DNA of 64,000 nt from contig CANLSF010000004.1 of assembly GCA_947493695.1 (NCBI GenBank), positions 434,001-498,000 of the forward strand, given 5' to 3'. Within the stretch, counting starts at the first letter, position 1. Every line of letters starts with the position of its first letter. This document shows, piece by piece, positions 1-64,000 of this stretch. Origin of the DNA: an uncultured Kiloniellaceae bacterium (GTDB lineage: Bacteria; Pseudomonadota; Alphaproteobacteria; Kiloniellales; Kiloniellaceae). The translations under genes were made by a program, and so were the position numbers. The notes beneath the pieces are model-generated. The model was not told where the DNA came from. It did no database searches and saw only the letters and a list, made by a program, of their open reading frames with translations.

Positions 1-1
1 G

Positions 2-313
2 GCCGAACCCTCACCACTGACCGACCTCGCGGAAATTCGAAAGACCATCCGCGACAGCAAGAAACTCGATATCGATTACCAGGATGCCGATGGGAAGGTC
101 ACAACGCGGATTATCTGGCCGATCGCCGTTGCATACTACGTCGAGGTGGAACTTGTGTGCGCCTGGTGCGAACTGCGCGAAGATTTTCGGCACTTCCGCA
201 TCGATCGTATCCGCCGCCTGGACTTTCTGGAAGATAGCTTTGCCAATTCCGGTCGTCATCTGATTGACGAGTGGATGGCGGCGACCGGAGGCGGACAGCG
301 CCCACTCTCCTGA
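2..313 (+). CDS. WYL-domain transcriptional regulator, C-terminal part (partial)
   Basis: An open frame runs from the left edge to a TGA, giving about 103 residues of a protein whose start lies outside the window. The visible part has the pattern of the C-terminal WYL region of YafY-type HTH regulators: a beta-rich stretch around IDYQDADGKVTTR, then WPIAVAYYVEVELVCAWCELREDFRHFRIDRI in two pieces, ending in an Arg-rich segment (FRIDRIRRLDFL). In this family the WYL region senses a ligand while an N-terminal HTH binds DNA. The HTH is not visible here. The next gene starts 75 nt downstream on the same strand, so the two could be cotranscribed. The assignment rests on pattern recognition of the C-terminal half only. 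Confidence 0.75.
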   Translation, partial: AEPSPLTDLAEIRKTIRDSKKLDIDYQDADGKVTTRIIWPIAVAYYVEVELVCAWCELREDFRHFRIDRIRRLDFLEDSFANSGRHLIDEWMAATGGGQRPLS

Positions 314-388
314 CAGTCTGTTGTCAGGAGGCATCTGCTTCAATGCCTATTGAATAAAGCGAGTTATCAATAGCATTGGAGCCAAAAC

Positions 389-838
389 TTGGAACAGACA
401 CAAATCTTGAAACAGGGTCTCGGAACCACATCGATGCTGATGGAGCCGCATTGGCTCGTTACTTTTCAGGCGCCGGTTGAAGACATAGATCGCATTTTCG
501 AGGAGATCACGCGGCACACTCCGTTGCAGCACGGTAAGACCGACAAGAACGGCTTCCGCACGTCAAGCGGCCAGGAATACTACCGTCCGCGTGAGGGCAC
601 ACCGACAGGTGCTGAAGAGGAAATTCGCAAACGCCCAGCCGTCGACGAGATGTCTTTCTTTATCCCTCAGAATGAAGCGCTTCTGGAAAAGGTCATTGAA
701 GCTATCTACGCCGTCCACAGTTACTACGAGCCCGTCGTCTACCTCCGCGACGTCCTACGCAGCCGCTGCAAAGGACTGGACGATTCACAAAATCCGCACC
801 GCTGGTGGAACAAAGCCGGAGACTGGAAAAAAGACTGA
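389..838 (+). CDS. YqfO/CutA-like (Nif3-associated fold) small protein
   Basis: A 149-residue protein with a TTG start preceded by GGAG at 7 nt spacing; ATG codons at 434 and 440 are alternatives that begin just before the recognisable domain. The segment PHWLVTFQAPVEDIDRIFEE, followed by a Thr/Ser-Gly-rich loop (RTSSGQEYYRPREGTPTG) and a second strand-helix unit (DEMSFFIPQNEALLEKVIEA, IYAVHSYYEPVVYL), resembles the CutA-like sensor domain found as an insert in Nif3/YqgF-type proteins and as a stand-alone YqfO-like protein. No catalytic residues are evident. The C-terminus adds a basic, Trp-containing tail. Its stop is 11 nt from the stop of the convergent gene on the other strand. The function is not known to me. 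Confidence 0.5.
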   Translation: MEQTQILKQGLGTTSMLMEPHWLVTFQAPVEDIDRIFEEITRHTPLQHGKTDKNGFRTSSGQEYYRPREGTPTGAEEEIRKRPAVDEMSFFIPQNEALLEKVIEAIYAVHSYYEPVVYLRDVLRSRCKGLDDSQNPHRWWNKAGDWKKD

Positions 839-849
839 GGGGTTTCAGG

Positions 850-1872
850 TTATTGGAACGGCGGCGCGCGCATCAGGCCGCCGTCGATCCATAGCGCGTT
901 CGGTCCGCGCTCCAGTTCGCTCGGAAGCCCTGCGCCGAAGTGACGGTCATAGGTTTCGCCGTAGTTGCCGACTGTTTCAATAATGCGATAAGCCCAGAGA
1001 GGTTCCAGGCCCAAATGCTTGCCGATGTCACCTTCGAAACCGAGCAGACGCAATATGGCTGGATCCTTGGTGGACGAAGACATCGATGCCAGGTTTTCCG
1101 AAGACACCTGCTTTTCTTCGGCAAGGATCATCGCGAAAACGCCCCAACGAACCAGGTTCAGCCAAGCCCGGTCACTGCTTAAAGTTACCGGTCCCATAAG
1201 GCGTTTGGAGAGTAGTTCGGGAAGGATCTCGAAAGTTTCGGCGCCTTGCTTTTCCAGGCTTCGCAGGTTCGCGAGAGTCAGGCGCCCCGCCGAAAGCGCG
1301 TCACAAGCCCCTTCCCGTAATTGGGTGACCGCCACTTCAAGGGAGACGGTTTTCTCGACGACCATAGTCATCCGGTTTTGCGTTGCGAAAGCCTCTAGAC
1401 GCCCCCTGACCTCGTCATTGCCACTAAAACAATGCTTCCTGCCGTCAAGTTCCAAAGCGTTCGAGATAGCGTCGCTGCGTCGAACCATCAGACCGAGGCT
1501 ATCAACGAAGGCAGCGCCCGCAAAGCTGAACTCGCGCTGCCCGAAGAACGTATCTTCATGCAAAGCCAGCACATCGATCCGGCCATTCTTCAGGTCGGCT
1601 ACCCCCTCGCCCTGGATGACCCGGACAAAGTCGACCTGATCGCCCTTGCCGAAAAGAGCCGCTGACCAGGCCCGGCAAAGATCAACCTCAAAGCCTTTCC
1701 AGTTCCCGTTGTCATCTTTGATCGCAAGACCTTGCTGACCCGCGTGGACCCCACACCTGATCAGCCCGTTGCCTTTGATCGCGTCGAGAGTTTCACCTGC
1801 AGTCGCAGCGAAAGAACCCGCGAGCTGAGCGAGGATTATGACAATTGCTGAATGAAGCGTTGTTCTGGTCAT
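850..1872 (-). CDS. AapJ-like amino-acid-binding protein, second diverged copy
   Basis: A 340-residue periplasmic solute-binding protein with an N-terminal signal peptide (about residues 1-26, ending AATAGE). It follows the AapJ pattern closely: TLDAIKGNGLIRCGVHAGQQGL near the mature N-terminus, GFEVDLCRAWSAALFG, and the terminal block VGNYGETYDRHFG...ERGPNALWIDGGLMRAPP. It differs from the other AapJ of the same cluster exactly where ligand contacts are expected: the block ARNTTWTFSRD is replaced here by ALHEDTFFGQRE (residues 103-114), and the preceding KERF by GEGVAD. The gene is last in the aapJQMP series but sits directly behind a terminator-like hairpin and has no clear Shine-Dalgarno sequence. 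It may bind another ligand, or be poorly expressed. Confidence 0.8.
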   Translation of the reverse strand: MTRTTLHSAIVIILAQLAGSFAATAGETLDAIKGNGLIRCGVHAGQQGLAIKDDNGNWKGFEVDLCRAWSAALFGKGDQVDFVRVIQGEGVADLKNGRIDVLALHEDTFFGQREFSFAGAAFVDSLGLMVRRSDAISNALELDGRKHCFSGNDEVRGRLEAFATQNRMTMVVEKTVSLEVAVTQLREGACDALSAGRLTLANLRSLEKQGAETFEILPELLSKRLMGPVTLSSDRAWLNLVRWGVFAMILAEEKQVSSENLASMSSSTKDPAILRLLGFEGDIGKHLGLEPLWAYRIIETVGNYGETYDRHFGAGLPSELERGPNALWIDGGLMRAPPFQ

Positions 1873-1881
1873 AGACGGAAA

Positions 1882-1909
1882 AAGGGCGCAACCGGATGAT
1901 TGCGCCCTT
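1882..1909 (-). terminator. Intrinsic terminator-like hairpin between aapP and the second aapJ copy
   Basis: A perfect 10-bp stem (AAGGGCGCAA/TTGCGCCCTT) with an 8-nt loop is followed on the minus strand by a run of five T. It starts 10 nt after the aapP stop and ends 9 nt before the ATG of the second binding-protein gene. It therefore fills the space where that gene's ribosome-binding site should be. Confidence 0.75.
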
Positions 1910-1919
1910 ATCGTTCCTC

Positions 1920-2699
1920 TTAGTGAGCCAGGATCTGGCTGAGGAATTGTTGCGTCCTCTCCGACTGCGGATTGTTGAAGAACTCCTCAGGCTCGTTCTG
2001 CTCGATGATCTCACCTCCATCCATGAAGATCACCCGATTGGCGACCTTGCGGGCAAAGCCCATTTCATGGGTCACACAGATCATGGTCATACCGGTTTCA
2101 GCCAGATTGACCATCACCTCCAGCACTTCGGCAATCATCTCTGGATCAAGGGCCGAAGTCGGCTCATCAAACAGCATGATGCGGGGGTTCATGCAGAGCG
2201 AACGCGCAATGGCAACGCGCTGTTGCTGGCCGCCTGAGAGCTGGCCTGGATACTTGTTGGCCTGTTCCGGAATCCGCACTTTGTTCAGGAATTCCATTGC
2301 GATCTCGTCCGCTTCGGCCTTCGGTACCTTTCGGACCCAGATCGGCGCCAGGGTACAGTTTTCGAGAACCGTCAGATGCGGGAAGAGGTTGAAGTGCTGA
2401 AAACACATCCCGACTTCCCGGCGGATCGCATCGATGTTCTTCAGGTTCCCCGTCAGTTCGATATCGTCAACGATGATCTGTCCCTGCTGGTGTTCTTCCA
2501 GCCGGTTGATGCAACGGATCATAGTCGACTTGCCGGAGCCGGAAGGACCGCAGACAACTATACGTTCGCCGCGGCGAACCGTAAGATTGATATCTTTCAG
2601 CACATGGAACTGACCGTACCACTTGTGCATACCAATGATCTGGATGGCGACTTCGTCGGAAACTTCCGGTGCCGTTACGCGCTGAGCAGCGTCAGACAT
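1920..2699 (-). CDS. aapP: General L-amino acid ABC transporter ATP-binding protein
   Basis: A 259-residue ABC ATPase that powers amino-acid uptake through the AapQM channel. It has Walker [12 protein letters not shown], a Q-loop [10 protein letters not shown], the signature LSGGQQQR, Walker [13 protein letters not shown] and the switch histidine in CVTHEMGF. The length is that of the polar amino acid (PAAT) family. I chose the ATG giving MSDAAQR, 11 nt after aapM; the same frame continues upstream into aapM but that extension is not family-like. The gene is third of the three transport-machinery genes (aapQ, aapM, aapP). A strong hairpin follows its stop codon. Confidence 0.93.
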
Positions 2700-2710
2700 T
2701 TTACTTTCTC

Positions 2711-3853
2711 CTATCGCTTGTGACCGGTATGCAGCTTGGCTTCGAGCCAGATGCTGTACCGGGACATGCCGAAACAGAATACCCAATAGATAACCGCCAC
2801 AAAGGCATAAGACTCATGGATGAGCCCGATCCAGTTGGCGTCAGTGACAACGGTTTTGGCGATACCGAGCAGATCGAACAGGCCGATGATCAGCACCAGT
2901 GAGGTGTCCTTGAACAGGCCAATGAAGGTGTTCACGATCCCCGGAATGACAATCCGCAAGGCCTGCGGAAGGATGATGAAGTACATCATTTTCCAGAAAC
3001 CCAGCCCCATTGCAGCCGCCGCTTCATACTGGCCTTTTGGAATTGCCTGCAGCCCCCCTCGGATCACTTCGGCCATGTAAGCCGCAGAGAAGAGCGAAAC
3101 GCCAATTAGACACCGCAAGAGCTTATCGAAGTTCACACCTTCAGGCAGGAACAGCGGCACCATCACAGACGACATAAAGAGGATGGTGATCAGCGGGACG
3201 CCGCGTACAAACTCGATGAAGGTCACGCACATGGCGCGAACGATCGGCATATTGGAGCGCCGGCCAAGGGCCAGGGCGACGCCGATGGGAAGCGAAGCAA
3301 CGATACCCGTCACCCCGATCACCATTGTCAGCAGAAGCCCGCCCCATTGCGGTGTCTCCACAGTCTGCAGCAGAGCGTCCTGCCCGCTTCCGGTTCCGCT
3401 CAACAGGAAGAAACCGGTGATCGGCAGCAAGGCGGTGTTGATGAACAGAAGCTTCCGGAAAGGAATATTGTCAAACAACACCGGCAGCACTGCCAGGATC
3501 AGAACCAGCGCTGTGGCGTAGACACGCCAAAGTTCGTCTGGCGGATAGAAGCCGTAGAGGAACTGGTTAAACCGGACATCGATGAGCGCCCAACAGGCGC
3601 CTGCCGATGCACAGTCCGTCCGCGATGCACCTTCAAAATCGGCATCGATAAATGCCCAGAAGAAAATCGGCGGAATGGCGCTGTACAGGAGATAAAGCGC
3701 CAGAATCGTGAGGATAGAGTTGGGAATGCTGGAGAAAAGATTGGTCTTTAGCCAACCAACAAACCCGACAGTTCCCGGAGGCGGCGGTAGGTCCGGGTGC
3801 TGTCCCGGAGGATAATGCTGCCCTGGGGCGTTACTTGGTGTGACGTCAGTCAT
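2711..3853 (-). CDS. aapM: General L-amino acid ABC transporter permease AapM
   Basis: A 380-residue inner-membrane permease. The N-terminus is Pro-rich and cytoplasmic ([17 protein letters not shown]), followed by hydrophobic segments and the HisM-type EAA region [22 protein letters not shown]. The Cys-containing loop [22 protein letters not shown] followed by YGFYPP, which precedes further membrane segments, is characteristic of AapM/BztC proteins rather than the short HisM type. It pairs with AapQ to form the translocation channel. Spacing is 13 nt to aapQ and 11 nt to aapP, consistent with a single transcript. Confidence 0.92.
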
Positions 3854-3866
3854 TTATCCGCCCCCC

Positions 3867-5051
3867 TTACCGTTCAACCAGCGCAATGCGCTTGTTGTAA
3901 TAGTTCATCATCATCGAGATCAGCAGGCTGATACTCAGGTAAACCAGCATGGTGATCATGATAATCTCGATCGCCTGTCCGGTTTGGTTCAGCGAAGTGC
4001 CACCGAACGTCGAAACCAGATCGGGATACCCGATTGCAATCGCCAGCGAAGAGTTCTTTGTGAGATTGAGATACTGGCTGGTCAAAGGTGGAACAATCAC
4101 CCGCAGTGCCTGCGGCAGGATGATCATACGTGTCGTCCAACTCGGCTTGAGGCCAAGCGAGAAGGCAGCTTCCGTTTGACCGTGGCTCACCGCCTGGATA
4201 CCGGCCCGTACGATCTCGGCGATGAAGGCCGCCGTGTAGACCGTCAGTGCAAACCACAACGCCACGAACTCCGGCCTGAGAACCATGCCGCCCTTAAAGT
4301 TGAAGCCTTTCAGCTCGGCATAATCATATGTCACCGGAAATCCGGTGATTGCAGCCGCCAGCAGCGGTAAACCGAGGATCAGAGCGACCGAAGTCCAGAA
4401 GACTGGAAAGGTCTGACCGGTCGCCTCCTGCCGCTTCTTGGCCATCTTCGACATGATCGGCACGATGATCAGTGCAACGACGAGTGCAACAACGATCAAT
4501 CCGAAGCCGTCACCGGCGATCGGTTCGGGCATATACAGGCCGCGCTTGTTGAGATGGAAGGTTTCGCCAAAGAAAACGATACTCTGTTTCGGATGCGGCA
4601 ATGTAATCAGGACCGCATACCAGAACAGGATCTGCAGCAGCAACGGAATGTTCCGCAGAATTTCGACGTACCAGTAAACCAGCTTGCTTACGAGCCAGTT
4701 TTTCGAAAGCCGCAAGACGCCCATAACAACGCCCAGGATCGTTGCTGCGAATATTCCCGCTATTGCCACTGAAAGCGTATTGAAGAGGCCTACGAAGAAT
4801 ACACGACCGTGGGTGTTGGTTGCCTCATACGGAATGAGCGACATCGCAATGTCGTAGCCTGCTGGCGAATCCAAAAAGCCAAAACCGGTCGAAATGCCTA
4901 GCGCATCAAGGTTCCGAACTGTGTTGGTGCCGATATATATGAAGAATACGACGACCAGAAAGAAAGCCAAAGCCTGGAAGATAATCGCTCTGGTTCGCTG
5001 ATCGTTCAGGAGTGAGCCCCGTTTCGGGCCATCTATAGTTTCTGTAGCCAT
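3867..5051 (-). CDS. aapQ: General L-amino acid ABC transporter permease AapQ
   Basis: A 394-residue inner-membrane permease of the HisM family in its long AapQ/BztB form. Visible features are the first membrane segment IIFQALAFFLVVVFFIYIGTN, the block EILRNIPLLLQILFWYAVL (here split from the following segment), and the C-terminal EAA loop TEAAFSLGLKPSWTTRMIILP followed by LTKNSSLAIAIGYPDLV. It forms the heterodimeric channel with AapM. A 137-nt gap with a strong stem-loop separates it from the upstream binding-protein gene, so it is probably expressed below the level of aapJ. Confidence 0.92.
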   Translation of the reverse strand: MATETIDGPKRGSLLNDQRTRAIIFQALAFFLVVVFFIYIGTNTVRNLDALGISTGFGFLDSPAGYDIAMSLIPYEATNTHGRVFFVGLFNTLSVAIAGIFAATILGVVMGVLRLSKNWLVSKLVYWYVEILRNIPLLLQILFWYAVLITLPHPKQSIVFFGETFHLNKRGLYMPEPIAGDGFGLIVVALVVALIIVPIMSKMAKKRQEATGQTFPVFWTSVALILGLPLLAAAITGFPVTYDYAELKGFNFKGGMVLRPEFVALWFALTVYTAAFIAEIVRAGIQAVSHGQTEAAFSLGLKPSWTTRMIILPQALRVIVPPLTSQYLNLTKNSSLAIAIGYPDLVSTFGGTSLNQTGQAIEIIMITMLVYLSISLLISMMMNYYNKRIALVER

Positions 5052-5128
5052 GCCGTCCCCTGCTGGCTGACCTAATACCCGGGTTCCCTGTTATGAGCCC
5101 AGATATTAGTTTCTGAAAACGCCCTGAA

Positions 5129-5155
5129 GCACGCCAGGCGATTGGCCTGGCGTGC
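5129..5155 (-). promoter_or_regulatory. Intercistronic stem-loop after aapJ
   Basis: A perfect 11-bp inverted repeat (GCACGCCAGGC/GCCTGGCGTGC) with a 5-nt loop lies 33 nt beyond the aapJ stop and upstream of aapQ. On the transcribed minus strand no clear T-run follows, so it looks more like an mRNA-stabilising or partial-attenuation hairpin than a full terminator. On the plus strand it is followed by TTTT. Confidence 0.7.
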
Positions 5156-5188
5156 TTTTCAGATCACTTTAAGCAGTTTTCTCTGCCT

Positions 5189-6205
5189 TTAGCGCATTGG
5201 CGGGGCGTAAAGGATGCCACCATCGGTCCAGAGAGCGTTCAGGCCGCGCTCGAGAGCCAGAGGTGTCGTCGTACCGAGATTACGCTCGAACGACTCTCCA
5301 TAGTTGCCAACCTGTTTGACGATGTTCTTGGCCCAATCAGCCGGCAGACCGAGCTGTGCGCCCATGTCGCCTTCGCCACCCAGAAGACGGAGGATTTCCG
5401 GGTTCTTGGAGGTGGAAGCCATCTCGTCGGCATTTGCAGACGTAACGCCCAGCTCTTCAGCAACGATCATCGCGCCCAGTGTCCAGCGAGCGATATCGCC
5501 CCACTGGTTGTCGCCATGACGTACCAGCGGACCAAGAGGCTCCTTCGAGATAATCTCAGGAAGCAGAATGTGCTCGCTAGGATCGGACATGGTCGAACGC
5601 TGAGCAGCCAGACCGGAAGCATCCGTCGTGTAGACGTCGCAACGCTCTTCCTCGTAAACGCCACGGCCTTCAGCGGAAGTTTCGATAACAACCGATTCGT
5701 AGCTCATGCCGTTTGAGCGGAAGTAGTCAGCCAGGTTCAGCTCAGTGGTCGTACCGGTCTGGATGCAGACCGAAGCGCCGTCGAGTTCCTTGGCACTGGT
5801 CACGCCCAGGCTCTTGCGAACCATGAAGCCCTGACCATCGTAGTAGTTGACGCCGATGAACTCGAAACCAAGATTGACGTCACGCGAGAAGGTCCAGGTG
5901 GTGTTACGCGCCAGGACATCGATTTCACCGGACTGAAGTGCAGTGAAACGCTCCTTGGAGGTCGTTGGCGTGTACTTTACCTTAGCGGCATCGCCAAAAA
6001 TGGCTGCAGCCATTGCACGGCAGAAGTCCACATCAAAACCGGCCCACTGGCCCTGATCGTTAGGTGCCCCGAAACCGGCAAGACCGGTGGTGACGCCGCA
6101 TTGAACGAAGCCCTTGGCTTTGACATCATCGAGAGTTCCCGCTGATGCACCCGTGGACAACGCTGTTACCGCCGCGGCGGCGAAGAGAAACTTTCCAAGC
6201 TTCAT
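5189..6205 (-). CDS. aapJ: General L-amino acid-binding periplasmic protein AapJ
   Basis: A 338-residue periplasmic binding protein with a signal peptide of about 22 residues (MKLGKFLFAAAAVTALSTGA). It carries the AapJ/BztA hallmarks: TLDDVKAKGFVQCGV, GFDVDFCRAMAAAIFGD, SKERFTALQSGEIDVLARNT then TWTFSRDVNLGFEF, and the end block VGNYGESFERNLG. It captures a broad range of amino acids for the AapQMP permease. It is the first gene of the operon, with about 500 nt of intergenic sequence upstream shared with the divergent metC. The full ligand motif is intact, unlike that of the second copy downstream. Confidence 0.93.
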   Translation of the reverse strand: MKLGKFLFAAAAVTALSTGASAGTLDDVKAKGFVQCGVTTGLAGFGAPNDQGQWAGFDVDFCRAMAAAIFGDAAKVKYTPTTSKERFTALQSGEIDVLARNTTWTFSRDVNLGFEFIGVNYYDGQGFMVRKSLGVTSAKELDGASVCIQTGTTTELNLADYFRSNGMSYESVVIETSAEGRGVYEEERCDVYTTDASGLAAQRSTMSDPSEHILLPEIISKEPLGPLVRHGDNQWGDIARWTLGAMIVAEELGVTSANADEMASTSKNPEILRLLGGEGDMGAQLGLPADWAKNIVKQVGNYGESFERNLGTTTPLALERGLNALWTDGGILYAPPMR

Positions 6206-6706
6206 TGGTAGGATCTTCCCTGCTGTTCAATTCAAAAATCTTGTTGTTTTTTGTGTGAGTGTGCTGCTTTCGCGCGGTGTTGTTACTTCATGACCTTCTA
6301 TGGGTCGCCGAGCAACAGCCGCTCACAACCAAACCATGTCCCATCATGGCTAGAAACGCAACAGGGCTAAACCACCGATACGTAAATTGTTACCGGACAA
6401 TGACGGTAAGTTTATGATTTTCATGAAATAAATTACAAAATCCACGCCCACGGGGTTGCAACAACCAGACGTTAAATCCCTGAAAGCGCGAAATTTATCC
6501 TCCTAAAACACGAATATTGAAGAAACGACTTAAGTTAGAGCCCAACAGGGGTCCAACCAGCAGTTGCCTTGCGCCCATTCGACGCAAACCAGAGACTGGC
6601 AAGAGCGCCGCCGTCCTGTCATAACCATAAAAGTCGCCGGTTTCAGACCTATAGGTTTGTTTTTCCTACGACCCGTATTACAGCCCGATTAGACGGATCC
6701 TCAAAT
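6206..6706. promoter_or_regulatory. Divergent control region between aapJ and metC
   Basis: I see no gene in these 501 nt. The central part is AT-rich and holds two dyads: TTACCG-N8-CGGTAA at 6390-6409 and the palindrome TTTCATGAAA at 6419-6428. They lie about 185-220 nt from the aapJ start and are candidate operators. No known riboswitch pattern (SAM-II was considered for metC) is evident. Assignment of exact promoters was not possible by eye. Confidence 0.45.
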
Positions 6707-7903
6707 ATGTCACCTTCATCCCGGAAGCCCGATACCCAGCTTGCTCATCTCGGCCGCGAGCCTAAAAACCAGCACGGTGCCGTTAATCCACCGGTTTATC
6801 ACGCATCTACCATCCTGTTCGAAGACGTGGCGAGCCTACGCGCAGCCAAAGACGTTCGTATGGACAGAAACGCTGTTACTTACGGCCGTGCGGGTACGCC
6901 GACGACAATGGCCCTGCAGGATTCGGTGGCGGCGCTGGAAGGCGGATATGGCGGAATCGCAGTCTCTTCGGGGCTTGCAGCCGTCACAGCGAGCATCATG
7001 GCGCTGGTTCAGGCTGGCGATCACGTTTTGATGACAGACTCCGTCTATGGCCCGGCCCGCGCATTCTGCGATTCCACACTGGCCAGATTCGGTGTCGAAA
7101 CGACTTATTACGATCCTCTGATCGCCGGCGGTATCGCGTCCCTGATCAAAGAGAACACCAAGATAGTTTTTACGGAGTCACCCGGCTCACAGACATTTGA
7201 AGTTCAGGATATTCCGGCAATTGCCGAAGCAGCGCATGCCGCCGGTGCCGCTGTCCTGATGGACAACACCTGGGGAACCCCGCTCTACTGCAAATCCTTT
7301 GAGTTGGGAGTCGACGTGTCGATTCACGCGGGAACCAAGTATATCGTTGGCCATTCCGACGCGATGCTCGGCATGATCGTGACCAACGAAGCCCACTACG
7401 AAAATGTCCGCCGCTGCGTTATGTCGCTCGGGCACAGCGCGGCACCGGATGATGTATTCCTGGGTCTGCGCGGTTTCAGGACTCTGTCCGTTCGTCTGGA
7501 GCGGCATCACAAAACGGGCCTGGCTCTGGCGAGCTGGCTGCAAAACCGTCCAGAAGTGGCCCGGGTCATGCACCCTGCCCTGCCCGACGATCCCGGTCAT
7601 GCGCTTTGGAAACGCGATTTCTCAGGGGCCTGCGGTCTCTTTGGTCTGGTGTTGCATCCGGTCGCGCAGTCAGCGCTCGAAGCGATGCTGGATCATCTGG
7701 AGCTCTACGGCATGGGATACAGCTGGGGTGGCTTCGAAAGCCTGATTATCCCGACCGATCCTGCATCGATTCGCACCGCGACAGAGTGGAACGCACAGGG
7801 ACCGGCGTTGAGAATTCATGCCGGCCTTGAAGATATCGACGACCTGATTGCAGATCTGGAGGCGGGTTTTGAGCGTCTTAACCGCGCCGTGGCAGCAGAA
7901 TAA
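6707..7903 (+). CDS. metC: Cystathionine beta-lyase
   Basis: A 398-residue PLP enzyme of the Cys/Met metabolism (trans-sulfuration) family, which cleaves cystathionine to homocysteine, pyruvate and ammonia in methionine synthesis. Visible features are the N-terminal substrate block TQLAHLGR and NPPVYHASTILFED, the region YGRAGTPTTMALQDSVAALEG in the usual phosphate-binding area, and the PLP lysine K211 in IHAGTKYIVGHSD. The Trp/Gly-rich end GYSWGGFESLI is typical of MetC rather than MetB. The frame is open upstream, but the ATG at MSPSSRK gives the family's normal N-terminus. It is followed closely by hisI. It could also act on cystine or related thioethers. Confidence 0.9.
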   Translation: MSPSSRKPDTQLAHLGREPKNQHGAVNPPVYHASTILFEDVASLRAAKDVRMDRNAVTYGRAGTPTTMALQDSVAALEGGYGGIAVSSGLAAVTASIMALVQAGDHVLMTDSVYGPARAFCDSTLARFGVETTYYDPLIAGGIASLIKENTKIVFTESPGSQTFEVQDIPAIAEAAHAAGAAVLMDNTWGTPLYCKSFELGVDVSIHAGTKYIVGHSDAMLGMIVTNEAHYENVRRCVMSLGHSAAPDDVFLGLRGFRTLSVRLERHHKTGLALASWLQNRPEVARVMHPALPDDPGHALWKRDFSGACGLFGLVLHPVAQSALEAMLDHLELYGMGYSWGGFESLIIPTDPASIRTATEWNAQGPALRIHAGLEDIDDLIADLEAGFERLNRAVAAE

Positions 7904-7948
7904 ACCTCAGCGTTTTATGTGGTGAAAACAGAACCGGACACTCCGAAG

Positions 7949-8359
7949 ATGACAACCAACGCCCCCACTCTTCCAGCATCGCTGGCACAGGAAGTCGCCT
8001 TTGACGACAAAGGCCTGATTGCGGCTATCGCCCAGCAGCACGACAGCGGCGAGATCCTTATGATGGCATGGATGAACCGGGAGTCCCTCGCGGAGACCAT
8101 TGCGACAGGTCAAGTCTGCTATTGGTCGCGCTCGCGTCAGAGCCTTTGGCGAAAAGGCGAAAGTTCGGGGCAGACTCAAAAACTGGTCGAACTGGCGCTC
8201 GACTGTGATGGCGATTGCCTGCTTCTGAAGGTCGACCAGACAGGCGTTGCCTGTCACACAGGTCGTCGGAGCTGTTTCTACCAGGTCTTGTCAGATGACG
8301 GACGTCTGGAAGATCGCTTGCCGGTCTTGAAGGATCCCAAAGATCTGTACGGGAAGTAG
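7949..8359 (+). CDS. hisI: Phosphoribosyl-AMP cyclohydrolase
   Basis: A 136-residue single-domain HisI that opens the adenine ring of phosphoribosyl-AMP in histidine synthesis, without the fused HisE domain seen in enterobacteria. Diagnostic blocks are ILMMAWMNRESL, CYWSRSRQSLWRKGESSG and the metal-binding region LDCDGDCLLLKV followed by GVACHTGRRSCFY. GTG at 7919 is an in-frame alternative start adding ten residues. It is not in a histidine operon here. Its TAG is immediately followed by the ATG of modA, suggesting coupled translation. Confidence 0.93.
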   Translation: MTTNAPTLPASLAQEVAFDDKGLIAAIAQQHDSGEILMMAWMNRESLAETIATGQVCYWSRSRQSLWRKGESSGQTQKLVELALDCDGDCLLLKVDQTGVACHTGRRSCFYQVLSDDGRLEDRLPVLKDPKDLYGK

Positions 8360-9196
8360 ATGATGCGACTCCCGGCATTCGGCGCGCGTTTCGGGCGCCG
8401 CACTTATGCCATCTGTTCGGCGATGGCATTCATGGTCATCGTTGCGGTCGCTCCTCTAGGCCATGCCAAAGCCGCCTCCGACTCGGTGACGCTTTTTGCG
8501 GCTGCCAGCGCGACCAACGCGCTCACTGAAATTGTCGAACTCTATAAGACACAAAGTGAGACCAGGGTCCGGACCGTCTTTGCTGCCTCTTCCACGCTCG
8601 CCAAGCAAATCGCCAACGGCGCGCCTGCGGATCTTTTTCTCTCCGCAAATCAACTTTGGATGGAACACCTGATCGAAAAGGCAGCGATCGACCGGGATAG
8701 CACACGCGACTTGCTTGGCAATCGCTTGGTCATGATTGTCGGCCCGGAAAATTCAGCTGTGGACAAGCTTCCGTCGTTCCTGGAGCCCTCCTTTCCACTG
8801 GGAGAGATCCTAGGCGCGAGTCGTCTCGCAATCGGCGACCCGGCGCATGTTCCTGCGGGCATATATGCCAAGGCTGCCCTGCAAAGCCTCGGCCTCTGGG
8901 ATGCCTCTCTCAAGAACCTGGCGTTCTCAGGCAATGTGCGCACAACCTTGGCACTGGTCGAACGTGGCGAGGCAGCCGCCGGTATCGTCTATGAAACAGA
9001 CGCTCTCATCCTGCCGAAGCTTAAAATAGCTGGCATTTTTCCGCCAAACAGCCATCCTTTGATCGTCTATCCACTTGCTATGGTGAAACAGCAGCGTTCC
9101 AAGGCGGTTGAGGATTTTTTCGGCTTTTTGTTCAGTCCTGAAGCCAGTCAGGTATTCCTTCGCCACGGTTTCAGTACACCCGACACATCCAAGTGA
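8360..9196 (+). CDS. modA: Molybdate-binding periplasmic protein
   Basis: A 278-residue binding protein with a long signal peptide (about residues 1-33, ending GHAKAASD). Mature ModA features are present: SVTLFAAASATNALTEIVELY, FAASSTLAKQIANGAPADLFLSAN (in two parts), the ASRLAIGDPAHVPAGIYAKAA stretch and GEAAAGIVYETDA. These loops bind the tetrahedral oxyanion. It directly abuts hisI and starts a modABC set that supplies molybdate for molybdopterin enzymes, one of which (a BisC-type protein) is in this window. Confidence 0.92.
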   Translation: MMRLPAFGARFGRRTYAICSAMAFMVIVAVAPLGHAKAASDSVTLFAAASATNALTEIVELYKTQSETRVRTVFAASSTLAKQIANGAPADLFLSANQLWMEHLIEKAAIDRDSTRDLLGNRLVMIVGPENSAVDKLPSFLEPSFPLGEILGASRLAIGDPAHVPAGIYAKAALQSLGLWDASLKNLAFSGNVRTTLALVERGEAAAGIVYETDALILPKLKIAGIFPPNSHPLIVYPLAMVKQQRSKAVEDFFGFLFSPEASQVFLRHGFSTPDTSK

Positions 9197-9220
9197 TAAA
9201 CGACGAAAGCCGCTGACCGG

Positions 9221-9913
9221 ATGTATTCTCTGACGTCGATAGAACTTGAAGCCCTCCAGCTCAGCCTGAAGGTTGCCTTCTTGGCTGTCACCATAAGCCT
9301 GCCTCTGGGCATAGCGGTGGCGTGGATTCTTGCGCGCTACAGCTTTCCCGGCAAACCTGTTCTCGACGGCATCGTACATCTTCCTCTGGTTCTGCCGCCT
9401 GTCGTGGTCGGGTACCTTCTCCTTGTTGTGCTTGGTCGCGAAGGGTTGATTGGCCGATGGCTCTACAGTCTATTCGACATTACCCTCGCCTTTACCTGGC
9501 AGGGCGCTGCCGTCGCCGCCGCTGTAATGGCCTTTCCCCTCATGGTCAGGTCCATCCGGCTGGCACTGGAACTGGTTGACCGTAAGCTCGAGGCCGCCGC
9601 CTTTACCCTGGGCGCGAGTTACTGGAACGTCTTCGTTACCGTTACACTGCCGCTCATATCGCCGGGCATTCTGGCCGGGTGCCTATTGGCTTTCGCCCGA
9701 AGCCTGGGCGAGTTCGGCGCCACCATTACCTTTGCCGCGAACATACCGGGCGTTACCCAGACCATTCCACTCGCCCTCTATAGCGTCATCCAGACACCCG
9801 AGGGTGAACTTGCCGCCTTACGTCTGGCAGTCCTCTCGGTTGCGCTTTCTTTCGCGGCTCTGGCGGTCTCAGAAATACTGGCGCGCCGCTTGCGCAAAAG
9901 ACTGGTGGGATAA
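9221..9913 (+). CDS. modB: Molybdate ABC transporter permease
   Basis: A 230-residue permease with five or six membrane segments. It carries the ModB/CysT-family loop EAAAFTLGASYWNVFVTVTLP with the conserved glycine, followed by AFARSLGEFGATITFAANIPG, which is distinctive for molybdate and sulfate permeases. It lies 24 nt after modA and 11 nt before modC. The size and segment order match ModB. Confidence 0.93.
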   Translation: MYSLTSIELEALQLSLKVAFLAVTISLPLGIAVAWILARYSFPGKPVLDGIVHLPLVLPPVVVGYLLLVVLGREGLIGRWLYSLFDITLAFTWQGAAVAAAVMAFPLMVRSIRLALELVDRKLEAAAFTLGASYWNVFVTVTLPLISPGILAGCLLAFARSLGEFGATITFAANIPGVTQTIPLALYSVIQTPEGELAALRLAVLSVALSFAALAVSEILARRLRKRLVG

Positions 9914-9924
9914 AGGTTGATCCC

Positions 9925-11046
9925 ATGCTGAAGATCGATGTCCAAAAGAACCTAAACGCCTTTCAAATCGCGACCAGGTTCGAGTGCGACTCCTCAGGCG
10001 TGACCGCATTGTTTGGACGCTCCGGTTCCGGGAAAACCACTATCGTCAACATGCTGGCCGGACTGGTGACGCCCGAGCGGGGAAAAGTGGTGATAAAGGA
10101 TCGTGTCCTGTTCGATTCGGATCACGGCATCAACATACCGCCGCAAAAGCGCAGGCTTGGCTACGTCTTTCAGGAAGACCGTCTTTTCCCTCATCTGAAT
10201 GTCCGAAAAAACCTCCTCTATGGCTGGAAGCGGGCGCCAAAGACAGCGCGCCGCATCCAGCTTGAACAAGTCGTTGAGATGCTGGGCATCGAGCGGCTCC
10301 TGGAGCGAAACCCGGGGAGACTATCGGGCGGTGAAAAGCAACGCGTTGCCCTGGGGCGTGCGTTGCTTGCCAACCCTAGCCTGCTATTGATGGATGAACC
10401 GCTTGCCGCCTTGGATCAGGCTCGCAAGGAAGACGTTCTGCCTTTTATAGAACGGCTCCGCGACGAGTTTGATGTGCCAATCGTCTACGTCAGTCACAGT
10501 ATGGAAGAGATTGTCCGCCTCGCCGATACAATGGTTCTGATCTCGGATGGCCAGGTTGAGGCGGTTGGCGCGGTCGATGACGTCATGGGTCGCCTGGATC
10601 TCCGGCCTCTTACCGGGCGCTACGAAGCCGGTGCGGTGTTGAACGCACGGATTTCGAAGCACGATCCGGAATTTGCACTGACGGAACTGGCGTTTGGCGG
10701 TGGCACCTTGCGTATTCCACTGCTTGATGTTCCGGTCGGAACCCTGCTTCGCCTTCGTATCAGGGCCCGCGACGTCTCACTGGCACTCACACCACCGAAT
10801 GACATCAGTATTCAGAACGTCTTCAAGGCAACGATCGTCGGTATCGGCAGTGAAACTGGTCCCCAGATCGATCTGCGGCTGGATGCGGGAGGTGCCGCAG
10901 TTTGGGCGCGTATCACCAAACGTGCGCTTATGACACTCAAGTTGGAACCGGGCCGCGAAATCTACGCCATGGTGAAAGCTATTGCCGTAGACCGTCACAG
11001 TCTTGGCAGAGTTACCGGCCCCGACAGATTTCTCTCCGGAGACTAA
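9925..11046 (+). CDS. modC: Molybdate ABC transporter ATP-binding protein
   Basis: A 373-residue ATPase with Walker A GRSGSGKTT, signature LSGGEKQRVALGRALL, Walker B LLLMDEPLAALD and switch histidine in YVSHSMEE. The C-terminal third (about residues 235-365) is a TOBE/Mop-type region (FGGGTLRIPLL, LRIRARDVSLAL), which in ModC binds molybdate and can inhibit transport. The length fits ModC. It closes the modABC set; about 480 nt without a gene follow. Confidence 0.93.
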   Translation: MLKIDVQKNLNAFQIATRFECDSSGVTALFGRSGSGKTTIVNMLAGLVTPERGKVVIKDRVLFDSDHGINIPPQKRRLGYVFQEDRLFPHLNVRKNLLYGWKRAPKTARRIQLEQVVEMLGIERLLERNPGRLSGGEKQRVALGRALLANPSLLLMDEPLAALDQARKEDVLPFIERLRDEFDVPIVYVSHSMEEIVRLADTMVLISDGQVEAVGAVDDVMGRLDLRPLTGRYEAGAVLNARISKHDPEFALTELAFGGGTLRIPLLDVPVGTLLRLRIRARDVSLALTPPNDISIQNVFKATIVGIGSETGPQIDLRLDAGGAAVWARITKRALMTLKLEPGREIYAMVKAIAVDRHSLGRVTGPDRFLSGD

Positions 11047-11525
11047 CGACAGCTCGACTCGGAAGGCTTTTCTTCTGCCCTGCAATGAATGGGGCAGTGT
11101 GTTACCGATAGTGTTCGGCTGTTAAACCACCCGTAAAAGGAAGGACTGACGACAATTAGAAACGGTCGTCTGCATCTTTTTTTCCGAAGCACAAAAATAC
11201 TTAATTTGCATAATTATAGATACATCAGCATGATCAGATAGATAGAGATGCTGTTTGAGGCTTCCACCTCGAGTTGATTTAGGTGAACTCCGGGTGAGCG
11301 TTTGAGAAAAAGTGCTTCAAGCCTTCGTTATAAACATGCTTAAACTATTCCCCAGTCGCACTGGTCGAGTCATGGAACCTTGGGTGTGTAACGACAATAA
11401 ATCTTGCTTGTTACTGCCTTAACCCGGGATTCCAATTCAAAATAAAAAGAAAGCGTAACTGGATAGCGAAACGAAACGTCACCGACCTTTGCCACGCACG
11501 ATCAGCACACTTTTGGGAGACACTC
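11047..11525. other. Gene-free interval upstream of the polyamine-type operon
   Basis: No credible coding sequence or RNA gene is visible in these 479 nt. The sequence becomes AT-rich from about 11160 to 11240 and again around 11340-11460, as expected for a promoter region. I could not assign a promoter or operator with confidence. Confidence 0.5.
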
Positions 11526-12695
11526 ATGTCTAAGAAAAACACAGCGGATAAATCCGCAGCAAAGACCCTCGGAAATAAGCTCAGCCGCCGTACCGTCCTT
11601 CGCGGCGCCGCCGCCACCGGTGCGGTCCTTGCCGCGCCGGCGATTATCAGTCGTCGCGCGCTCGCGTCGTCCGGTGAAATCAACGTTCTCATGTGGTCGG
11701 ACTACCTGCCCCCTGAGTTCATCGAAGGCTTCAAAGCCGACACCGGCATCACCATCAATCACACCGGCGTCGGCTCCAACGAAGAGATCATCAACAAGAT
11801 GAAGGCCACCAAGGGCCGTGGCTTTGATCTCGTCAGCCCCACCAACATGCGCTCGCCACAGTGGATCGAACTGGGCCTGCTTCAGCCCTTCGATATGTCC
11901 AAGGTCAACACCAGCACGCTGAACCCGGCCATGGTCAACGTCGGTGAGACCGAATGGAACTTTGAAGGCAAAGGCTCCCACTGGTTACCACAGCTCTGGG
12001 GCACCGAAGCCGTCGCATGGCGCACGGACCTCTGGCAGCCTGAAGGCGGTGTGCCGAGCTATGGCGATATCTGGTCCCCCGAGATGAAGGGTAAGACCAT
12101 GGGACGCCCGCACTCGATGATGGTTGGCGCAGGCCTCTATCTGGAAACCACGGGTGAACTCGCCCCTGGCTCCATGCGCAAGGCCTATGACAGCGAAGAA
12201 ATCATGCGGCCGATCTGGGAAAAGGTCACCAAGTTCTGCATTGAGAACAAGGAACAGGTGAAGCTGTTCTGGAACGATGCCGACAGCCAGAAGAACGGCC
12301 TGCTCAATGACGGTGTTGTGGTCGGGCAGACCTGGGACGGACCTATCCTGGCTATGAAGACGGCTGGCGAGCCCGTCACCTATCAGGCACCCAAGGAAGG
12401 TGCACTTGCCTGGGTTGATGGTATTGCTGTTCCGATCGGCGCGGAAAACATGGATGAAATCTATGCCTTCCTCGAGTACAGCTTCCGTCCAGAAAATGGT
12501 GGACTGACCGCAGACAAGACCGGCTACAATTCGGCTGTTCTCGGCGCTGATCAGCACATTTCAGCCGCATCGAAGAAGAACTTTGCAGAGGCCTATCCCG
12601 GCGATGCACTGACCAATCTCTTCCCATGGCCAAAAGAGCCTCAGTGGTATGCAGATGTTCGGACCGAATACCGCAACAAATTCGTCAATGCCTGA
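11526..12695 (+). CDS. Tat-exported spermidine/putrescine-type binding protein
   Basis: A 389-residue PotD/PotF-family solute-binding protein. The N-terminus has a twin-arginine signal (SRRTVLRGAAATGAVLAAPA, residues about 20-39), so it is exported folded. The mature start GEINVLMWSDYLPPEFIEGF followed by TGITINHTGVGSNEEIINKM is typical of polyamine-binding proteins. The true ligand could be another amine or an iron chelate-like compound, since this family is diverse; the operon composition supports a polyamine type. It is the first gene of a four-gene ABC operon. A stem-loop follows 35 nt after its stop. Confidence 0.85.
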   Translation: MSKKNTADKSAAKTLGNKLSRRTVLRGAAATGAVLAAPAIISRRALASSGEINVLMWSDYLPPEFIEGFKADTGITINHTGVGSNEEIINKMKATKGRGFDLVSPTNMRSPQWIELGLLQPFDMSKVNTSTLNPAMVNVGETEWNFEGKGSHWLPQLWGTEAVAWRTDLWQPEGGVPSYGDIWSPEMKGKTMGRPHSMMVGAGLYLETTGELAPGSMRKAYDSEEIMRPIWEKVTKFCIENKEQVKLFWNDADSQKNGLLNDGVVVGQTWDGPILAMKTAGEPVTYQAPKEGALAWVDGIAVPIGAENMDEIYAFLEYSFRPENGGLTADKTGYNSAVLGADQHISAASKKNFAEAYPGDALTNLFPWPKEPQWYADVRTEYRNKFVNA

Positions 12696-12730
12696 CGGCT
12701 TCATGCCAAGATGACTTGACGACCGACAAA

Positions 12731-12755
12731 CTCCCGGGGACGATGTTCCCGGGAG
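12731..12755 (+). promoter_or_regulatory. Intercistronic stem-loop after the polyamine-type binding protein gene
   Basis: An 8-bp stem (CTCCCGGG/CCCGGGAG, extendable by weaker pairs) with a 9-nt loop, followed by AGTTGCTTTC, lies between the binding-protein gene and the ATPase gene. The T-run is poor, so partial attenuation or 3' end protection is more likely than full termination. Confidence 0.65.
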
Positions 12756-12907
12756 AGTTGCTTTCAATATTCAAGCAGTATGGCGGCGGGTCGCCCTACT
12801 AGGGGGCCCTATCTGATTCCTGTTGCAGTGTTCACACCAGGTACGGCTGAGTTCACGCAAGGCAGATAAACGCCGCATTGCCTTTTCGATCGGGGAGAAG
12901 AGGTTCG

Positions 12908-13999
12908 ATGAGCGTAGATGTAAAACTGGAAGACGTCTGGGTCCGGTTCGGCAGCTTTACGGCTGTTAAGAACGCCAACGTGACAATCCGGGGCGGCGAG
13001 TTTTTCAGTTTTCTGGGGCCGTCCGGCTGCGGAAAAACGACGCTGCTTCGCTGCATCTCGGGCTTTCAGGAGCCGACGGACGGCAAAATCCTGTTCGACG
13101 GCAAGAATATGGCCGGGATCGGACCGAACAAGCGACCGACTGCCCTGATTTTCCAGAATCTGGCCCTCTTTCCGCTAATGTCGGTTGCGGACAACATTGC
13201 CTTTGGGCTTGAAGTCCGCGGCATCGGGAAAGCGCAGCGCCGAAAGAAAGCCGACGAGCTGCTGGATCTGATCGCCCTGCCGGGACAGGGCGACAAGAAG
13301 GTCGGCGAGCTTTCAGGCGGTCAGAAACAGCGCGTCGCGATAGCACGGGCACTTGCAGTGGAACCTGAAATCCTGCTGCTCGACGAGCCGCTTTCAGCCC
13401 TTGATCTGAAACTGCGCCAGCATATGCGCACTGAATTACGCGAAATTCAGAAGCGCGTGGGCATCACCTTCATCTATATCACTCATGACCAGGGCGAAGC
13501 CCTGACGATGTCCGACCGGGTCGCCGTCATGAGTGAAGGCGTCATTGAACAGGTGGCTGACAGCGTCACGCTGTATGACCGCCCGGAGAAACCCTTCGTC
13601 GCGTCTTTTGTTGGTGAAAACAACGACTTCCGGGGGCGCGTAACGAGCGTGTCTGAAGGCTATGCCGAAGTCGAAACCTCCGAAGGTCTTTTTCGGGGAC
13701 GCGTTTCCGAAGGCAATCGGGATGCTCTCTCGGGCTCGGGACCTGCATCGATCTTTGTTCGGCCAGAAGCGCTTAAGATCGCCGGAACCGCGACCGAGGC
13801 AAGTAATGCCTTTGAAGCCAACCTCCTGCAGGAGGAGTTTGAAGGCAATATGCGCCACCTCGTTCTTGAGTCGAAAGGCGGGCAACGCCTTCGCATGACG
13901 CTGGTGAACGATGGCCATGTCCTGGATTACGGTCCGGGGTCGACCGTGCCGGTCGTGTTCAATCCGGAACTCGCCATCGTATTGCCGCAAGAGGCTTAA
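12908..13999 (+). CDS. Polyamine-type ABC transporter ATP-binding protein (PotA-like)
   Basis: A 363-residue ATPase with Walker A GPSGCGKTTLL, Q-loop IFQNLALFPLMSV, signature LSGGQKQRVAIARAL, Walker B ILLLDEPLSALDL and switch region YITHDQGEAL. The C-terminal part is a TOBE_2 region typical of PotA (VGENNDFRGRV, SIFVRPEALKI). The ATG at 12908, giving MSVDVKLEDVWVRF, is the expected N-terminus; the frame is open 30 nt further upstream. It is second in the operon and precedes two permease genes. Confidence 0.9.
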   Translation: MSVDVKLEDVWVRFGSFTAVKNANVTIRGGEFFSFLGPSGCGKTTLLRCISGFQEPTDGKILFDGKNMAGIGPNKRPTALIFQNLALFPLMSVADNIAFGLEVRGIGKAQRRKKADELLDLIALPGQGDKKVGELSGGQKQRVAIARALAVEPEILLLDEPLSALDLKLRQHMRTELREIQKRVGITFIYITHDQGEALTMSDRVAVMSEGVIEQVADSVTLYDRPEKPFVASFVGENNDFRGRVTSVSEGYAEVETSEGLFRGRVSEGNRDALSGSGPASIFVRPEALKIAGTATEASNAFEANLLQEEFEGNMRHLVLESKGGQRLRMTLVNDGHVLDYGPGSTVPVVFNPELAIVLPQEA

Positions 14000-14020
14000 A
14001 GCCAGGAACGTTTTGGGGGA

Positions 14021-14956
14021 ATGACCATGGCTTTGACCGCGTGGTTTCAACACTTCTTCAAGAAGAACGGCATCGTTCTTTCGATATATCTGATGTCTGC
14101 CGTGCTGCTGTGGATGGTCATTATGATCATTCTGCCGCAGGTCTTCATGCTCGATTTTTCCTTCAGGTTTAATCTACCGCCCGGCAAGATCGGTGGGGAA
14201 GAAGACGTCTACACCATTTCGAATTACCGCTTCCTCCTGTTCGGCAGCCCGGGGAATCCGGATCCCTATAACGTCATCGACACGACGGTATTCTTCCGGA
14301 CGATCCTCGCCGCCATCTTCGTGACGGTCTTCGATCTGTTGCTTTGCTACCCAATCGCCTATGCGCTGGCGATTGTGGCCAAGGGCGGGACCGCCCGCCT
14401 CATGGTGCTTTCCTTGATCGTGCCTTTTTGGATTAACGAAATCCTGCGCGCTTTTGCGTTCCGCATTCTCTTCGGCTCCAGCGGCGTCATCAATACGGTT
14501 GGCATGACCCTGGGCCTCTGGGATACGCCGTTTGATTTCATCAAGGCGGACATCGCGCTCTATGCCGGTCTCGGTTACGCCTACATTCTTTTGATGATCT
14601 TTCCGATCTACAACGCCATGGAGAGCCTTGACCGTAATCAACTGGAGGCGGCCCGGGACCTGGGCGCGCAATGGTGGCGGATACACTGGCGCATCGTTAT
14701 TCCCTTCTCGAAGCCCGGTATTGCTTCAGGCTGCACCATGGTGTTCATGCTTTCCGCGGGCGCGCTGGCCGCGCCGCAGATTCTTGGCGGACCGAGCAGT
14801 CTCTGGTTTACCCAGATCATCTATCAGTGGTTCAACACCGGCGGTAACTGGCCCAGAGGTTCGGCCTATGCCATCGTCCTCCTTGCCGTATGCATTCTGT
14901 TCGTTCTGTTCATGATGCGAGTCTTCAAGGTTCGTATTGGAGAGATCGGCCGATGA
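14021..14956 (+). CDS. Polyamine-type ABC transporter permease (PotB-like)
   Basis: A 311-residue inner-membrane protein with about six hydrophobic segments and the binding-protein-dependent permease loop NQLEAARDLGAQWWRIHWRIVIP. The family-typical ILGGPSSLWFTQIIYQWF stretch is near the C-terminus. A second ATG two codons downstream is an equally possible start. Its stop overlaps the start of the next permease gene by 4 nt (ATGA), indicating translational coupling and a one-to-one partner. Confidence 0.9.
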   Translation: MTMALTAWFQHFFKKNGIVLSIYLMSAVLLWMVIMIILPQVFMLDFSFRFNLPPGKIGGEEDVYTISNYRFLLFGSPGNPDPYNVIDTTVFFRTILAAIFVTVFDLLLCYPIAYALAIVAKGGTARLMVLSLIVPFWINEILRAFAFRILFGSSGVINTVGMTLGLWDTPFDFIKADIALYAGLGYAYILLMIFPIYNAMESLDRNQLEAARDLGAQWWRIHWRIVIPFSKPGIASGCTMVFMLSAGALAAPQILGGPSSLWFTQIIYQWFNTGGNWPRGSAYAIVLLAVCILFVLFMMRVFKVRIGEIGR

Positions 14957-16236
14957 AATCCGCACAGTTCCTGCGCGTCGTTCTCGGCGCATACATCGTC
15001 CTGTTCTTTGCCTATCTCTTCGGCCCGCTCATTCTGATGAGCATCACGGCGTTCAACAGTTCGGAGTTTCCACGTGTAACCCCTTGGGATTGCTTCTCGA
15101 CCGACTGGTTTAATGTTCTGGTCGAAGACAAGCGCATCATGACCGGCCTGCGAAACAGCATCATTATCGGTTTCGGCGTCGTCTGCCTCTCGGTCCCGAT
15201 AGGCTTGGCGGCGGCTATGATGCTCACCCAGGTCGGACGCCGGATGAAGTCCTTCTTCTACACCGTTGTGGTGTCACCAATTCTGGTACCCGGTGTGGTG
15301 CTCGGCATTTCGACTCTGATCTTCTGGGACCGTTTGGGCACCATGTTCGACGCGAGCTACAACTCGGTCTTCTATAACGGAATTTTCCTTTCTATTCTGG
15401 GCCAGTCGACCTTCGTATCCGCCTACTGCATGCTGGTCTTCACGGCGCGCCTGCAACGTTTCGACCCGGTACAGGAAGAAGCGGCACTTGATCTCGGAGC
15501 GACCAACGCACAGGCCTTCGTAAAGATCCTGCTGCCGTTCCTGAAGCCAGCAATCGGATCCGCCGCCGTGATGGCGTTTCTCGCATCTTTCGAGAACTAC
15601 AACACCACGATCTTTACGATTGTCTCAGAGAGCACCCTGACGACCGTGTTGGCCAGCAAAGTGCGTTTCGGCATCAACCCTTCGATTTCGGCGCTCGCGG
15701 TCATCATCGTGGTCTTAACCTTGATCTGCGCGATTATCCACGAGGCGATGAAGCGTCAGGAAGCAAGACGGGCTCAAGCGGCCAAGGACGAACGGGTCGT
15801 CGCCGACTATGCAAGTGTCGGCCGCTTTGCAACCAGCCCCTGGGGCATCGTGCTTCTGGTCTTCCTTGCCGGATTGGGAACGATTTGGCTCGCAACGCGA
15901 TACGACACGGCATCCTGTAAAATGCGGCTACAGGACGAGCGTCAATTGCGTCTCGAACAATCCACACCGAGCACCCCTGCGGTTACACCCGGTGCTGCCA
16001 CACCGGGTACGACCACGCCGTCGACGACAACGCCAACGACGACGCCGTCAGGCAGCGAACCGGCTGCGAAACCCTACCAGGGTATCTTCGCTCCTCAGAA
16101 CCTCGATCAGGTTGCGCCTAAGGACGAGGGCGAAGCAGCGCCTGCAGGTGAAGGTAAGAGTGACGGAGAATCAAAGCCTTACCAGGGTATCTTCGCACCG
16201 CAAAACCTGGACAATGTAGCGCCTAAATCCGACTGA
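14953..16236 (+). CDS. PotC-like permease with extra membrane segment and repeat-bearing tail
   Basis: A 427-residue protein, about 150 residues longer than usual PotC proteins. Residues 1-270 are an ordinary PotC-type permease with the loop EEAALDLGATNAQAFVKILLP. After a basic linker (MKRQEARRAQAAKDER) there is a seventh hydrophobic segment (about 298-317, GIVLLVFLAGLGTIWLATRY). Then come a short charged region with Cys321, a Thr/Pro-rich stretch (337-372) and two near-identical 18-residue repeats (373-390 and 408-425). The positive-inside rule puts the tail in the periplasm; this is inference. The start overlaps the preceding permease by 4 nt. Confidence 0.88.
   Translation: MKSAQFLRVVLGAYIVLFFAYLFGPLILMSITAFNSSEFPRVTPWDCFSTDWFNVLVEDKRIMTGLRNSIIIGFGVVCLSVPIGLAAAMMLTQVGRRMKSFFYTVVVSPILVPGVVLGISTLIFWDRLGTMFDASYNSVFYNGIFLSILGQSTFVSAYCMLVFTARLQRFDPVQEEAALDLGATNAQAFVKILLPFLKPAIGSAAVMAFLASFENYNTTIFTIVSESTLTTVLASKVRFGINPSISALAVIIVVLTLICAIIHEAMKRQEARRAQAAKDERVVADYASVGRFATSPWGIVLLVFLAGLGTIWLATRYDTASCKMRLQDERQLRLEQSTPSTPAVTPGAATPGTTTPSTTTPTTTPSGSEPAAKPYQGIFAPQNLDQVAPKDEGEAAPAGEGKSDGESKPYQGIFAPQNLDNVAPKSD
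16069..16227 (+). repeat. Two direct 18-codon repeats in the PotC-like tail
   Basis: The units occupy 16069-16122 and 16174-16227 and both encode KPYQGIFAPQNLDxVAPK, with Q or N at the variable position. They are joined by 17 acidic/Gly-rich codons. The two DNA copies differ at several third positions although the protein is conserved, which suggests that selection has kept the peptide rather than that the copy is recent. Confidence 0.9.
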
Positions 16237-16265
16237 TCCGGCCTCGTTCACAATCTGCGCAGACT

Positions 16266-16292
16266 GCGGGACCTTTAATCATAAGGTCCCGC
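16266..16292 (+). terminator. Stem-loop downstream of the polyamine-type operon
   Basis: A perfect 10-bp stem (GCGGGACCTT/AAGGTCCCGC) with a 7-nt loop starts 30 nt after the last permease stop codon. There is no T-run after it, so it may protect the mRNA 3' end or support factor-dependent termination. The rest of the 345-nt gap to the next gene shows nothing else that I can support. Confidence 0.55.
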
Positions 16293-16581
16293 GGTCGATT
16301 GCCTTCCTGAATGGCGCCGCTTACCTCTGGCCTCACGAACACGGCCAGACGCCTATGCTTTTGACCCTTCAGGATGACGTAAGGCTCGAGACCGGCGACA
16401 CAGTTTATAGAATAGCAAGAACCCCGCGCAGGTAGTGCTTCGTTCGGTTGCATTTCTATCAGGCGTAATAATCTGTGATTTCAGGGCGATACCCCCTCAA
16501 ATACAGGCTGCCGCTGAGGTTCTCTTAGGAAGCCTTTAACATCTACGTTCTATCCTGCGGAAAATTTCGAGGGTAATGACT

Positions 16582-17367
16582 ATGAGCACAAGTGCGGCAA
16601 CTATGATGTCCGAGGAACAGGTCGATGAACTCGCAGAAAGCGAAGTTCTCGATGAAGCCCGGGATGTGGTATCCAACCTGGAAATCCGCCTGCAGCAGAT
16701 CAGAACAGGCGTTCTTCCAAGAGACGAAGCTGCAAAGCTTTTGTCCCAGGATGCCTCCAATCTGCGTCTGAAGGCCCGTACTGTTGCGGTCAATGGTTTG
16801 GCGCCGATCACCCACCGCCTGGATGAGTACCTCTCGGCGCTTAAAACGATCGAAGATCAGCATATCCCCGATCTTCAGACCTTTGGCGATCGCATCAGTG
16901 CCCTGCTCGACGGCGACTTTGTCACCTCTGAGGAAACGGCAGAGGTTGTCCGGAACCTGCCACACACGATGACGTTCAACGTCAGCGATGTGTCGATCAC
17001 GGACACCGAAGTCACGCTGGTGCTGCCTCAACGCTCCGCAGCGCACGTCGTTGGACGTGAACTGGCCGCATGTGGATACCGTGTTTCAACGGTACTGGAT
17101 CCGCTGGAGGCGATCGGCCTGATCGTGGAAACGCGCCCGGACCTGGTGATTACCACAGTTGTCATGCCGCGTCTGAGCGGTGTCGATTTGGCTTGTGCAC
17201 TCGCTGCCATGCCTTCAACCAGAAGTATTCCGGTTGCCGTTCTGACCAGTCTGGAGCCCAACCACCCGGATCTCTCGACCCTTCCCATGAACAGCGGTTT
17301 GATCCGTCGCGGCGCAACTTTCGGCGATGACCTGGCAGACGTCCTGCAGCGGTTCAACATCACCTAA
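16582..17367 (+). CDS. Hpt-like plus pseudo-receiver domain protein
   Basis: A 261-residue cytoplasmic protein. The first half is helical and resembles an Hpt four-helix unit (DEAAKLLSQDASNLRLKARTV, then APITHRLDEYLSAL), but at the place of the phosphorylated histidine the sequence reads DASNLR. The second half (about 145-258) has the receiver fold pattern: VTLVLPQRSAAHVV, RPDLVITTVVMPRLSGVDL and IPVAVLTSLEP. The phosphoacceptor Asp is replaced by Thr192, the acidic pair of the first strand is absent, and the switch lysine region reads LIRRG. ATG 16582 is favoured by GAGGG at 8 nt; ATG 16576 is an alternative. I infer a phosphorylation-independent adaptor; its partner is unknown. Confidence 0.7.
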   Translation: MSTSAATMMSEEQVDELAESEVLDEARDVVSNLEIRLQQIRTGVLPRDEAAKLLSQDASNLRLKARTVAVNGLAPITHRLDEYLSALKTIEDQHIPDLQTFGDRISALLDGDFVTSEETAEVVRNLPHTMTFNVSDVSITDTEVTLVLPQRSAAHVVGRELAACGYRVSTVLDPLEAIGLIVETRPDLVITTVVMPRLSGVDLACALAAMPSTRSIPVAVLTSLEPNHPDLSTLPMNSGLIRRGATFGDDLADVLQRFNIT

Positions 17368-17392
17368 GTCTCTGCGAGAGCGTCTTTAGCTC

Positions 17393-17433
17393 AAAGAAAA
17401 AGCGGCCCAACGCGCGTTGGCCGCTTTTTCTTT
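17393..17433. terminator. Bidirectional intrinsic terminator
   Basis: A long stem, AAAGAAAAAGCGGCC(C)AACG against CGTTGGCCGCTTTTTCTTT with one bulged base, has T-runs on both strands. It separates the pseudo-receiver gene from the convergent PilZ gene. Confidence 0.85.
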
Positions 17434-17517
17434 GTCCACGTGGGGAAAATCTTCAAATATTAACCGAAGAGATGTGGATTTTTGCGGAATGACAGTGTGC
17501 TCGGAAGAGAAGCCGAC

Positions 17518-17838
17518 TTAATGAAGGCGTCGGCGGCTCGGATTGGCGAGATTCATAGCCAAGCCTTCATTCTTAAAATCAACCTCGTCGAACTTCACGC
17601 CAATTCCATTCCAGGCATGTCTTACGACAGTTCCCGTAAAGTCGCCAAGCGCATCAATCTTCATTTCAACCGGATCGCCGATCTGAGGTCGACACGAGGT
17701 CTCAAGGAATACACCACCCCCTGACACGTCCACTGCAGAGCAGGGATTCCAGTCAGATCCCTGTCTGATCGTGGCACCATTGGTCGACCGGTAGCGCCGG
17801 TATCTGCGGCGTTGATCCTGCCGTCCGCTGGGTGTCAT
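17518..17838 (-). CDS. PilZ-domain protein, probable c-di-GMP binder
   Basis: A 106-residue protein consisting of one PilZ domain. The N-terminal Arg-rich block RRRYRRYR matches the RxxxR part of the c-di-GMP site, and AVDVSGGGVFLET matches D/NxSxxG, so both halves of the binding motif are present. ATG 17838 is preceded by AAGGAG at 8 nt; a GTG three codons upstream is less likely. Binding of c-di-GMP would tune motility, adhesion or exopolysaccharide output, but the partner is not visible. It is divergent from the parvulin gene with a 220-nt AT-rich gap. Confidence 0.8.
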   Translation of the reverse strand: MTPSGRQDQRRRYRRYRSTNGATIRQGSDWNPCSAVDVSGGGVFLETSCRPQIGDPVEMKIDALGDFTGTVVRHAWNGIGVKFDEVDFKNEGLAMNLANPSRRRLH

Positions 17839-18058
17839 GTGGTCCACTCCTTCTCGCTTTCTTCTCTTATCTTTTCAAAAATCTACAATAAAGATCACAT
17901 TTTTCTAAAGTCTTGCGAAGTTCGGTTAACACAACCCTTTACCATAAGAAATTGGTTGCGGGACAAACTATTTTCAATCTGTTAAAGCTTTGCCGAGACT
18001 CAATCGGCTGACAAAAACTCAGCTTGAACAATTTTGCTTTCTTTACAAGAGGTTCCTC

Positions 18059-18379
18059 ATGTCTGGCCAAGTTGCTGCTTCACACATCCTACTCATGTAT
18101 GCAGGATCGGAGCGCTCAAGCGCAACCCGTTCTAAAGATGAAGCCTTGAGTGAGATCGAAAACCTGAAGACTCAACTTGATGACGGCGCCAATTTTGGCG
18201 ACCTCGCAAGCGCCCATTCTGACTGCCCTTCGGGCCAGAGCGGCGGCGATCTGGGATCCTTTGGGCGTGGTATGATGGTCCCTGCTTTCGAAGATGCCGC
18301 ATTTGGTCTTGAAGTGGGCAACACCAGCGGTGTGATCGAGACGCCTTTTGGCTATCACCTCATCCATCGGACAGGCTGA
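18059..18379 (+). CDS. Single-domain parvulin-type peptidyl-prolyl isomerase
   Basis: A 106-residue stand-alone rotamase (PpiC family), with no signal peptide or chaperone domain. Key blocks are ASHILLMYAGS, FGDLASAHSDCPSGQSGGDLG (in two overlapping pieces), FGRGMMVPAFEDAAF and the end TPFGYHLIHRTG, which contains the active-site His. ATG 18059 is preceded by AGAGG at 6 nt; the open frame extends further but is not family-like. It should act on cytoplasmic proteins. The next gene, a small ParB-like protein, starts 26 nt later on the same strand. Confidence 0.85.
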   Translation: MSGQVAASHILLMYAGSERSSATRSKDEALSEIENLKTQLDDGANFGDLASAHSDCPSGQSGGDLGSFGRGMMVPAFEDAAFGLEVGNTSGVIETPFGYHLIHRTG

Positions 18380-18405
18380 GACAAGACTGAAGCGGCTTTT
18401 TCAAT

Positions 18406-18654
18406 ATGAAGACACACCAGATTCCGATCGAAGATATCTACGTTCCGGCGAAGCTGAAAAAGGACATCGACGAGACGAAGATCGCAGAGCGGGCCGAAAG
18501 CCTGCTTGAAGAAGGTGGCCAGAGTCCAATCCAGGTACGCCGGGATGATAAAAAGGGCTTTGTGCTCGTGAAAGGCCTCAATCGTCTTGAAGCCTGCCGG
18601 GCACTGGGCGAAACAGAGATTGAATGCCTGATTGTCGCCGCGCGTCAGCATTGA
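18406..18654 (+). CDS. Small stand-alone ParB/Srx-like domain protein
   Basis: An 82-residue protein with the ParB N-terminal fold pattern: an opening strand HQIPIEDIYVP, a helix ETKIAERAESLLEEGGQSPIQV, and the segment VLVKGLNRLEACRALGETEIE, which corresponds to the GxRRxxAxxxxG CTP/nucleotide-binding region. The usual GERR reads GLNR. There is no HTH or dimerisation domain, so it is not a chromosome-segregation ParB. It may be a nucleotide-binding or sulfiredoxin-like module. It sits 26 nt after the parvulin gene. Confidence 0.7.
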   Translation: MKTHQIPIEDIYVPAKLKKDIDETKIAERAESLLEEGGQSPIQVRRDDKKGFVLVKGLNRLEACRALGETEIECLIVAARQH

Positions 18655-18809
18655 TTTGAAAGAGTGACAGTGGGCAGCCAGGTTCTAACTGCTGTCACTA
18701 TTCTCCTGAACTGCCATTGCAGCAGGCGAAGTGCTTAGATAGCATCGCGCGCATCCCGCGGATTCGTTAGGGCCCGCGCTTTTCGACACACCATCTTGCA
18801 GGAGTCCCT

Positions 18810-20111
18810 ATGCCGTCCAGCCACGGACAAAGCCGTCTCGATGCGGCCCGTCGGGCGCTTTCGCATGCGCATGAGCGACTGGAACTGGAATTCGGTTTTG
18901 AGCTCTGGGATGGCTCCAGCATTCCCGCAGGCAAAACCGGTGAGACGGACCTTAGGCTCGCAATCACCGATGAGATGGCCCTGCCCCGGCTTTTGCGCCG
19001 CCCGAAGCCCAAGACCCTGATCGATCTCTACATCGCCGGAGACATCGAGATCCGTGGCGGTACCCTCTTCGAACTTGCCGCTCGACGTCCGAAACTCAAA
19101 TCACGGGTCCTACGCGAACGCCTGAATAAAGGCCTCCTTTTTAAAGCCGCCCTGCCCCTGCTCTTTGCCCGTAAAAAGTCCGATGGTGCAGGTGATGGCC
19201 TGGGTGAAGGCTCCACGGCCGGCAAAGGCAGTGATAAAGCCGACATTGCCTACCACTACGACGTCTCAAACGACTTCTACCGCCTCTTTCTCGATAAAGA
19301 GATGGTCTATACCTGCGGTTACTTCACAGATTGGTCGAACGACATCGACACCGCCCAGTTCGACAAGCTGGACATGATCTGCAAAAAGCTGCGCCTGAAA
19401 CCGGGCGAACGCCTGCTGGACATCGGGTGCGGCTGGGGCGCCCTGATCTGTCATGCCGCCGAGCATTACGGTGTGACAGCCCTGGGTGTCACGTTGTCGG
19501 ACGAGCAACTGGAGCTGGCGCGCGAACGCATTGCAGAACGTGGTCTCGCAGATAAAGTCTCAGTCGAGCTGCGTGACTTCCGCGACCTGGAGGGAACATT
19601 TGACAAGATCTCGTCCATTGGCATGTTCGAGCACGTGGGCATTGCAAATCACGAGAGCTACTTCAAAACGGTAAACCATCTGCTGGAACCTCGCGGTCTC
19701 TATCTGCACCACACCATTGCCCGGCGAGGCAAGTCGACCGACGCCAAGTTTAACAAGAAGCGCCCGGAATACACCTCGATGCTGAAGTATATCTTCCCGG
19801 GCGCCGAGGTCGATCACATCGGTATGTCCGTTCGCAATCTGGAAGCCTATGGTTTCGAAGTTCACGACGTTGAGGCCTGGCGCGAACACTACGCCCGTAC
19901 CACGCGCCTCTGGGCGGAACGCCTGATGGCCAACAAGGAAGCCGCCATCGCTGAGGCCGGTGCCGAACGTTATCGCCTCTGGGTCCTGTATCTCTCAGGT
20001 GTGTCCATGGCCTTCGAGCGCGGCACCTTGAACATCTTCCAGACACTTGCATCCAAGCGCACGCGTGGTCTTTCTGGCCTGCCGCCAACCCGAGCAGATC
20101 TTTACAGATAG
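18810..20111 (+). CDS. cfa: Cyclopropane-fatty-acyl-phospholipid synthase family methyltransferase
   Basis: A 433-residue cytoplasmic, membrane-associated enzyme that transfers a methylene group from S-adenosylmethionine to unsaturated acyl chains. An N-terminal lipid-interaction domain (about 1-140) precedes DIAYHYDVSNDFYRLFLDKE, the SAM-binding LLDIGCGWGALICHAA, and SSIGMFEHVGIANHESYF, all characteristic of CFA synthases. The C-terminus has the expected REHYARTTRLWAERL. GCAGGAG lies upstream of the ATG. Related enzymes in alphaproteobacteria make other modified fatty acids, so the exact product is uncertain. A MOSC-domain gene follows 10 nt later. Confidence 0.9.
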   Translation: MPSSHGQSRLDAARRALSHAHERLELEFGFELWDGSSIPAGKTGETDLRLAITDEMALPRLLRRPKPKTLIDLYIAGDIEIRGGTLFELAARRPKLKSRVLRERLNKGLLFKAALPLLFARKKSDGAGDGLGEGSTAGKGSDKADIAYHYDVSNDFYRLFLDKEMVYTCGYFTDWSNDIDTAQFDKLDMICKKLRLKPGERLLDIGCGWGALICHAAEHYGVTALGVTLSDEQLELARERIAERGLADKVSVELRDFRDLEGTFDKISSIGMFEHVGIANHESYFKTVNHLLEPRGLYLHHTIARRGKSTDAKFNKKRPEYTSMLKYIFPGAEVDHIGMSVRNLEAYGFEVHDVEAWREHYARTTRLWAERLMANKEAAIAEAGAERYRLWVLYLSGVSMAFERGTLNIFQTLASKRTRGLSGLPPTRADLYR

Positions 20112-20121
20112 GATCATAGGC

Positions 20122-20562
20122 ATGGGTAAGCTTCTCGGCATCGCCCGGAAATCCATGAGCCGTGCGCCCATGATGGAGATCGCGACAGCCAAGCTCACAA
20201 TCGAGACCGGCCTCGAAGGCGACTATCGCGGCAAGCTGCGCCGCCGCCAGGTTTCTGTCCTGTCCAAAGAGGCCTGGGAGGCAACCTGCCGGGAACATGG
20301 ACAAGATCTCTTCTGGACGACGCGCCGCGCCAACCTCTTTATTGAGGGCATTGATCTGAAGGAAACGAACGGGGCGCACCTGAAAATTGGCAGCGCCCTT
20401 CTAGAAATCTATTGCGAAACTGACCCTTGCAGCCGTATGGATGAAGCCAGTCCGGGCTTGCGAGAGGCCTTGGAGCCTGATTGGCGTGGTGGCGTCTGTT
20501 GCCGGGTGATCAAGGGGGGCCGGATCGCTGTCGGCGATGAGGTCACTCTGCAAAGTCTGTAG
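20122..20562 (+). CDS. MOSC-domain sulfur-carrier protein
   Basis: A 146-residue single MOSC domain. The expected strand pattern is present (LETGLEGDYRGKLRRRQVSV-like opening, read here as IETGLEGDYRGK and RRRQVSVL), as is the conserved cysteine in YCETDPCSRMDEA, which in MOSC proteins is thought to carry or handle sulfur. Small MOSC proteins are linked to pyridine- or molybdenum-cofactor sulfur chemistry, but the substrate of this one is unknown. The ATG at 20122 is 10 nt after the CFA synthase stop, suggesting cotranscription. Confidence 0.82.
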   Translation: MGKLLGIARKSMSRAPMMEIATAKLTIETGLEGDYRGKLRRRQVSVLSKEAWEATCREHGQDLFWTTRRANLFIEGIDLKETNGAHLKIGSALLEIYCETDPCSRMDEASPGLREALEPDWRGGVCCRVIKGGRIAVGDEVTLQSL

Positions 20563-20603
20563 CCCGCCACCAGTTTTTCGATCCATTTATCCGAGGTTGA
20601 ACA

Positions 20604-21770
20604 ATGTCGACAAGTACCGGTACCACTCAAGCAGAGATGACCGCGTGGCGGCGGGATATCCACAAGAATCCTGAACTGGGGTTTCTTGAAACCCGAACCT
20701 CCGGCAAGGTCGCAGAGCTGCTTGAAGGCTTTGGCTTGGATGTCCACCGCGGCATTGGCACCACAGGTCTTGTTGGCGTCCTAAGGAAGGGACAGGGCAA
20801 GCGTGCGATCGGATTACGGGCGGATATGGATGCTTTGCCGATCCAGGAGGCCAACGAATTCGAGTATCGTTCGGTCACAGACAAGGTCTTTCATGGCTGC
20901 GGGCATGACGGCCACACCGCCATGCTCCTGGGTGCCGCGAAGCAGCTTGCAGACTCGGGTGAATTTGACGGCACCGTCTATTTCATCTTTCAGCCGAGTG
21001 AAGAAGATGGGCGCGGCGCACTCTCCATGATCGACGACGGTCTCTTTGATCGCTTTCCGATGGAGGCCGTTTACGGAATGCACAATATGCCGGGCATCGC
21101 AGCAGGACATTTTGCAGTTCGCAAAGGCGCGATGATGACGTCTGAGGATGTCTTCGAGATCACCATTCAAGGCCGCGGTGGCCATGCGTCTATGCCTGAT
21201 CGCACAATCGACCCGATGGTGGTCGGTGCAGAAGTTGTCTTGGCCCTGCAAACCATAGCGGCACGTTCCGTTGGTCCTCAGGATTGGTGTGTGGTTTCGG
21301 TAACGGAGATGCTGACCGACGGCGCACGCAACATCATCCCCTCCAGGGTGATCATCAAAGGCGACTGCCGTGCGCTCTCACCGGACATCCAGGAGCGTAT
21401 CGAAAGCCGCATGCGCGAGATTGTCTCTGGCATTTGCGCTGCACACGGCGCCGAAGGTCATGTTCATTATCAACAGGACTTCATCGCAACCATCAACTCG
21501 CCAGCCGAAACAGAAGCGGCGATCGCCGCCGCCACAAGAGTTGCCGGCGCGCCTGCCGTGGATCCGGATTGCCCGACTTGCGGTGCATCGGAAGACTTCG
21601 CGCGGATGCTTCGGGTCAAGCCCGGCTGTTACATCCTGATCGGCAACGGCCTGGAAGGTCATTGCGGATCATCGCTTCACAATCCTCGTTACGATCTGAA
21701 CGATGAAATCCTGACCGTTGGCTGCGCCTACTGGAAAACCCTGGTTGAACAACAACTTCCAGTTCGATAA
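20604..21770 (+). CDS. M20D-family amidohydrolase (hippurate/IAA-amino-acid hydrolase type)
   Basis: A 388-residue metal-dependent hydrolase that removes an acyl group from N-acylated amino acids. Metal ligands of the family are visible in GCGHDGHTAML, in QPSEEDGRGA, in CGASEDFARML, and in the last histidine of GHCGSSLHNPRYDLND. The inserted lid domain starts around GRGGHASMPDRTIDPM. No signal peptide is seen. It converges with another M20 hydrolase gene, with 16 nt between the stops. The natural substrate cannot be told from sequence. Confidence 0.88.
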   Translation: MSTSTGTTQAEMTAWRRDIHKNPELGFLETRTSGKVAELLEGFGLDVHRGIGTTGLVGVLRKGQGKRAIGLRADMDALPIQEANEFEYRSVTDKVFHGCGHDGHTAMLLGAAKQLADSGEFDGTVYFIFQPSEEDGRGALSMIDDGLFDRFPMEAVYGMHNMPGIAAGHFAVRKGAMMTSEDVFEITIQGRGGHASMPDRTIDPMVVGAEVVLALQTIAARSVGPQDWCVVSVTEMLTDGARNIIPSRVIIKGDCRALSPDIQERIESRMREIVSGICAAHGAEGHVHYQQDFIATINSPAETEAAIAAATRVAGAPAVDPDCPTCGASEDFARMLRVKPGCYILIGNGLEGHCGSSLHNPRYDLNDEILTVGCAYWKTLVEQQLPVR

Positions 21771-21786
21771 ACCGCCATGCACACGG

Positions 21787-23067
21787 TTAGATTTTCTCCA
21801 CCCCACACCATTCCGCAATGAAAAGCGCAATGGTGCCGGTGATCCGTTTGATCGAACTCAGGCTGACCCGTTCGTCGAAACCGTGAATGCCTTCGGAATA
21901 AGGCCCGTAGACCAGGCAGGGGCAATCGTCGTAGAGCATGAAGACGCGGCCATCCAGATAGGCGGGCGTCACCATGCTCTCGAGCTTCTGTCCATGAGAG
22001 GTCATGTGGGCTGTTTCAAGCAGGCACTCTGCGTCACTGCCCTCCTCCAGGACATAACCCTCAGCAAAGAAACCGCTCCATTCGACCTCGGGTGGATTGT
22101 TTGCGAGGAAGGAATGTTTTTGAGCGGCAGCCCGCAAACAGGCTTCGATTTCCGCAGCCCGTTCTGCCGGGTCCCAGCCGGGATAGATCGAGATCCGGCA
22201 ATCGATGGAACACCAGGCCGGAACCGATGAGGCCCAGTCACCCCCGGCGATTTTCCCGACGTTCAGATTGATCGGGTGTTCAAGGTTCTCGAAGTGTTTC
22301 TGTCCGGCTTTTTCGGCATTCCAGCGTGCCTCCAGTTCGTGAAGCGCGGTAATCAGTGGGAAGGTCGCTTCAATCGCATTGGCACCCGACCCGGCTTCCA
22401 GAACATGCACCGGAACGCCGCGCACATGCACCCGGAACCAGAGGACACCGACATTGGCACGAACCAGTTTACCGTCCATCGGTTCGGGGATGATCGCGGC
22501 GTCGGCACGGTATCCCCGCACAAGACAGGAGAGTGCGCCGTTGCCAGTACACTCCTCCTCGGTGACCGACTGCAGATGCACGCGTGCTGCAGGCTGCATA
22601 CCAAGAGACTTCAGCGCATCTAACGCGAAGATATTCGCAGCGATCCCTGCCTTCATATCTCCCGCCCCGCGGCCATAGAGCCAGTCACCCTCCACATGCG
22701 GGTCGTAAGGCGGTTGAGTCCACATGTCGAGCGGGCCGGTCGGAACAACATCTACGTGCCCGTTAAGGATCAGCGAACGACCCCGCTCCTCACGCGGCCT
22801 GTGGGTGCCAACCACATTGATGGCGTTACTGTAGTCGACCTCAACCGGCGAAAAGCCCGGGTGATGAGAGATCTCTCCCACATCGATAGCCCAGCGGTCC
22901 ATGGCGAGGTCGCGTTCGCGCAGCGCTTCGAAGATGAAGTCCTGCGCGGTATGCTCCTGCCCTCTGACTGAAGGAAAACGCACCAGGTCCCTCGTGAAAG
23001 ACAGCTGCGCGTCAAACCCGGCATCGACCGCCGCCAGGATACTTTCCTCAAGGTCTTTGTCGAGCAA
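21787..23067 (-). CDS. ArgE/DapE-family deacylase (M20)
   Basis: A 426-residue zinc hydrolase. The family motifs are ILNGHVDVVPTGP (first metal His), YGRGAGDMKAGIAAN (bridging Asp), SVTEEECTGNGALS (catalytic Glu and metal Glu) and a dimerisation domain from about residue 210. It resembles broad acetylornithine deacetylase/succinyl-diaminopimelate desuccinylase-like enzymes used in catabolism rather than ArgE or DapE proper, since it is longer and not in a biosynthetic operon. Start is TTG at 23067 with GGGAGAG upstream. It lies 101 nt downstream of the phosphoesterase gene on the same strand. Confidence 0.85.
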   Translation of the reverse strand: MLDKDLEESILAAVDAGFDAQLSFTRDLVRFPSVRGQEHTAQDFIFEALRERDLAMDRWAIDVGEISHHPGFSPVEVDYSNAINVVGTHRPREERGRSLILNGHVDVVPTGPLDMWTQPPYDPHVEGDWLYGRGAGDMKAGIAANIFALDALKSLGMQPAARVHLQSVTEEECTGNGALSCLVRGYRADAAIIPEPMDGKLVRANVGVLWFRVHVRGVPVHVLEAGSGANAIEATFPLITALHELEARWNAEKAGQKHFENLEHPINLNVGKIAGGDWASSVPAWCSIDCRISIYPGWDPAERAAEIEACLRAAAQKHSFLANNPPEVEWSGFFAEGYVLEEGSDAECLLETAHMTSHGQKLESMVTPAYLDGRVFMLYDDCPCLVYGPYSEGIHGFDERVSLSSIKRITGTIALFIAEWCGVEKI

Positions 23068-23168
23068 CCATCTCTCCCTTCAGCACATATGCTCCTGTTA
23101 CCGATCAGCTTACTACTCCATATGTGCTGCGCCGGGGCAATAGGTTTCAGAGATGATCGTCCTTTGGT

Positions 23169-24005
23169 CTAGGGATGCGCGTACCTTACAGCCCAATCCT
23201 CGACCGGGCTTTCGCGCAGGCTGAACTTTCGGCTTTTATCCAGGAAGTCATGGGTGTGTATCACCACGCTGTCATCGCCGATCAACACCACTGCATAGGC
23301 TGGCGGTTCGAAACTTCCGGCGATGGCCGTCTCCGCCTCGAGATCAAGCCAGCATTGATGGTTCATGGCGCGCAGACTTGAAACCGAAATGCCTTTCCAG
23401 TTCCCGGACAAAGGCCGGTGAATATGGCCGAAAAAGAGATGACGTATGCGCGTGGCATAAGGCCCGATCGTCGCTGCGAAGGCTTCGGGCTCCTGAAGCG
23501 AGATACGATCGAGCGGGGCAAGACCGATGGGAAAAGGAGGATGATGCATAAAGAGAAAGACCGGCGCATCTTCTGCTTCCGCTATCTTCAATTGAGCTGC
23601 CAACCACTTACGGCGGACTTCGCAATACCAACCGGCATGTGTCCCATCCAGGTTTGTATCCAGGAAGATCAGGTGCCCCTGGGCTGTTTTAAGCACAGAC
23701 TGGACAAAGCCGTTTTCATCTCGCCGTTGATCCGGAAAATGCTGAGCGAACGTCGGCCGGTCATCATGGTTGCCAAGCATGAGTTGCAACGGCGGTTTCA
23801 ATGGCGACAGCACCTCCGCAAGGCTTTCGAAGGCTTCTGGCTCTCCCCAATGTGTCAGGTCGCCGGTGATACAAACCAGATCGGCGTCACGATGATGCTT
23901 GTTGATATCTGCAACAGCTGCCTCCAGAACAATTCTGGGATCGCCGCCATAGAGGGTTTCGCCGCGCGGAACGAAGTGTGTGTCGGTTAGGTGAATCAGC
24001 TTCAT
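23169..24005 (-). CDS. Class III cyclic-nucleotide-type metallophosphoesterase, probable glycerophosphodiesterase
   Basis: A 278-residue cytoplasmic metallophosphoesterase. All five blocks of the family are visible: HLTDTHF, ITGDLTHWGE, MLGNHDDRP, FLFMHHPPFP and FFGHIHRPL. Length and motif spacing match both CpdA (cAMP phosphodiesterase) and GpdQ (glycerophosphodiesterase). Its place as the last gene after a Ugp-like ABC transporter favours hydrolysis of an imported phosphodiester such as a glycerophosphodiester; this is inference from context. ATG 24005 gives the normal N-terminus MKLIHLTDTHF. Longer starts would run through a stem-loop. Confidence 0.82.
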   Translation of the reverse strand: MKLIHLTDTHFVPRGETLYGGDPRIVLEAAVADINKHHRDADLVCITGDLTHWGEPEAFESLAEVLSPLKPPLQLMLGNHDDRPTFAQHFPDQRRDENGFVQSVLKTAQGHLIFLDTNLDGTHAGWYCEVRRKWLAAQLKIAEAEDAPVFLFMHHPPFPIGLAPLDRISLQEPEAFAATIGPYATRIRHLFFGHIHRPLSGNWKGISVSSLRAMNHQCWLDLEAETAIAGSFEPPAYAVVLIGDDSVVIHTHDFLDKSRKFSLRESPVEDWAVRYAHP

Positions 24006-24066
24006 GGTCACAAATCCTGCCGAAGTTCCCGCAGGTGCCATCAGTGACGCGCGCCTGCGGGAAGAC

Positions 24067-24095
24067 TGGCCGGTGGAGGAACTCTCCACCGGCCA
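24067..24095 (-). promoter_or_regulatory. Intercistronic stem-loop after the Ugp-like binding protein gene
   Basis: A perfect 12-bp stem (TGGCCGGTGGAG/CTCCACCGGCCA) with a 5-nt loop lies 31 nt after the binding-protein stop and 61 nt before the phosphoesterase start. No T-run follows on the minus strand, so transcription could continue into the phosphoesterase gene at a reduced level. Confidence 0.75.
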
Positions 24096-24126
24096 ATTGG
24101 TCTAAGAGTTACTTATCGAAGCGCTG

Positions 24127-25386
24127 TCAGGAACCTTCAGCAGGCAGCATATCCTGAACTTCTTCAACCAGCTCTTCCTGGAGGGCCTGCATGTCGTCGC
24201 TCTCGCCAACGACGATGCCTTCGATGGCATCATAGATAACCTGGGTTACGGCAAGTCCATTGTCGCCCGGATAAGCCTGCCAGTCCCTCAGCAGCGGCAG
24301 CTGATCGACCGCAGTCTGCTTGTTGGGGTTCTCCTTGTAGAAATTCGCCAGGATAATTTCATTGGCGGCCTTATTGGGCGGCATGTAACCGGTCGTGCGC
24401 GCGACATCAGCGGCACCTTCACCTGACGTGATGAACTTCAGCCAGGCCCAGGAGGCTTCCAGCACCGCAGGATCGTCGGACTGGGAAACCAGCATGGCGG
24501 CGTTGCCACCGGCTGGCAGGCCTTTGGGCGTTCCCGCGATGCCCGGGAACGGACCGGTTTTCAGTATGAAATCTCCCTGCGAGCGCTCAACAGCGCCAAC
24601 CGCGGAGGTCGACCAGAACATCATCGCAACCTGACCGGCGGAGAAGGAAGACAGAGCCTCTTTCCACTCGAGGTTCTTCATTTCGCATTCGCGGAACAGA
24701 GTCTTCATGGTGTTAAGAGCCGTAAGTCCCGCGTCGCTGGCGACATTAAACTTACCGCCCTCGATGGTCGGCTCGTCCTGGCTCCACATCAGCGCCTGAA
24801 GGAACCAGTTACCGGTGATGTTCCAGCCCCAGAAGATAGGATTTTCGACGCCGTTGGCCTTGAGGGCTTTGCAGGTATCGACCACTTCGCTCCAGGTACT
24901 CGGGAATTCAGTGACCCCGGCCTTCGCCATCAGGTCCATGTTGTAGTAGCCAACCGGGAGCGATACCGAGAACGGCAGGCCGTGAACCTCGTTGTTGAAA
25001 GTCGAAAGAGTCAACATGGCGTCGTGATAACCGTCCTTCGCAAAGTCGACCTCTTTGTTGATGTAGGGCTCCAAAGAACGGGCAATGCCCTTCTCGACCA
25101 GGATGGCCTGACGGTTCAAACCCTGCATGGTGACATCCGGCAGGTTACCGGAAACAGCCTCACGCAGGATGGTGTTGGTGCCATCTTCATAGTTCTCGTA
25201 GGTCGCGCGGATCGAGACCTCGATATTCGGATGCTGCGCGTTGAACTTCGGCATGATCTTTTCGTAGGTCACGTCAAAGAGGTGTGAGTAAGGATAGGCG
25301 AATTCGATCTTCACCTTTTCCTCCGCCTGCGCGGTTGCTACAACGGATGCCGCTAAGAGCACGGCGGTGGCGAGTGTGCGTTTCAT
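24127..25386 (-). CDS. UgpB-like periplasmic binding protein (glycerophosphate/phosphodiester type)
   Basis: A 419-residue family 1 solute-binding protein with a signal peptide (MKRTLATAVLLAASVVATAQA). The mature part has the UgpB look: VKIEFAYPYSHLFDVTYEKI, YENYEDGTNTILREAVSG, PDVTMQGLNRQAILVEKG and LPAGGNAAMLV. It would capture a glycerol-phosphate-type or related ligand for the permease encoded upstream. ATG 25386 is chosen because the signal peptide begins there. In this operon the binding protein comes after the permease genes, with 137 nt between. Confidence 0.85.
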   Translation of the reverse strand: MKRTLATAVLLAASVVATAQAEEKVKIEFAYPYSHLFDVTYEKIMPKFNAQHPNIEVSIRATYENYEDGTNTILREAVSGNLPDVTMQGLNRQAILVEKGIARSLEPYINKEVDFAKDGYHDAMLTLSTFNNEVHGLPFSVSLPVGYYNMDLMAKAGVTEFPSTWSEVVDTCKALKANGVENPIFWGWNITGNWFLQALMWSQDEPTIEGGKFNVASDAGLTALNTMKTLFRECEMKNLEWKEALSSFSAGQVAMMFWSTSAVGAVERSQGDFILKTGPFPGIAGTPKGLPAGGNAAMLVSQSDDPAVLEASWAWLKFITSGEGAADVARTTGYMPPNKAANEIILANFYKENPNKQTAVDQLPLLRDWQAYPGDNGLAVTQVIYDAIEGIVVGESDDMQALQEELVEEVQDMLPAEGS

Positions 25387-25522
25387 TGTCTCTCTCTTTC
25401 GCTGTGCGGGGCCCGGTTGGTTTGGCGACGGACCGGGTCCCTTCAATTTTCCGGCGAGGGCCGGAATTCCCTGTACTTTTTTCCGGCGACTAAATGCCGG
25501 GGCTCTCTAGAGTTCTGTCCGC

Positions 25523-26416
25523 TTACTTCATACCGGACAGGGTGATCCCCTCGATAAAGCGTCGTTGCGCGAGCATGAACGCCACAATCAGGGGGGTAAC
25601 GATGATGGTGGCCGTCGCCATCATCGGTCCGTAAAAACTGCCGTCCGCGTCGCCCTTGAACTCCCTAAGCCCTAATGGCGGTGTGAAGAGGTCCCGGTTT
25701 CCGGTGACCACGATGCGGGGCCAGAAGTAATCGTTCCAATGCGCGACAACCGAAAAAATCGCAAAGGCCAGGAGCGCGGGCACCGCGGTCGGCAGCATGA
25801 CCTTCCAGACAATGGAGAGTTCGCTCATGCCGTCCATGCGCGCGGCATCGATCAGATCGTCCGGCACGGTCATGAAGAACTGGCGCATGAGAAAAATTCC
25901 AAAGACCGAGATCGTCCAGGGAATGATCAATGCCGCGTAGCTGTTGGTCAGGCCGACCTTGGCCAGCATGATGTAGAGCGGCAGGGCGATTGCGTGCACC
26001 GGGATCAGCAGGCAAAAGAGGACCATGCCAAACACGAAGTCCCGCCCCTTAAAGCGCAGTTTAGCCAATGCGTATGCGCAGGGCAGCGCGATGGCCACCT
26101 GGATCAGGAAAATCGACAGGGTAACGATAAGACCGTTGAGCAGATAGCGCAGCAGGGGTGCCTCCGAGAAGGCCTTGCCGTAGTTAAAGACGACGGGACG
26201 GAAGGTGCAGTCCTCGCGGCTTCCACCGACCACGATGCAGCGTTCATCCACCATCATTTCCTGCGCACCGAAGAATCCGCCTTCGTTCCGATCAATTTCG
26301 CCAGGGCTTTTGAAGGAATAGCTGAGCATGACGTAGAACGGCAGGATCACGATGATCGCACCGAGGATCAGAACCGCATGCTTCCAGCCTTCGCCGATGT
26401 AATGAGCCGGGATCAT
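25523..26416 (-). CDS. Ugp-like ABC transporter permease (UgpE type)
   Basis: A 297-residue MalG-type permease. It starts with a membrane segment VLILGAIIVILPFYVMLSYSF and ends with the family's C-terminal pattern MLAQRRFIEGITLSG. The coupling loop is DAARMDGMSELSIVWKVMLP. A periplasmic insertion with two cysteines (DERCIVVGGSREDCTF) follows the first membrane segment and may form a disulfide. It overlaps the upstream permease gene by 4 nt. Confidence 0.9.
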   Translation of the reverse strand: MIPAHYIGEGWKHAVLILGAIIVILPFYVMLSYSFKSPGEIDRNEGGFFGAQEMMVDERCIVVGGSREDCTFRPVVFNYGKAFSEAPLLRYLLNGLIVTLSIFLIQVAIALPCAYALAKLRFKGRDFVFGMVLFCLLIPVHAIALPLYIMLAKVGLTNSYAALIIPWTISVFGIFLMRQFFMTVPDDLIDAARMDGMSELSIVWKVMLPTAVPALLAFAIFSVVAHWNDYFWPRIVVTGNRDLFTPPLGLREFKGDADGSFYGPMMATATIIVTPLIVAFMLAQRRFIEGITLSGMK

Positions 26417-27369
26417 GCGTAGTGCACCTTTCGTTCGACCAGATAGCGTTGCACCAGGGTGATGAAGAGGACGAAAACCAGGAAGACGATGGTGATCGCG
26501 GCTCCCATGCCCATGAGGTTCTGCTTAATCGCCTTCTCGTAGATCGCGTACATCATGACGTAGGTGGTCTTGGAAGGTCCGCCTGAGGTGAGGGCTTCGA
26601 CCGTATCGAAGACCTGGAAAGAGCGAATGGAGGAGATGGTCACGACAAAGACCGTCGTCGGCCCCAACATGGGCCAGGTTACCAGCCGGAAGCGCTCCCA
26701 GGCGCTGCGCGCGCCGTCCATCTCGGCGGCATGCATCAGCTCACGCGGAATGCCGGTCAGGCCCGCCAGGTAGAGCACCATGTTGAAGCCGAAGCCCTGC
26801 CAGATACCTATGAAACAGATGGTCCAGATGGCATAGTCGCGGTCCCGCAACCAGAGCGGAAATTCGTTGTTTGCGCAGGCATGGCCGTACCAGGTCTCCG
26901 CGCCGTTCACAAAGGGCAGCCAGCCCCAATCGAACACCGACTGGATCAGGGTTCCGCAGCCCGCGGCGAGTGTGTCGTTGACCATGCCGATTGTCGGATG
27001 CAGCGCAAACTCCCAGACGATCGCCATGGCTAGCAGTGCCGCCATGACCGGCAGGAAGAAGATGGTCTTGTATAGATCCCGCCCGAACTTAAGGGAGTTG
27101 ATCAGAAGCGCTGCGCCCAGCCCCAGTGCAACGGAGATCGGAACCACGGTCAGCACATAGATCGCCGTGGACCGCAGCATCTTCGTGTAGGTCGAATGGC
27201 TCGCAATTTTTTCGTAGTTCTTTGTGCCGACCCATCGGGCGCCGTCGTTGCCCAGACTGTAATCCGTAAAGGAGAGCCCGCCGGCAATGATGATCGGCGC
27301 GATCAGGATCACCAGCATCAGAAGAACGGCAGGACCGACGAACCAGAGGGGGGCAGTTCGGTTGCTCAC
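26413..27369 (-). CDS. Ugp-like ABC transporter permease (UgpA type)
   Basis: A 318-residue MalF-type permease with six membrane segments and the coupling loop HAAEMDGARSAWERFRLVTWP. Between the third and fourth segments there is a Cys-containing periplasmic insertion (AAGCGTLIQSVF, HACANNEFPLWLRDRD) longer than in E. coli UgpA. The start is GTG, sharing one base with the TAG of the ATPase gene. Together with the next gene it forms the channel. Confidence 0.9.
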   Translation of the reverse strand: MSNRTAPLWFVGPAVLLMLVILIAPIIIAGGLSFTDYSLGNDGARWVGTKNYEKIASHSTYTKMLRSTAIYVLTVVPISVALGLGAALLINSLKFGRDLYKTIFFLPVMAALLAMAIVWEFALHPTIGMVNDTLAAGCGTLIQSVFDWGWLPFVNGAETWYGHACANNEFPLWLRDRDYAIWTICFIGIWQGFGFNMVLYLAGLTGIPRELMHAAEMDGARSAWERFRLVTWPMLGPTTVFVVTISSIRSFQVFDTVEALTSGGPSKTTYVMMYAIYEKAIKQNLMGMGAAITIVFLVFVLFITLVQRYLVERKVHYA

Positions 27370-28529
27370 TATGCAACCTCACGAGCGAGGTCGAGCGTCT
27401 CTTCAAAACGCAGGCGCGCACCGTCGCGCCCAAAGACCATGGCCGCACCGCGGGTTTGCGCAACACGCACCTGATCACCGAATGACAAATGCGCGGCCGA
27501 TTCCGGGTTGGACCGAACCGTCAGGGTCTCATGTCCGTCGTTGACACTCAGATGCAGGTAGATATCCGAGCCCAGGTTTTCGAAATGACGAACCTGTGCC
27601 GTCACAATTTCATCACCTTCGGCGATATCCGAAATGGTCAGATGTTCTGGACGCAGGCCAACAGCGATCTCCTGCGGAGATGCCAGAACACGCCTCTGGA
27701 GACTCTTGCCGAAGAGCGTGACCCGCCCGGAATTGTCGAGTTCCCCGCTCAGCAGGTTGATCTTCGGGCTACCCACGAACTCTGCAACGCGCCGGTTTGC
27801 CGGGTCGGCATATATCCGCGAAGGCGTATCCAGTTGCAGGACTTCGCCGCCCATCATGACCGCCATGCGCGTCGACATGGTCAGGGCTTCCGCCTGGTCA
27901 TGGGTTACGTAGATGAAGGTTGAGTCCAGTCTGCGATGTAAATCGCTCAGTTCGGTGCGCATATGAACCCGTAACGCGGCATCCAGATTGGACAGCGGTT
28001 CGTCCATCAGGAACGCAACCGGGCGACGGACCATGGCCCGCCCCAGTGCCGCGCGCTGGCGCTGACCGCCCGAAAGCTGACCGGGCTTACGCGCCAGCAG
28101 CGGTTCGATCTTCAGGACTTCGGCGGTTTCCGCAACGGCCTGCGACATAAGATGTAACTTCTCTGCCGCCCCCGGCATAAAACGCCCGACCATGGGCAGG
28201 CGTTGCGCGACACTCAGGTCACGCAAGCGCAACGGCGTCATCATGTTTTCGCGGACGCTCAGATGCGGGTAAAGCGCATAGGACTGGAACACCATGGCCA
28301 GGTCGCGGTCACTGGCGCGGACTCCGTCCACCAGTCGCTCACCGATACGAACCGAGCCGCTGTCCTGCGTTTCAAGTCCGGCAATAATCCGCAGCAAAGT
28401 TGACTTTCCGCAGCCGGACGGACCGACGAGTGTCAGGAATTCGCCGTCCATGACTTCCAGGTCGATCCCCTTCAATACCTTTTCTTCAGAAAAAGACTTC
28501 TCGATCCTCGAAAGGACAATATTGGCCAC
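27369..28529 (-). CDS. Ugp-like ABC transporter ATP-binding protein (UgpC type)
   Basis: A 386-residue ATPase with Walker A GPSGCGKSTLL, Q-loop VFQSYALYPHLSV, signature LSGGQRQRAALGRAM, Walker B VAFLMDEPLSNLD and switch region YVTHDQAEALTM. A C-terminal MalK/UgpC-type regulatory TOBE region follows (residues about 240-386). Between the Q-loop and signature there is an extra segment (PMVGRFMPGAAEKLHLM). I chose GTG 28529 because the family starts there (ANIVLSRIEKSF) and GGGGGA lies 7 nt upstream; ATG 28550 is the alternative. It is the first gene of the operon, divergent from lysR. Confidence 0.9.
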   Translation of the reverse strand: MANIVLSRIEKSFSEEKVLKGIDLEVMDGEFLTLVGPSGCGKSTLLRIIAGLETQDSGSVRIGERLVDGVRASDRDLAMVFQSYALYPHLSVRENMMTPLRLRDLSVAQRLPMVGRFMPGAAEKLHLMSQAVAETAEVLKIEPLLARKPGQLSGGQRQRAALGRAMVRRPVAFLMDEPLSNLDAALRVHMRTELSDLHRRLDSTFIYVTHDQAEALTMSTRMAVMMGGEVLQLDTPSRIYADPANRRVAEFVGSPKINLLSGELDNSGRVTLFGKSLQRRVLASPQEIAVGLRPEHLTISDIAEGDEIVTAQVRHFENLGSDIYLHLSVNDGHETLTVRSNPESAAHLSFGDQVRVAQTRGAAMVFGRDGARLRFEETLDLAREVA

Positions 28530-28580
28530 GCCCTCTTCCCCCAAATCCATCTCGATGAATTCAGGTTTAGCAAAAGAAAT

Positions 28581-28619
28581 TTACATCCGTGTGACGTGAT
28601 ATTAGCCGCACTAATGTAA
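28581..28619. promoter_or_regulatory. Nested dyad, probable LysR operator
   Basis: The 145-nt gap between the ABC operon and the divergent lysR gene holds two nested inverted repeats: an outer TTACAT (28581-28586) with ATGTAA (28614-28619), and an inner ATTAG-N5-CTAAT (28601-28615). The inner one fits the T-N11-A rule for LysR-type binding sites. It is placed 52-72 nt upstream of the ATPase start. Confidence 0.65.
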
Positions 28620-28674
28620 CACTTAACAGCTATGGACTGAGGGGCTGTTCAACCTTCAATCAGGACCTGAAGCA

Positions 28675-29562
28675 ATGAGACCAAGTCCCTATCAGATCAC
28701 TGCCTTCACTCATGCGGCGCGAGAGAAGTCTTTTTCCAAGGCTGCAGCTGTTTTAGGGGTGACGCAGTCCTCAATCACCCAACACGTCGCGAAGCTGGAG
28801 CGTCTCATGGGTACGCAGTTGCTTCTGCGGCGGCGCGAGGGCCTGGAGTTGACCAAAGCCGGTCAGGACCTCTTTGCCGTTTCAGATCGCCTGCGTACCC
28901 TGGAGCAGCTGATTGCCGAAAAGATCGACGACTACAGCGAGCTCTCCGCCGGAAACCTCCGTATCATCGCCAACGCGCCCCGTCCGGCCCTGCCCGCCAT
29001 TGCACGTTACGGCGCCCTTTATCCGCAGGTTCAAATCGAGTTTTCGCTCGCCGGCTGGACCATGGCGATGCAAAAGCTGCGCGAGCGTGAGGTGGAGATT
29101 GCCGTCATCGTATCGCCCGAGCGCAGCGACGATCTCTTCATTCGGGACATCGGCATCTCCCGCTACAAAGCTTTTGTTCGCAGAGATCATCCGATCGCAA
29201 AACGTAAAAAAATCTGCCTGCAGGATCTCGCCGACGAAGTTCTGATCCTGCCCGAAGACGGCTCGCTGACTCAGAAGCTCATCAGCGCCAAGGCCAGGAA
29301 GCTCGGCATCACCTTTTCCCGTCTAATCAAGACCACAAGCTTTCCGGTGGTCAAGGAAGCCATCCTGCATGGCGTCGGCATTGGTCTGATGCTGGAAGAC
29401 GGCCAGTTCCCCTCCAATCACCTCGTTGCCCTGGAGATCGAGGAGATGAACGAGGCGCACAGCCTTTGCGTCGTAACGCCCGCCGATAAGCGGGACTTAC
29501 GGCTGGTGAAGAGCTTCTTTAATGTGGTTGTGGATGCGTCTTACGACCTACCGAAAGTATAA
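28675..29562 (+). CDS. LysR-family transcriptional regulator
   Basis: A 295-residue regulator. The N-terminal winged HTH is clear: FTHAAREKSFSKAAAVLGVTQSSITQHVAKLERLMGTQL, read here in consecutive pieces of residues 11-50. The C-terminal part has the two-lobed inducer-binding fold starting at about residue 92 (GNLRIIANAPRP). It is divergent from the Ugp-like operon, and a LysR-type dyad lies between them, so control of that operon in response to its substrate or a breakdown product is likely. The inducer is unknown. Confidence 0.9.
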   Translation: MRPSPYQITAFTHAAREKSFSKAAAVLGVTQSSITQHVAKLERLMGTQLLLRRREGLELTKAGQDLFAVSDRLRTLEQLIAEKIDDYSELSAGNLRIIANAPRPALPAIARYGALYPQVQIEFSLAGWTMAMQKLREREVEIAVIVSPERSDDLFIRDIGISRYKAFVRRDHPIAKRKKICLQDLADEVLILPEDGSLTQKLISAKARKLGITFSRLIKTTSFPVVKEAILHGVGIGLMLEDGQFPSNHLVALEIEEMNEAHSLCVVTPADKRDLRLVKSFFNVVVDASYDLPKV

Positions 29563-29608
29563 CCGAATGCAGGCGCTGCTGAAGACTGCGGACGGGCGCG
29601 CCTTACGC

Positions 29609-29785
29609 TCACACCGTGGGTAATAATGACGTCTCGGGCATGACAAAGACTCGTCCGATACCGGCGGTTTCACCCCCAATGCCCGCGCGGCGCAGACAGC
29701 TCCACATCTGAGCCTGATGGCTGGTAATCGCCGGTTTTCCAACTAACTCTTCGGTCTCCCGGGCAAGCTCGAGAGAGCAAATGCT
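29609..29785 (-). pseudogene. Remnant of an Asp/Glu racemase-family (maleate isomerase-type) gene
   Basis: About 58 codons on the minus strand read LELARETEELVGKPAITSHQ followed by AQMWSCLRRAGIGGETAGIGRVF. This matches the C-terminal end of maleate cis-trans isomerase/arylmalonate decarboxylase proteins, where the pattern is ETxxGKPVVTSNQAxxWxxLRxAGI. The upstream sequence on the same strand no longer looks like the family, and the catalytic cysteines are absent. I infer a decayed gene left downstream of the M24 protein gene. Confidence 0.55.
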
Positions 29786-29906
29786 GCCAGATCGGTAGAA
29801 ATAAAAATGAAACCGGGCTTTACCCGCCAGTCTTGACCGGCATCGAGTTCGGAGCCCGTGCCGCCGACTGAAGCCTATCACCCGTCTTGAATACCGCTGA
29901 TCTCAG

Positions 29907-31055
29907 CTAAAGCACAACGTCTTCCAACGCCTTCGGGTGTTGGGTCAATTGCTCATATCCGTCTTCCGTCACGATGAAGCTGTCCCCGACCTGGGCTCGG
30001 AAGCTGTTGGCAATGCTGACGGAGCCGTCGACGGCCAGGACCATACCCGGCTGCAAAACCGTTTCATCGCCAAACACGAGCTGTGGCTTTTCCAGAAAAC
30101 TGAAGCCGGTCGCCCGGCCGCAGCGGAAGGGATACTCGTAGCCTGCACCCTGGATAACCTCGGCGTAAGCCGCGTGAATTTCTTCCGCCGTCACGCCTGG
30201 GCGGAGCAGTTTGAGCGCGGCGGCCTGACTTTCCACGGCCACCTGATAGACCGCTTCCTGAGACCTGTCGCCGATCTCGCCGATCCAGAAGGTCCGGTCG
30301 AAACCCAGCTTGAAGCGGTGAAAATTGGTCATGCCGCAGAAACACAGAAACACCGGTTCGCCCCGGCGCATCACCCGGGTTGTCGCGCGGTGGTGCGGCT
30401 TGGTGATCTCCCCGCCGGACGCCATGATCTGGAGAAAATGAGTGTTCGGGGACATCCGCGCATCCTGGTAATGCGCTTCGAGCAGTTCGGCCGCCTTACG
30501 CGTCCCTGCGGCGGAGGTGGCCAGCGCCACTTCGTACTCCGGGACGCCATCGCCGATTGCCCCGCGCCCGGCTTCCATCATCGCCATCGCCACCTGGCCT
30601 GCGTGCCGGGCAAGGCTCAATTCCTCCGCCGACTTGATCATGCGCATGTCTGAAACAATGGGCGTGACGTCCCCCAACCGCGACGCCGCGATGATTGTAT
30701 CGAGATAGTTGTGCACAAGAGGCGGCATGACGTTCGGCTCGATGGCCACCCTGCCCCGACCGGCAAGCGATGCCGGTAAAGCCGCGCGCCACTCTTCACC
30801 CATACCGTCGTTCCAGACTTCGATCCGGTCCACGACAGCGGCGGCTTCGGCCATATCCAGTTCCATGCTGGGCGTGATCAGCAGGCTTTTGCCCGCTCTC
30901 GGCACAACAAGGATCGTGGGCCGCCCGAATTCCATATGGAGATAGTCGTAATAGCCGGTGAAGTAATAAACACTGTCGTCGTCGGTGATAAGCGCGACAT
31001 CGAAATCCGCCTCAGCCAGCTTCTCTCGCAACGCCTTCATTCGCCGTGCAAACAT
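29907..31055 (-). CDS. Creatinase/prolidase-like M24 family protein lacking metal ligands
   Basis: A 382-residue protein with the two-domain M24 architecture: a creatinase N-terminal domain (residues 1-130, VALITDDDSVYYFTGYYDYL) and a pita-bread C-terminal domain. Of the five metal ligands, the first Asp is missing (FLCFCGMTNFHRFKLGFDRT keeps only the second), the His of the GHG motif reads CGRATGFSF, and the last Glu region reads FRAQVGDSFIVT. It therefore resembles creatinase or ectoine-hydrolase-type members, which work without metals, more than aminopeptidase P. The substrate is likely a small amidine, urea or amide compound; this is inference. A racemase remnant lies 121 nt downstream. 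Confidence 0.8.
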   Translation of the reverse strand: MFARRMKALREKLAEADFDVALITDDDSVYYFTGYYDYLHMEFGRPTILVVPRAGKSLLITPSMELDMAEAAAVVDRIEVWNDGMGEEWRAALPASLAGRGRVAIEPNVMPPLVHNYLDTIIAASRLGDVTPIVSDMRMIKSAEELSLARHAGQVAMAMMEAGRGAIGDGVPEYEVALATSAAGTRKAAELLEAHYQDARMSPNTHFLQIMASGGEITKPHHRATTRVMRRGEPVFLCFCGMTNFHRFKLGFDRTFWIGEIGDRSQEAVYQVAVESQAAALKLLRPGVTAEEIHAAYAEVIQGAGYEYPFRCGRATGFSFLEKPQLVFGDETVLQPGMVLAVDGSVSIANSFRAQVGDSFIVTEDGYEQLTQHPKALEDVVL

Positions 31056-31464
31056 ATCTGCCGCTTCCTTATTCGCGTCATCGGGCTCCGCATCGCAGGT
31101 TCCTGCAACGCTATGACCGGCAAGGCTTTTTCGGCAAGTGCAAAAAACTCAACGCTGTTGCAGTTTTTGTAGGCGTGGCCAAGCCGGTGATATCCTGTCG
31201 CGACGCTGAGGATCAGAACCATGTCATGACACCGACGTAGGTGATGAACATGTGCATGGTCGTCACGCAGCACCAAGCGGTATTCGTTGCCATCGATATC
31301 GCCATCGGCAAGAGGCTTTTCTGCTTTTTCCAATCCAAGCTTGAGTGGCTGCTGCTAAGCTGCTTCCAAATCGAGGACTGATGGAGCTGGGGATGGCTAA
31401 ATGAACAAAGCCGTTGCACAGGCACAATCTGTTACCTATGTCTCAGGACTGGACCCGGAAGAAA
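31056..31464. other. Interval between the M24 gene and tRNA-Arg; no confident gene
   Basis: No recognisable gene lies here. A minus-strand frame (31037-31333, TTG start, 98 codons, His-rich centre DDHAHVHHLRRCHD) would overlap the M24 start by 19 nt, but it matches no family I know and has an in-frame stop just upstream. I regard it as doubtful. Confidence 0.4.
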
Positions 31465-31541
<77 letters not shown>

Positions 31542-31697
31542 ATCGAGGGCCATGAAGCGGCCCTGAAGAGGATTTCTTCTTATGGCAGATTTCGGGCCGT
31601 GAGGGCAACTGCTCACGCAAAATGTCGCGAATGCGCTGAAAATCGCCGAATTACGCGATAACTGTACAGAAAATAGCTGTAAAGGCAGCGCCTGGGC

Positions 31698-32003
31698 TTA
31701 GTGGGTCCAGCGACCGGTCCGCTTGAAGGCGAAATTGTCGGCATAGGCCTTGGGTGAGAGTTTACGCTCACGTGGTTGCTCCAGTGTATACATGCAGCCT
31801 TTTCGCTGGGCGTAGGCGATGGCTTCGTCTTTGCTGTCGAACCAGAGACGCAGCTGGGTCTTGGTGTCGGCGGACGAAGTCCAACCCATTAGGGGTTCAA
31901 CCTGACGCGCGGTCTCAGGCTCGAACTCGACGACCCAGCGATCTGCGCGGGCGCGACCCGATTGCATCGCTGTTTTGGGAGGCTGAAAGATACGCACCTG
32001 CAT
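31698..32003 (-). CDS. NDUFS4-like complex I accessory subunit
   Basis: A 101-residue protein matching the alphaproteobacterial/mitochondrial NDUFS4 (ETC complex I 18-kDa) family: VRIFQPPKTAMQSGRARADRW, WVVEFEPETARQVEPLMGWTSS, then WFDSKDEAIAYAQRKG and the end NFAFKRTGRWTH. In mitochondria the subunit stabilises the NADH-binding arm of complex I. It is a single gene lying between two tRNA genes, as is common for this subunit in alphaproteobacteria. Confidence 0.9.
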   Translation of the reverse strand: MQVRIFQPPKTAMQSGRARADRWVVEFEPETARQVEPLMGWTSSADTKTQLRLWFDSKDEAIAYAQRKGCMYTLEQPRERKLSPKAYADNFAFKRTGRWTH

Positions 32004-32224
32004 CGACCTGTCCTTCGGACTAACTGCACACCAGCCCTATCGGGCACTCAAACTGACGAATGGCCCAACTTAACGCAGCAATCTCTATGCCGGGTTAACC
32101 TGCCATCTAATCTCGAATTTAAGGTGATTCGGTGTCCGGGGTCCAGCGCGGCTGCAGTTTTGAACGCCCGAAAAAGCGAACCGCCCACCAAAACCAGCGT
32201 AAGAAATGACCACCGATGTTTTGA

Positions 32225-32301
<77 letters not shown>

Positions 32302-32445
32302 ACTGCGCGGAACCTAAGACTTCTTTCTGACGATGGCAACCAGATTGAGTCGTCTTTTTTACAAAAAATGCATCCTGCTGTCTCAGGCCGCTTCCGACTA
32401 AGGAAAAATCCCTGAAAACTGGGCCTAATCCACTGATTTACATGC

Positions 32446-32871
32446 TCAATTAGTGACGTCTGCCGGTTCATTGTCTTGCTCAAATTGCGGCAAACCGTCA
32501 TTCAGCTCGTAATAATCGCCCTTATCGGCGACAAAAATATGCATTTCCGATGATAAATCAGATGCATTTTCCAGGCTGCCGGCCGCAATCGCGATTCGCC
32601 CCGAACCATGTTGCTCCCAGAAAAGGGTCGAACCGCAATCTCCGCAAAAGCCACGCCGGGCAATATCGCTGGCGTGATACCATTTCAAGCTACTGTCCCT
32701 GATGAAGCGGAAATGCTCATGGGAGGCGTCGCTTGAGGCCAGGAAATGTCCGGTCATCTTCCGACACTGCCCGCAATGGCAGTTCACCACGGATCCAAGC
32801 GGACCATCGATCTCAAACACCACTGCGCCGCAAAGGCAAACGCCACGCGTTACGGACTTGTCCTTTGTCAT
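32446..32871 (-). CDS. GFA/CENP-V family zinc protein
   Basis: A 141-residue protein of the GFA family, whose name comes from glutathione-dependent formaldehyde-activating enzyme although most members have unknown substrates. The seven zinc-binding cysteines are visible as CLCG, CHCGQC and CGDC motifs. ATG 32871 (MTKDKSVTRGVCLCG) is the family-like start. The upstream GNAT gene on the same strand ends 59 nt before. A second GFA protein is encoded at 52760-53182. Confidence 0.88.
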   Translation of the reverse strand: MTKDKSVTRGVCLCGAVVFEIDGPLGSVVNCHCGQCRKMTGHFLASSDASHEHFRFIRDSSLKWYHASDIARRGFCGDCGSTLFWEQHGSGRIAIAAGSLENASDLSSEMHIFVADKGDYYELNDGLPQFEQDNEPADVTN

Positions 32872-32930
32872 ATCTGAACACTTCCTTCTCTTGATCCGGG
32901 CCGGGAAGGCCAATTCCAGGCGCTCAGGCT

Positions 32931-33512
32931 TCACGAAATCACCAGATTTTTACGCATAATAGGCCGGGTGTCCGAGCGCCTGAGCACCTCGCTGAAACCA
33001 GCTTGATGAAAGGCCTTTTCAAATCCGGTCCAGGCATAGACAGCCGGATAAGGCTTTTTGTTCGGCGCAATGGGGTAACCTTCCAGGATACGTCCGCCCT
33101 GCTCCCGAACGAACGCACTCGCCGCCTGAAGCAGTGCCACCGACAATCCCATCTTTCGATGACTCTTACGGATCAGGAAACAGGAAACACTCCAAACCTC
33201 CTCCCCGTCTACCGATTTCAAAACCCGCGAGTTCTCAAGGCGTGGAAATGCCGTTCGCGGCGCGAGCGAGCACCAGGCCACAGCCGTCGATCCGTCATAG
33301 GCCAGGAGTCCAGGCGGAGGACCTGATTCGAAATTCTTCTTCATTTCCAGACGATTACCTTCGCCTTTCTGGGCTTCGAAGGCTTTGTTCGTCAGGCGCC
33401 AGGTCATGCACCAACAGCCACCATAACCGCCTTTTTCTCCCATCAGGTCTTCGAAATCGGGCCAGCAATCTGCAGTCGCAGCCCGGATAATGATCTCTTT
33501 GCCTTCAGACAC
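32931..33512 (-). CDS. GNAT-family N-acetyltransferase
   Basis: A 193-residue protein with a GTG start. The acetyl-CoA binding part is seen in WSVSCFLIRKSHRKMGLSVALL, where R/KxxG corresponds to the usual RGxG pyrophosphate loop, followed by a helix and LEGYPIAPNKKP. The N-terminus GYGGCWCMTWRL is typical of a GNAT subgroup with a conserved WCM motif. The acceptor is unknown. Confidence 0.82.
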   Translation of the reverse strand: MSEGKEIIIRAATADCWPDFEDLMGEKGGYGGCWCMTWRLTNKAFEAQKGEGNRLEMKKNFESGPPPGLLAYDGSTAVAWCSLAPRTAFPRLENSRVLKSVDGEEVWSVSCFLIRKSHRKMGLSVALLQAASAFVREQGGRILEGYPIAPNKKPYPAVYAWTGFEKAFHQAGFSEVLRRSDTRPIMRKNLVIS

Positions 33513-33682
33513 TCGTAGCCCGTCCTCATCACTGCCTTATTGCCAAGAAATCATATTATGTTCGTGTTTTGTTCTCAAGCTATTTTCACCATGGCGGAGC
33601 CTCTCTTCGTACTGCAAAAGACTTTGCCCAAGTGCTCTATCGAGTCTAGGGTCTGTTCTTCCCCCAACATTCTGAGCACATC

Positions 33683-34021
33683 ATGTTCGACGACAGACTG
33701 CCGACCCATCTCTGGATACAGGCACATATCCGCAGTTGCTCCGTCGAAGGTACGCCCGCGACCGTCATGCACAAGGGCGAGCGTATGAGCGGCATGCTGC
33801 TGCTGAAGCTCAATCAGCTCGATTTGGGATGCCGGGTTCTCACGCAAATGCGTGATATCGATGGCAAACTCGGGTGGATGCCGGCATTAAAGGGCGAACT
33901 GGTGACCGAACGCGAGGCGGATGAATACATCGAACGCGCGGTGAAGCGGGATCCGGATCTTTGGGTCGTCGAAATCGAGAACCGGGACGGCAAACACCCC
34001 TTCGAAGGTAAGATGCTATAG
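33683..34021 (+). CDS. DUF1491 family protein
   Basis: A 112-residue cytoplasmic protein with the DUF1491 pattern: LPTHLWIQAHIRSCSVEGTP, MHKGERMSGMLLLKLNQLD and READEYIERAVKRDPDLWVVE. This family is restricted largely to alphaproteobacteria and has no assigned function. It is divergent from the GNAT gene (170-nt gap). Confidence 0.88.
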   Translation: MFDDRLPTHLWIQAHIRSCSVEGTPATVMHKGERMSGMLLLKLNQLDLGCRVLTQMRDIDGKLGWMPALKGELVTEREADEYIERAVKRDPDLWVVEIENRDGKHPFEGKML

Positions 34022-34125
34022 CCGACCAACATCCAATCGATGCCTCAAGGCTGCCTCATTCCTGACTGAATGGGCCCCTATTCCTTTGCTTTAGTCCTTA
34101 AAACCCCGAGCAAAGGAAGCAACTC

Positions 34126-34875
34126 TTGTCAGACATCGTCAAACAATCCGGTATGGGCCTCGCGACAGCAGGTCTCTTCGTCGCCCTCGGCCTGGGTGGC
34201 GCCGCTGCCTTTCTGGGCAACAGCCTGATCGAAATGCGTCGTGCCGAACGCATTGTATCGGTCAAGGGTCTTTCCGAGCGCGAGGTCGAAGCTTCCATTG
34301 CGAGCTGGCGCCTCCCCTTTCGCGGTACTGCGGACGAACGCCAGGCTGCGGTTGCCGAGGCCATCAAGGCCCGTGACATCATTATCGCCTTTGCGGAAGA
34401 AGGCGGTCTGGAACGAAATGAGCTGGTTGTCGAGCCCTTCACGCTTCGGGTTGAGCGGAATTTCCTGACCATCGATGGCGAGCAGCGGGAGCAACTGCGC
34501 TTCGTCGCTTCCGGTGCGATCCGTCTACGCAGTGACAACATCTCAGCCATCGCCGATCTCACCGCAAACACCCCACTTCTGCTGGACCGTGGCGTTCTCC
34601 TCGGCGATACGGATTATGGCGAAACGCCGCGCGCCGAGTACATTTTCAACGGCATCAATGAGATCAAGCCTGAGATGATTGCCGAGGCGACAAAGAGTGC
34701 CCGTGAAGCCGCACAGCGCTTTGCCGAAGACTCCGGCAGTTCGATTGGCCGGATCGCATCCGCCAACCAGGGCGTCGTTCAGTTTCTTGCCCGCGACGGC
34801 AATTACGACGAGCGATTTGAGCGTTTCAAAGTCATTCGGGTCGTCAGCTCCGTACGTTACGAACTGGTTGAATGA
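34126..34875 (+). CDS. SIMPL-domain (DUF541) membrane-anchored protein
   Basis: A 249-residue protein with a TTG start behind AAAGGAAG, an N-terminal hydrophobic anchor (ATAGLFVALGLGGAAAFLG) and a SIMPL domain beginning ERIVSVKGLSEREVEASIASW. The anchored domain should face the periplasm. Family members form oligomers and some affect stress resistance or outer-membrane physiology; no enzyme activity is established. Confidence 0.85.
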   Translation: MSDIVKQSGMGLATAGLFVALGLGGAAAFLGNSLIEMRRAERIVSVKGLSEREVEASIASWRLPFRGTADERQAAVAEAIKARDIIIAFAEEGGLERNELVVEPFTLRVERNFLTIDGEQREQLRFVASGAIRLRSDNISAIADLTANTPLLLDRGVLLGDTDYGETPRAEYIFNGINEIKPEMIAEATKSAREAAQRFAEDSGSSIGRIASANQGVVQFLARDGNYDERFERFKVIRVVSSVRYELVE

Positions 34876-34983
34876 CCACTCCTGACGCCTCCTAGTCAAT
34901 CGAAGCCACGTTGACGAAAAATTTTCTCACTAAAATCAGTAATACGATCTATAAATTTCCTATATTCGCGATAATCTGCGCGA

Positions 34984-36042
34984 ATGATGCAACATATCAA
35001 TTTACGCCCTGAGACGACCGAAGCGCGTGGCTTCAGGGTCTCTGCTGATCGGCCTCTTGCTCTGCTTCAGGCCTGTCCGGTTTACACTGCAACGCCACTT
35101 CACAGCGCCAGCGACCTGGCCGGTGGACTAGGTGTGTCGTCTCTCTGGCTCAAGGATGAGACCCGTCGTATGCGTCTCGGAAGCTTCAAAGCCTTGGGCG
35201 GTGCCTTCGCGGTCGCACAGATGATATCTGAGGCCTCCGGGACTGACGACCTTAACGCCTCTTCAGCCCGAACCATAGCCGCCGACATGACGTTCATTAC
35301 CGCAAGCGCCGGTAATCACGGCCTTTCGGTTGCTGCGGGAGCGCGCATTTTTGGCGCTCGTGCCGTGATCGTCCTGTCCTCCGCGGTGCCAGAGGACTTT
35401 GCAGATCGCATTCGAGCCGTCGAAGCAGAAGTCGTTCGCGTTGAAGGTAGCTACGAGGATTCTGTTGCCCATGCCATGAAAGCAGCGGAGGCAAACGACT
35501 GGCTCCTCCTGGCGGATGGCTCTTGGGAGGGCTACACCGAACGACCTGCGCTTGTCATGGAAGGCTATACCGTTCTGGCCGAAGAGTGTCGCGCTGAATT
35601 CGAAGCCAGTGGAACTTGGCCAACACACGTCTTTTTGCAGGCTGGCGTCGGCGGTCTGGCGGCAGCGGTCGCCGGTCATATCCGTGACTACTGGAGTGAA
35701 CAACCCCTTATCACCGTAGTCGAACCGGAAGCGGCGCCTTGTCTGATGGCAAGCGTTAAGGCTGGAAAACTGACACGGGCCGACGGCCCTCTTTCCAACA
35801 TGGGTCGATTAGACTGCAAAGACGCTTCCTTATTGAGTTTTGAATCACTCAGGTTGGACGCCGACAATTTCGTCACGATCTCGGATGAAGAGGCATTGGC
35901 AGCTGTGGATCTACTTGCGCACCACGGCATCTCAACGACGCCGAGTGGTGCAGCACCACTCGCAGCCTTGAAAGAAACAGCGCCAGGTGTCGAGAGCCGC
36001 TGCATGATCATTGTTTCGGAAGGCGCGACCGGCGGTTCTTAA
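34984..36042 (+). CDS. Diaminopropionate ammonia-lyase-like PLP enzyme
   Basis: A 352-residue fold-type II PLP protein. The Schiff-base lysine is K69 in RLGSFKALGGAF, the phosphate loop is ITASAGNHGLSVAAGARIFG, and VFLQAGVGGLAAAVAGHI plus TTPSGAAPLAAL complete the family pattern. It resembles DpaL/YgeX, which eliminates both amino groups from 2,3-diaminopropionate to give pyruvate and ammonia, but is about 45 residues shorter than YgeX. A lyase for another beta-substituted alanine is possible. A molybdoenzyme gene follows 8 nt later on the same strand. Confidence 0.82.
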   Translation: MMQHINLRPETTEARGFRVSADRPLALLQACPVYTATPLHSASDLAGGLGVSSLWLKDETRRMRLGSFKALGGAFAVAQMISEASGTDDLNASSARTIAADMTFITASAGNHGLSVAAGARIFGARAVIVLSSAVPEDFADRIRAVEAEVVRVEGSYEDSVAHAMKAAEANDWLLLADGSWEGYTERPALVMEGYTVLAEECRAEFEASGTWPTHVFLQAGVGGLAAAVAGHIRDYWSEQPLITVVEPEAAPCLMASVKAGKLTRADGPLSNMGRLDCKDASLLSFESLRLDADNFVTISDEEALAAVDLLAHHGISTTPSGAAPLAALKETAPGVESRCMIIVSEGATGGS

Positions 36043-36050
36043 GCTGGCTC

Positions 36051-38465
36051 GTGATCGCGATGCGTTACAGCGATGTAAAACCCGGCTCGTCCGGACAGGC
36101 AGTATCCTCTCAAGAAGCAAAGTCCTCTGAGGAAGCCGCGAACCATCCCATCACAGTCACGCATTGGGGTGCCTACCGAGTTGTCCTCGAGGACAGTAAA
36201 CCAAAGCGGCTGATCCCCCTCGAAACGGACCCTGCTCCTTCGCCTATCGGTGAGGCTCTGCTCGAGACGAGAGAAGGTCCTTGCCGCATTGCCAGCCCGA
36301 TGGTCCGTCGGGGGTTTCTTGAGAAGGGCAAAGATGCCGACAGATCATTGCGAGGCCGCGAGGGCTTTGTCGAAGTGTCCTGGGACACTGCGCTGGATCT
36401 TGTCGCACGGGAGCTCAACCGGGTCCGGGACGGGTTCGGCAACGACTCCATCTTTGCCGGGTCCTATGGATGGGCGAGCGCAGGTCGCTTTCATCACGCA
36501 CAGAGCCAGCTTCGTCGTTTCATGAATCTCTTCGGTGGCAGCACCACGTCGCGAAACTCATACAGCTATGCCGCTGCGGAAGTGATCCTGCCTCATGTCG
36601 TCGGAGAAATGCGGGACCTGCTCATCGAGCATACATCCTGGAAGTCTATTGCCGAAAGCGGCGGTTTGGTCGTTGCATTCGGTGGGATGGCAGCGCGTAA
36701 TGCTCAGGTGAACGCGGGCGGCACCGGGCGACACAGCCAGGCGGAAGACGCTTTGAGCGCAAGGCGCGCCGGCGTTGAATTCGTCAATGTCAGTCCTTCG
36801 GCGGGCGACATAGCGCCGGAACTCGAGGCCGATTGGCTTCCAATTCGACCCAACACCGATGTCGCATTGATGCTTGCGCTGGCCTTCTGCCTGGTGCGTG
36901 ACGGACTATACGACAAAAAGTTTCTGGAACGTTACTGCGTCGGCTTCTCGAAATTCCTGCCCTATCTTTTAGGTCAGAGCGACGGCGTGCCGAAAGACTC
37001 ATCCTGGGCAGAAGACATCACTGGTATTCCCGCTGGTGTAACTGAAACCCTTGCGCGCCGCATAGCTTCAGTACCAACCATGCTGACGGTCAGTTGGTCG
37101 CTGACTCGTCAGCAGAACGGTGAGCAGCCATACTGGATGGCGGTTACGCTTGCGGCGATGCTTGGTGGAATTGGGCGTGCAGGAACGGGCTTCGGCTTGG
37201 GCCTTGGAGCCGTCAATGGCGTTGGTATCCATCGCGCACACCTGCCATGGGCTGCACTTCCAACGGGGCGGAATCCTGTGAAGAGTTTCATTCCCGTCGC
37301 ACGTATCGCCGATATGCTCATACATCCTGGCGAAGCCTTTCAGTACAACGGCAAACAATACGAATACCCCGACATTCGCCTGGTTTACTGGGCCGGTGGG
37401 AATCCCTTTCACCATCACCAAGACCTGAACCGTTTGCGCCGGGCCTGGCAAAATATCGAAACAGTGGTTGTGCATGAACCCTTTTGGACGCCCATCGCCC
37501 GAAATGCGGATATCGTCCTGCCGACAAGCCTTTCCATGGAACGAAACGATCTCGCGGGATCGCCACGTGATAGTTTCTTTATGGCTATGCAAAAAATTGC
37601 CGAACCTTACTGCGAAAGCCGCAGTGATCATGACATTCTTGCCGGCCTGGCGAGCCGTCTGTCATCTGGTGTTGATGTTGACGGCAACCTGGAAAGTGCC
37701 TTTACCGAAGGTCGTAGTGAGGATGAGTGGCTCGAAGAACTTTACCGCGAGACCAAACAGCGCGGTGGGGCACTCGGGTATGATCTGCCCGACTACGAGA
37801 CCTTCGTTAAGCGAGGCTTCATCGAACTTCCAGCGCCTTCCGAAGCCTGCGTCATGCTGCAGGCCTTTCGCGAAGACCCTGAGCGAAACCCTCTTCCAAC
37901 ACCGTCCGGCAGAATTGAGATATTTAGCGAAAACCTTGCGGCCCTATGTCTGAACGATAACCCCGGGCACCCACATTGGCGCGCGCCTGCGGAATGGCTG
38001 GGCGCAGAAATGACACTGGAATTCCCGCTTCACCTGATCACACACCAGCCCGCACGACGCCTGCACAGTCAACTCGACCACAGCAGTTTTAGCCGCAAAG
38101 GAAAGGTCAAGGATCGAGAGCCCTGTCGACTTCACCCGAGGGATGCGGCTCGTCGTGGAATTGCAGATGGCGATCTCATCCGGCTTTTCAACAAGCGTGG
38201 TGCTTGCATTAGCGCTGCAATGCTCGACCCACAGCTTATGCCTGGCGTTGTCATGATGGCGACGGGTGCCTGGTACGACCCGGACTGGGAGGGCACCGCG
38301 AATTGCTGCAAACACGGCAATCCAAATACGCTGACTTGCGATCTGCCAACATCGACGTTGGCCCAAGGCCCTGGGGCACAAACCTGCCTGGTACAAGTTG
38401 AGCGTCTTGAAAACAATGCGCCACCTGTCACCGCTTTCGAGCCGCCCGAGATAGAGACGAGTTGA
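36051..38465 (+). CDS. Cytoplasmic BisC/TorA-family molybdopterin oxidoreductase
   Basis: An 804-residue molybdopterin-guanine-dinucleotide enzyme of the DMSO reductase family. Features in order are the entry HWGAYRVVLEDSKPKRLIPLE, SPMVRRGFLEKG, GSYGWASAGRFHHAQSQLRR, the probable Mo-ligand serine in SRNSYSYAAAEVILPH, ADWLPIRPNTDVALMLAL, VYWAGGNPFHHHQDLNRL, and the C-terminal binding domain THQPARRLHSQLD. There is no [4Fe-4S] Cys motif and no Tat signal, as in biotin-sulfoxide reductase, so it should be cytoplasmic. It would reduce S- or N-oxides. GTG 36051 or ATG 36060 are possible starts. The pairing with an ammonia-lyase gene is unusual. Confidence 0.85.
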   Translation: MIAMRYSDVKPGSSGQAVSSQEAKSSEEAANHPITVTHWGAYRVVLEDSKPKRLIPLETDPAPSPIGEALLETREGPCRIASPMVRRGFLEKGKDADRSLRGREGFVEVSWDTALDLVARELNRVRDGFGNDSIFAGSYGWASAGRFHHAQSQLRRFMNLFGGSTTSRNSYSYAAAEVILPHVVGEMRDLLIEHTSWKSIAESGGLVVAFGGMAARNAQVNAGGTGRHSQAEDALSARRAGVEFVNVSPSAGDIAPELEADWLPIRPNTDVALMLALAFCLVRDGLYDKKFLERYCVGFSKFLPYLLGQSDGVPKDSSWAEDITGIPAGVTETLARRIASVPTMLTVSWSLTRQQNGEQPYWMAVTLAAMLGGIGRAGTGFGLGLGAVNGVGIHRAHLPWAALPTGRNPVKSFIPVARIADMLIHPGEAFQYNGKQYEYPDIRLVYWAGGNPFHHHQDLNRLRRAWQNIETVVVHEPFWTPIARNADIVLPTSLSMERNDLAGSPRDSFFMAMQKIAEPYCESRSDHDILAGLASRLSSGVDVDGNLESAFTEGRSEDEWLEELYRETKQRGGALGYDLPDYETFVKRGFIELPAPSEACVMLQAFREDPERNPLPTPSGRIEIFSENLAALCLNDNPGHPHWRAPAEWLGAEMTLEFPLHLITHQPARRLHSQLDHSSFSRKGKVKDREPCRLHPRDAARRGIADGDLIRLFNKRGACISAAMLDPQLMPGVVMMATGAWYDPDWEGTANCCKHGNPNTLTCDLPTSTLAQGPGAQTCLVQVERLENNAPPVTAFEPPEIETS

Positions 38466-38507
38466 GTGCTTAAATGGGATTCAAATTCCCAACGAGCGAA
38501 GTCTGTT

Positions 38508-38972
38508 TCAGTCCAACAAAGGCACGGTCAGTCCGACTTTTGTCCTGTCCATAACAACGGAAGTGCGAAAGCGTTTCACATTACTGTCTGAAAAGAATAA
38601 TCGATGCGTCAGGGTCTCGAAATCCTGCATCGACTTCGCGAGCACGATCAACGCAAAATCTGCCTCACCCGTAATATAGTAGCACTGCTGTACTTGGGAT
38701 TCCGCCTTCACTTTACGGCGAAATGAGTCCAGTTGATCCAAACGTTCGCGCTCCAATTCCACCATGATTAAAAAGGTCATGCCGTAACCGACGGTCTCCG
38801 GCGCGATTATCGCTTCCTCACCTGCAATCACACCTGCGGCTCTAAAGGCTTTAATACGCCGTTGTACAGTTGCAACTGACAGCCCGGTATCGGCCGCCAT
38901 CGTTTCAAGTCGTTCACGCGCATTCGCCTGTAATAGACGCAATATAATCACGTCGTTGGCATCAATCCTCAC
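38508..38972 (-). CDS. Lrp/AsnC-family transcriptional regulator
   Basis: A 154-residue regulator with an N-terminal HTH (IDANDVIILRLLQANARE, ETMAADTGLSVATVQRRIKAF) and a C-terminal RAM/ligand domain (SQVQQCYYITGEADFALIVLA). GTG 38972 gives the usual Lrp start MRIDANDVIILRLL and has GGAGAG 4 nt upstream; the frame stays open four codons more. It lies convergent to the molybdoenzyme and divergent to the EhuB-like gene, and probably controls one or both units in response to an amino-acid-like ligand. Confidence 0.88.
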   Translation of the reverse strand: MRIDANDVIILRLLQANARERLETMAADTGLSVATVQRRIKAFRAAGVIAGEEAIIAPETVGYGMTFLIMVELERERLDQLDSFRRKVKAESQVQQCYYITGEADFALIVLAKSMQDFETLTHRLFFSDSNVKRFRTSVVMDRTKVGLTVPLLD

Positions 38973-38992
38973 TATGCTCTCCACACGTCATC

Positions 38993-39024
38993 TTTGTGAA
39001 TAATTTGAAAATTTTTATCACAAA
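38993..39024. promoter_or_regulatory. Inverted repeat, probable AsnC-type operator
   Basis: TTTGTGA (38993-38999) and TCACAAA (39018-39024) form 7-nt arms around an 18-nt AT-rich spacer, starting 20 nt upstream of the regulator's start. The surrounding 300-nt gap is strongly AT-rich. A TATAAT hexamer is at 39062-39067 and may be a -10 element for the EhuB-like operon. Confidence 0.5.
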
Positions 39025-39125
39025 AATATTGTTTATGAAAAATAATTATGAAAAACGCAGGTATAATATCCTCTCAATAAACAGATGATTCCACTTTTTC
39101 TGTTTATAGGTACTCACAAAACAAG

Positions 39126-39293
39126 ATGAAACAAAGCACGTATATTCTTCTTTCACTTGTGGCAACCGTTCTTCGTCAGGCTGGATTGTTTGTCGAATCC
39201 GCGAAATGGAAAACTTATGTTGTCACTGTAATAAGAAAAATGCGCAAAGAAGAAGAAATACAGGGAACATCTTCATCAAACTGGGAAACGTAA
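39126..39293 (+). CDS. Possible 55-residue leader peptide upstream of the EhuB-like gene
   Basis: An ATG-started frame of 55 codons ends in TAA only 2 nt before the EhuB-like ATG. The product begins MKQSTYILLSLVATVLRQAG (partly hydrophobic) and ends in a charged, Ser-rich tail. There is no good Shine-Dalgarno sequence and no family match, so it may be chance. If real, its stop position would allow translational coupling. Confidence 0.2.
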   Translation: MKQSTYILLSLVATVLRQAGLFVESAKWKTYVVTVIRKMRKEEEIQGTSSSNWET

Positions 39294-39295
39294 CC

Positions 39296-40150
39296 ATGAG
39301 AAAATTTCTGAAACTCTTTGCTTCGGTTGCCGTCTGCGCGGGACTCGCGAGCGGATTTTCAACAGAGTCGCAGGCTGACGGACTGAGCGAGCGGATAAAC
39401 GACGGAAAACCGATCCGCCTTGGGTTTGCAACTGCGATTCCCTGGGCCTATCCAGGAAATAACGGTGAACCACTCGGCTTTGTGAACGCCCTCACACTTG
39501 TCGTCCTCGAAGAAATGGGCATCACCAACTACGAGACTTCGGTCAACGAATGGTCTGGTTTAATTCCCGGGCTTCAAGCGAACCGCTACGACATCATCAC
39601 GGGCGGCATGTACATCCTGAAAAGCCGTTGCGAGAATATCAATTTCTCGGATCCGATCGGTTTGTTTGGCGATGCCTTTCTGGTGCCTGCCGGAAACCCG
39701 AAGAACATCCACTCCTACAAAGACATCATCAGCACCGGTTCAAGGCTCGTAACCGGTGCCGGCTTCAATACGGTCGAAGCCGCTAAGAAGGAAGGCGTGC
39801 CCGATGATCAGATGATGCTCGTCGCCGGCGAAGTCGAAATCCTCGCGGCCATGAAGGCCGGTCGTGCAGATGCTGCCGTTCAGACCTTCTTCGGTGCCAA
39901 GGAGCATGTCGATAAATCAGATGGCAAGTTCGAAGTGACCGACCCGGGTAAGTTGCCGAAGTGGACGCAGAACTGGGTGGGAATCGGAATGCGTAAGAGC
40001 GACACCGAGTTCCAAAAGGCCTTCAATACCGCCATGGCAAAGGTTATCGGTGGTGAAAAATGGATGGCCGCGGTCGCCCCCTATGGCTACACCGAATTTC
40101 AGTTGCCAGGGCCAGATGCATCGACTGCCTATGCCTGTGAAAACAGGTAA
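39296..40150 (+). CDS. EhuB-like polar amino-acid/ectoine-type binding protein
   Basis: A 284-residue periplasmic binding protein of family 3 with a signal peptide of about 29 residues (FLKLFASVAVCAGLASGF). The mature protein reads PIRLGFATAIPWAYPGNNGE and EWSGLIPGLQANRYDIITGG, followed by a Cys-containing stretch KSRCENINFSDPI; this is the pattern of EhuB-like proteins. Family members bind ectoine, hydroxyectoine or polar amino acids, so the ligand here is open. It is the first gene of a four-gene ABC operon and is followed by a strong hairpin. Confidence 0.82.
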   Translation: MRKFLKLFASVAVCAGLASGFSTESQADGLSERINDGKPIRLGFATAIPWAYPGNNGEPLGFVNALTLVVLEEMGITNYETSVNEWSGLIPGLQANRYDIITGGMYILKSRCENINFSDPIGLFGDAFLVPAGNPKNIHSYKDIISTGSRLVTGAGFNTVEAAKKEGVPDDQMMLVAGEVEILAAMKAGRADAAVQTFFGAKEHVDKSDGKFEVTDPGKLPKWTQNWVGIGMRKSDTEFQKAFNTAMAKVIGGEKWMAAVAPYGYTEFQLPGPDASTAYACENR

Positions 40151-40184
40151 CCAGCCGGGCAAGAAGACGGTCATCAAATAGCCG

Positions 40185-40220
40185 AAAACGTAACAGCAGA
40201 TCCATCTGCTGTTACGTTTT
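40185..40220 (+). promoter_or_regulatory. Strong intercistronic hairpin after the EhuB-like gene (attenuator-like)
   Basis: A perfect 16-bp stem (AAAACGTAACAGCAGA/TCTGCTGTTACGTTTT) closes a 4-nt loop and is followed by another T. It lies 34 nt after the binding-protein stop and 83 nt before the first permease gene. It has the form of an intrinsic terminator, so readthrough into the permease genes would be partial unless a second promoter exists. Confidence 0.85.
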
Positions 40221-40303
40221 TGCTACGCCGTCGGAATCTACAGTCTTTCGCAGTAATCCTATAGGGCGTGCGCTGGTCCCACCGGCCAACGAGGTGATAA
40301 ATC

Positions 40304-40969
40304 GTGTCGTATATCGACTTCCTGTTTGAATTTTCTCCAAAGCTGCTCACCGGGGCCTACATCACCGCCCTGCAGATGCTCTGTGCATCCGCGTTGGCGA
40401 TCCTTGTATCGCTTACGTTCGGCTTGCTGCGGCTGTCGAAAAACCGGCTGGCTACAGGTTTTGCGACAGTTTACATCGAGTTTTTCCGAGGCACCTCACT
40501 ATTGGTTCAGCTCTATTGGATCTACTATGTCCTGCCGCTGATGGGACTGACACTGGATGCCTTCGAAGCTGGCTTTATTGCCATCGGATTGAATTTCGGA
40601 GCCTACGGGGCAGAGATTGTGCGCGGTTCCATTCAGGCTGTTCCAAAAGGACAGTGGGAGGCCGCGACCGCACTCAATATGTCGCCAAGCCTGCGCATGC
40701 GCAGGATCATTATCCCGCAAACCTTTTCGATCCTGCTGCCACCGGCGTCCAATCTTCTGGTCGAACTGCTGAAAGCGACATCTCTGGTGGCGCTCATCAC
40801 GGTCGTCGACTTGATGTTCGTCGCGAAGCAGATCAACGCAACAACCTGGTTGTCCGCGCAGACCTTCGGAACGGCGCTCGTAATCTACTACGTCATGGCG
40901 CGATTTGCTCTGACTCCCTTCTTGCGCTGGTTGGAGATTCTGGCCGCACGCAAAGTTGGCAAGGTTTAG
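40304..40969 (+). CDS. EhuC-like ABC transporter permease
   Basis: A 221-residue HisM-type permease with a GTG start behind GAGGTG. It shows YIEFFRGTSLLVQLYWIYYV, the coupling loop GQWEAATALNMSPSLRMRRI and PPASNLLVELLKATSLVALI, all typical of the PAAT family. It pairs with the following permease, whose gene starts 17 nt later. Confidence 0.9.
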   Translation: MSYIDFLFEFSPKLLTGAYITALQMLCASALAILVSLTFGLLRLSKNRLATGFATVYIEFFRGTSLLVQLYWIYYVLPLMGLTLDAFEAGFIAIGLNFGAYGAEIVRGSIQAVPKGQWEAATALNMSPSLRMRRIIIPQTFSILLPPASNLLVELLKATSLVALITVVDLMFVAKQINATTWLSAQTFGTALVIYYVMARFALTPFLRWLEILAARKVGKV

Positions 40970-40986
40970 GGGAAAGGATCGATAAG

Positions 40987-41655
40987 ATGGAATGGCGTTG
41001 GGACTTTGCAATCGAGATTCTGCCCCAGATGCTGGGTGCAATGTTAAATACACTTCTCGCGGCCGGTATTGGCTATGGTATTGCGCTGATTGTGGGGCTT
41101 TTGCTCCTCCTTGGGCAGAGAACCAAATACGCGCTGCTCAACATGGCGGTCAGGGAAGTCGTCGAATTCGTTCGTTCGACACCGCTGATCGTTCAACTCT
41201 TCTTTGTTTACTTCGTCGCGCCTCAGTTCGGGGTGGTGCTTTCCGCCTGGACATCGGCCATGTTGACGATCGGGATCCACTATGGAACCTACTTATCCGA
41301 AGTGTATCGCGGTGGGCTTGAGGCCGTGCCGCGCGGTCAGTGGGAAGCGTGCCGCGCGCTTAACTTCAGCCCTGCACGCACCTATTTTCGGGTCGTAATT
41401 CCTCAGGCCCTGCCGGCCAGCCTGCCCGGGATGGGTAACTATCTCGTAGGGATATTTAAGGATACGCCAATGCTCTCGACAATTGGCGTCGTCGAACTGA
41501 TGCACACTGCCAACGCATTGGGGGCAGAGACCTATCGCTATCTCGAACCCTATACCATGGTAGGTTTCATGTTCCTGTTGATATCTCTGCCCACAGCTGC
41601 CGGCTTGAGAAAATTCGAACGCTACGTAGGCCGAGCCCTGGGAGTTACAAAGTGA
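40987..41655 (+). CDS. EhuD-like ABC transporter permease
   Basis: A 222-residue HisM-type permease beginning MEWRWDFAIEILPQMLGAML. It carries VVEFVRSTPLIVQLFFVYFV, the coupling loop GQWEACRALNFSPARTYFRV and LVGIFKDTPMLSTIGVVELM. The frame is open far upstream, but that extension overlaps the previous permease and is not family-like. Its stop overlaps the GTG of the ATPase gene by 4 nt. Confidence 0.9.
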   Translation: MEWRWDFAIEILPQMLGAMLNTLLAAGIGYGIALIVGLLLLLGQRTKYALLNMAVREVVEFVRSTPLIVQLFFVYFVAPQFGVVLSAWTSAMLTIGIHYGTYLSEVYRGGLEAVPRGQWEACRALNFSPARTYFRVVIPQALPASLPGMGNYLVGIFKDTPMLSTIGVVELMHTANALGAETYRYLEPYTMVGFMFLLISLPTAAGLRKFERYVGRALGVTK

Positions 41656-42485
41656 ACGTGTTATCCGAGAGAAACGAGATGAACCAATCCTCTAGCATTT
41701 CTGCACCAGACGAAAACCCGATGGTTCGCTTTTCAGGCGTTACCAAACGTTATGGCAACTTGACCGTCCTCGACAATCTGGACCTCGACGTTAGTGCGAA
41801 TGAAATGGTTTCCATTATCGGGCCCTCCGGATCCGGAAAGACTACGGTTCTCAGGATGCTCATGACTCTGGAGACCATCGATCAGGGTATCATCTATGTC
41901 GATGGGAACCCGCTGACACACATGGAACGAAACGGTGAAATGGTGTTCGCGAACGAGCGCTACCTACGCACCCAGCGCAACAACATCGGCATGGTGTTTC
42001 AGCAGTTCAATCTCTTTCCCCACATGACTGCATTGGAAAATTGCATCGAAGCACCGATCAATGTGCTGGGCCTCAAACGTGACGAAGCCGAACAAAGGGC
42101 CATTGACCTGCTTCGTATGGTGGGAATGCTTGGGAAAAAGGACGAGCACCCAACCCGTCTGTCAGGCGGACAGCAACAGCGAGTCGCCATCGCTCGTGCG
42201 CTCGCCATGCGTCCCAAAGTTATGCTGCTCGACGAGGTCACCTCTGCTCTGGATCCCGAGGTAATCGGTGAGGTATTGAACGTCATCCGTGCCCTAAACA
42301 GCGAACATAACCTCACTATGCTGATGGTGACTCACCAGATGGGTTTCGCGCGCGAGATTTCCGACCGGGTTTGCTTTTTCTACAAGGGAAAAATCGCCGA
42401 GCAAGGTACGCCGGATCAGATCTTCAACGACCCGCAAAACGATCGCACCAAACAGTTCTTAAGCGCGGTCCTGGACGCGAATTGA
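41652..42485 (+). CDS. EhuA-like ABC transporter ATP-binding protein
   Basis: A 277-residue PAAT-type ATPase with Walker A GPSGSGKTTVL, Q-loop VFQQFNLFPHMTAL, signature [15 protein letters not shown] and switch region MVTHQMGF. Walker B reads VMLLDEVTSALDPE, with Val after the catalytic Glu as in many amino-acid ATPases. The GTG start overlaps the upstream permease gene (GTGA); ATG 41679 is an alternative. An insertion (THMERNGEMVFANERYLR) before the Q-loop is typical of the EhuA subgroup. Confidence 0.9.
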   Translation: MNVLSERNEMNQSSSISAPDENPMVRFSGVTKRYGNLTVLDNLDLDVSANEMVSIIGPSGSGKTTVLRMLMTLETIDQGIIYVDGNPLTHMERNGEMVFANERYLRTQRNNIGMVFQQFNLFPHMTALENCIEAPINVLGLKRDEAEQRAIDLLRMVGMLGKKDEHPTRLSGGQQQRVAIARALAMRPKVMLLDEVTSALDPEVIGEVLNVIRALNSEHNLTMLMVTHQMGFAREISDRVCFFYKGKIAEQGTPDQIFNDPQNDRTKQFLSAVLDAN

Positions 42486-42507
42486 GTTAGTCAGACGCTA
42501 TGTTGCG

Positions 42508-44133
42508 TCAGGAGCGTTCCCGGGTCGCAGTGAATTTCAGCTTCGGCCAATCCTCTATTGCCCGGTTCAGGTCCCAGCTGTTGCGAGCCATATAAACCGG
42601 CGCGCCGTCACGATCTTCGGCCGCACTGCTCTGATGGCGGTCGAGGAAGCGTTTCATCTCAGCCGGGTCTCCATCAACCCAGCGGGCCGAATAGAAGGGC
42701 GCTGCCTCGAAACCGACCTTGATGCCATACTCGCTCTCGATCCGGGTCGCCAGAACGTCGATCTGCAGCTGTCCGACCACACCAACGATCCAGTCGGCGC
42801 CGATCATGGGTCGGAACACCTGGGTCACGCCCTCTTCGGCCAGACTCTCCAGAGCCTTGCGGAGATGTTTGGCCTTCATGGGATCGTCCAGGCGCACGCG
42901 GCGTAGGATTTCCGGCGCGAAGTTCGGGATACCGGTAAAGCGCAGGTTCTCGCCTTCCGTCAGGGTATCGCCAACCCGCAGCGTCCCGTGGTTGGGCACG
43001 CCAATGATGTCACCTGGCCATGCTTCTTCGGCCAGTTCCCGGCTTTGGGCGAAAAAGAGGATCGGGTTATAGATGCCGATCGACTTGCCGGTCCGGACCT
43101 GATGCATCTTGATGCCGCGCTTGAACTTGCCGGAGCAAAGCCGCATGAAGGCAATCCGGTCCCGATGGTTCGGGTCCATATTGGCTTGAACCTTAAAGAC
43201 AAACCCGGTTACAGGTTTTTCGCCCGGTTCGATTTCGCGCGCGTCTGTCGGCTGCGGGCGGGGCGAGGGTGCGAAGTCGACCACGGCATCCAGCAACTGC
43301 TTGATCCCGAAGGACCGGAGAGCCGAGCCGAAAAAGACCGGGGTAAGATGCCCGGCACGGTAACTCTCCAGATCGAACTCTGGGCATGCGGCCTGCACCA
43401 GTTCCACTTCCTCACGGGCCTGCGCCAGCTGATCTTCCGGCAGGGCTGCATCCAGCTTGGCATCGTCCAGGGGCGCGTCGATCACGTCAGTAAGTTCGTT
43501 CGAGTCCTTTGAGCCGTCGAACAGCATCATCTTCTGTTCGCGCATGTCATAGCAGCCGCGGAAAATACCGCCCATGCCCACAGGCCAGGACATCGGGGTG
43601 GTGTCCAGCGCCAGGATCTCGGAAATCTCATCCAGGATCTCGAAGTTGTCGCGGGCTTCCCGGTCCATCTTGTTGATGAAGGTGATGATCGGCACATCGC
43701 GCAGACGGCAGACCTCAAAGAGTTTTCGGGTCTGGGCCTCGATACCCTTCGCACCGTCGATCACCATGATTGCGGAATCAACAGCCGTCAGGGTCCGGTA
43801 GGTGTCTTCACTGAAGTCTTCATGGCCAGGGGTGTCGAGCAGATTGAAGGTCACATCCCGGTATTCGAAGGTCATGACCGAGGTGGTCACGGAAATACCG
43901 CGTGACTGCTCAATCTTCATCCAGTCTGAGCGTGCACGCCTGCCCTCGCCCTTGGCCTTCACCTGGCCGGCGAGATGGATCGCGCCACCCATCAGCAGCA
44001 GCTTTTCGGTCAGCGTGGTCTTACCGGCATCCGGATGCGCGATAATGGCAAAGGTGCGCCGTCTGCTGGCCGCTTCACCTGCATTCGCCGGTCCGCTGTC
44101 GCCGGACGCTGCCGCCATGTCGTTCATAGACAA
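42508..44133 (-). CDS. prfC: Peptide chain release factor 3
   Basis: A 541-residue GTPase that removes RF1/RF2 from the ribosome after peptide release. G-domain motifs are AHPDAGKTTLTEKLLL (G1), DTPGHEDF (G3) and INKMDRE (G4). These are followed by domain II (MRLCSGKFKRGIKMHQVRTG) and domain III (WIVGVVGQLQIDVLATRIE). The TTG at 44133 has GGAG at 6 nt; ATG 44127 is an alternative. Convergent with the EhuA-like gene; 22 nt separate the stops. Confidence 0.96.
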   Translation of the reverse strand: MSMNDMAAASGDSGPANAGEAASRRRTFAIIAHPDAGKTTLTEKLLLMGGAIHLAGQVKAKGEGRRARSDWMKIEQSRGISVTTSVMTFEYRDVTFNLLDTPGHEDFSEDTYRTLTAVDSAIMVIDGAKGIEAQTRKLFEVCRLRDVPIITFINKMDREARDNFEILDEISEILALDTTPMSWPVGMGGIFRGCYDMREQKMMLFDGSKDSNELTDVIDAPLDDAKLDAALPEDQLAQAREEVELVQAACPEFDLESYRAGHLTPVFFGSALRSFGIKQLLDAVVDFAPSPRPQPTDAREIEPGEKPVTGFVFKVQANMDPNHRDRIAFMRLCSGKFKRGIKMHQVRTGKSIGIYNPILFFAQSRELAEEAWPGDIIGVPNHGTLRVGDTLTEGENLRFTGIPNFAPEILRRVRLDDPMKAKHLRKALESLAEEGVTQVFRPMIGADWIVGVVGQLQIDVLATRIESEYGIKVGFEAAPFYSARWVDGDPAEMKRFLDRHQSSAAEDRDGAPVYMARNSWDLNRAIEDWPKLKFTATRERS

Positions 44134-44344
44134 AATTTGCTCCGTTCCTTCGGTCCATCGCCTGTCGATTAAGGCTGACCGGTCATTCCGGCCCTTCTAT
44201 GACCTGAAATCACCTGAAATTCAAATAGTGAAGCTGAAAAGCTTTCCCAGCCCCTCGAAGCTATTACGACTTATCAGCCTTCCGAGCCTGGGGTAGTCTG
44301 CCCGCGAATCCTTAATCATCCCCTCTCCTGCTCTGGAAGCCCTT

Positions 44345-45010
44345 ATGTCGACACGTTCCATCGGTCTCGATGACAATCTCTACAACTACCTGCTCTCCGT
44401 TTCCTTGCGTGAACCGGAGCTCTTTGCCCGTTTGCGGCAGGAAACCGACGCCATGCCTGAAGCCATGATGCAAATCAGCCCGGAACAGGGACAATTCATG
44501 CAGATGCTGGTCAAGCTGATCGGTGCTAAAAATGCCCTGGAGATTGGCACTTTCACAGGCTACAGCGCGTTGGCCGTGGCCAGTGCACTACCTGAAGACG
44601 GCAAGCTGGTTGCATGCGATATAAGTGAGAGGTTCACCGCCGTCGGACGACCATACTGGGAAGAAGCCAATGTGGCAGACAAGATCGATCTGCGCATCGG
44701 TCCGGCAGTCGACAGCCTGGACGCTCTGCTCGCAGAGGGTCAGGAAGCAAATTTCGATTTTGCCTTCATAGACGCCGATAAGACCAACTATGCCAATTAC
44801 TACGAACGCTGCCTGAAGCTCGTGCGCCCCGGGGGCCTGATTGCCATCGACAATGTGCTTTGGGACGGCTCTGTTGCCAATCCCGCGGATAAAAGTCCCG
44901 ATACCCAGGCGATCCGCGCACTGAACACTTCTTTGAAGAACGACGAACGCGTGGATATCTCGTTGGTACCGATCGGCGATGGCCTGACCTTGGCAAGAAG
45001 GCTTTCCTGA
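44345..45010 (+). CDS. Class I SAM-dependent O-methyltransferase (caffeoyl-CoA OMT type)
   Basis: A 221-residue enzyme with the family-3 O-methyltransferase motifs: ALEIGTFTGYSALAVASAL (SAM loop), FDFAFIDADKTNYANYYERC (metal and substrate Asp residues) and IAIDNVLWDGSV. These enzymes methylate vicinal diols or related hydroxyls using a divalent cation. The acceptor is unknown. It stands alone, divergent from prfC. Confidence 0.9.
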   Translation: MSTRSIGLDDNLYNYLLSVSLREPELFARLRQETDAMPEAMMQISPEQGQFMQMLVKLIGAKNALEIGTFTGYSALAVASALPEDGKLVACDISERFTAVGRPYWEEANVADKIDLRIGPAVDSLDALLAEGQEANFDFAFIDADKTNYANYYERCLKLVRPGGLIAIDNVLWDGSVANPADKSPDTQAIRALNTSLKNDERVDISLVPIGDGLTLARRLS

Positions 45011-45033
45011 CTTAGGTCCGATGCGGCCTCAAA

Positions 45034-45498
45034 TCAGAAGCTGCTGTGTTCTACGCGATCACCCGCCTTGATGCCAAGGCGCGAAGCGGTGCCGCCGTTC
45101 AGCTCAAGCACGCCGGTAATGGCCTCACCCGAAGGAATACGGGTGGTGGACTGTGGAACCGTGCGCTCGACGATCTTCACAATGCGGCCATCGCTTTTGA
45201 TGAAAAGCATGTCCAACGGCAAAAAAGTGTTCTGCATCCACATCACGGCCTCGCGCGAGGGCTGGTAGATAAAAAGCATCCCCGCATCGGCGGCCATCTG
45301 CCTGCGGAACATCAGGCCCTGAGCCTGTTGCTTCGGGTCCAACGCCATCTCCACAGTAAAGCTGTGCTTCTCACCTTCTTTCGTCACAATGGTGAGTTCC
45401 TCCTGCTCGAAGGACGCAAGACCACTCTGCGCAGCGGCAGCGGTACCTGTCAGACAAAGTGCGATAACCAGAACCAGACGGTGGAGAGACGAAATCAT
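45034..45498 (-). CDS. DUF192 family exported protein
   Basis: A 154-residue protein with a signal peptide (SSLHRLVLVIALCLTGTAAA) followed by one DUF192 domain: FTVEMALDPKQQAQGLMFRR, DAGMLFIYQPSREAVMWMQN and TFLPLDMLFI. DUF192 proteins are small secreted beta proteins of unknown function. ATG 45498 begins the signal peptide. It lies 35 nt downstream of the deacetylase-family gene, possibly cotranscribed. Confidence 0.9.
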   Translation of the reverse strand: MISSLHRLVLVIALCLTGTAAAAQSGLASFEQEELTIVTKEGEKHSFTVEMALDPKQQAQGLMFRRQMAADAGMLFIYQPSREAVMWMQNTFLPLDMLFIKSDGRIVKIVERTVPQSTTRIPSGEAITGVLELNGGTASRLGIKAGDRVEHSSF

Positions 45499-45533
45499 GA
45501 GGTGTACCAAGTGAATGTTATGACCTTCGTAAA

Positions 45534-46652
45534 CTAAGGTTTCAGGACCTCGGAAACAATATGCCGGATTTCATCCCTTACCGGACCGGGACGCGCGGGA
45601 TCAAGTAAGGTGGTCATCCAGTGTTCTGGCGGGTTTCGCCCTTTGCTATGCCGCCAGCTCAGACTGCGGAGAACCGCCTCGGCCTCAGGAGACACTCGGT
45701 CCGGAATGTCAAAACCGTTGAGCACCGCCCAGACCCCGGCCCAACAGCGTCCGACCGACCAGGGATTATAACCGCCGCCGCCGAGGACAATCAGTCTTTC
45801 TGCCTTGCCGCGAAGGCGCGAAACGACACGCCAGAGCGCACCGTTCGACAAGCCTAACCGGCTCATGGGATCTTCCTCCAACCCGTCCGCACCGCATTGC
45901 AGCAGGATCGTATCAGCCTCAAAGTCCTCCAGCAGCGGCAGGACACAGGCTTCCATGATGTAGTCCATCTCGCTGTCATTGAAGTCCGCCGGAACCGGCA
46001 GGTTTCTGGCGACGCCCGCTGCACGATCATGAAGTTCCCCCAACCCACTGCCGTTCATGGGCCAGCGGTCCTGCTCATGAATTGAGAGTGTCATGACTTT
46101 ATCGCGGTCATGGAAGGCGTCCTGTACGCCGTCGCCGTGGTGGGCATCCACATCCAGGTAAAAAACACGTTCCGCCCCCTGATCCAGCAATTCCAGAATA
46201 CAAAGCGCGGGATCGTTAAAGAAACAAAATCCGCTGGCGTGCCCCGGGCGACCATGATGGGTACCGCCTGCCGGGTTGTAGACCACACCCGATTCGCCCA
46301 CCAGATGCGCTGCCAGGATCGAACCGCCGGAAGCCGTCGCCGGGCGGCGGAACACCTCAGGAAAGATAGGATTTCCGTTGCGCCCCAGATTGAATCTCTC
46401 TTTCTCGTCATCGCTCAAGGTCTGGTCGGCTTCCGCCTGCCGCAAGGCCGCGATATAGGCCGGATCGTGGAAACGCGCCAGTTGCGCGTCGCTGGCTATC
46501 GGTGAATCGTGATACTGCCGATCCGGCAGCCATCCCATCGCCCGGCAGAGGTCAATACAGGTTGAAACACGCGGAATGGCAAGTGGATGGCGCATGCCAT
46601 AAGTCGAATGCCGGTAGATTTCGCTGCCGATGAACTGTGGTTCTCTGCTCAA
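45534..46652 (-). CDS. Histone deacetylase/AcuC-family hydrolase
   Basis: A 372-residue zinc-dependent deacetylase-fold protein. The metal site is seen in YLDVDAHHGDGVQDAF and LQCGADGLEEDP, with the histidine pair of the charge relay in NPAGGTHHGRPGHASG and a late tyrosine in VLGGGGYNPWSVGR. Bacterial members deacetylate acetoin-pathway enzymes, polyamines or other acetylated amines. With polyamine-type uptake in the window, acetylpolyamine is a possible substrate, but this is speculation. The start is TTG. It is divergent from the ABC gene pair (165 nt). Confidence 0.88.
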   Translation of the reverse strand: MSREPQFIGSEIYRHSTYGMRHPLAIPRVSTCIDLCRAMGWLPDRQYHDSPIASDAQLARFHDPAYIAALRQAEADQTLSDDEKERFNLGRNGNPIFPEVFRRPATASGGSILAAHLVGESGVVYNPAGGTHHGRPGHASGFCFFNDPALCILELLDQGAERVFYLDVDAHHGDGVQDAFHDRDKVMTLSIHEQDRWPMNGSGLGELHDRAAGVARNLPVPADFNDSEMDYIMEACVLPLLEDFEADTILLQCGADGLEEDPMSRLGLSNGALWRVVSRLRGKAERLIVLGGGGYNPWSVGRCWAGVWAVLNGFDIPDRVSPEAEAVLRSLSWRHSKGRNPPEHWMTTLLDPARPGPVRDEIRHIVSEVLKP

Positions 46653-46817
46653 AACCTGTCTTCTTTCCTATCCACTCTGTGGTTCCATGCCACCGGCTTG
46701 CCGCATTCAGGCACCGCTGGCATAGTCGCCGCATAGAGAAACCTAAGCAGGGCTGGCATCAGGTCAAGCGTCGCTGCCGAATGATCAACATCCAGCCCAA
46801 ACGGAGCAGCGCCACCT

Positions 46818-47615
46818 GTGACCGGTATCCCTCCCTCACCTCCCCCTGCAGAATCTGGAACACCCGGGATCAGTCTTCGCGGCGCAAGCCTCCGTTATCA
46901 GGGCAACCGGGTTTTCGAGGACCTGGACCTGGATCTGCTCGCCGGGCGCATGACCTGCCTGCTCGGGCCCTCCGGCGTCGGTAAATCCAGCCTCTTGCGC
47001 TACATCGCAGGCTTAACCGAGAGCGGTATCGAGGCGAGCGTTTCCGGACAGCTCTTGTTTGACGGCATCGAGGGTGTTTCGGCCAACATCGCCTACCTCG
47101 CGCAGCAGGACCTTTTGCTGCCGTGGTTGAGCGTTCTCGATAACGTCATGCTGGGCAGCCGCCTCAGGGGCGAGACTGCGGATCGGGCACGCGCGTCGAG
47201 TTTACTGGGACAAGTGGGCCTGAGTGAATATGAAGCTTCTGTCCCGGCAAAACTATCCGGCGGGATGCGCCAGCGGGCCGCTTTGGCGCGCACGCTGATG
47301 GAGGATCGCCCGGTTGTTCTGATGGACGAACCCTTCTCGGCGCTCGACGCCATCACGCGTTACGAGCTTCAGGAACTTGCTTCAACCTTGTTGACGGGCA
47401 AGACGACACTGTTGGTGACGCACGACCCACTAGAGGCCTTGCGGATAGGGCATCGGCTCTTGTTGCTGACGGGTTCGCCTGCCAGTTTCGAGGCACCGAT
47501 TGACCCTCCCGGCGATCCCTTACGCGATATCAGCAGTCCTGAGCTCGCAGCACTTCAGGCGACCATTATGGAGCGCCTAACCAGTGCTCGGCAAAAAGCC
47601 AGGGCGGTGGGATGA
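46818..47615 (+). CDS. ABC transporter ATP-binding protein (ThiZ/SsuB type)
   Basis: A 265-residue ATPase with a GTG start. It has Walker A GPSGVGKSSLL, Q-loop LAQQDLLLPWLSV, signature LSGGMRQRAALARTL, Walker B VVLMDEPFSALDAI and switch region LVTHDPLEAL. The family covers nitrate, sulfonate, taurine and the thiamine precursor HMP. The length and motif wording are close to ThiZ-like proteins, but no TPP riboswitch and no binding-protein gene are visible. It overlaps the permease gene by 4 nt. Confidence 0.85.
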   Translation: MTGIPPSPPPAESGTPGISLRGASLRYQGNRVFEDLDLDLLAGRMTCLLGPSGVGKSSLLRYIAGLTESGIEASVSGQLLFDGIEGVSANIAYLAQQDLLLPWLSVLDNVMLGSRLRGETADRARASSLLGQVGLSEYEASVPAKLSGGMRQRAALARTLMEDRPVVLMDEPFSALDAITRYELQELASTLLTGKTTLLVTHDPLEALRIGHRLLLLTGSPASFEAPIDPPGDPLRDISSPELAALQATIMERLTSARQKARAVG

Positions 47616-48358
47616 GATTTGCCCGCCCGATCATCATCTTTATCGGCCTCTTGCTGGCGTGGCAGCTTCTGATCAGCGTCACCGGTGTCGCCGCGTTCAT
47701 TCTTCCTGATCCGCTCTCCGTGCTCACCGCTCTTTATCAACGCTGGCCGGAACTGCTGTCGCATGCGGGTGTTACCATCACCGAGATTTTGCTGGGTCTT
47801 GGCCTTGGTACGCTTCTTGGCTGTTTGTCGGCGCTGATCATCGCTCAGTACCGTGGGGCGCGTCTCTGGGTTCTGCCGGTCCTGGTGGTCAGTCAGGCCA
47901 TCCCGGTCTTTGCGCTGGCACCGATCCTGGTGTTGTGGCTTGGGTATGGCCTGGCCTCCAAAGTCGCCATGGCCACACTCATTATCTATTTCCCGGTAAC
48001 CGTCGCCTTCTATGACGGCCTGCGCCGCACGGAGCCCGGATGGCTCGATCTGGCCCACGTTATGGGCGGATCGCGTTGGCAAACGCTCGTGCAAATCCGT
48101 ATTCCCTCCGCGTTGCCTGCCTTGGCATCCGGCCTGAGGGTTGCTGCCTCCGTTGCGCCGATCGGTGCCATTGTGGGTGAGTGGGTCGGTTCGAGCGCCG
48201 GTCTCGGATATCTTATGCTTCATGCCAATGCCCGGCTGCAGGTCGACGTGATGTTTGCGGCGCTGCTCGTGCTCGCCCTCTTCGCCGTCGCCCTCTATTT
48301 CGCCATCGACCGTATTTTGCGTCTCCTGATCAGCTGGCAACCCGATAAAGCGCTTTGA
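47612..48358 (+). CDS. ABC transporter permease (ThiX/SsuC type)
   Basis: A 248-residue permease with six membrane segments, starting inside the ATPase stop (ATGA). The coupling loop is LDLAHVMGGSRWQTLVQIRIP, and the segment VAPIGAIVGEWVGSSAGLGYLM is typical of the SsuC/ThiX/TauC group. Since no solute-binding protein gene is adjacent in either direction, the partner must be elsewhere or the pair uses a shared one. Confidence 0.85.
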   Translation: MRFARPIIIFIGLLLAWQLLISVTGVAAFILPDPLSVLTALYQRWPELLSHAGVTITEILLGLGLGTLLGCLSALIIAQYRGARLWVLPVLVVSQAIPVFALAPILVLWLGYGLASKVAMATLIIYFPVTVAFYDGLRRTEPGWLDLAHVMGGSRWQTLVQIRIPSALPALASGLRVAASVAPIGAIVGEWVGSSAGLGYLMLHANARLQVDVMFAALLVLALFAVALYFAIDRILRLLISWQPDKAL

Positions 48359-48487
48359 ACCCCTGCCTTCCCGCGCATAACGACTGGTTGCGTCAGGCTG
48401 CGCCGCTCGCTAGCTTGTTTTCGTTGAACATAAAACGCTTGTGGTTTGACCGACCGAAAGCAACAGACCTGCGCAAGAGGGAAAACA

Positions 48488-49315
48488 ATGGCTATCAAAA
48501 CAATTCTGGTGCACCTCGCCGACGATGAAGAACACCTGAAGCGGCTTGAAGTGGCCCTGATGCTTGCGCAGGAGCGAAAAGCCCATGTAACCGCGTTATT
48601 TGTTACAACCCCCATCGGCATGCCCGCGCAAATCACCGGCCGCGGTGCCTCGGCGGTCTATCTCGCCGAAGCAACGACTCAGGCAAAAGCCAAGGCGGAA
48701 GCGCTTGAAAAAGAGTTTGATGAGCGCTGCGACCGCAGCAACATCGAGTACAGCTGGATCACGACCGAAGGCGACCACCTGGATCTGCTCGCGCGGCATG
48801 CTCATGCCGCGGATCTGGTGATTGCCAGCCAACCAACCTATGAAAGTCTTGAAGACCGATTACGCATGCGCCTGCCCGAGGAACTTGCGCTCCACAGCGG
48901 CCTGCCGGTCCTTATTCTGCCAAGGGACTGTGAAGTCGAGACCATAGGAAAACGCGTCATGATCGCCTGGAAGGATACCCGTGAGACCGTCCGTGCCATC
49001 CGCGACAACATATCCATTCTGGTAGACGCCGAAAAAGTCTTCATTTTATCTGTCGCTCCGGATACAGGCGACGCCCTCTCCCTGCTCGAAGTTGCAAACT
49101 ACATTAAACGTCACGGGGTGAACGTCGAGACCCAGCATATCGCCAACTATGAAAACTCGGTGGGCGAGACAATTCTAGACGCAGCAGACAGTTGCGAAGT
49201 CGACCTGATCGTTCTGGGCGCGCACGGGCATTCACGTCTGCACGAATTGATTATGGGCAGCGTGACGGATCACATCGTTAAAAACACCGAGCTCCCGGTT
49301 GTTATTTCTCACTAA
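48488..49315 (+). CDS. Tandem universal stress protein
   Basis: A 275-residue cytoplasmic protein made of two USP domains. The first (1-140) has AIKTILVHLADD and the second ends in LIVLGAHGHSRLHELIMGSV, which keeps the G-2x-G-9x-G-S ATP-binding motif. The corresponding region of the first domain (DLVIASQPTYESLED) lacks it, so one domain is probably degenerate. ATG 48488 is preceded by AAGAGG. Confidence 0.9.
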   Translation: MAIKTILVHLADDEEHLKRLEVALMLAQERKAHVTALFVTTPIGMPAQITGRGASAVYLAEATTQAKAKAEALEKEFDERCDRSNIEYSWITTEGDHLDLLARHAHAADLVIASQPTYESLEDRLRMRLPEELALHSGLPVLILPRDCEVETIGKRVMIAWKDTRETVRAIRDNISILVDAEKVFILSVAPDTGDALSLLEVANYIKRHGVNVETQHIANYENSVGETILDAADSCEVDLIVLGAHGHSRLHELIMGSVTDHIVKNTELPVVISH

Positions 49316-49357
49316 GGGGTCCGAGCCCGGGAAACCACCTATGAGATCGCATAGCTA

Positions 49358-49999
49358 ATGCATGTAGCGGCACGTCTGGTCGGAACAGCCATTGTCCTCT
49401 TTGCACGCTTCATCACTGCGGTCCGGGGTATCTGGCAAGGGATCGAGCCAACGCCGAAAGAGCGGATTTACTTTGCCAATCATGTAAGTCACGGCGATTT
49501 CATTTTGATCTGGACGGTGTTGCCCTGGCGATTGCGCCGGAAAACACGGCCGGTGGCCGGGGCAGATTACTGGCTTAAAACACCGCTCAAACGTTTCATC
49601 GGGCGCGATGTTTTTAATTCGGTCCTGATTGATCGAAACCCGAACACCCGCACGAGCGATCCCATTGCGACCATGGCAGAAGCTCTCGATGAGGGCGCGT
49701 CCCTCATCCTCTTTCCCGAGGGTACCCGCAATGAAACAGAGCAAGCCCTGCTCCCCTTCAAGGCAGGACTTTATCACCTCGGCAAATCACGCCCCGGTGT
49801 CGAGATAATCCCGGTCTGGATAGATAACCTCAACCGGGTGATGCCGAAGGGCGAGCTGGTTCCCATCCCGCTGATCTGCACCGTGACCTTCGGGGCACCG
49901 CTACATATCGCCGTTCAGGAAAACAAGGCCGCGTTTATCGCTCGGGCCGAGGCGGCATTGCTCGCACTTTCACCTGCCGCTGAAGGCAGCGACAAATGA
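49358..49999 (+). CDS. 1-acylglycerol-3-phosphate acyltransferase family (PlsC-like)
   Basis: A 213-residue membrane-associated acyltransferase. The catalytic HX4D motif is in ANHVSHGDFILIW and the substrate-binding motif in LILFPEGTRNETEQ. It begins with a hydrophobic N-terminus. It is the first of four tightly packed genes that together look like an accessory phospholipid pathway. It overlaps the CdsA-like gene by 4 nt. Confidence 0.88.
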   Translation: MHVAARLVGTAIVLFARFITAVRGIWQGIEPTPKERIYFANHVSHGDFILIWTVLPWRLRRKTRPVAGADYWLKTPLKRFIGRDVFNSVLIDRNPNTRTSDPIATMAEALDEGASLILFPEGTRNETEQALLPFKAGLYHLGKSRPGVEIIPVWIDNLNRVMPKGELVPIPLICTVTFGAPLHIAVQENKAAFIARAEAALLALSPAAEGSDK

Positions 50000-50943
50000 A
50001 CGACTATCAGTTAGACCTCCTTAAGCTTCTCGGCGGCGTCGGCGCAATCCTGATTGTCGCTTCGATTATCGGCTATATCCTGCAACGCCGGCTGTCACCC
50101 GACGGCTCGAACGCTGTGATCGAAAACCTCAATGCAAGAATCCAGGCCTGGTGGGGCATGGTCATTCTCATGGGTCTTGCATTTCTCGGGGGCCGAACCG
50201 GAGTCATTCTGCTTTTTGCGTTCTGCTCCTTTGCCGCCCTGCGCGAGTTCGCAACTCTGACCAACACCAGGCGCGCCGATCACTGGGCCTTGGCGAGTGC
50301 CTTCTTCGTAGTGCTGCCGATCCAGTACTGGTTGATCTGGACGGACTGGTACGGGCTCTTCTCGATCTTCATCCCGGTTTATGCCTTTCTGCTGATGCCC
50401 ATCGTGGCGGCTCTACGGGGTGACACCGAGAACTTTCTGGATCGGGTCGCAGAGACTCAATGGGCGCTTATGATCTGTGTGTTTTGCGCCTCGCATGTAC
50501 CCGCTCTCCTCAGCCTGAACATTCCGGGCTACGAAGGTCGCAATGTTCTGCTGATCGCCTTCCTGGTGGTTGTGGTGCAATCCAGCGATGTTCTGCAATA
50601 TGTCTGGGGCAAACTCTATGGGAAGCGCAAAATCGCACCCAAGCTCTCGCCCTCGAAGACCCTGGAAGGTTTCGTCGGCGGTGTTCTCTCATCGATGCTG
50701 CTGGGCGCCTGCCTCTGGTGGATGACGCCATTTACCTTTGTTCAGGCGGGGCTGTTGGCACTCGTCATCGCATTGATGGGATTCTTCGGCGGTCTGGTGA
50801 TGTCTGCAATCAAGCGGGATCGGGGGATCAAAGACTGGGGCCATCTGATCGCCGGACATGGTGGTTTCATCGACCGGCTTGATTCGGTCGTTTTCTCGGC
50901 ACCGATATTCTTTCATCTGGTGCGCTACTGGTGGACGCCATGA
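49996..50943 (+). CDS. Phosphatidate cytidylyltransferase-like membrane protein
   Basis: A 315-residue polytopic membrane protein. The CDP-diacylglycerol synthase signature is present as KLSPSKTLEGFVGG and continues to the end block KRDRGIKDWGHLIAGHGG with IDRLDSVVFSAP. It would activate phosphatidic acid with CTP. It resembles the YnbB-type paralogue rather than the essential CdsA of the lpx/dxr cluster, because its neighbours are an acyltransferase and a CDP-alcohol transferase. It overlaps both neighbours by 4 nt. Confidence 0.9.
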   Translation: MNDYQLDLLKLLGGVGAILIVASIIGYILQRRLSPDGSNAVIENLNARIQAWWGMVILMGLAFLGGRTGVILLFAFCSFAALREFATLTNTRRADHWALASAFFVVLPIQYWLIWTDWYGLFSIFIPVYAFLLMPIVAALRGDTENFLDRVAETQWALMICVFCASHVPALLSLNIPGYEGRNVLLIAFLVVVVQSSDVLQYVWGKLYGKRKIAPKLSPSKTLEGFVGGVLSSMLLGACLWWMTPFTFVQAGLLALVIALMGFFGGLVMSAIKRDRGIKDWGHLIAGHGGFIDRLDSVVFSAPIFFHLVRYWWTP

Positions 50944-51329
50944 TCCCACTTTTCAGGCGCATTGCAGGTCACAGCGTGACCCACATGCTGTTCGCGATCG
51001 TCGGTATGGGAAGCTGGGCGATTGTTTCGAACCGCGCCCACCCAATGCCGGAGCCTGTTATCGCCGGCGCTGTACAGGCCACGCTTTCCGCCTTTCTCAC
51101 ACTGGTGCTGAAAACCATCATTGACCGTTTGGCGGAACGCTTCACCGGCGTGACCGCCTTTTGGCTGCCGGCGCTCGCTGCGATTTCGGTTTCCGCCTGT
51201 TTCTTGCTCGTCATCCACTCTCTCAGCGGAACACCCGAAATTCTCACAACCATATCCCTGCCACTTACCGTCGCCACCTGTTACGCGACGATCTACAATT
51301 ACTCCTGCCAAGTTTCCCGGAGGCAATGA
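50940..51329 (+). CDS. Small membrane protein of the lipid cluster, unknown function
   Basis: A 129-residue hydrophobic protein with about four membrane segments (SVTHMLFAIVGMGSWAIV, AVQATLSAFLTLVL, FWLPALAAISVSACFLLVI and a C-terminal one). I do not recognise a catalytic motif. ATG 50940 overlaps the stop of the CdsA-like gene (ATGA), and the next gene starts 3 nt after its stop, so it is almost certainly cotranslated with lipid enzymes and may be a subunit or transport component. Confidence 0.75.
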   Translation: MIPLFRRIAGHSVTHMLFAIVGMGSWAIVSNRAHPMPEPVIAGAVQATLSAFLTLVLKTIIDRLAERFTGVTAFWLPALAAISVSACFLLVIHSLSGTPEILTTISLPLTVATCYATIYNYSCQVSRRQ

Positions 51330-51332
51330 GCT

Positions 51333-51992
51333 ATGGCCGACAAAATGAGCCGTCGCCCTCTCACAAGCCGCGACACAGGTTGGGCAAAGGGCCTGACCAA
51401 GGCGCTGGCAGCCACGTCCATCTCACCCAATCAGGTTTCCCAATTGAGCATGGTTGCAGCCGCGTTCGCAGGCGCAGCCTTTTGGGTGTCGGGTCAGACA
51501 GATGATACCGCTTTACGCGCCGCAACCCTGATTGGGGCCGCGGTCTTCTGTCAGTTGAGACTGCTGTGCAATCTCTTCGACGGTATGTTGGCTATCGAAG
51601 CCGGTAAAAGCGCTGCAGACGGTCCCTTCTGGAATGAATTTCCGGACCGGGTAGCTGACATTCTGATTCTTGCGGGCGTCGGATACGGCATTGGCGAGGT
51701 TTCTCTGGGATGGGCAGCAGCTGCGCTCGCCGTGTTCACTGCTTATGTACGCGAACTTGGCGGTGCCAATGGCATGCCGGCGGACTTTTCAGGCCCGATG
51801 GCCAAACCCCATCGTATGGCCGCCATCACACTTGCCGCTGTTATCGCGGCCCTTGAGCCGCTCTGGCATGGTCAGAATGAGGTACTCGCTATTGCTCTCT
51901 GGGTGATCGCAATTGGAGCCACTGTGACTGTGCTACGCCGTGCGATGAATCTCCGTCGCTGGCTGTGCCTACAGCAATTAGAAAATGTATGA
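51333..51992 (+). CDS. CDP-alcohol phosphatidyltransferase family protein with altered signature
   Basis: A 219-residue membrane protein. The signature DxxDGxxAR-x8-GxxxDxxxD is recognisable but reads NLFDGMLAI-x8-GPFWNEFPD, so the first Asp is Asn, the Arg is Ile and the third Asp is Asn. Two of four acidic residues remain, including the last, which is the presumed base. Membrane segments before and after match the family. It is the last gene of the acyltransferase/CdsA-like cluster. Either the product is unusual or activity is lost. Confidence 0.8.
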   Translation: MADKMSRRPLTSRDTGWAKGLTKALAATSISPNQVSQLSMVAAAFAGAAFWVSGQTDDTALRAATLIGAAVFCQLRLLCNLFDGMLAIEAGKSAADGPFWNEFPDRVADILILAGVGYGIGEVSLGWAAAALAVFTAYVRELGGANGMPADFSGPMAKPHRMAAITLAAVIAALEPLWHGQNEVLAIALWVIAIGATVTVLRRAMNLRRWLCLQQLENV

Positions 51993-52063
51993 ACCGGAGC
52001 TTTGTCGCTGAGGATCAAATTCATAGACTCACGATTTTGCCACGCGGCATGTTCAATTTCAGG

Positions 52064-52092
52064 TGGCTGGCCGTCATTCAGACGGCCAGCCA
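52064..52092 (+). terminator. Hairpin between the lipid cluster and the secreted-protein gene
   Basis: A perfect 12-bp stem (TGGCTGGCCGTC/GACGGCCAGCCA) with a 5-nt loop lies between convergent genes, 71 nt after the CDP-alcohol transferase stop. T-runs are poor, but position and strength fit a terminator serving both sides. Confidence 0.7.
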
Positions 52093-52101
52093 TAGCGTAA
52101 G

Positions 52102-52461
52102 TTATTTAGGATAGTGGAATGGGCCCGAACAGGTATAGACAGTCCCATCATCATTGGAACTCACGGTCCCGCCATATTTACCGCAAACTTGTTTGAATAG
52201 GACCGGGCAAGCGGTGGTGCCCCGCACGGGGCTGCAGGTAATCGGTTTGGATGTAGACGGTGGATTGCGATCACCGCCAGCGATCGTGATATCTTTGACC
52301 GCTTGATGGTGATCTGCCGAGTTCGGCGGAATCATCTTGTTTTGCGAGGAAGCGTAACTCTCTGACGGTATGCCTGCGTTCAGTGCAAGGGCGAGACCGA
52401 AGGCCAAGAGCGTGATTTTAGAGGCTGATTTTTTGAAAGAACCAATCTCAGGAAACGTCAT
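52102..52461 (-). CDS. Small secreted protein, unknown
   Basis: A 119-residue protein with a signal peptide (SKITLLAFGLALALNAGIPS) and a mature part of about 80 residues. It has four cysteines in the C-terminal half (ITCSPVRGTTACPVLFKQVC, YTCSGPFHYPK), which could form two disulfides. I do not recognise a family. The codon choice looks less GC-biased than in neighbours. An AT-rich segment lies upstream. Confidence 0.6.
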   Translation of the reverse strand: MTFPEIGSFKKSASKITLLAFGLALALNAGIPSESYASSQNKMIPPNSADHHQAVKDITIAGGDRNPPSTSKPITCSPVRGTTACPVLFKQVCGKYGGTVSSNDDGTVYTCSGPFHYPK

Positions 52462-52759
52462 GCATCACTCCTTTTGAAAAATACACGAAACTGTTTCGCG
52501 TATAATTCATGAGTCGCTTTGCGTTTTATTTTGGTTCAATAATTTTTGGATGATATTTTCATCAATATTTGTTTGAGCTACTATGTTTTTATATTTTTTA
52601 TTAACAATTTTTAAATAATTCCGAACACTCAAATCGAACCGAGAGATTTCAAGTCGCTGACGCATATTTACAAAGCACGGGATGCTCTCTCTACCGTAAG
52701 ATCTATAGCTGGATAGTGTGGTCAAGTGTGGTGCAGGCCACGGACAAACTACGAGGTCG
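52462..52759. other. AT-rich interval without a confident gene
   Basis: The stretch 52500-52640 is strikingly AT-rich compared with the rest of the window. A minus-strand frame ending at 52507 gives a basic, Asn/Lys-rich peptide (NYLKIVNKKYKNIVAQTNID), but its upstream half overlaps the GFA gene and is not protein-like. It may be a remnant or a foreign small gene; I cannot support a call. Confidence 0.4.
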
Positions 52760-53182
52760 TTACGTTGGAACAGCCTGCGGGTTTTTCTCGATGACCGGCA
52801 GATCGGGATCGATCCGATGCCAGGGCTGTGCCGAAGAAGTCCAGATACTGCCTTCCGACTTAAACCAGCTGGGGTCGTCGAGTACGCCCACCTTGATGGC
52901 ACGGAATTGCGGATTGTCGCCGTTGTGCGAAATCAGATGAACGCCGCATTCGGAACAAAAACGCCGGTAGACGTCGGCACCGCTCTCACCTTTCACGACA
53001 AAAACGCTCGTTTTACCCTGAGTGATCGTCACAGCATCTGCAGGGAACATCATTCCGTAAGCCCCACCACCGCCGGCGACGTACTGACAGTCGCGGCAGT
53101 AGCATGCGCCTGACAGAAGTGGCTCACCCTTTACCTCAAAACGAACGGCGCCGCAGAGGCAACCACCTTTGTGAATGGTCAT
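52760..53182 (-). CDS. GFA/CENP-V family zinc protein, second copy
   Basis: A 140-residue GFA-family protein with the zinc cysteines in CLCGAVRFEV, ACYCRDCQYVAGGGG and FCSECGVHL. It differs clearly from the other GFA protein (32446-32871), so the two are not recent duplicates. It is cotranslated with the upstream MarR regulator gene (4-nt overlap), suggesting induction by the MarR ligand, perhaps an electrophile; this is inference. Confidence 0.88.
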   Translation of the reverse strand: MTIHKGGCLCGAVRFEVKGEPLLSGACYCRDCQYVAGGGGAYGMMFPADAVTITQGKTSVFVVKGESGADVYRRFCSECGVHLISHNGDNPQFRAIKVGVLDDPSWFKSEGSIWTSSAQPWHRIDPDLPVIEKNPQAVPT

Positions 53183-53658
53183 CTCGTCTCCTCTTCCTGT
53201 AACGATGAGTTATGGGCATCAAATCCGGCTGTAACTTTGGTCATTACCGCCTTGGCGGTCGTCAATTCATCTTGGTTCAAGGCGGCAGCAACAGGCTTCA
53301 TCACCTCGACCTCCCGGACTTTGATTTGCTCGATGGTTTTTAGACCTTTTGCGGTAAGTTCCAGAAGGACCGAACGCTTGTGAGCCTGGTTTTCCCGACG
53401 CTGAACGAACTCCAGTTGAAGCAATTCATTTGCGATTTTCTGAATGAACTGACGCGGCAGCACCAACTTACGCCCGATGGCCGGAACGGTTATGGAGCCG
53501 TTATCGAGAATTTGCTCGAGCACAGCACGCTGCGATACAGATACACCGGTCTTTTCCAACTCCTGCGCTACAGAGGCTTCAAGTGTCTTGTAGAGTGGTC
53601 GGACAAGCCGGATAAGTTCGTAGAGTGAATCCGTATCGGGTTGAATTTCGTCTTTCAT
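53179..53658 (-). CDS. MarR-family transcriptional regulator
   Basis: A 159-residue winged-helix regulator: SQRAVLEQILDNGSITVPAI, GRKLVLPRQFIQKIANELL (recognition helix area) and the wing RRENQAHKRSVLLELTAKGL. It is the first gene of a two-gene unit with the GFA protein. A perfect palindrome starts 11 nt upstream of its ATG, so autorepression is likely. Confidence 0.9.
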   Translation of the reverse strand: MKDEIQPDTDSLYELIRLVRPLYKTLEASVAQELEKTGVSVSQRAVLEQILDNGSITVPAIGRKLVLPRQFIQKIANELLQLEFVQRRENQAHKRSVLLELTAKGLKTIEQIKVREVEVMKPVAAALNQDELTTAKAVMTKVTAGFDAHNSSLQEEETR

Positions 53659-53668
53659 GACAATTACG

Positions 53669-53683
53669 ATGTCATTATGACAT
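53669..53683. promoter_or_regulatory. MarR operator palindrome
   Basis: ATGTCAT-T-ATGACAT is a perfect 15-nt dyad immediately upstream of the marR start. Further half-sites (ATGACA at 53657-53662 and ATGTCA at 53689-53694) flank it, giving a series of related sequences over about 40 nt. Confidence 0.7.
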
Positions 53684-53737
53684 TCATGATGTCAATTACT
53701 TTTAAATTCGATAACCGCGCGACACCCCCGAACATAA

Positions 53738-53772
53738 AAACGCTGACCGGTTCATCTGACCGGCCAGCGTTT
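53738..53772 (-). terminator. Terminator of the antiporter gene
   Basis: A 13-bp stem with one mismatch (AAACGCTGACCGG against CCGGCCAGCGTTT) is followed on the minus strand by a run of five T. It lies between the antiporter stop and the marR operator. Confidence 0.8.
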
Positions 53773-53805
53773 CTTTTACACCTGATCTTAGGCGAAGGCC
53801 GGTTT

Positions 53806-55239
53806 CTAAAAGAACACCAGGCTGACCACCACAAAGATCGGCATCAGGATCAAACAGGACCAAATCATGTAGCCGAAGAAACTCGGCATGGCGACGCCAC
53901 GTTCCTCGGCAATCGCCCGAACCATGAAGTTCGGAGCGTTACCGATATAAGTGTTCGCGCCCATAAAGACGGCACCGGCAGAAATCGCCAACAGGGTCTC
54001 GGCAGCCGGCCCCATCAAATGCACAGGATCGCCACCGGCCGTGTTGAAGAACACCAGATATGTCGGCGCGTTATCAAGGAAGCTGGAGAGAATACCTGTT
54101 GCCCAGAAATACATGACGTTCAAGGGCTCGCCTGCCTCAGTGCTGACGGAAGAAACGATGGCGCCCATCGCCCCATCGGTCCCGGCTTTCAACATGGCGA
54201 TGGCGGGAACGATCGTGATGAAGATCGCGGCAAAAAGCTTTGCAACCTCGACGATCGGAAACCAGGAAAACCCGTTTGCGTCCCGGTTCTCCCTGCTGGT
54301 CACCATCAGGGAAAGGCCGGTGATCGCGAGCAAAAGTACATCGCGTGCGATGTTCTGAAGCTCAACATCCACGTGGTAGATCGTGAACGAGATACCTGGT
54401 TTCCAGATACCACTGAGCAGAACTGCGGCGATCACGCCCCCCAGCAGAAGGATGTTGACCTTCCCTTCCAGGCCAAGCTTTTCCTTCGGCTCTCCATCGT
54501 CGGCAACCGTCACGGCCGCTGTCTCCGACTTGCCCTCACGCTTGTGCAAAAACGTATCGACGGCGAAGAATAGGACCAACAGGAAAGTGGCAACCAAGAC
54601 CATCGGCAGGAACATGTGCGTGGTCGGCCAGAAGAAGTCCACACCCTTCAGAAAACCAAGAAATAGCGGCGGATCACCAAGCGGGGTCAGGGAGCCGCCA
54701 ACGTTCGCCACCAAAAAGATAAAGAAGACCACAACGTGAACTTTGTTCTTACGTTCGGCGTTTGCTTTCAGAATCGGCCGGATCAACAGCATCGCGGCCC
54801 CGGTGGTGCCCATCCAGCTGGCGATCAGCGTACCGATCAGGAGGATCAGCGTATTTACCGCCGGTGTCCCCTTGAGGGTTCCCGTAACACGCACGCCACC
54901 TGCGACCGTAAAGAGCGACAGGAGGAGTATAATAAACGGCAGATACTCCAGGAATCCGACGTGCAGCAGCTCAAAAAGCGCCAGCTCAAAACCCTGGAAG
55001 AGTGTAAAGGGAATCAGAAATGCCAGCGCCCAGAACGCGGATACCTTGCCAAAGTGCGTGTGCCAGAAATGCGGTGCTAAAAGTGGAAAAATTGCGATCG
55101 AAAGCAGTATTCCCGCGAAGGGTATAACCCAAAGCAAACCAAGCGTACCGCCATCCAGATGCGGCGCACCTGCACCAGCAGCCAAAGCTGCTGTCGGTCC
55201 GGCGATCAAAAATGACAAAGTCGCTATCAGAACACGCAT
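53806..55239 (-). CDS. NhaD-type sodium:proton antiporter
   Basis: A 477-residue polytopic membrane protein of the ion-transporter superfamily. It opens with a signal-like segment (MRVLIATLSFLIAGPTAALA), then shows MGTTGAAMLLIRPILKANAE, NVGGSLTPLGDPPLFLGFLK and the late block SSFLDNAPTYLVFFNTAGGD with GANTYIGNAPNFMVRAIAEE, which are diagnostic for NhaD-like Na+/H+ antiporters. It would export sodium in exchange for protons, in line with a saline habitat. I chose ATG 55239; GTG 55269 is an alternative. Confidence 0.88.
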   Translation of the reverse strand: MRVLIATLSFLIAGPTAALAAGAGAPHLDGGTLGLLWVIPFAGILLSIAIFPLLAPHFWHTHFGKVSAFWALAFLIPFTLFQGFELALFELLHVGFLEYLPFIILLLSLFTVAGGVRVTGTLKGTPAVNTLILLIGTLIASWMGTTGAAMLLIRPILKANAERKNKVHVVVFFIFLVANVGGSLTPLGDPPLFLGFLKGVDFFWPTTHMFLPMVLVATFLLVLFFAVDTFLHKREGKSETAAVTVADDGEPKEKLGLEGKVNILLLGGVIAAVLLSGIWKPGISFTIYHVDVELQNIARDVLLLAITGLSLMVTSRENRDANGFSWFPIVEVAKLFAAIFITIVPAIAMLKAGTDGAMGAIVSSVSTEAGEPLNVMYFWATGILSSFLDNAPTYLVFFNTAGGDPVHLMGPAAETLLAISAGAVFMGANTYIGNAPNFMVRAIAEERGVAMPSFFGYMIWSCLILMPIFVVVSLVFF

Positions 55240-55626
55240 TGGTGCCCTGCCAAACAGTGAAACGGTCACGGTCGTTTATTCCCCCCTGAATTCGCCCTTC
55301 GGACCCCGAATAAGTCTATACGTCAAGCAAGTGCTCGAAAACCCTCAGCGACGCTCATTTAGTCGTAAGCTTGCCGCCAGACAAGTCCGGCTTCCAGGTC
55401 TCGAAGCTATAAACGCCCCTGTTCTCCAGAGTGTTTTCAGCAGTAATGAGTTCGAAAGCGCGCCCGTGGGAGCCGTTAAGACACTTGCACCCCTGAAAAC
55501 TCCTCAATAATCGATCAGAAGCATCGTAGTTTATGAGTTCGTGACCTAGACTGGCAGTAAGGCAGCCCGTATTCCTGCCAGAACAACAAAATTTGATCGT
55601 GGCGCAGAGGCACCGGCAAAGGAAAC
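55240..55626. other. Divergent promoter region of the antiporter and dctB genes
   Basis: About 390 nt lie between the divergent starts. I see no coding sequence, RNA gene or clear dyad here. The minus-strand frame across 55355-55681 has no family-like content. Confidence 0.45.
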
Positions 55627-57651
55627 ATGGCATCGACCGGACAAATTGAAGTGCACCCAGGGCGCAAGCTGCACCCGACAAGGCTCAAGGGTTTTGTGGT
55701 CATGCTTCTGGTGGCTGGATTCGGTCTGGTCATCTGGCAGACCGCAAAGTTCAGTTATGATTTCTTCCTGAGCCAGACGCAGGTTCAAAGTCAGCAAAAG
55801 CTGAATCTTTATGCGCAAAACCTCCGGCGCTCACTAGAACGCTATGAGTTTCTGCCGTTACTACACGCCAACCACAACAGCATTGCCGGGTTGCTTGCGT
55901 CTCCCGAAAATTCAGAACTTTTGGCGCGCAGTAATGCGCTGATGGAACGGGTCAATCGTCTGACCGGCTCTGCGGAAACCTATCTGCTCGACCCGACAGG
56001 CAAAACACTTGCTGCCAGCAACTGGGATCAGCCGGAGAATTTCATCGGCCGTAACTTTGGCGCAGAACCTTACTTTAAGGCTGCCATGCAGGGACGGCTT
56101 GGGCGCTACTACGCAATCGGCAGCAATTCGTCAGAACGCGGATACTATTTTGCGTCTCCGGTGCGCAGAGCTGGTATCGTTCGGGGCGTAATCGTCACCA
56201 TTATCGGCATAGAGGATATCGAAGACTCCTGGTGGACGACTGGACGCAGCGAGCTTTTCGTGACCGATGACAAGGGCATCATCTTTATATCGAGCCGACC
56301 AGCCTGGCGCTATCGCCGCCTGCCCCCTTCACTCTCCAATACATCGGATCCCCATAACGCTTCCCCCGGGAGTGTCCAGTCCGCCCGTTACAATCAGACC
56401 GCCATTACGCCGTTCAATCTGACTTACGGTCATGATCTGGAGACGGGCGGCCATGTCGTCCGGATCAATCCATTCGGCGACAGCGAAGGTGACACGCTGC
56501 CCTCAGACGCAGAGGCCGAAGCCCGTATGGTCCAAATCGAACCGCCGGTCGCGGTTCTGCCAAGCTACGAAGGCCGACAAGTCGAAAACTTCCTAATGCA
56601 GAACCTGCCGATGCGCGAGCTCGGCTGGACGCTGTACTTTCTGGCAGACATCAGCGCCATTCGGCGGCAGACAGCAACGGTGACGATCCTGGTCGGCGTC
56701 GTCATTATCGCCCTTGGACTCGGCACCGGTTTCTGGGTTCAGAGACGCCGCAATCTGGCGCAGCGGGCCGAACTGCAGAACCAAAGCCGTCTGGCCCTGG
56801 AAGCCGCCTACGGCGAGTTGGAAAACCGGGTCGACGAGCGCACTCGCGATCTCGTAGCAAGCAACCAGCTTCTCACCAGCGAAATTCAGGAACGACGGCG
56901 CACAGAACAGGAGTTGCGGCAAACCCAGGACGATCTGGTGCAGGCGGAAAAACTCGCCGCACTGGGTCATATTTCCGCGGGTATCAGTCATGAGCTCAAT
57001 CAGCCATTGACTGCGATCAGATCCTTCTCGGACAATGCCCGGAAACTCCTCGACCGAGAGCGTTTCGAGGATGTTGACTCAAACCTCGGACTGATTTCGG
57101 AACTCACCGGTCGGATGGCGCAGCTCATGAAGCAGCTTCGCACCTTCGCCCGCAAGACGCCGGTCCAGACATCCGTGGTTTCCCTACAGGAAATCCTGAC
57201 CCGGACCATCGATGTCCTGAGGCCGCGGATAGAAGAAATGCAGGTCTCCATTGAAATCGATGAAGCCCCTGACGTTCGTGTCCTTGCGGACTCCCTGCGG
57301 CTCGAGCAGGTACTCGGCAATATACTTGGCAACGCACTCGACGCCATGGCCCCTCTTGACGAACGAAGAATACAGGTGGCGATTCGCTCCAAAGCGCGCA
57401 TGGTCACCGTGAAGATTCACGACAATGGTCCCGGAATTCCGGCAGAATACCTCAATGAAATCTTTGATCCCTTCTTCACAACCAAGGATGTCGGCCAGGG
57501 GCTTGGTCTGGGCCTTTCCATCACCTACGGTATTGTGAAGGACTTTGGCGGCACGCTGAGGGCATCGAATCACGCCGACGGCGGCGCGGTATTTACACTC
57601 TCCCTGCCCCGCTATGACGAAGAACAGCAGCAAGAACGGAAGGCCGGATAG
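55627..57651 (+). CDS. dctB: C4-dicarboxylate sensor histidine kinase DctB
   Basis: A 674-residue membrane kinase. A first membrane segment (about 19-41) and a second (about 352-375) enclose a large periplasmic sensor of the double-PAS type ([38 protein letters not shown]). A cytoplasmic coiled coil (380-440) leads to the HisKA domain with phospho-accepting H455 in [18 protein letters not shown] and the ATPase domain with HDNGPGIP and GLGLGLSIT. It senses C4-dicarboxylates and phosphorylates DctD, whose gene starts 2 nt after its stop. Confidence 0.93.
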
Positions 57652-57653
57652 GC

Positions 57654-59027
57654 GTGACAGAGGCTCAAGACGCGACCATCGGCCCAATCCTGGTCATTGA
57701 CGACGAACGCCATGTGCGCATGGCCACCAAGCAGTCAATTGAGCTGGCCGGGTTCGAAGTGCTTTGCATGGATACCGCCGAAGCCGCAATTCGCGGCCTT
57801 TCGCGCGGTTGGCCCGGTGTGGTGGTCAGCGATATCAAAATGCCCGGAATGGACGGTCTCGCCTTCCTGAAACAGGCGCAGGTCATCGATCCGGAAATCC
57901 CGATTGTCCTGGTGACCGGTCACGGCGATGTGCCCATGGCAGTCAGCGCCATGCGCGACGGCGCCTACGACTTCATCGAGAAACCCTACGACTCTGATAT
58001 GCTGATCGATGTCGTCGCCCGGGCTTATGAAAAACGCCGCCTGGTGATTGAAAACCGCGCACTCCGGCAGGAACTGGACGCGCATAAAGGCCTGGCTTCC
58101 CGCCTGATCGGGCGCTCATCCGGCATGACGGCCTTGCGGCAGGAAATTGAAGCTATCGCGCAGATTTCGGCGGACGTGCTGATCCTGGGTGAGACCGGCA
58201 CCGGAAAAGAGCTCGTCGCGCGTTGCCTGCACGAATTCAGCGAACGCAGTGCCGGCAATTTCGTTGCGATCAACTGCGGTGCGGTTCCCGAGAACATCAT
58301 CGAAAGCGAGCTTTTCGGCCACGAACAAGGCGCCTTCACCGGCGCCACCGCACGGCGTATCGGCAAGTTCGAACACGCCAGCGGCGGTACGCTCTTCCTG
58401 GACGAGGTGGAGAGCATGCCCATGGAGCTGCAGGTGAAGCTCTTGCGGGTGATCCAGGAACGCGCCGTCGAACGGCTTGGCTCAAACAAAACCATACCGC
58501 TGGATCTTCGGATCATCGCGGCAACGAAGACCGATTTAAGGCAGGCCAGCACCGACGGTAAATTCCGCGAGGACCTCTATTACCGCCTGAATGTCGTCAA
58601 ATGCGCTATACCGGCGCTCAAAGACCGTTTTGAGGACATACCGCTGCTGTTCCAGCATTTTATTTCCCGTGCAAGCCGCCGCTATCGGCGCACAGCACCC
58701 GAAGTCTCGCAGGATACGGTTGCGGCTCTTTTGGCGCATAATTGGCCCGGCAATGTCCGTGAACTCCAGAATGCGGCAGAGCGCTATGCTCTGGGCCTGG
58801 GAATTGGCCTGGAGGCACACGCCGCGCCTGGAGCATCAGATTACGCGGTCGCACGCGTGACCTTGTCGGAACAGATCGATGCTCTCGAAAGCAGTCTGAT
58901 CCGTCGCGAAATCATCAAGCAGCGTGGAAATGTCACCGCGACCTACGAGGCACTCGGCGTCCCCCGAAAAACCCTCTACGACAAGATGAAACGTCATGGT
59001 ATCCGGCGCGACGACCTGATCGATTAA
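57654..59027 (+). CDS. dctD: C4-dicarboxylate response regulator DctD (sigma-54 activator)
   Basis: A 457-residue NtrC-family activator with a GTG start. The receiver domain has the acidic pair in LVIDDERHVR and phospho-accepting D60 in VVVSDIKMPGMDG. The AAA+ domain has Walker A GETGTGKELVAR, the sigma-54 contact loop EQGAFTGATAR and Walker B GGTLFLDEVES. The C-terminal Fis-type HTH reads NVTATYEALGVPRKTLYDKM. It should bind the two dyads upstream of dctP and open the sigma-54 promoter there. Confidence 0.95.
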   Translation: MTEAQDATIGPILVIDDERHVRMATKQSIELAGFEVLCMDTAEAAIRGLSRGWPGVVVSDIKMPGMDGLAFLKQAQVIDPEIPIVLVTGHGDVPMAVSAMRDGAYDFIEKPYDSDMLIDVVARAYEKRRLVIENRALRQELDAHKGLASRLIGRSSGMTALRQEIEAIAQISADVLILGETGTGKELVARCLHEFSERSAGNFVAINCGAVPENIIESELFGHEQGAFTGATARRIGKFEHASGGTLFLDEVESMPMELQVKLLRVIQERAVERLGSNKTIPLDLRIIAATKTDLRQASTDGKFREDLYYRLNVVKCAIPALKDRFEDIPLLFQHFISRASRRYRRTAPEVSQDTVAALLAHNWPGNVRELQNAAERYALGLGIGLEAHAAPGASDYAVARVTLSEQIDALESSLIRREIIKQRGNVTATYEALGVPRKTLYDKMKRHGIRRDDLID

Positions 59028-59133
59028 GTAGATTGACCGGACTTTCGCGGCGATCCTGCTTGCGATATCTCGCCTGATTTCCAGCTCGGATCGCGATTTC
59101 GAGACGCTGCACGCTTGAATTCTGTATCAGGAG

Positions 59134-59151
59134 TGTGCGGAAATCCACACA
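59134..59151 (+). promoter_or_regulatory. DctD upstream activator site 1
   Basis: TGTGCGGA-AA-TCCACACA is a dyad with one arm mismatch. Its centre lies 33 bp from that of the second site, about three helical turns, so two DctD dimers would sit on the same face of the DNA. Confidence 0.8.
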
Positions 59152-59166
59152 GGTGTCTTAATGGAC

Positions 59167-59184
59167 TGTGCGGATTTCCGCACA
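59167..59184 (+). promoter_or_regulatory. DctD upstream activator site 2
   Basis: TGTGCGGA-TT-TCCGCACA is a perfect dyad with 8-nt arms, the stronger of the pair. It is centred about 130 bp upstream of the -24 element. Confidence 0.85.
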
Positions 59185-59305
59185 GTTGTGTCGCAATAAG
59201 ACAGTGACCAGCGAAAGTCTCGCCTTGTCCCTTGCTTTTGTTTTCCTCATCACAACAAGATGTTACACTTATAAATATTAGTGAAGCCGACCGTGTTCTC
59301 GGTTT

Positions 59306-59321
59306 TGGCATAACTGTTGCT
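59306..59321 (+). promoter_or_regulatory. Sigma-54 (-24/-12) promoter of dctPQM
   Basis: TGGCAT-N5-TTGCT matches the sigma-54 consensus, with the invariant GG at 59307-59308 and GC at 59319-59320 separated by the required 10 nt. The start of transcription would be near 59332, about 65 nt before the dctP ATG. Confidence 0.88.
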
Positions 59322-59331
59322 AAGATGTTAA

Positions 59332-60390
<1,059 letters not shown>

Positions 60391-60411
60391 TCCCGGACTT
60401 AACGTTCGACG

Positions 60412-60450
60412 CCGGCCGGTTTGTTTGAAAAGCTCGAACAAACCGGCCGG
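60412..60450 (+). promoter_or_regulatory. Intercistronic hairpin after dctP
   Basis: A 17-bp stem with one G-T pair or mismatch (CCGGCCGGTTTGTT.. against ..AACAAACCGGCCGG) starts 21 nt after the dctP stop and is followed by TTTCTT. It is attenuator-like and should lower dctQM relative to dctP. Confidence 0.8.
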
Positions 60451-60518
60451 TTTCTTAGGTCACGGCACTTCAGTTCTATCCTGTCCTGACCGGTCTGCCT
60501 GCGTGGGGGAACGCAGAA

Positions 60519-61067
60519 ATGCTGAGTAAAGTCATAAATCGCTTCGAGGAGATGGTCATTTCCATACTCCTTGCGGGCATGGTTCTTGTCACCTTTTCGC
60601 AGGTTATCGCACGCTACGTGTTTAATTCCGGCGCCGTTTGGGCTCTGGAACTGACAACCTACCTTTTCGCGTGGCTCGTGCTCTTCGGCATGTCCTACGG
60701 CGTCAAGGTCGGTGCACACCTGGGCGTCGATGCCTTCGTGAAGCTTTTCTCGAAGCGCGGACAGCGGCTTTTGACGATCATTGCCGCGCTCTGCTGCATC
60801 GCCTACGGCGTTATTCTTCTTTACGGTGCCTGGGAATACATCAGCAAGATGTACCGCTTTGGCATAGAAGCGGAAGACCTCCCGATTCCACGCTGGATTC
60901 CCTACAGCATGCTGCCGATCGGTCTGACCCTGTTGACCCTGCGGTTCGCCGAAGCGACCTACCTCATTCTCATCGGAAAGCGCGAGACCCTCTCCGCGGG
61001 TCACGAAGCCGAAGACGCCGTCCGGGAAGTCCAGGAAGCGGCTCTCCACGACTCTTCCAAAACCTGA
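60519..61067 (+). CDS. dctQ: TRAP transporter small permease DctQ
   Basis: A 182-residue protein with four membrane segments. The first is EMVISILLAGMVLVTFSQVI, followed by RYVFNSGAVWALELTTYLF and SYGVKVGAHLGVDAFVKLF, the typical DctQ pattern. It forms the TRAP membrane complex with DctM, encoded 21 nt downstream. Confidence 0.93.
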   Translation: MLSKVINRFEEMVISILLAGMVLVTFSQVIARYVFNSGAVWALELTTYLFAWLVLFGMSYGVKVGAHLGVDAFVKLFSKRGQRLLTIIAALCCIAYGVILLYGAWEYISKMYRFGIEAEDLPIPRWIPYSMLPIGLTLLTLRFAEATYLILIGKRETLSAGHEAEDAVREVQEAALHDSSKT

Positions 61068-61088
61068 CGACAACGAGGACCCTATTCA

Positions 61089-62486
61089 ATGGAACCCTTT
61101 GTTCTTTTCGGCCTCGTTTTGGTGCTGCTTTTGATCGGAACGCCGATCGCGGTATCTCTCGGGCTTTCCAGCGTCATCATCATTATCCTTTTCTCGAACG
61201 ACTCGCTGGCCTCCATCTCCTTGAAACTCTTCGAGGCAATGGAGCACTACACGCTGCTTGCGATTCCGTTTTTCATCCTCTCCTCCGCCTTCATGTCGAC
61301 CGGTGGTGTTGCAAAACGCATAATCCGATTTGCGATAGCCTGCGTCGGGCATGTGCGCGGCGGACTGGCCATTGCTTCCGTGTTTGCCTGTATGTTGTTT
61401 GCGGCGCTTTCGGGCTCCTCCCCGGCAACAGTGGTTGCCATCGGCACCATCGTGATCGCCGGCATGCGTGAGGTCGGCTACAGTAAGGAGTTCGCGGCAG
61501 GCGTCATCTGTAATGCCGGTACGCTCGGCATTCTGATTCCCCCTTCCATCGTTATGGTGGTCTATGCCGCCGCAACAGACGTCTCAGTGGGGCGGATGTT
61601 CATGGCCGGTGTGATCCCGGGCTTGCTCGCAGGCCTGATGCTGATGGGCGGAATTTACATTGTCGCCCGCATCAAAAAGCTTCCGGCGCAGCCCTGGGCC
61701 GGTGTGTCGGAGATCTTCGAGTCCGCCAGCGATGCCATCTGGGGACTTTTGCTGATCATCATTATCCTGGGCGGTATCTACGGCGGTATCTTCACACCGA
61801 CCGAAGCGGCCGCGGTTGCAGCGGTCTATGCCTTCGCCATAGCGCTTTTCGTTTATCGGGACATGGGGCCTCTGGTCGGTGTCGCCTGGCGAAAGGACGG
61901 TGAGTCCCTAGGCGGCAGCACAGTACGCAACCTCGGACAGATCGGCCTGCAGTTTATTCCTGCCTTCTTCCACAGGGACACCCAGAAGACGCTGGTCGAG
62001 GCCGGTAAAGTCACGCTGATGCTGATGTTTATCATCGCCAACGCCCTGCTGTTTGCCCATGTGCTGACCACTGAACGCATTCCACAGGCCATGACCGAAG
62101 CGATCATCGGTGCCGGTCTGGAGCCCTGGACGTTCCTGATCATTGTCAATCTGCTGCTCCTGGCGGGCGGTCAATTCATGGAGCCTTCGGGACTGCTGGT
62201 CATTGTCGCGCCGGTGGTCTTCCCGATCGCTATTCAACTGGGTATCGATCCGATCCATCTCGGCATCATCATGGTGGTGAATATGGAGATCGGAATGATC
62301 ACTCCACCAGTCGGACTGAACCTCTTCGTCACTTCTGGAATCACCGGGATGCCGTTGATGGACGTTGTGAAAGCGGCCATGCCCTGGCTCTCCATCCTCT
62401 TCGTCTTCCTGATCCTGGTCACCTACATCCCGGCTATCTCGACCTTCCTGCCCAATCTGATGTTCGGGCCGCAGATCGTGAACTAA
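61089..62486 (+). CDS. dctM: TRAP transporter large permease DctM
   Basis: A 465-residue polytopic protein that carries the sodium-coupled transport path. Family blocks are GTPIAVSLGLSSVI, FAALSGSSPATVVAIGTIVI, TLGILIPPSIVMVVYAAATD and GIFTPTEAAAVAAVYAF. A loop of about 50 residues in the middle (AWRKDGESLGGSTVRNLGQI) is present, as in long DctM forms. The block IEMGMITPPVGLNLF-like (here MEIGMITPPVGLNLFVTSG) is near the end. It is followed by a strong terminator. Confidence 0.95.
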   Translation: MEPFVLFGLVLVLLLIGTPIAVSLGLSSVIIIILFSNDSLASISLKLFEAMEHYTLLAIPFFILSSAFMSTGGVAKRIIRFAIACVGHVRGGLAIASVFACMLFAALSGSSPATVVAIGTIVIAGMREVGYSKEFAAGVICNAGTLGILIPPSIVMVVYAAATDVSVGRMFMAGVIPGLLAGLMLMGGIYIVARIKKLPAQPWAGVSEIFESASDAIWGLLLIIIILGGIYGGIFTPTEAAAVAAVYAFAIALFVYRDMGPLVGVAWRKDGESLGGSTVRNLGQIGLQFIPAFFHRDTQKTLVEAGKVTLMLMFIIANALLFAHVLTTERIPQAMTEAIIGAGLEPWTFLIIVNLLLLAGGQFMEPSGLLVIVAPVVFPIAIQLGIDPIHLGIIMVVNMEIGMITPPVGLNLFVTSGITGMPLMDVVKAAMPWLSILFVFLILVTYIPAISTFLPNLMFGPQIVN

Positions 62487-62511
62487 AAAACCGGGCACAG
62501 GTTCCGAGTAC

Positions 62512-62550
62512 GAAAACCCGGGTGACGGTTCTTCCCTCACCCGGGTTTTC
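62512..62550 (+). terminator. Terminator of dctPQM
   Basis: A perfect 14-bp stem (GAAAACCCGGGTGA/TCACCCGGGTTTTC) with an 11-nt loop is followed by TGTTTTC. It begins 26 nt after the dctM stop. Confidence 0.88.
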
Positions 62551-62586
62551 TGTTTTCAGATGCTGCGTAGCCTGTATGCTGCGGCC

Positions 62587-62976
62587 ATGACATCAAAAGC
62601 AATTATTCCCGCAGACCTGCAGAGCTATTATGACGACTGGCATATGTCGCCAGGCCTGTTGTGCGACGGTTTCGTCTTTCTTACCGGATTCACCGGCGCG
62701 AACGCTGACGGGACACTCTCGAACGTCCCTGAAACCCAGATGCGCAACGCCTTTGCGAAGGTGCAGTCTGTGCTTGAAGCAGGCGGTATGGATTTCGGCC
62801 ACATCGTTGAAATGACGACTTACCACGTTGGTCTTCGTGAGCATCTTGATGTCTTCAAGTCAGTGCGGGACGAATTTGTTGTCGAGCCCTACCCGGCATG
62901 GACCGCGATCGAGGTGGCGGGTTTTGTGCGCGAAGGAGCCGTCGTTGAGATCCGGGTGATTGCGCGCGCGCCGTAA
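62587..62976 (+). CDS. RidA-family protein lacking the catalytic arginine
   Basis: A 129-residue protein of the YjgF/YER057c/UK114 fold: GFVFLTGFTGANADGTLS, ETQMRNAFAKVQSVLEAGGM, VEMTTYHVGLREHLDVFKSV and PYPAWTAIEVAGFVREGAVV. Active RidA imine deaminases have Arg in the PARxxV block; here the residue is Trp (PAWTAIEV). It therefore belongs to a non-deaminase Rid subgroup or uses another chemistry. ATG 62587 is family-like. It converges with the hydrolase gene. Confidence 0.85.
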   Translation: MTSKAIIPADLQSYYDDWHMSPGLLCDGFVFLTGFTGANADGTLSNVPETQMRNAFAKVQSVLEAGGMDFGHIVEMTTYHVGLREHLDVFKSVRDEFVVEPYPAWTAIEVAGFVREGAVVEIRVIARAP

Positions 62977-62984
62977 AGACCGAC

Positions 62985-63788
62985 CTATTGCGCCGGCAAA
63001 GCCCTTGTGACGAAATTGGTCACCCGTTCACGCAATCCGAAATCGTAAAGGTCATTGTGACCGGCTTCGGGAACAAAGATCCCTTCCTTAGGGGCCTGAA
63101 TAGCCTCCAGGAGCTGCTTTCCAAAGCGGACATTCGTCACGGCATCCTGTTCGCCGTGCATGACGAGAACGGGCGCCTTCACTTTATCCGCCTTCGCCAG
63201 AGAGTTCCATTTGTCGAGGATCAGCCAACGGGCGGGAAGATACCAGTAGTGCGCCTGGGCAACGTCAGCAACCGAGGTAAAAGGCGCTTCCAGCACAACG
63301 GCCGCGACCGGACGACCTGCCGCTGTCTGGACTGCAACCCCGCTTCCGAGGGACTCGCCATATAGCACGGTCTTCTCGGGTGTAACGCCTTGCGCCTCCA
63401 ACCAGTTCAGGATGTTTGCGGCGTCATCCAGCATATCTTCCTGCTTCGGAGACCCGTCATTACCGCTGTATCCCCTATACCCGGCAAAGAAAACACCGTA
63501 ACCGGCGTCTGCAAAAAACGAGAACTTCGGAACACGGTCCGCAAGCTGTCCTGCATTCCCGTGGAACACCACAACAGTCGGCGCGTCATCGTCGAGAGCT
63601 GGAATATACCAGTGCGTTTGGATAAGGCCGTCGCTCGTTTTAAGTTCGACTTCTCGTAAACCAGTCAACTCAAAGCGCTCAATACTCGGCAGCGTCTTGC
63701 CCGCAGGATAGAGCAGTGTGCGTTGGAACACGAACATCACACCGACCAGCAACACGTAACCGACCACTCCCAACCATAGTATCGACAT
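62985..63788 (-). CDS. Membrane-anchored alpha/beta hydrolase (BEM46/YfhR type)
   Basis: A 267-residue protein with an N-terminal membrane anchor (SILWLGVVGYVLLVGVMFVF) and an alpha/beta hydrolase domain. The oxyanion region is VVFHGNAGQLADRV, the nucleophile serine is in LYGESLGSGVAV, the acid in VMHGEQDAVTNV and the base in EAGHNDLYDFG. The substrate is unknown. ATG 63788 has AGGCGGA upstream; an in-frame TTG at 63818 is less likely. Confidence 0.87.
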   Translation of the reverse strand: MSILWLGVVGYVLLVGVMFVFQRTLLYPAGKTLPSIERFELTGLREVELKTSDGLIQTHWYIPALDDDAPTVVVFHGNAGQLADRVPKFSFFADAGYGVFFAGYRGYSGNDGSPKQEDMLDDAANILNWLEAQGVTPEKTVLYGESLGSGVAVQTAAGRPVAAVVLEAPFTSVADVAQAHYWYLPARWLILDKWNSLAKADKVKAPVLVMHGEQDAVTNVRFGKQLLEAIQAPKEGIFVPEAGHNDLYDFGLRERVTNFVTRALPAQ

Positions 63789-64000
63789 CAATCCGCCTCT
63801 GGCCGTTCTCTTCTTCAACTCACGTGCCCTTTCATCCTCGAGTGCTGTACGAGCTCACTCTCAAGGTGGCTCTTATTATTTAGCGCTCAAAGGAAAATCT
63901 TTCGATAACGAAATTGGAACAAGTCTGTGACCGGCATATTTCACTTGAAACTTTGCGTAAAATTCTTAAATTTACACTTCAATTGACGGTATTAAATTAT
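63789..64000. other. AT-rich right end
   Basis: These 212 nt hold no recognisable gene. The composition is strongly AT-rich toward the window end, as expected for an intergenic promoter region. Confidence 0.4.

Follow-up and report, generated by a model that had tools for sequence, protein, structure and literature searches.

PotC of the E. coli importer PotABC-PotD (PDB 8y5f, 8y5h, 8y5i, and 8zx1) is a permease of six helices whose loop P1 faces the periplasm (PMC11414716). The PotC-like protein described here, encoded in a 64,000-nucleotide stretch of DNA (the window), is related to E. coli PotC over residues 8 to 271 and has similar operon partners; however, the alignment stops after TM6, and the E. 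coli protein has a Gly (that of WQGF) at the position of C47 and neither an arm nor repeats. As listed in Table 1, the window gene lies last in an operon ordered substrate-binding protein (SBP), PotA, PotB, and PotC, and its start overlaps the stop of the PotB gene.

By domain content and operon context, the window protein is a type I ABC importer permease of the PotC/PotI kind: PF00528 (BPD_transp_1; Pfam) matched residues 81 to 266 with 46 bits against a cut-off of 26.4, and an SBP, PotA, and PotB are all present. The best NCBIfam models, PotI (128.4 bits against 476) and PotC (115.6 against 326), both scored below their equivalog cut-offs, and none of the four operon proteins reached such a cut-off for a named polyamine subunit; thus, we call the permease PotC-like rather than a proven polyamine PotC. 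Its core is that of an ordinary type I importer permease. What distinguishes it from PotC is a seventh segment, TM7, predicted from hydropathy in place of the usual end on the cytoplasmic side after six helices, together with a pair of cysteines and a C-terminal arm. A previous sequence-only reading of the window had noticed about 150 residues beyond a normal PotC core, including one more hydrophobic segment and a Thr/Pro-rich spacer, and all of these were found, with PF00528 ending at residue 266 of 427 and TM7 running from W297 to T315. The tail is a real and conserved feature, more structured than that reading could tell, and the pairing of a P1 cysteine with a tail cysteine is new here.

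No known domain in the window tail reached the cut-off of a Pfam or NCBIfam profile, and domain and profile searches found no SBP domain in it, the SBP being a separate gene. Two candidate matches were rejected: the IPTL-CTERM sorting signal (TIGR04174) scored 16.7 bits, below its cut-off of 20.5, and lay about 110 residues after the transmembrane segment, and a GspM profile match to the tail was below cut-off.

Table 1. Features of the operon and of its PotC-like permease, by position in the window
Feature	Position	Strand	Basis
Cognate PotD/PotF-like SBP, twin-arginine signal	11526..12695	+	Domain/profile matches, alignment
PotA-like ATPase	12908..13999	+	Domain/profile matches
PotB-like permease	14021..14956	+	Domain/profile matches
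PotC-like permease gene with C-terminal arm, 427 aa	14953..16236	+	ATG to TGA; PF00528 E 6.6e-12
C47 in periplasmic loop P1 (PWDC), only in tail-bearing PotC	15091..15093	+	P1 Cys in 38/38 tail-bearing, 0/42 tail-less PotC
Basic loop TM6-TM7, predicted cytoplasmic	15754..15840	+	6 K/R and 4 D/E in 29 residues
TM7, residues 297-315	15841..15897	+	Kyte-Doolittle mean 2.02 over 19 residues
C322 after TM7, predicted disulfide partner of C47	15916..15918	+	Cys after TM7 in 38/38 tail-bearing sequences
Charged stretch, then Thr/Pro-rich linker	15919..16068	+	Sequence; 56 residues from Cys to first motif
Repeat 1, KPYQGIFAPQNLDQVAPK, residues 373-390	16069..16122	+	Copy comparison
Repeat 2, KPYQGIFAPQNLDNVAPK, residues 408-425	16174..16227	+	9 synonymous codons and 1 replaced codon relative to repeat 1

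Repeats, motifs, and distribution of the tail

The two 18-residue copies reported by the sequence-only reading are identical at 17 of 18 residues, and its view that they have diverged synonymously while the peptide was kept by selection was borne out: among the 18 codons there are 10 differences, and nine of these are synonymous. Counting by sites agreed with this, giving 9 synonymous and 2 nonsynonymous differences over 11.8 and 42.2 sites, respectively (pS 0.76, pN 0.047), and the probability that 9 or more of 11 differences would be synonymous by chance is 4e-5. These data support purifying selection on the window repeats. Three peptide patterns searched in all six frames of the window returned only the two repeats, save for one partial match to one pattern at position 61779, in a transporter frame. 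Among copies within 14 proteins (16 pairs), 73 codons were identical, 53 synonymous, and 34 replaced, a count biased toward conservation because the copies were chosen by pattern.

Tail-bearing proteins typically have, in order, TM7, a nearby Cys, a charged stretch, a low-complexity linker, and a motif resembling [FY]GG[VI]FxPxNL, which is present one to three times. Copies typically read [FY]-x-[GNDS]-[VIA]-F-x-P-x-[NGST]-L, the window protein having YQGIFAPQNL twice, and linkers vary in both sequence and length. The motif was caught by script in 21 of 23 proteins, the first copy lying 40 to 70 residues past the Cys; the longer distances in L064 (85) and L058 (93) arose because the script caught the second copy only. 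Degenerate motifs were of the FGGAFGG type in three genomes (G294, G194, and G375) and NNIFGDPNL in a fourth (G360).

In ten tails (L057, L106, L111, L115, L119, L120, L121, and L123-L125), a half-motif, GPD[IV]F, comes after the charged stretch and ahead of the first full repeat. It may be a further copy that has degenerated, and it is absent from other Sneathiella-type tails (L116, L118, and L122). At L035 (Sneathiella glossodoripedis JCM 23214; 6991-8357 and 3691-4557), the PotC tail is split over two frames, the second with three motif copies, which is either a draft-assembly error or a real frameshift; the SBP frame on this contig is also short, at 288 aa.

The 38 distinct tail-bearing PotC genes all come from alphaproteobacterial records or from genomes of the window's class and belong to 11 or more family codes. 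Every one of them has TM7 and both cysteines, and most have recognizable motifs. Searches with a tail profile matched PotC only, save for four chance matches. Within the order, 3 of 61 genomes (own included) matched the profile; in the order of G101, 5 of 7 did; and in the phylum, 7 of 398 did, namely, 6 with a PotC match, all of the same class and own included, and 1 by chance. At the class level it matched 16 of 385 genomes (13 PotC, own included, and 3 chance), a figure to be read with the profile's capacity to miss divergent members, as it did at this level with G360 (L073), although TM7 and both cysteines are present there along with a degenerate motif. The class-level chance matches, L051-L053, were dropped, and the phylum-level one, L101, was judged by eye to be an RNase E-like frame. 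A contig scan gave 108 pattern matches, four of which were confirmed as tail-bearing PotC: an alphaproteobacterial MAG, Sneathiella glossodoripedis, an Ahrensia MAG, and Tistlia consotensis, the last with a protein identical to that of G056 and counted once.

Strong PotC matches were present in 16 of 25 genomes in the order of G100 (14 tail-bearing; G226 and G926 tail-less), in 7 of 120 in the family of G388 (six tail-bearing; L112 tail-less), and in 3 of 4 in the family of G294 (all tail-bearing and already in the set). When 58 related genomes were searched at the protein level, close same-family orthologues at 57 to 64% core identity lacked the tail, and two orthologues from other families of the order carried it. 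The sequence-only reading had named absence of the tail from close relatives as a refutation; in that respect the same-family orthologues speak against it, but a broad clade keeps it.

In a tree of PotC cores (44 rows, tail removed and L037 left out as a duplicate of L069), all 19 tail rows fell on one side of a single branch, requiring one state change; this branch (support, 86/73) was recovered by 88% of the 200 bootstrap replicates. The tree was rooted at the midpoint only, and L073 has a long branch. Quick trees of the SBP (42 rows) and PotB (43 rows), in which several long branches were flagged, likewise had one change of tail label, with SH-aLRT values of 77 and 64. Moreover, 17 distinct tail-bearing loci had enough flank, and all 17 had SBP, PotA, and PotB upstream of PotC and on its strand, a count made before later loci were added and without L034, whose contig starts inside PotB. 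As judged from these trees and gene orders, there was a single gain of the tail, or a single loss in the sister clade, and the tail moved with its operon. One genus code holds both a tail-less operon (L063 in G226) and tail-bearing operons (L056 and L057 in G100 and G398), and whole operons have therefore probably been exchanged or differentially retained. In two tail-less systems (L071 and L072, in G329 and G234), the SBP gene adjoins PotA on the opposite strand; thus, the sister clade does not have one fixed operon order.

The cysteine pair and predicted topology

C47 emerged from a screen for positions that are conserved in tail-bearing PotC and different in tail-less PotC. A Cys at this P1 position was present in 19 of 19 tail-bearing rows of the full alignment and in none of 25 tail-less rows, in 23 of 23 and 0 of 40 distinct ORFs, respectively, at the next count, and in 15 of 15 and 0 of 2 sequences gathered after the pattern had been seen. 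The resulting totals (Table 1) cover ORFs that are 230 residues or longer and contain an E[NS][YFV]NTT motif, where tail-bearing means more than 130 residues after that motif with a 19-residue hydropathy above 1.5, and the tail-less set is one hand-picked from the matches (40 regions plus search loci) rather than all PotC-like genes. A Cys after TM7 was found in 23 of 23 tail-bearing proteins, at an offset of 6 to 14 and mostly 6 to 8, and in 15 of 15 further ones at an offset of 7 to 8; the offsets of 10 to 14, in four proteins, arose because the hydropathy window fell early. In 5 of 19 proteins (L055, L058, L059, L061, and L064), this pair constitutes the sole two cysteines in the stretch examined. 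Since the tail-bearing proteins are related, the pairing represents one event strictly kept in the sample, not 38 independent ones.

Because E. coli PotC has six helices, a seventh would place the C terminus outside. The loop between TM6 and TM7 (20 to 37 residues) has a median of 6 K/R among 23 proteins, compared to 1 in the 12 residues after TM7, although the two stretches differ in length and K/R-rich sequence comes further on. Furthermore, the co-occurrence of a Cys in P1 with a Cys after TM7 predicts a disulfide and a tail on the periplasmic side. Helix count, K/R pattern, and cysteine co-occurrence together make a good case for the periplasmic location that the sequence-only reading had assigned to the tail, and the arm is probably pinned by a disulfide between C47 and C322.

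Possible partners of the arm

The best explanation for these features, in our view, is that TM7 would carry the C-terminal arm of an alphaproteobacterial PotC-like subfamily into the periplasm, where the predicted C47-C322 disulfide would pin the root of the arm beside the transporter mouth. The charged stretch and flexible linker would then present one to three short hydrophobic docking motifs that bind the free, operon-encoded SBP weakly and more than once, so that the SBP would be kept near the permease and its local concentration raised without covalent fusion. We favor this account of a stapled, flexible arm docking its cognate SBP tentatively, rating it as a whole a little short of an even chance. 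The SBP is a putative partner: it is the operon's other predicted periplasmic protein and, therefore, the first candidate. A point against a tether is that sister systems at up to 64% identity function without the arm.

The sequence-only reading had tied the repeats to a Tat-exported binding protein. The twin-arginine signal of the SBP (PF10518, 21.2 bits, E 2.6e-4) fell just below the cut-off of 22.7, and RR-type N termini also occur in binding proteins of tail-less systems; thus, Tat export is not specific to tail-bearing systems and was rejected as a link to the arm. In PotD, the ligand set comprises W34, E36, Y37, D168, E171, W229, W255, and D257 (PMC11414716). In an alignment read by hand, W57, D59, Y60, W270, W296, and D298 of the window SBP align to this set, and H196 and M199 stand at D168 and E171; the substrate is therefore perhaps other than spermidine or putrescine, and it would be polyamine-like at best.

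We compared 18 tail-bearing with 17 tail-less systems. Mean identities were 0.65 versus 0.56 for the SBP, 0.66 versus 0.64 for PotB, 0.63 versus 0.70 for PotA, and 0.62 versus 0.66 for the PotC core; without the divergent L075-L079, the tail-less means became 0.62, 0.72, 0.72, and 0.71, respectively, leaving an SBP gap of 0.65 versus 0.62, whereas the other subunits differ more and in the opposite direction. The greater likeness of tail-bearing SBPs is as expected if the SBP were under an extra constraint, although a fixed ligand could instead account for its slower change. SBP position 261 is N in 17 of 18 tail-bearing systems (S in L073) and in none of the 17 tail-less ones (Q or E). N261 aligns, as read by hand, to PotD E220, which contacts PotC in E. 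coli (PMC11414716). Clade-specific sites in the tail-bearing group numbered 13 in the SBP, 2 in PotA, 2 in PotB, and 10 in the PotC core, L073 being excluded from these counts and included for the identities and position 261. Two tail-less clades gave 33 and 30 SBP-specific sites, and other groups gave 8 to 22 in the PotC core; such SBP sites therefore do not single out the arm and were discarded as proof of arm contact. PotC and the SBP were each modeled in AlphaFold2 together with three relatives, but the models (mean pLDDT 39.7 and 36.1, respectively) were unusable, probably because the alignments were shallow, with four rows each.

An alternative that we consider unlikely is that the stapled periplasmic arm docks the transporter to some other periplasmic, outer-membrane, or cell-wall component. 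Periplasmic topology and a repeated hydrophobic motif would suit any docking partner, and the linker varies in length, with 40 to 70 residues from Cys to first motif where caught; however, the tail was seen only in PotC, in an operon where the SBP is the other protein predicted to be periplasmic, and the window tail matched no known domain at cut-off. The sequence-only reading had also raised contact of the repeats with the cell wall, for which this sequence analysis found no evidence. We likewise doubt that the arm acts within the transporter, its motifs folding onto PotBC or the docked SBP for gating and the disulfide serving as a redox-sensitive lock. The staple would hold the base of the arm at P1, which lies on the periplasmic side, as does the docking site of the SBP (PMC11414716), and tail-bearing PotC cores do have 10 clade-specific positions, but this number is ordinary beside those of other groups, and low-complexity linkers of unequal length speak against one precise docking geometry.

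That TM7 is re-entrant or does not span the membrane, leaving the tail in the cytoplasm, is very improbable: K/R-rich sequence does follow not far past TM7, but its hydropathy is 1.6 to 2.8 over 19 residues in the tail-bearing set (for which a value above 1.5 had been required), there are few K/R in the next 12 residues, and the tail Cys co-occurs with one in periplasmic loop P1. Finally, a dispensable, neutrally drifting low-complexity extension, which the variable linker, the degenerate motifs in four genomes, and the tail-less sister clade might suggest, is scarcely credible given TM7 and the cysteine pair in 38 distinct genes of at least 11 family codes, most of them with motifs, and the excess of pS over pN in the window repeats.

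Comparison with known systems

The sequence-only reading knew of no PotC described this way, and in the open-licence PMC literature searched we found none described with such a motif, disulfide, added helix or extension, or tethered SBP; beyond that literature, we know of no such PotC. The two diagnostic cysteines define a recognizable PotC-like subfamily, which the family models used here merge with ordinary PotC. The design of ABC importers raises the question of how a free SBP reaches its importer and why the two are fused in some systems. If the arm tethers the SBP, it would offer a natural, tunable system with one to three motifs and close arm-less relatives, and the effect of tethering on uptake would therefore be directly measurable. 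That a Gram-negative importer holds a soluble SBP by a multivalent linear-motif arm, set by a seventh helix and a disulfide lock, is a rather doubtful proposition that we put forward with caution; with equal reserve, such an arm may represent a noncovalent alternative to SBP fusion or lipidation.

NF043073 (MMSYN1_0195, 1,021 positions), which we take to be a mollicute model, describes a PotC-SBP fusion and is likewise a PotC with an extra C-terminal part; the window PotC matched its positions 7 to 257 and the window SBP its positions 604 to 676. In NF043073, however, the SBP itself is fused, whereas the window PotC has a short motif arm and its SBP is free. In OpuA and related importers, membrane-linked means hold binding domains near the translocator (PMC11065425). 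OpuA-type importers use covalent folded domains, in contrast to the linear motifs of the window arm. Importers of that type are not known to have a TM7-disulfide arrangement. In idea, the nearest analogues of the arm are the NF043073 fusion and the OpuA-type importers with fused binding domains.
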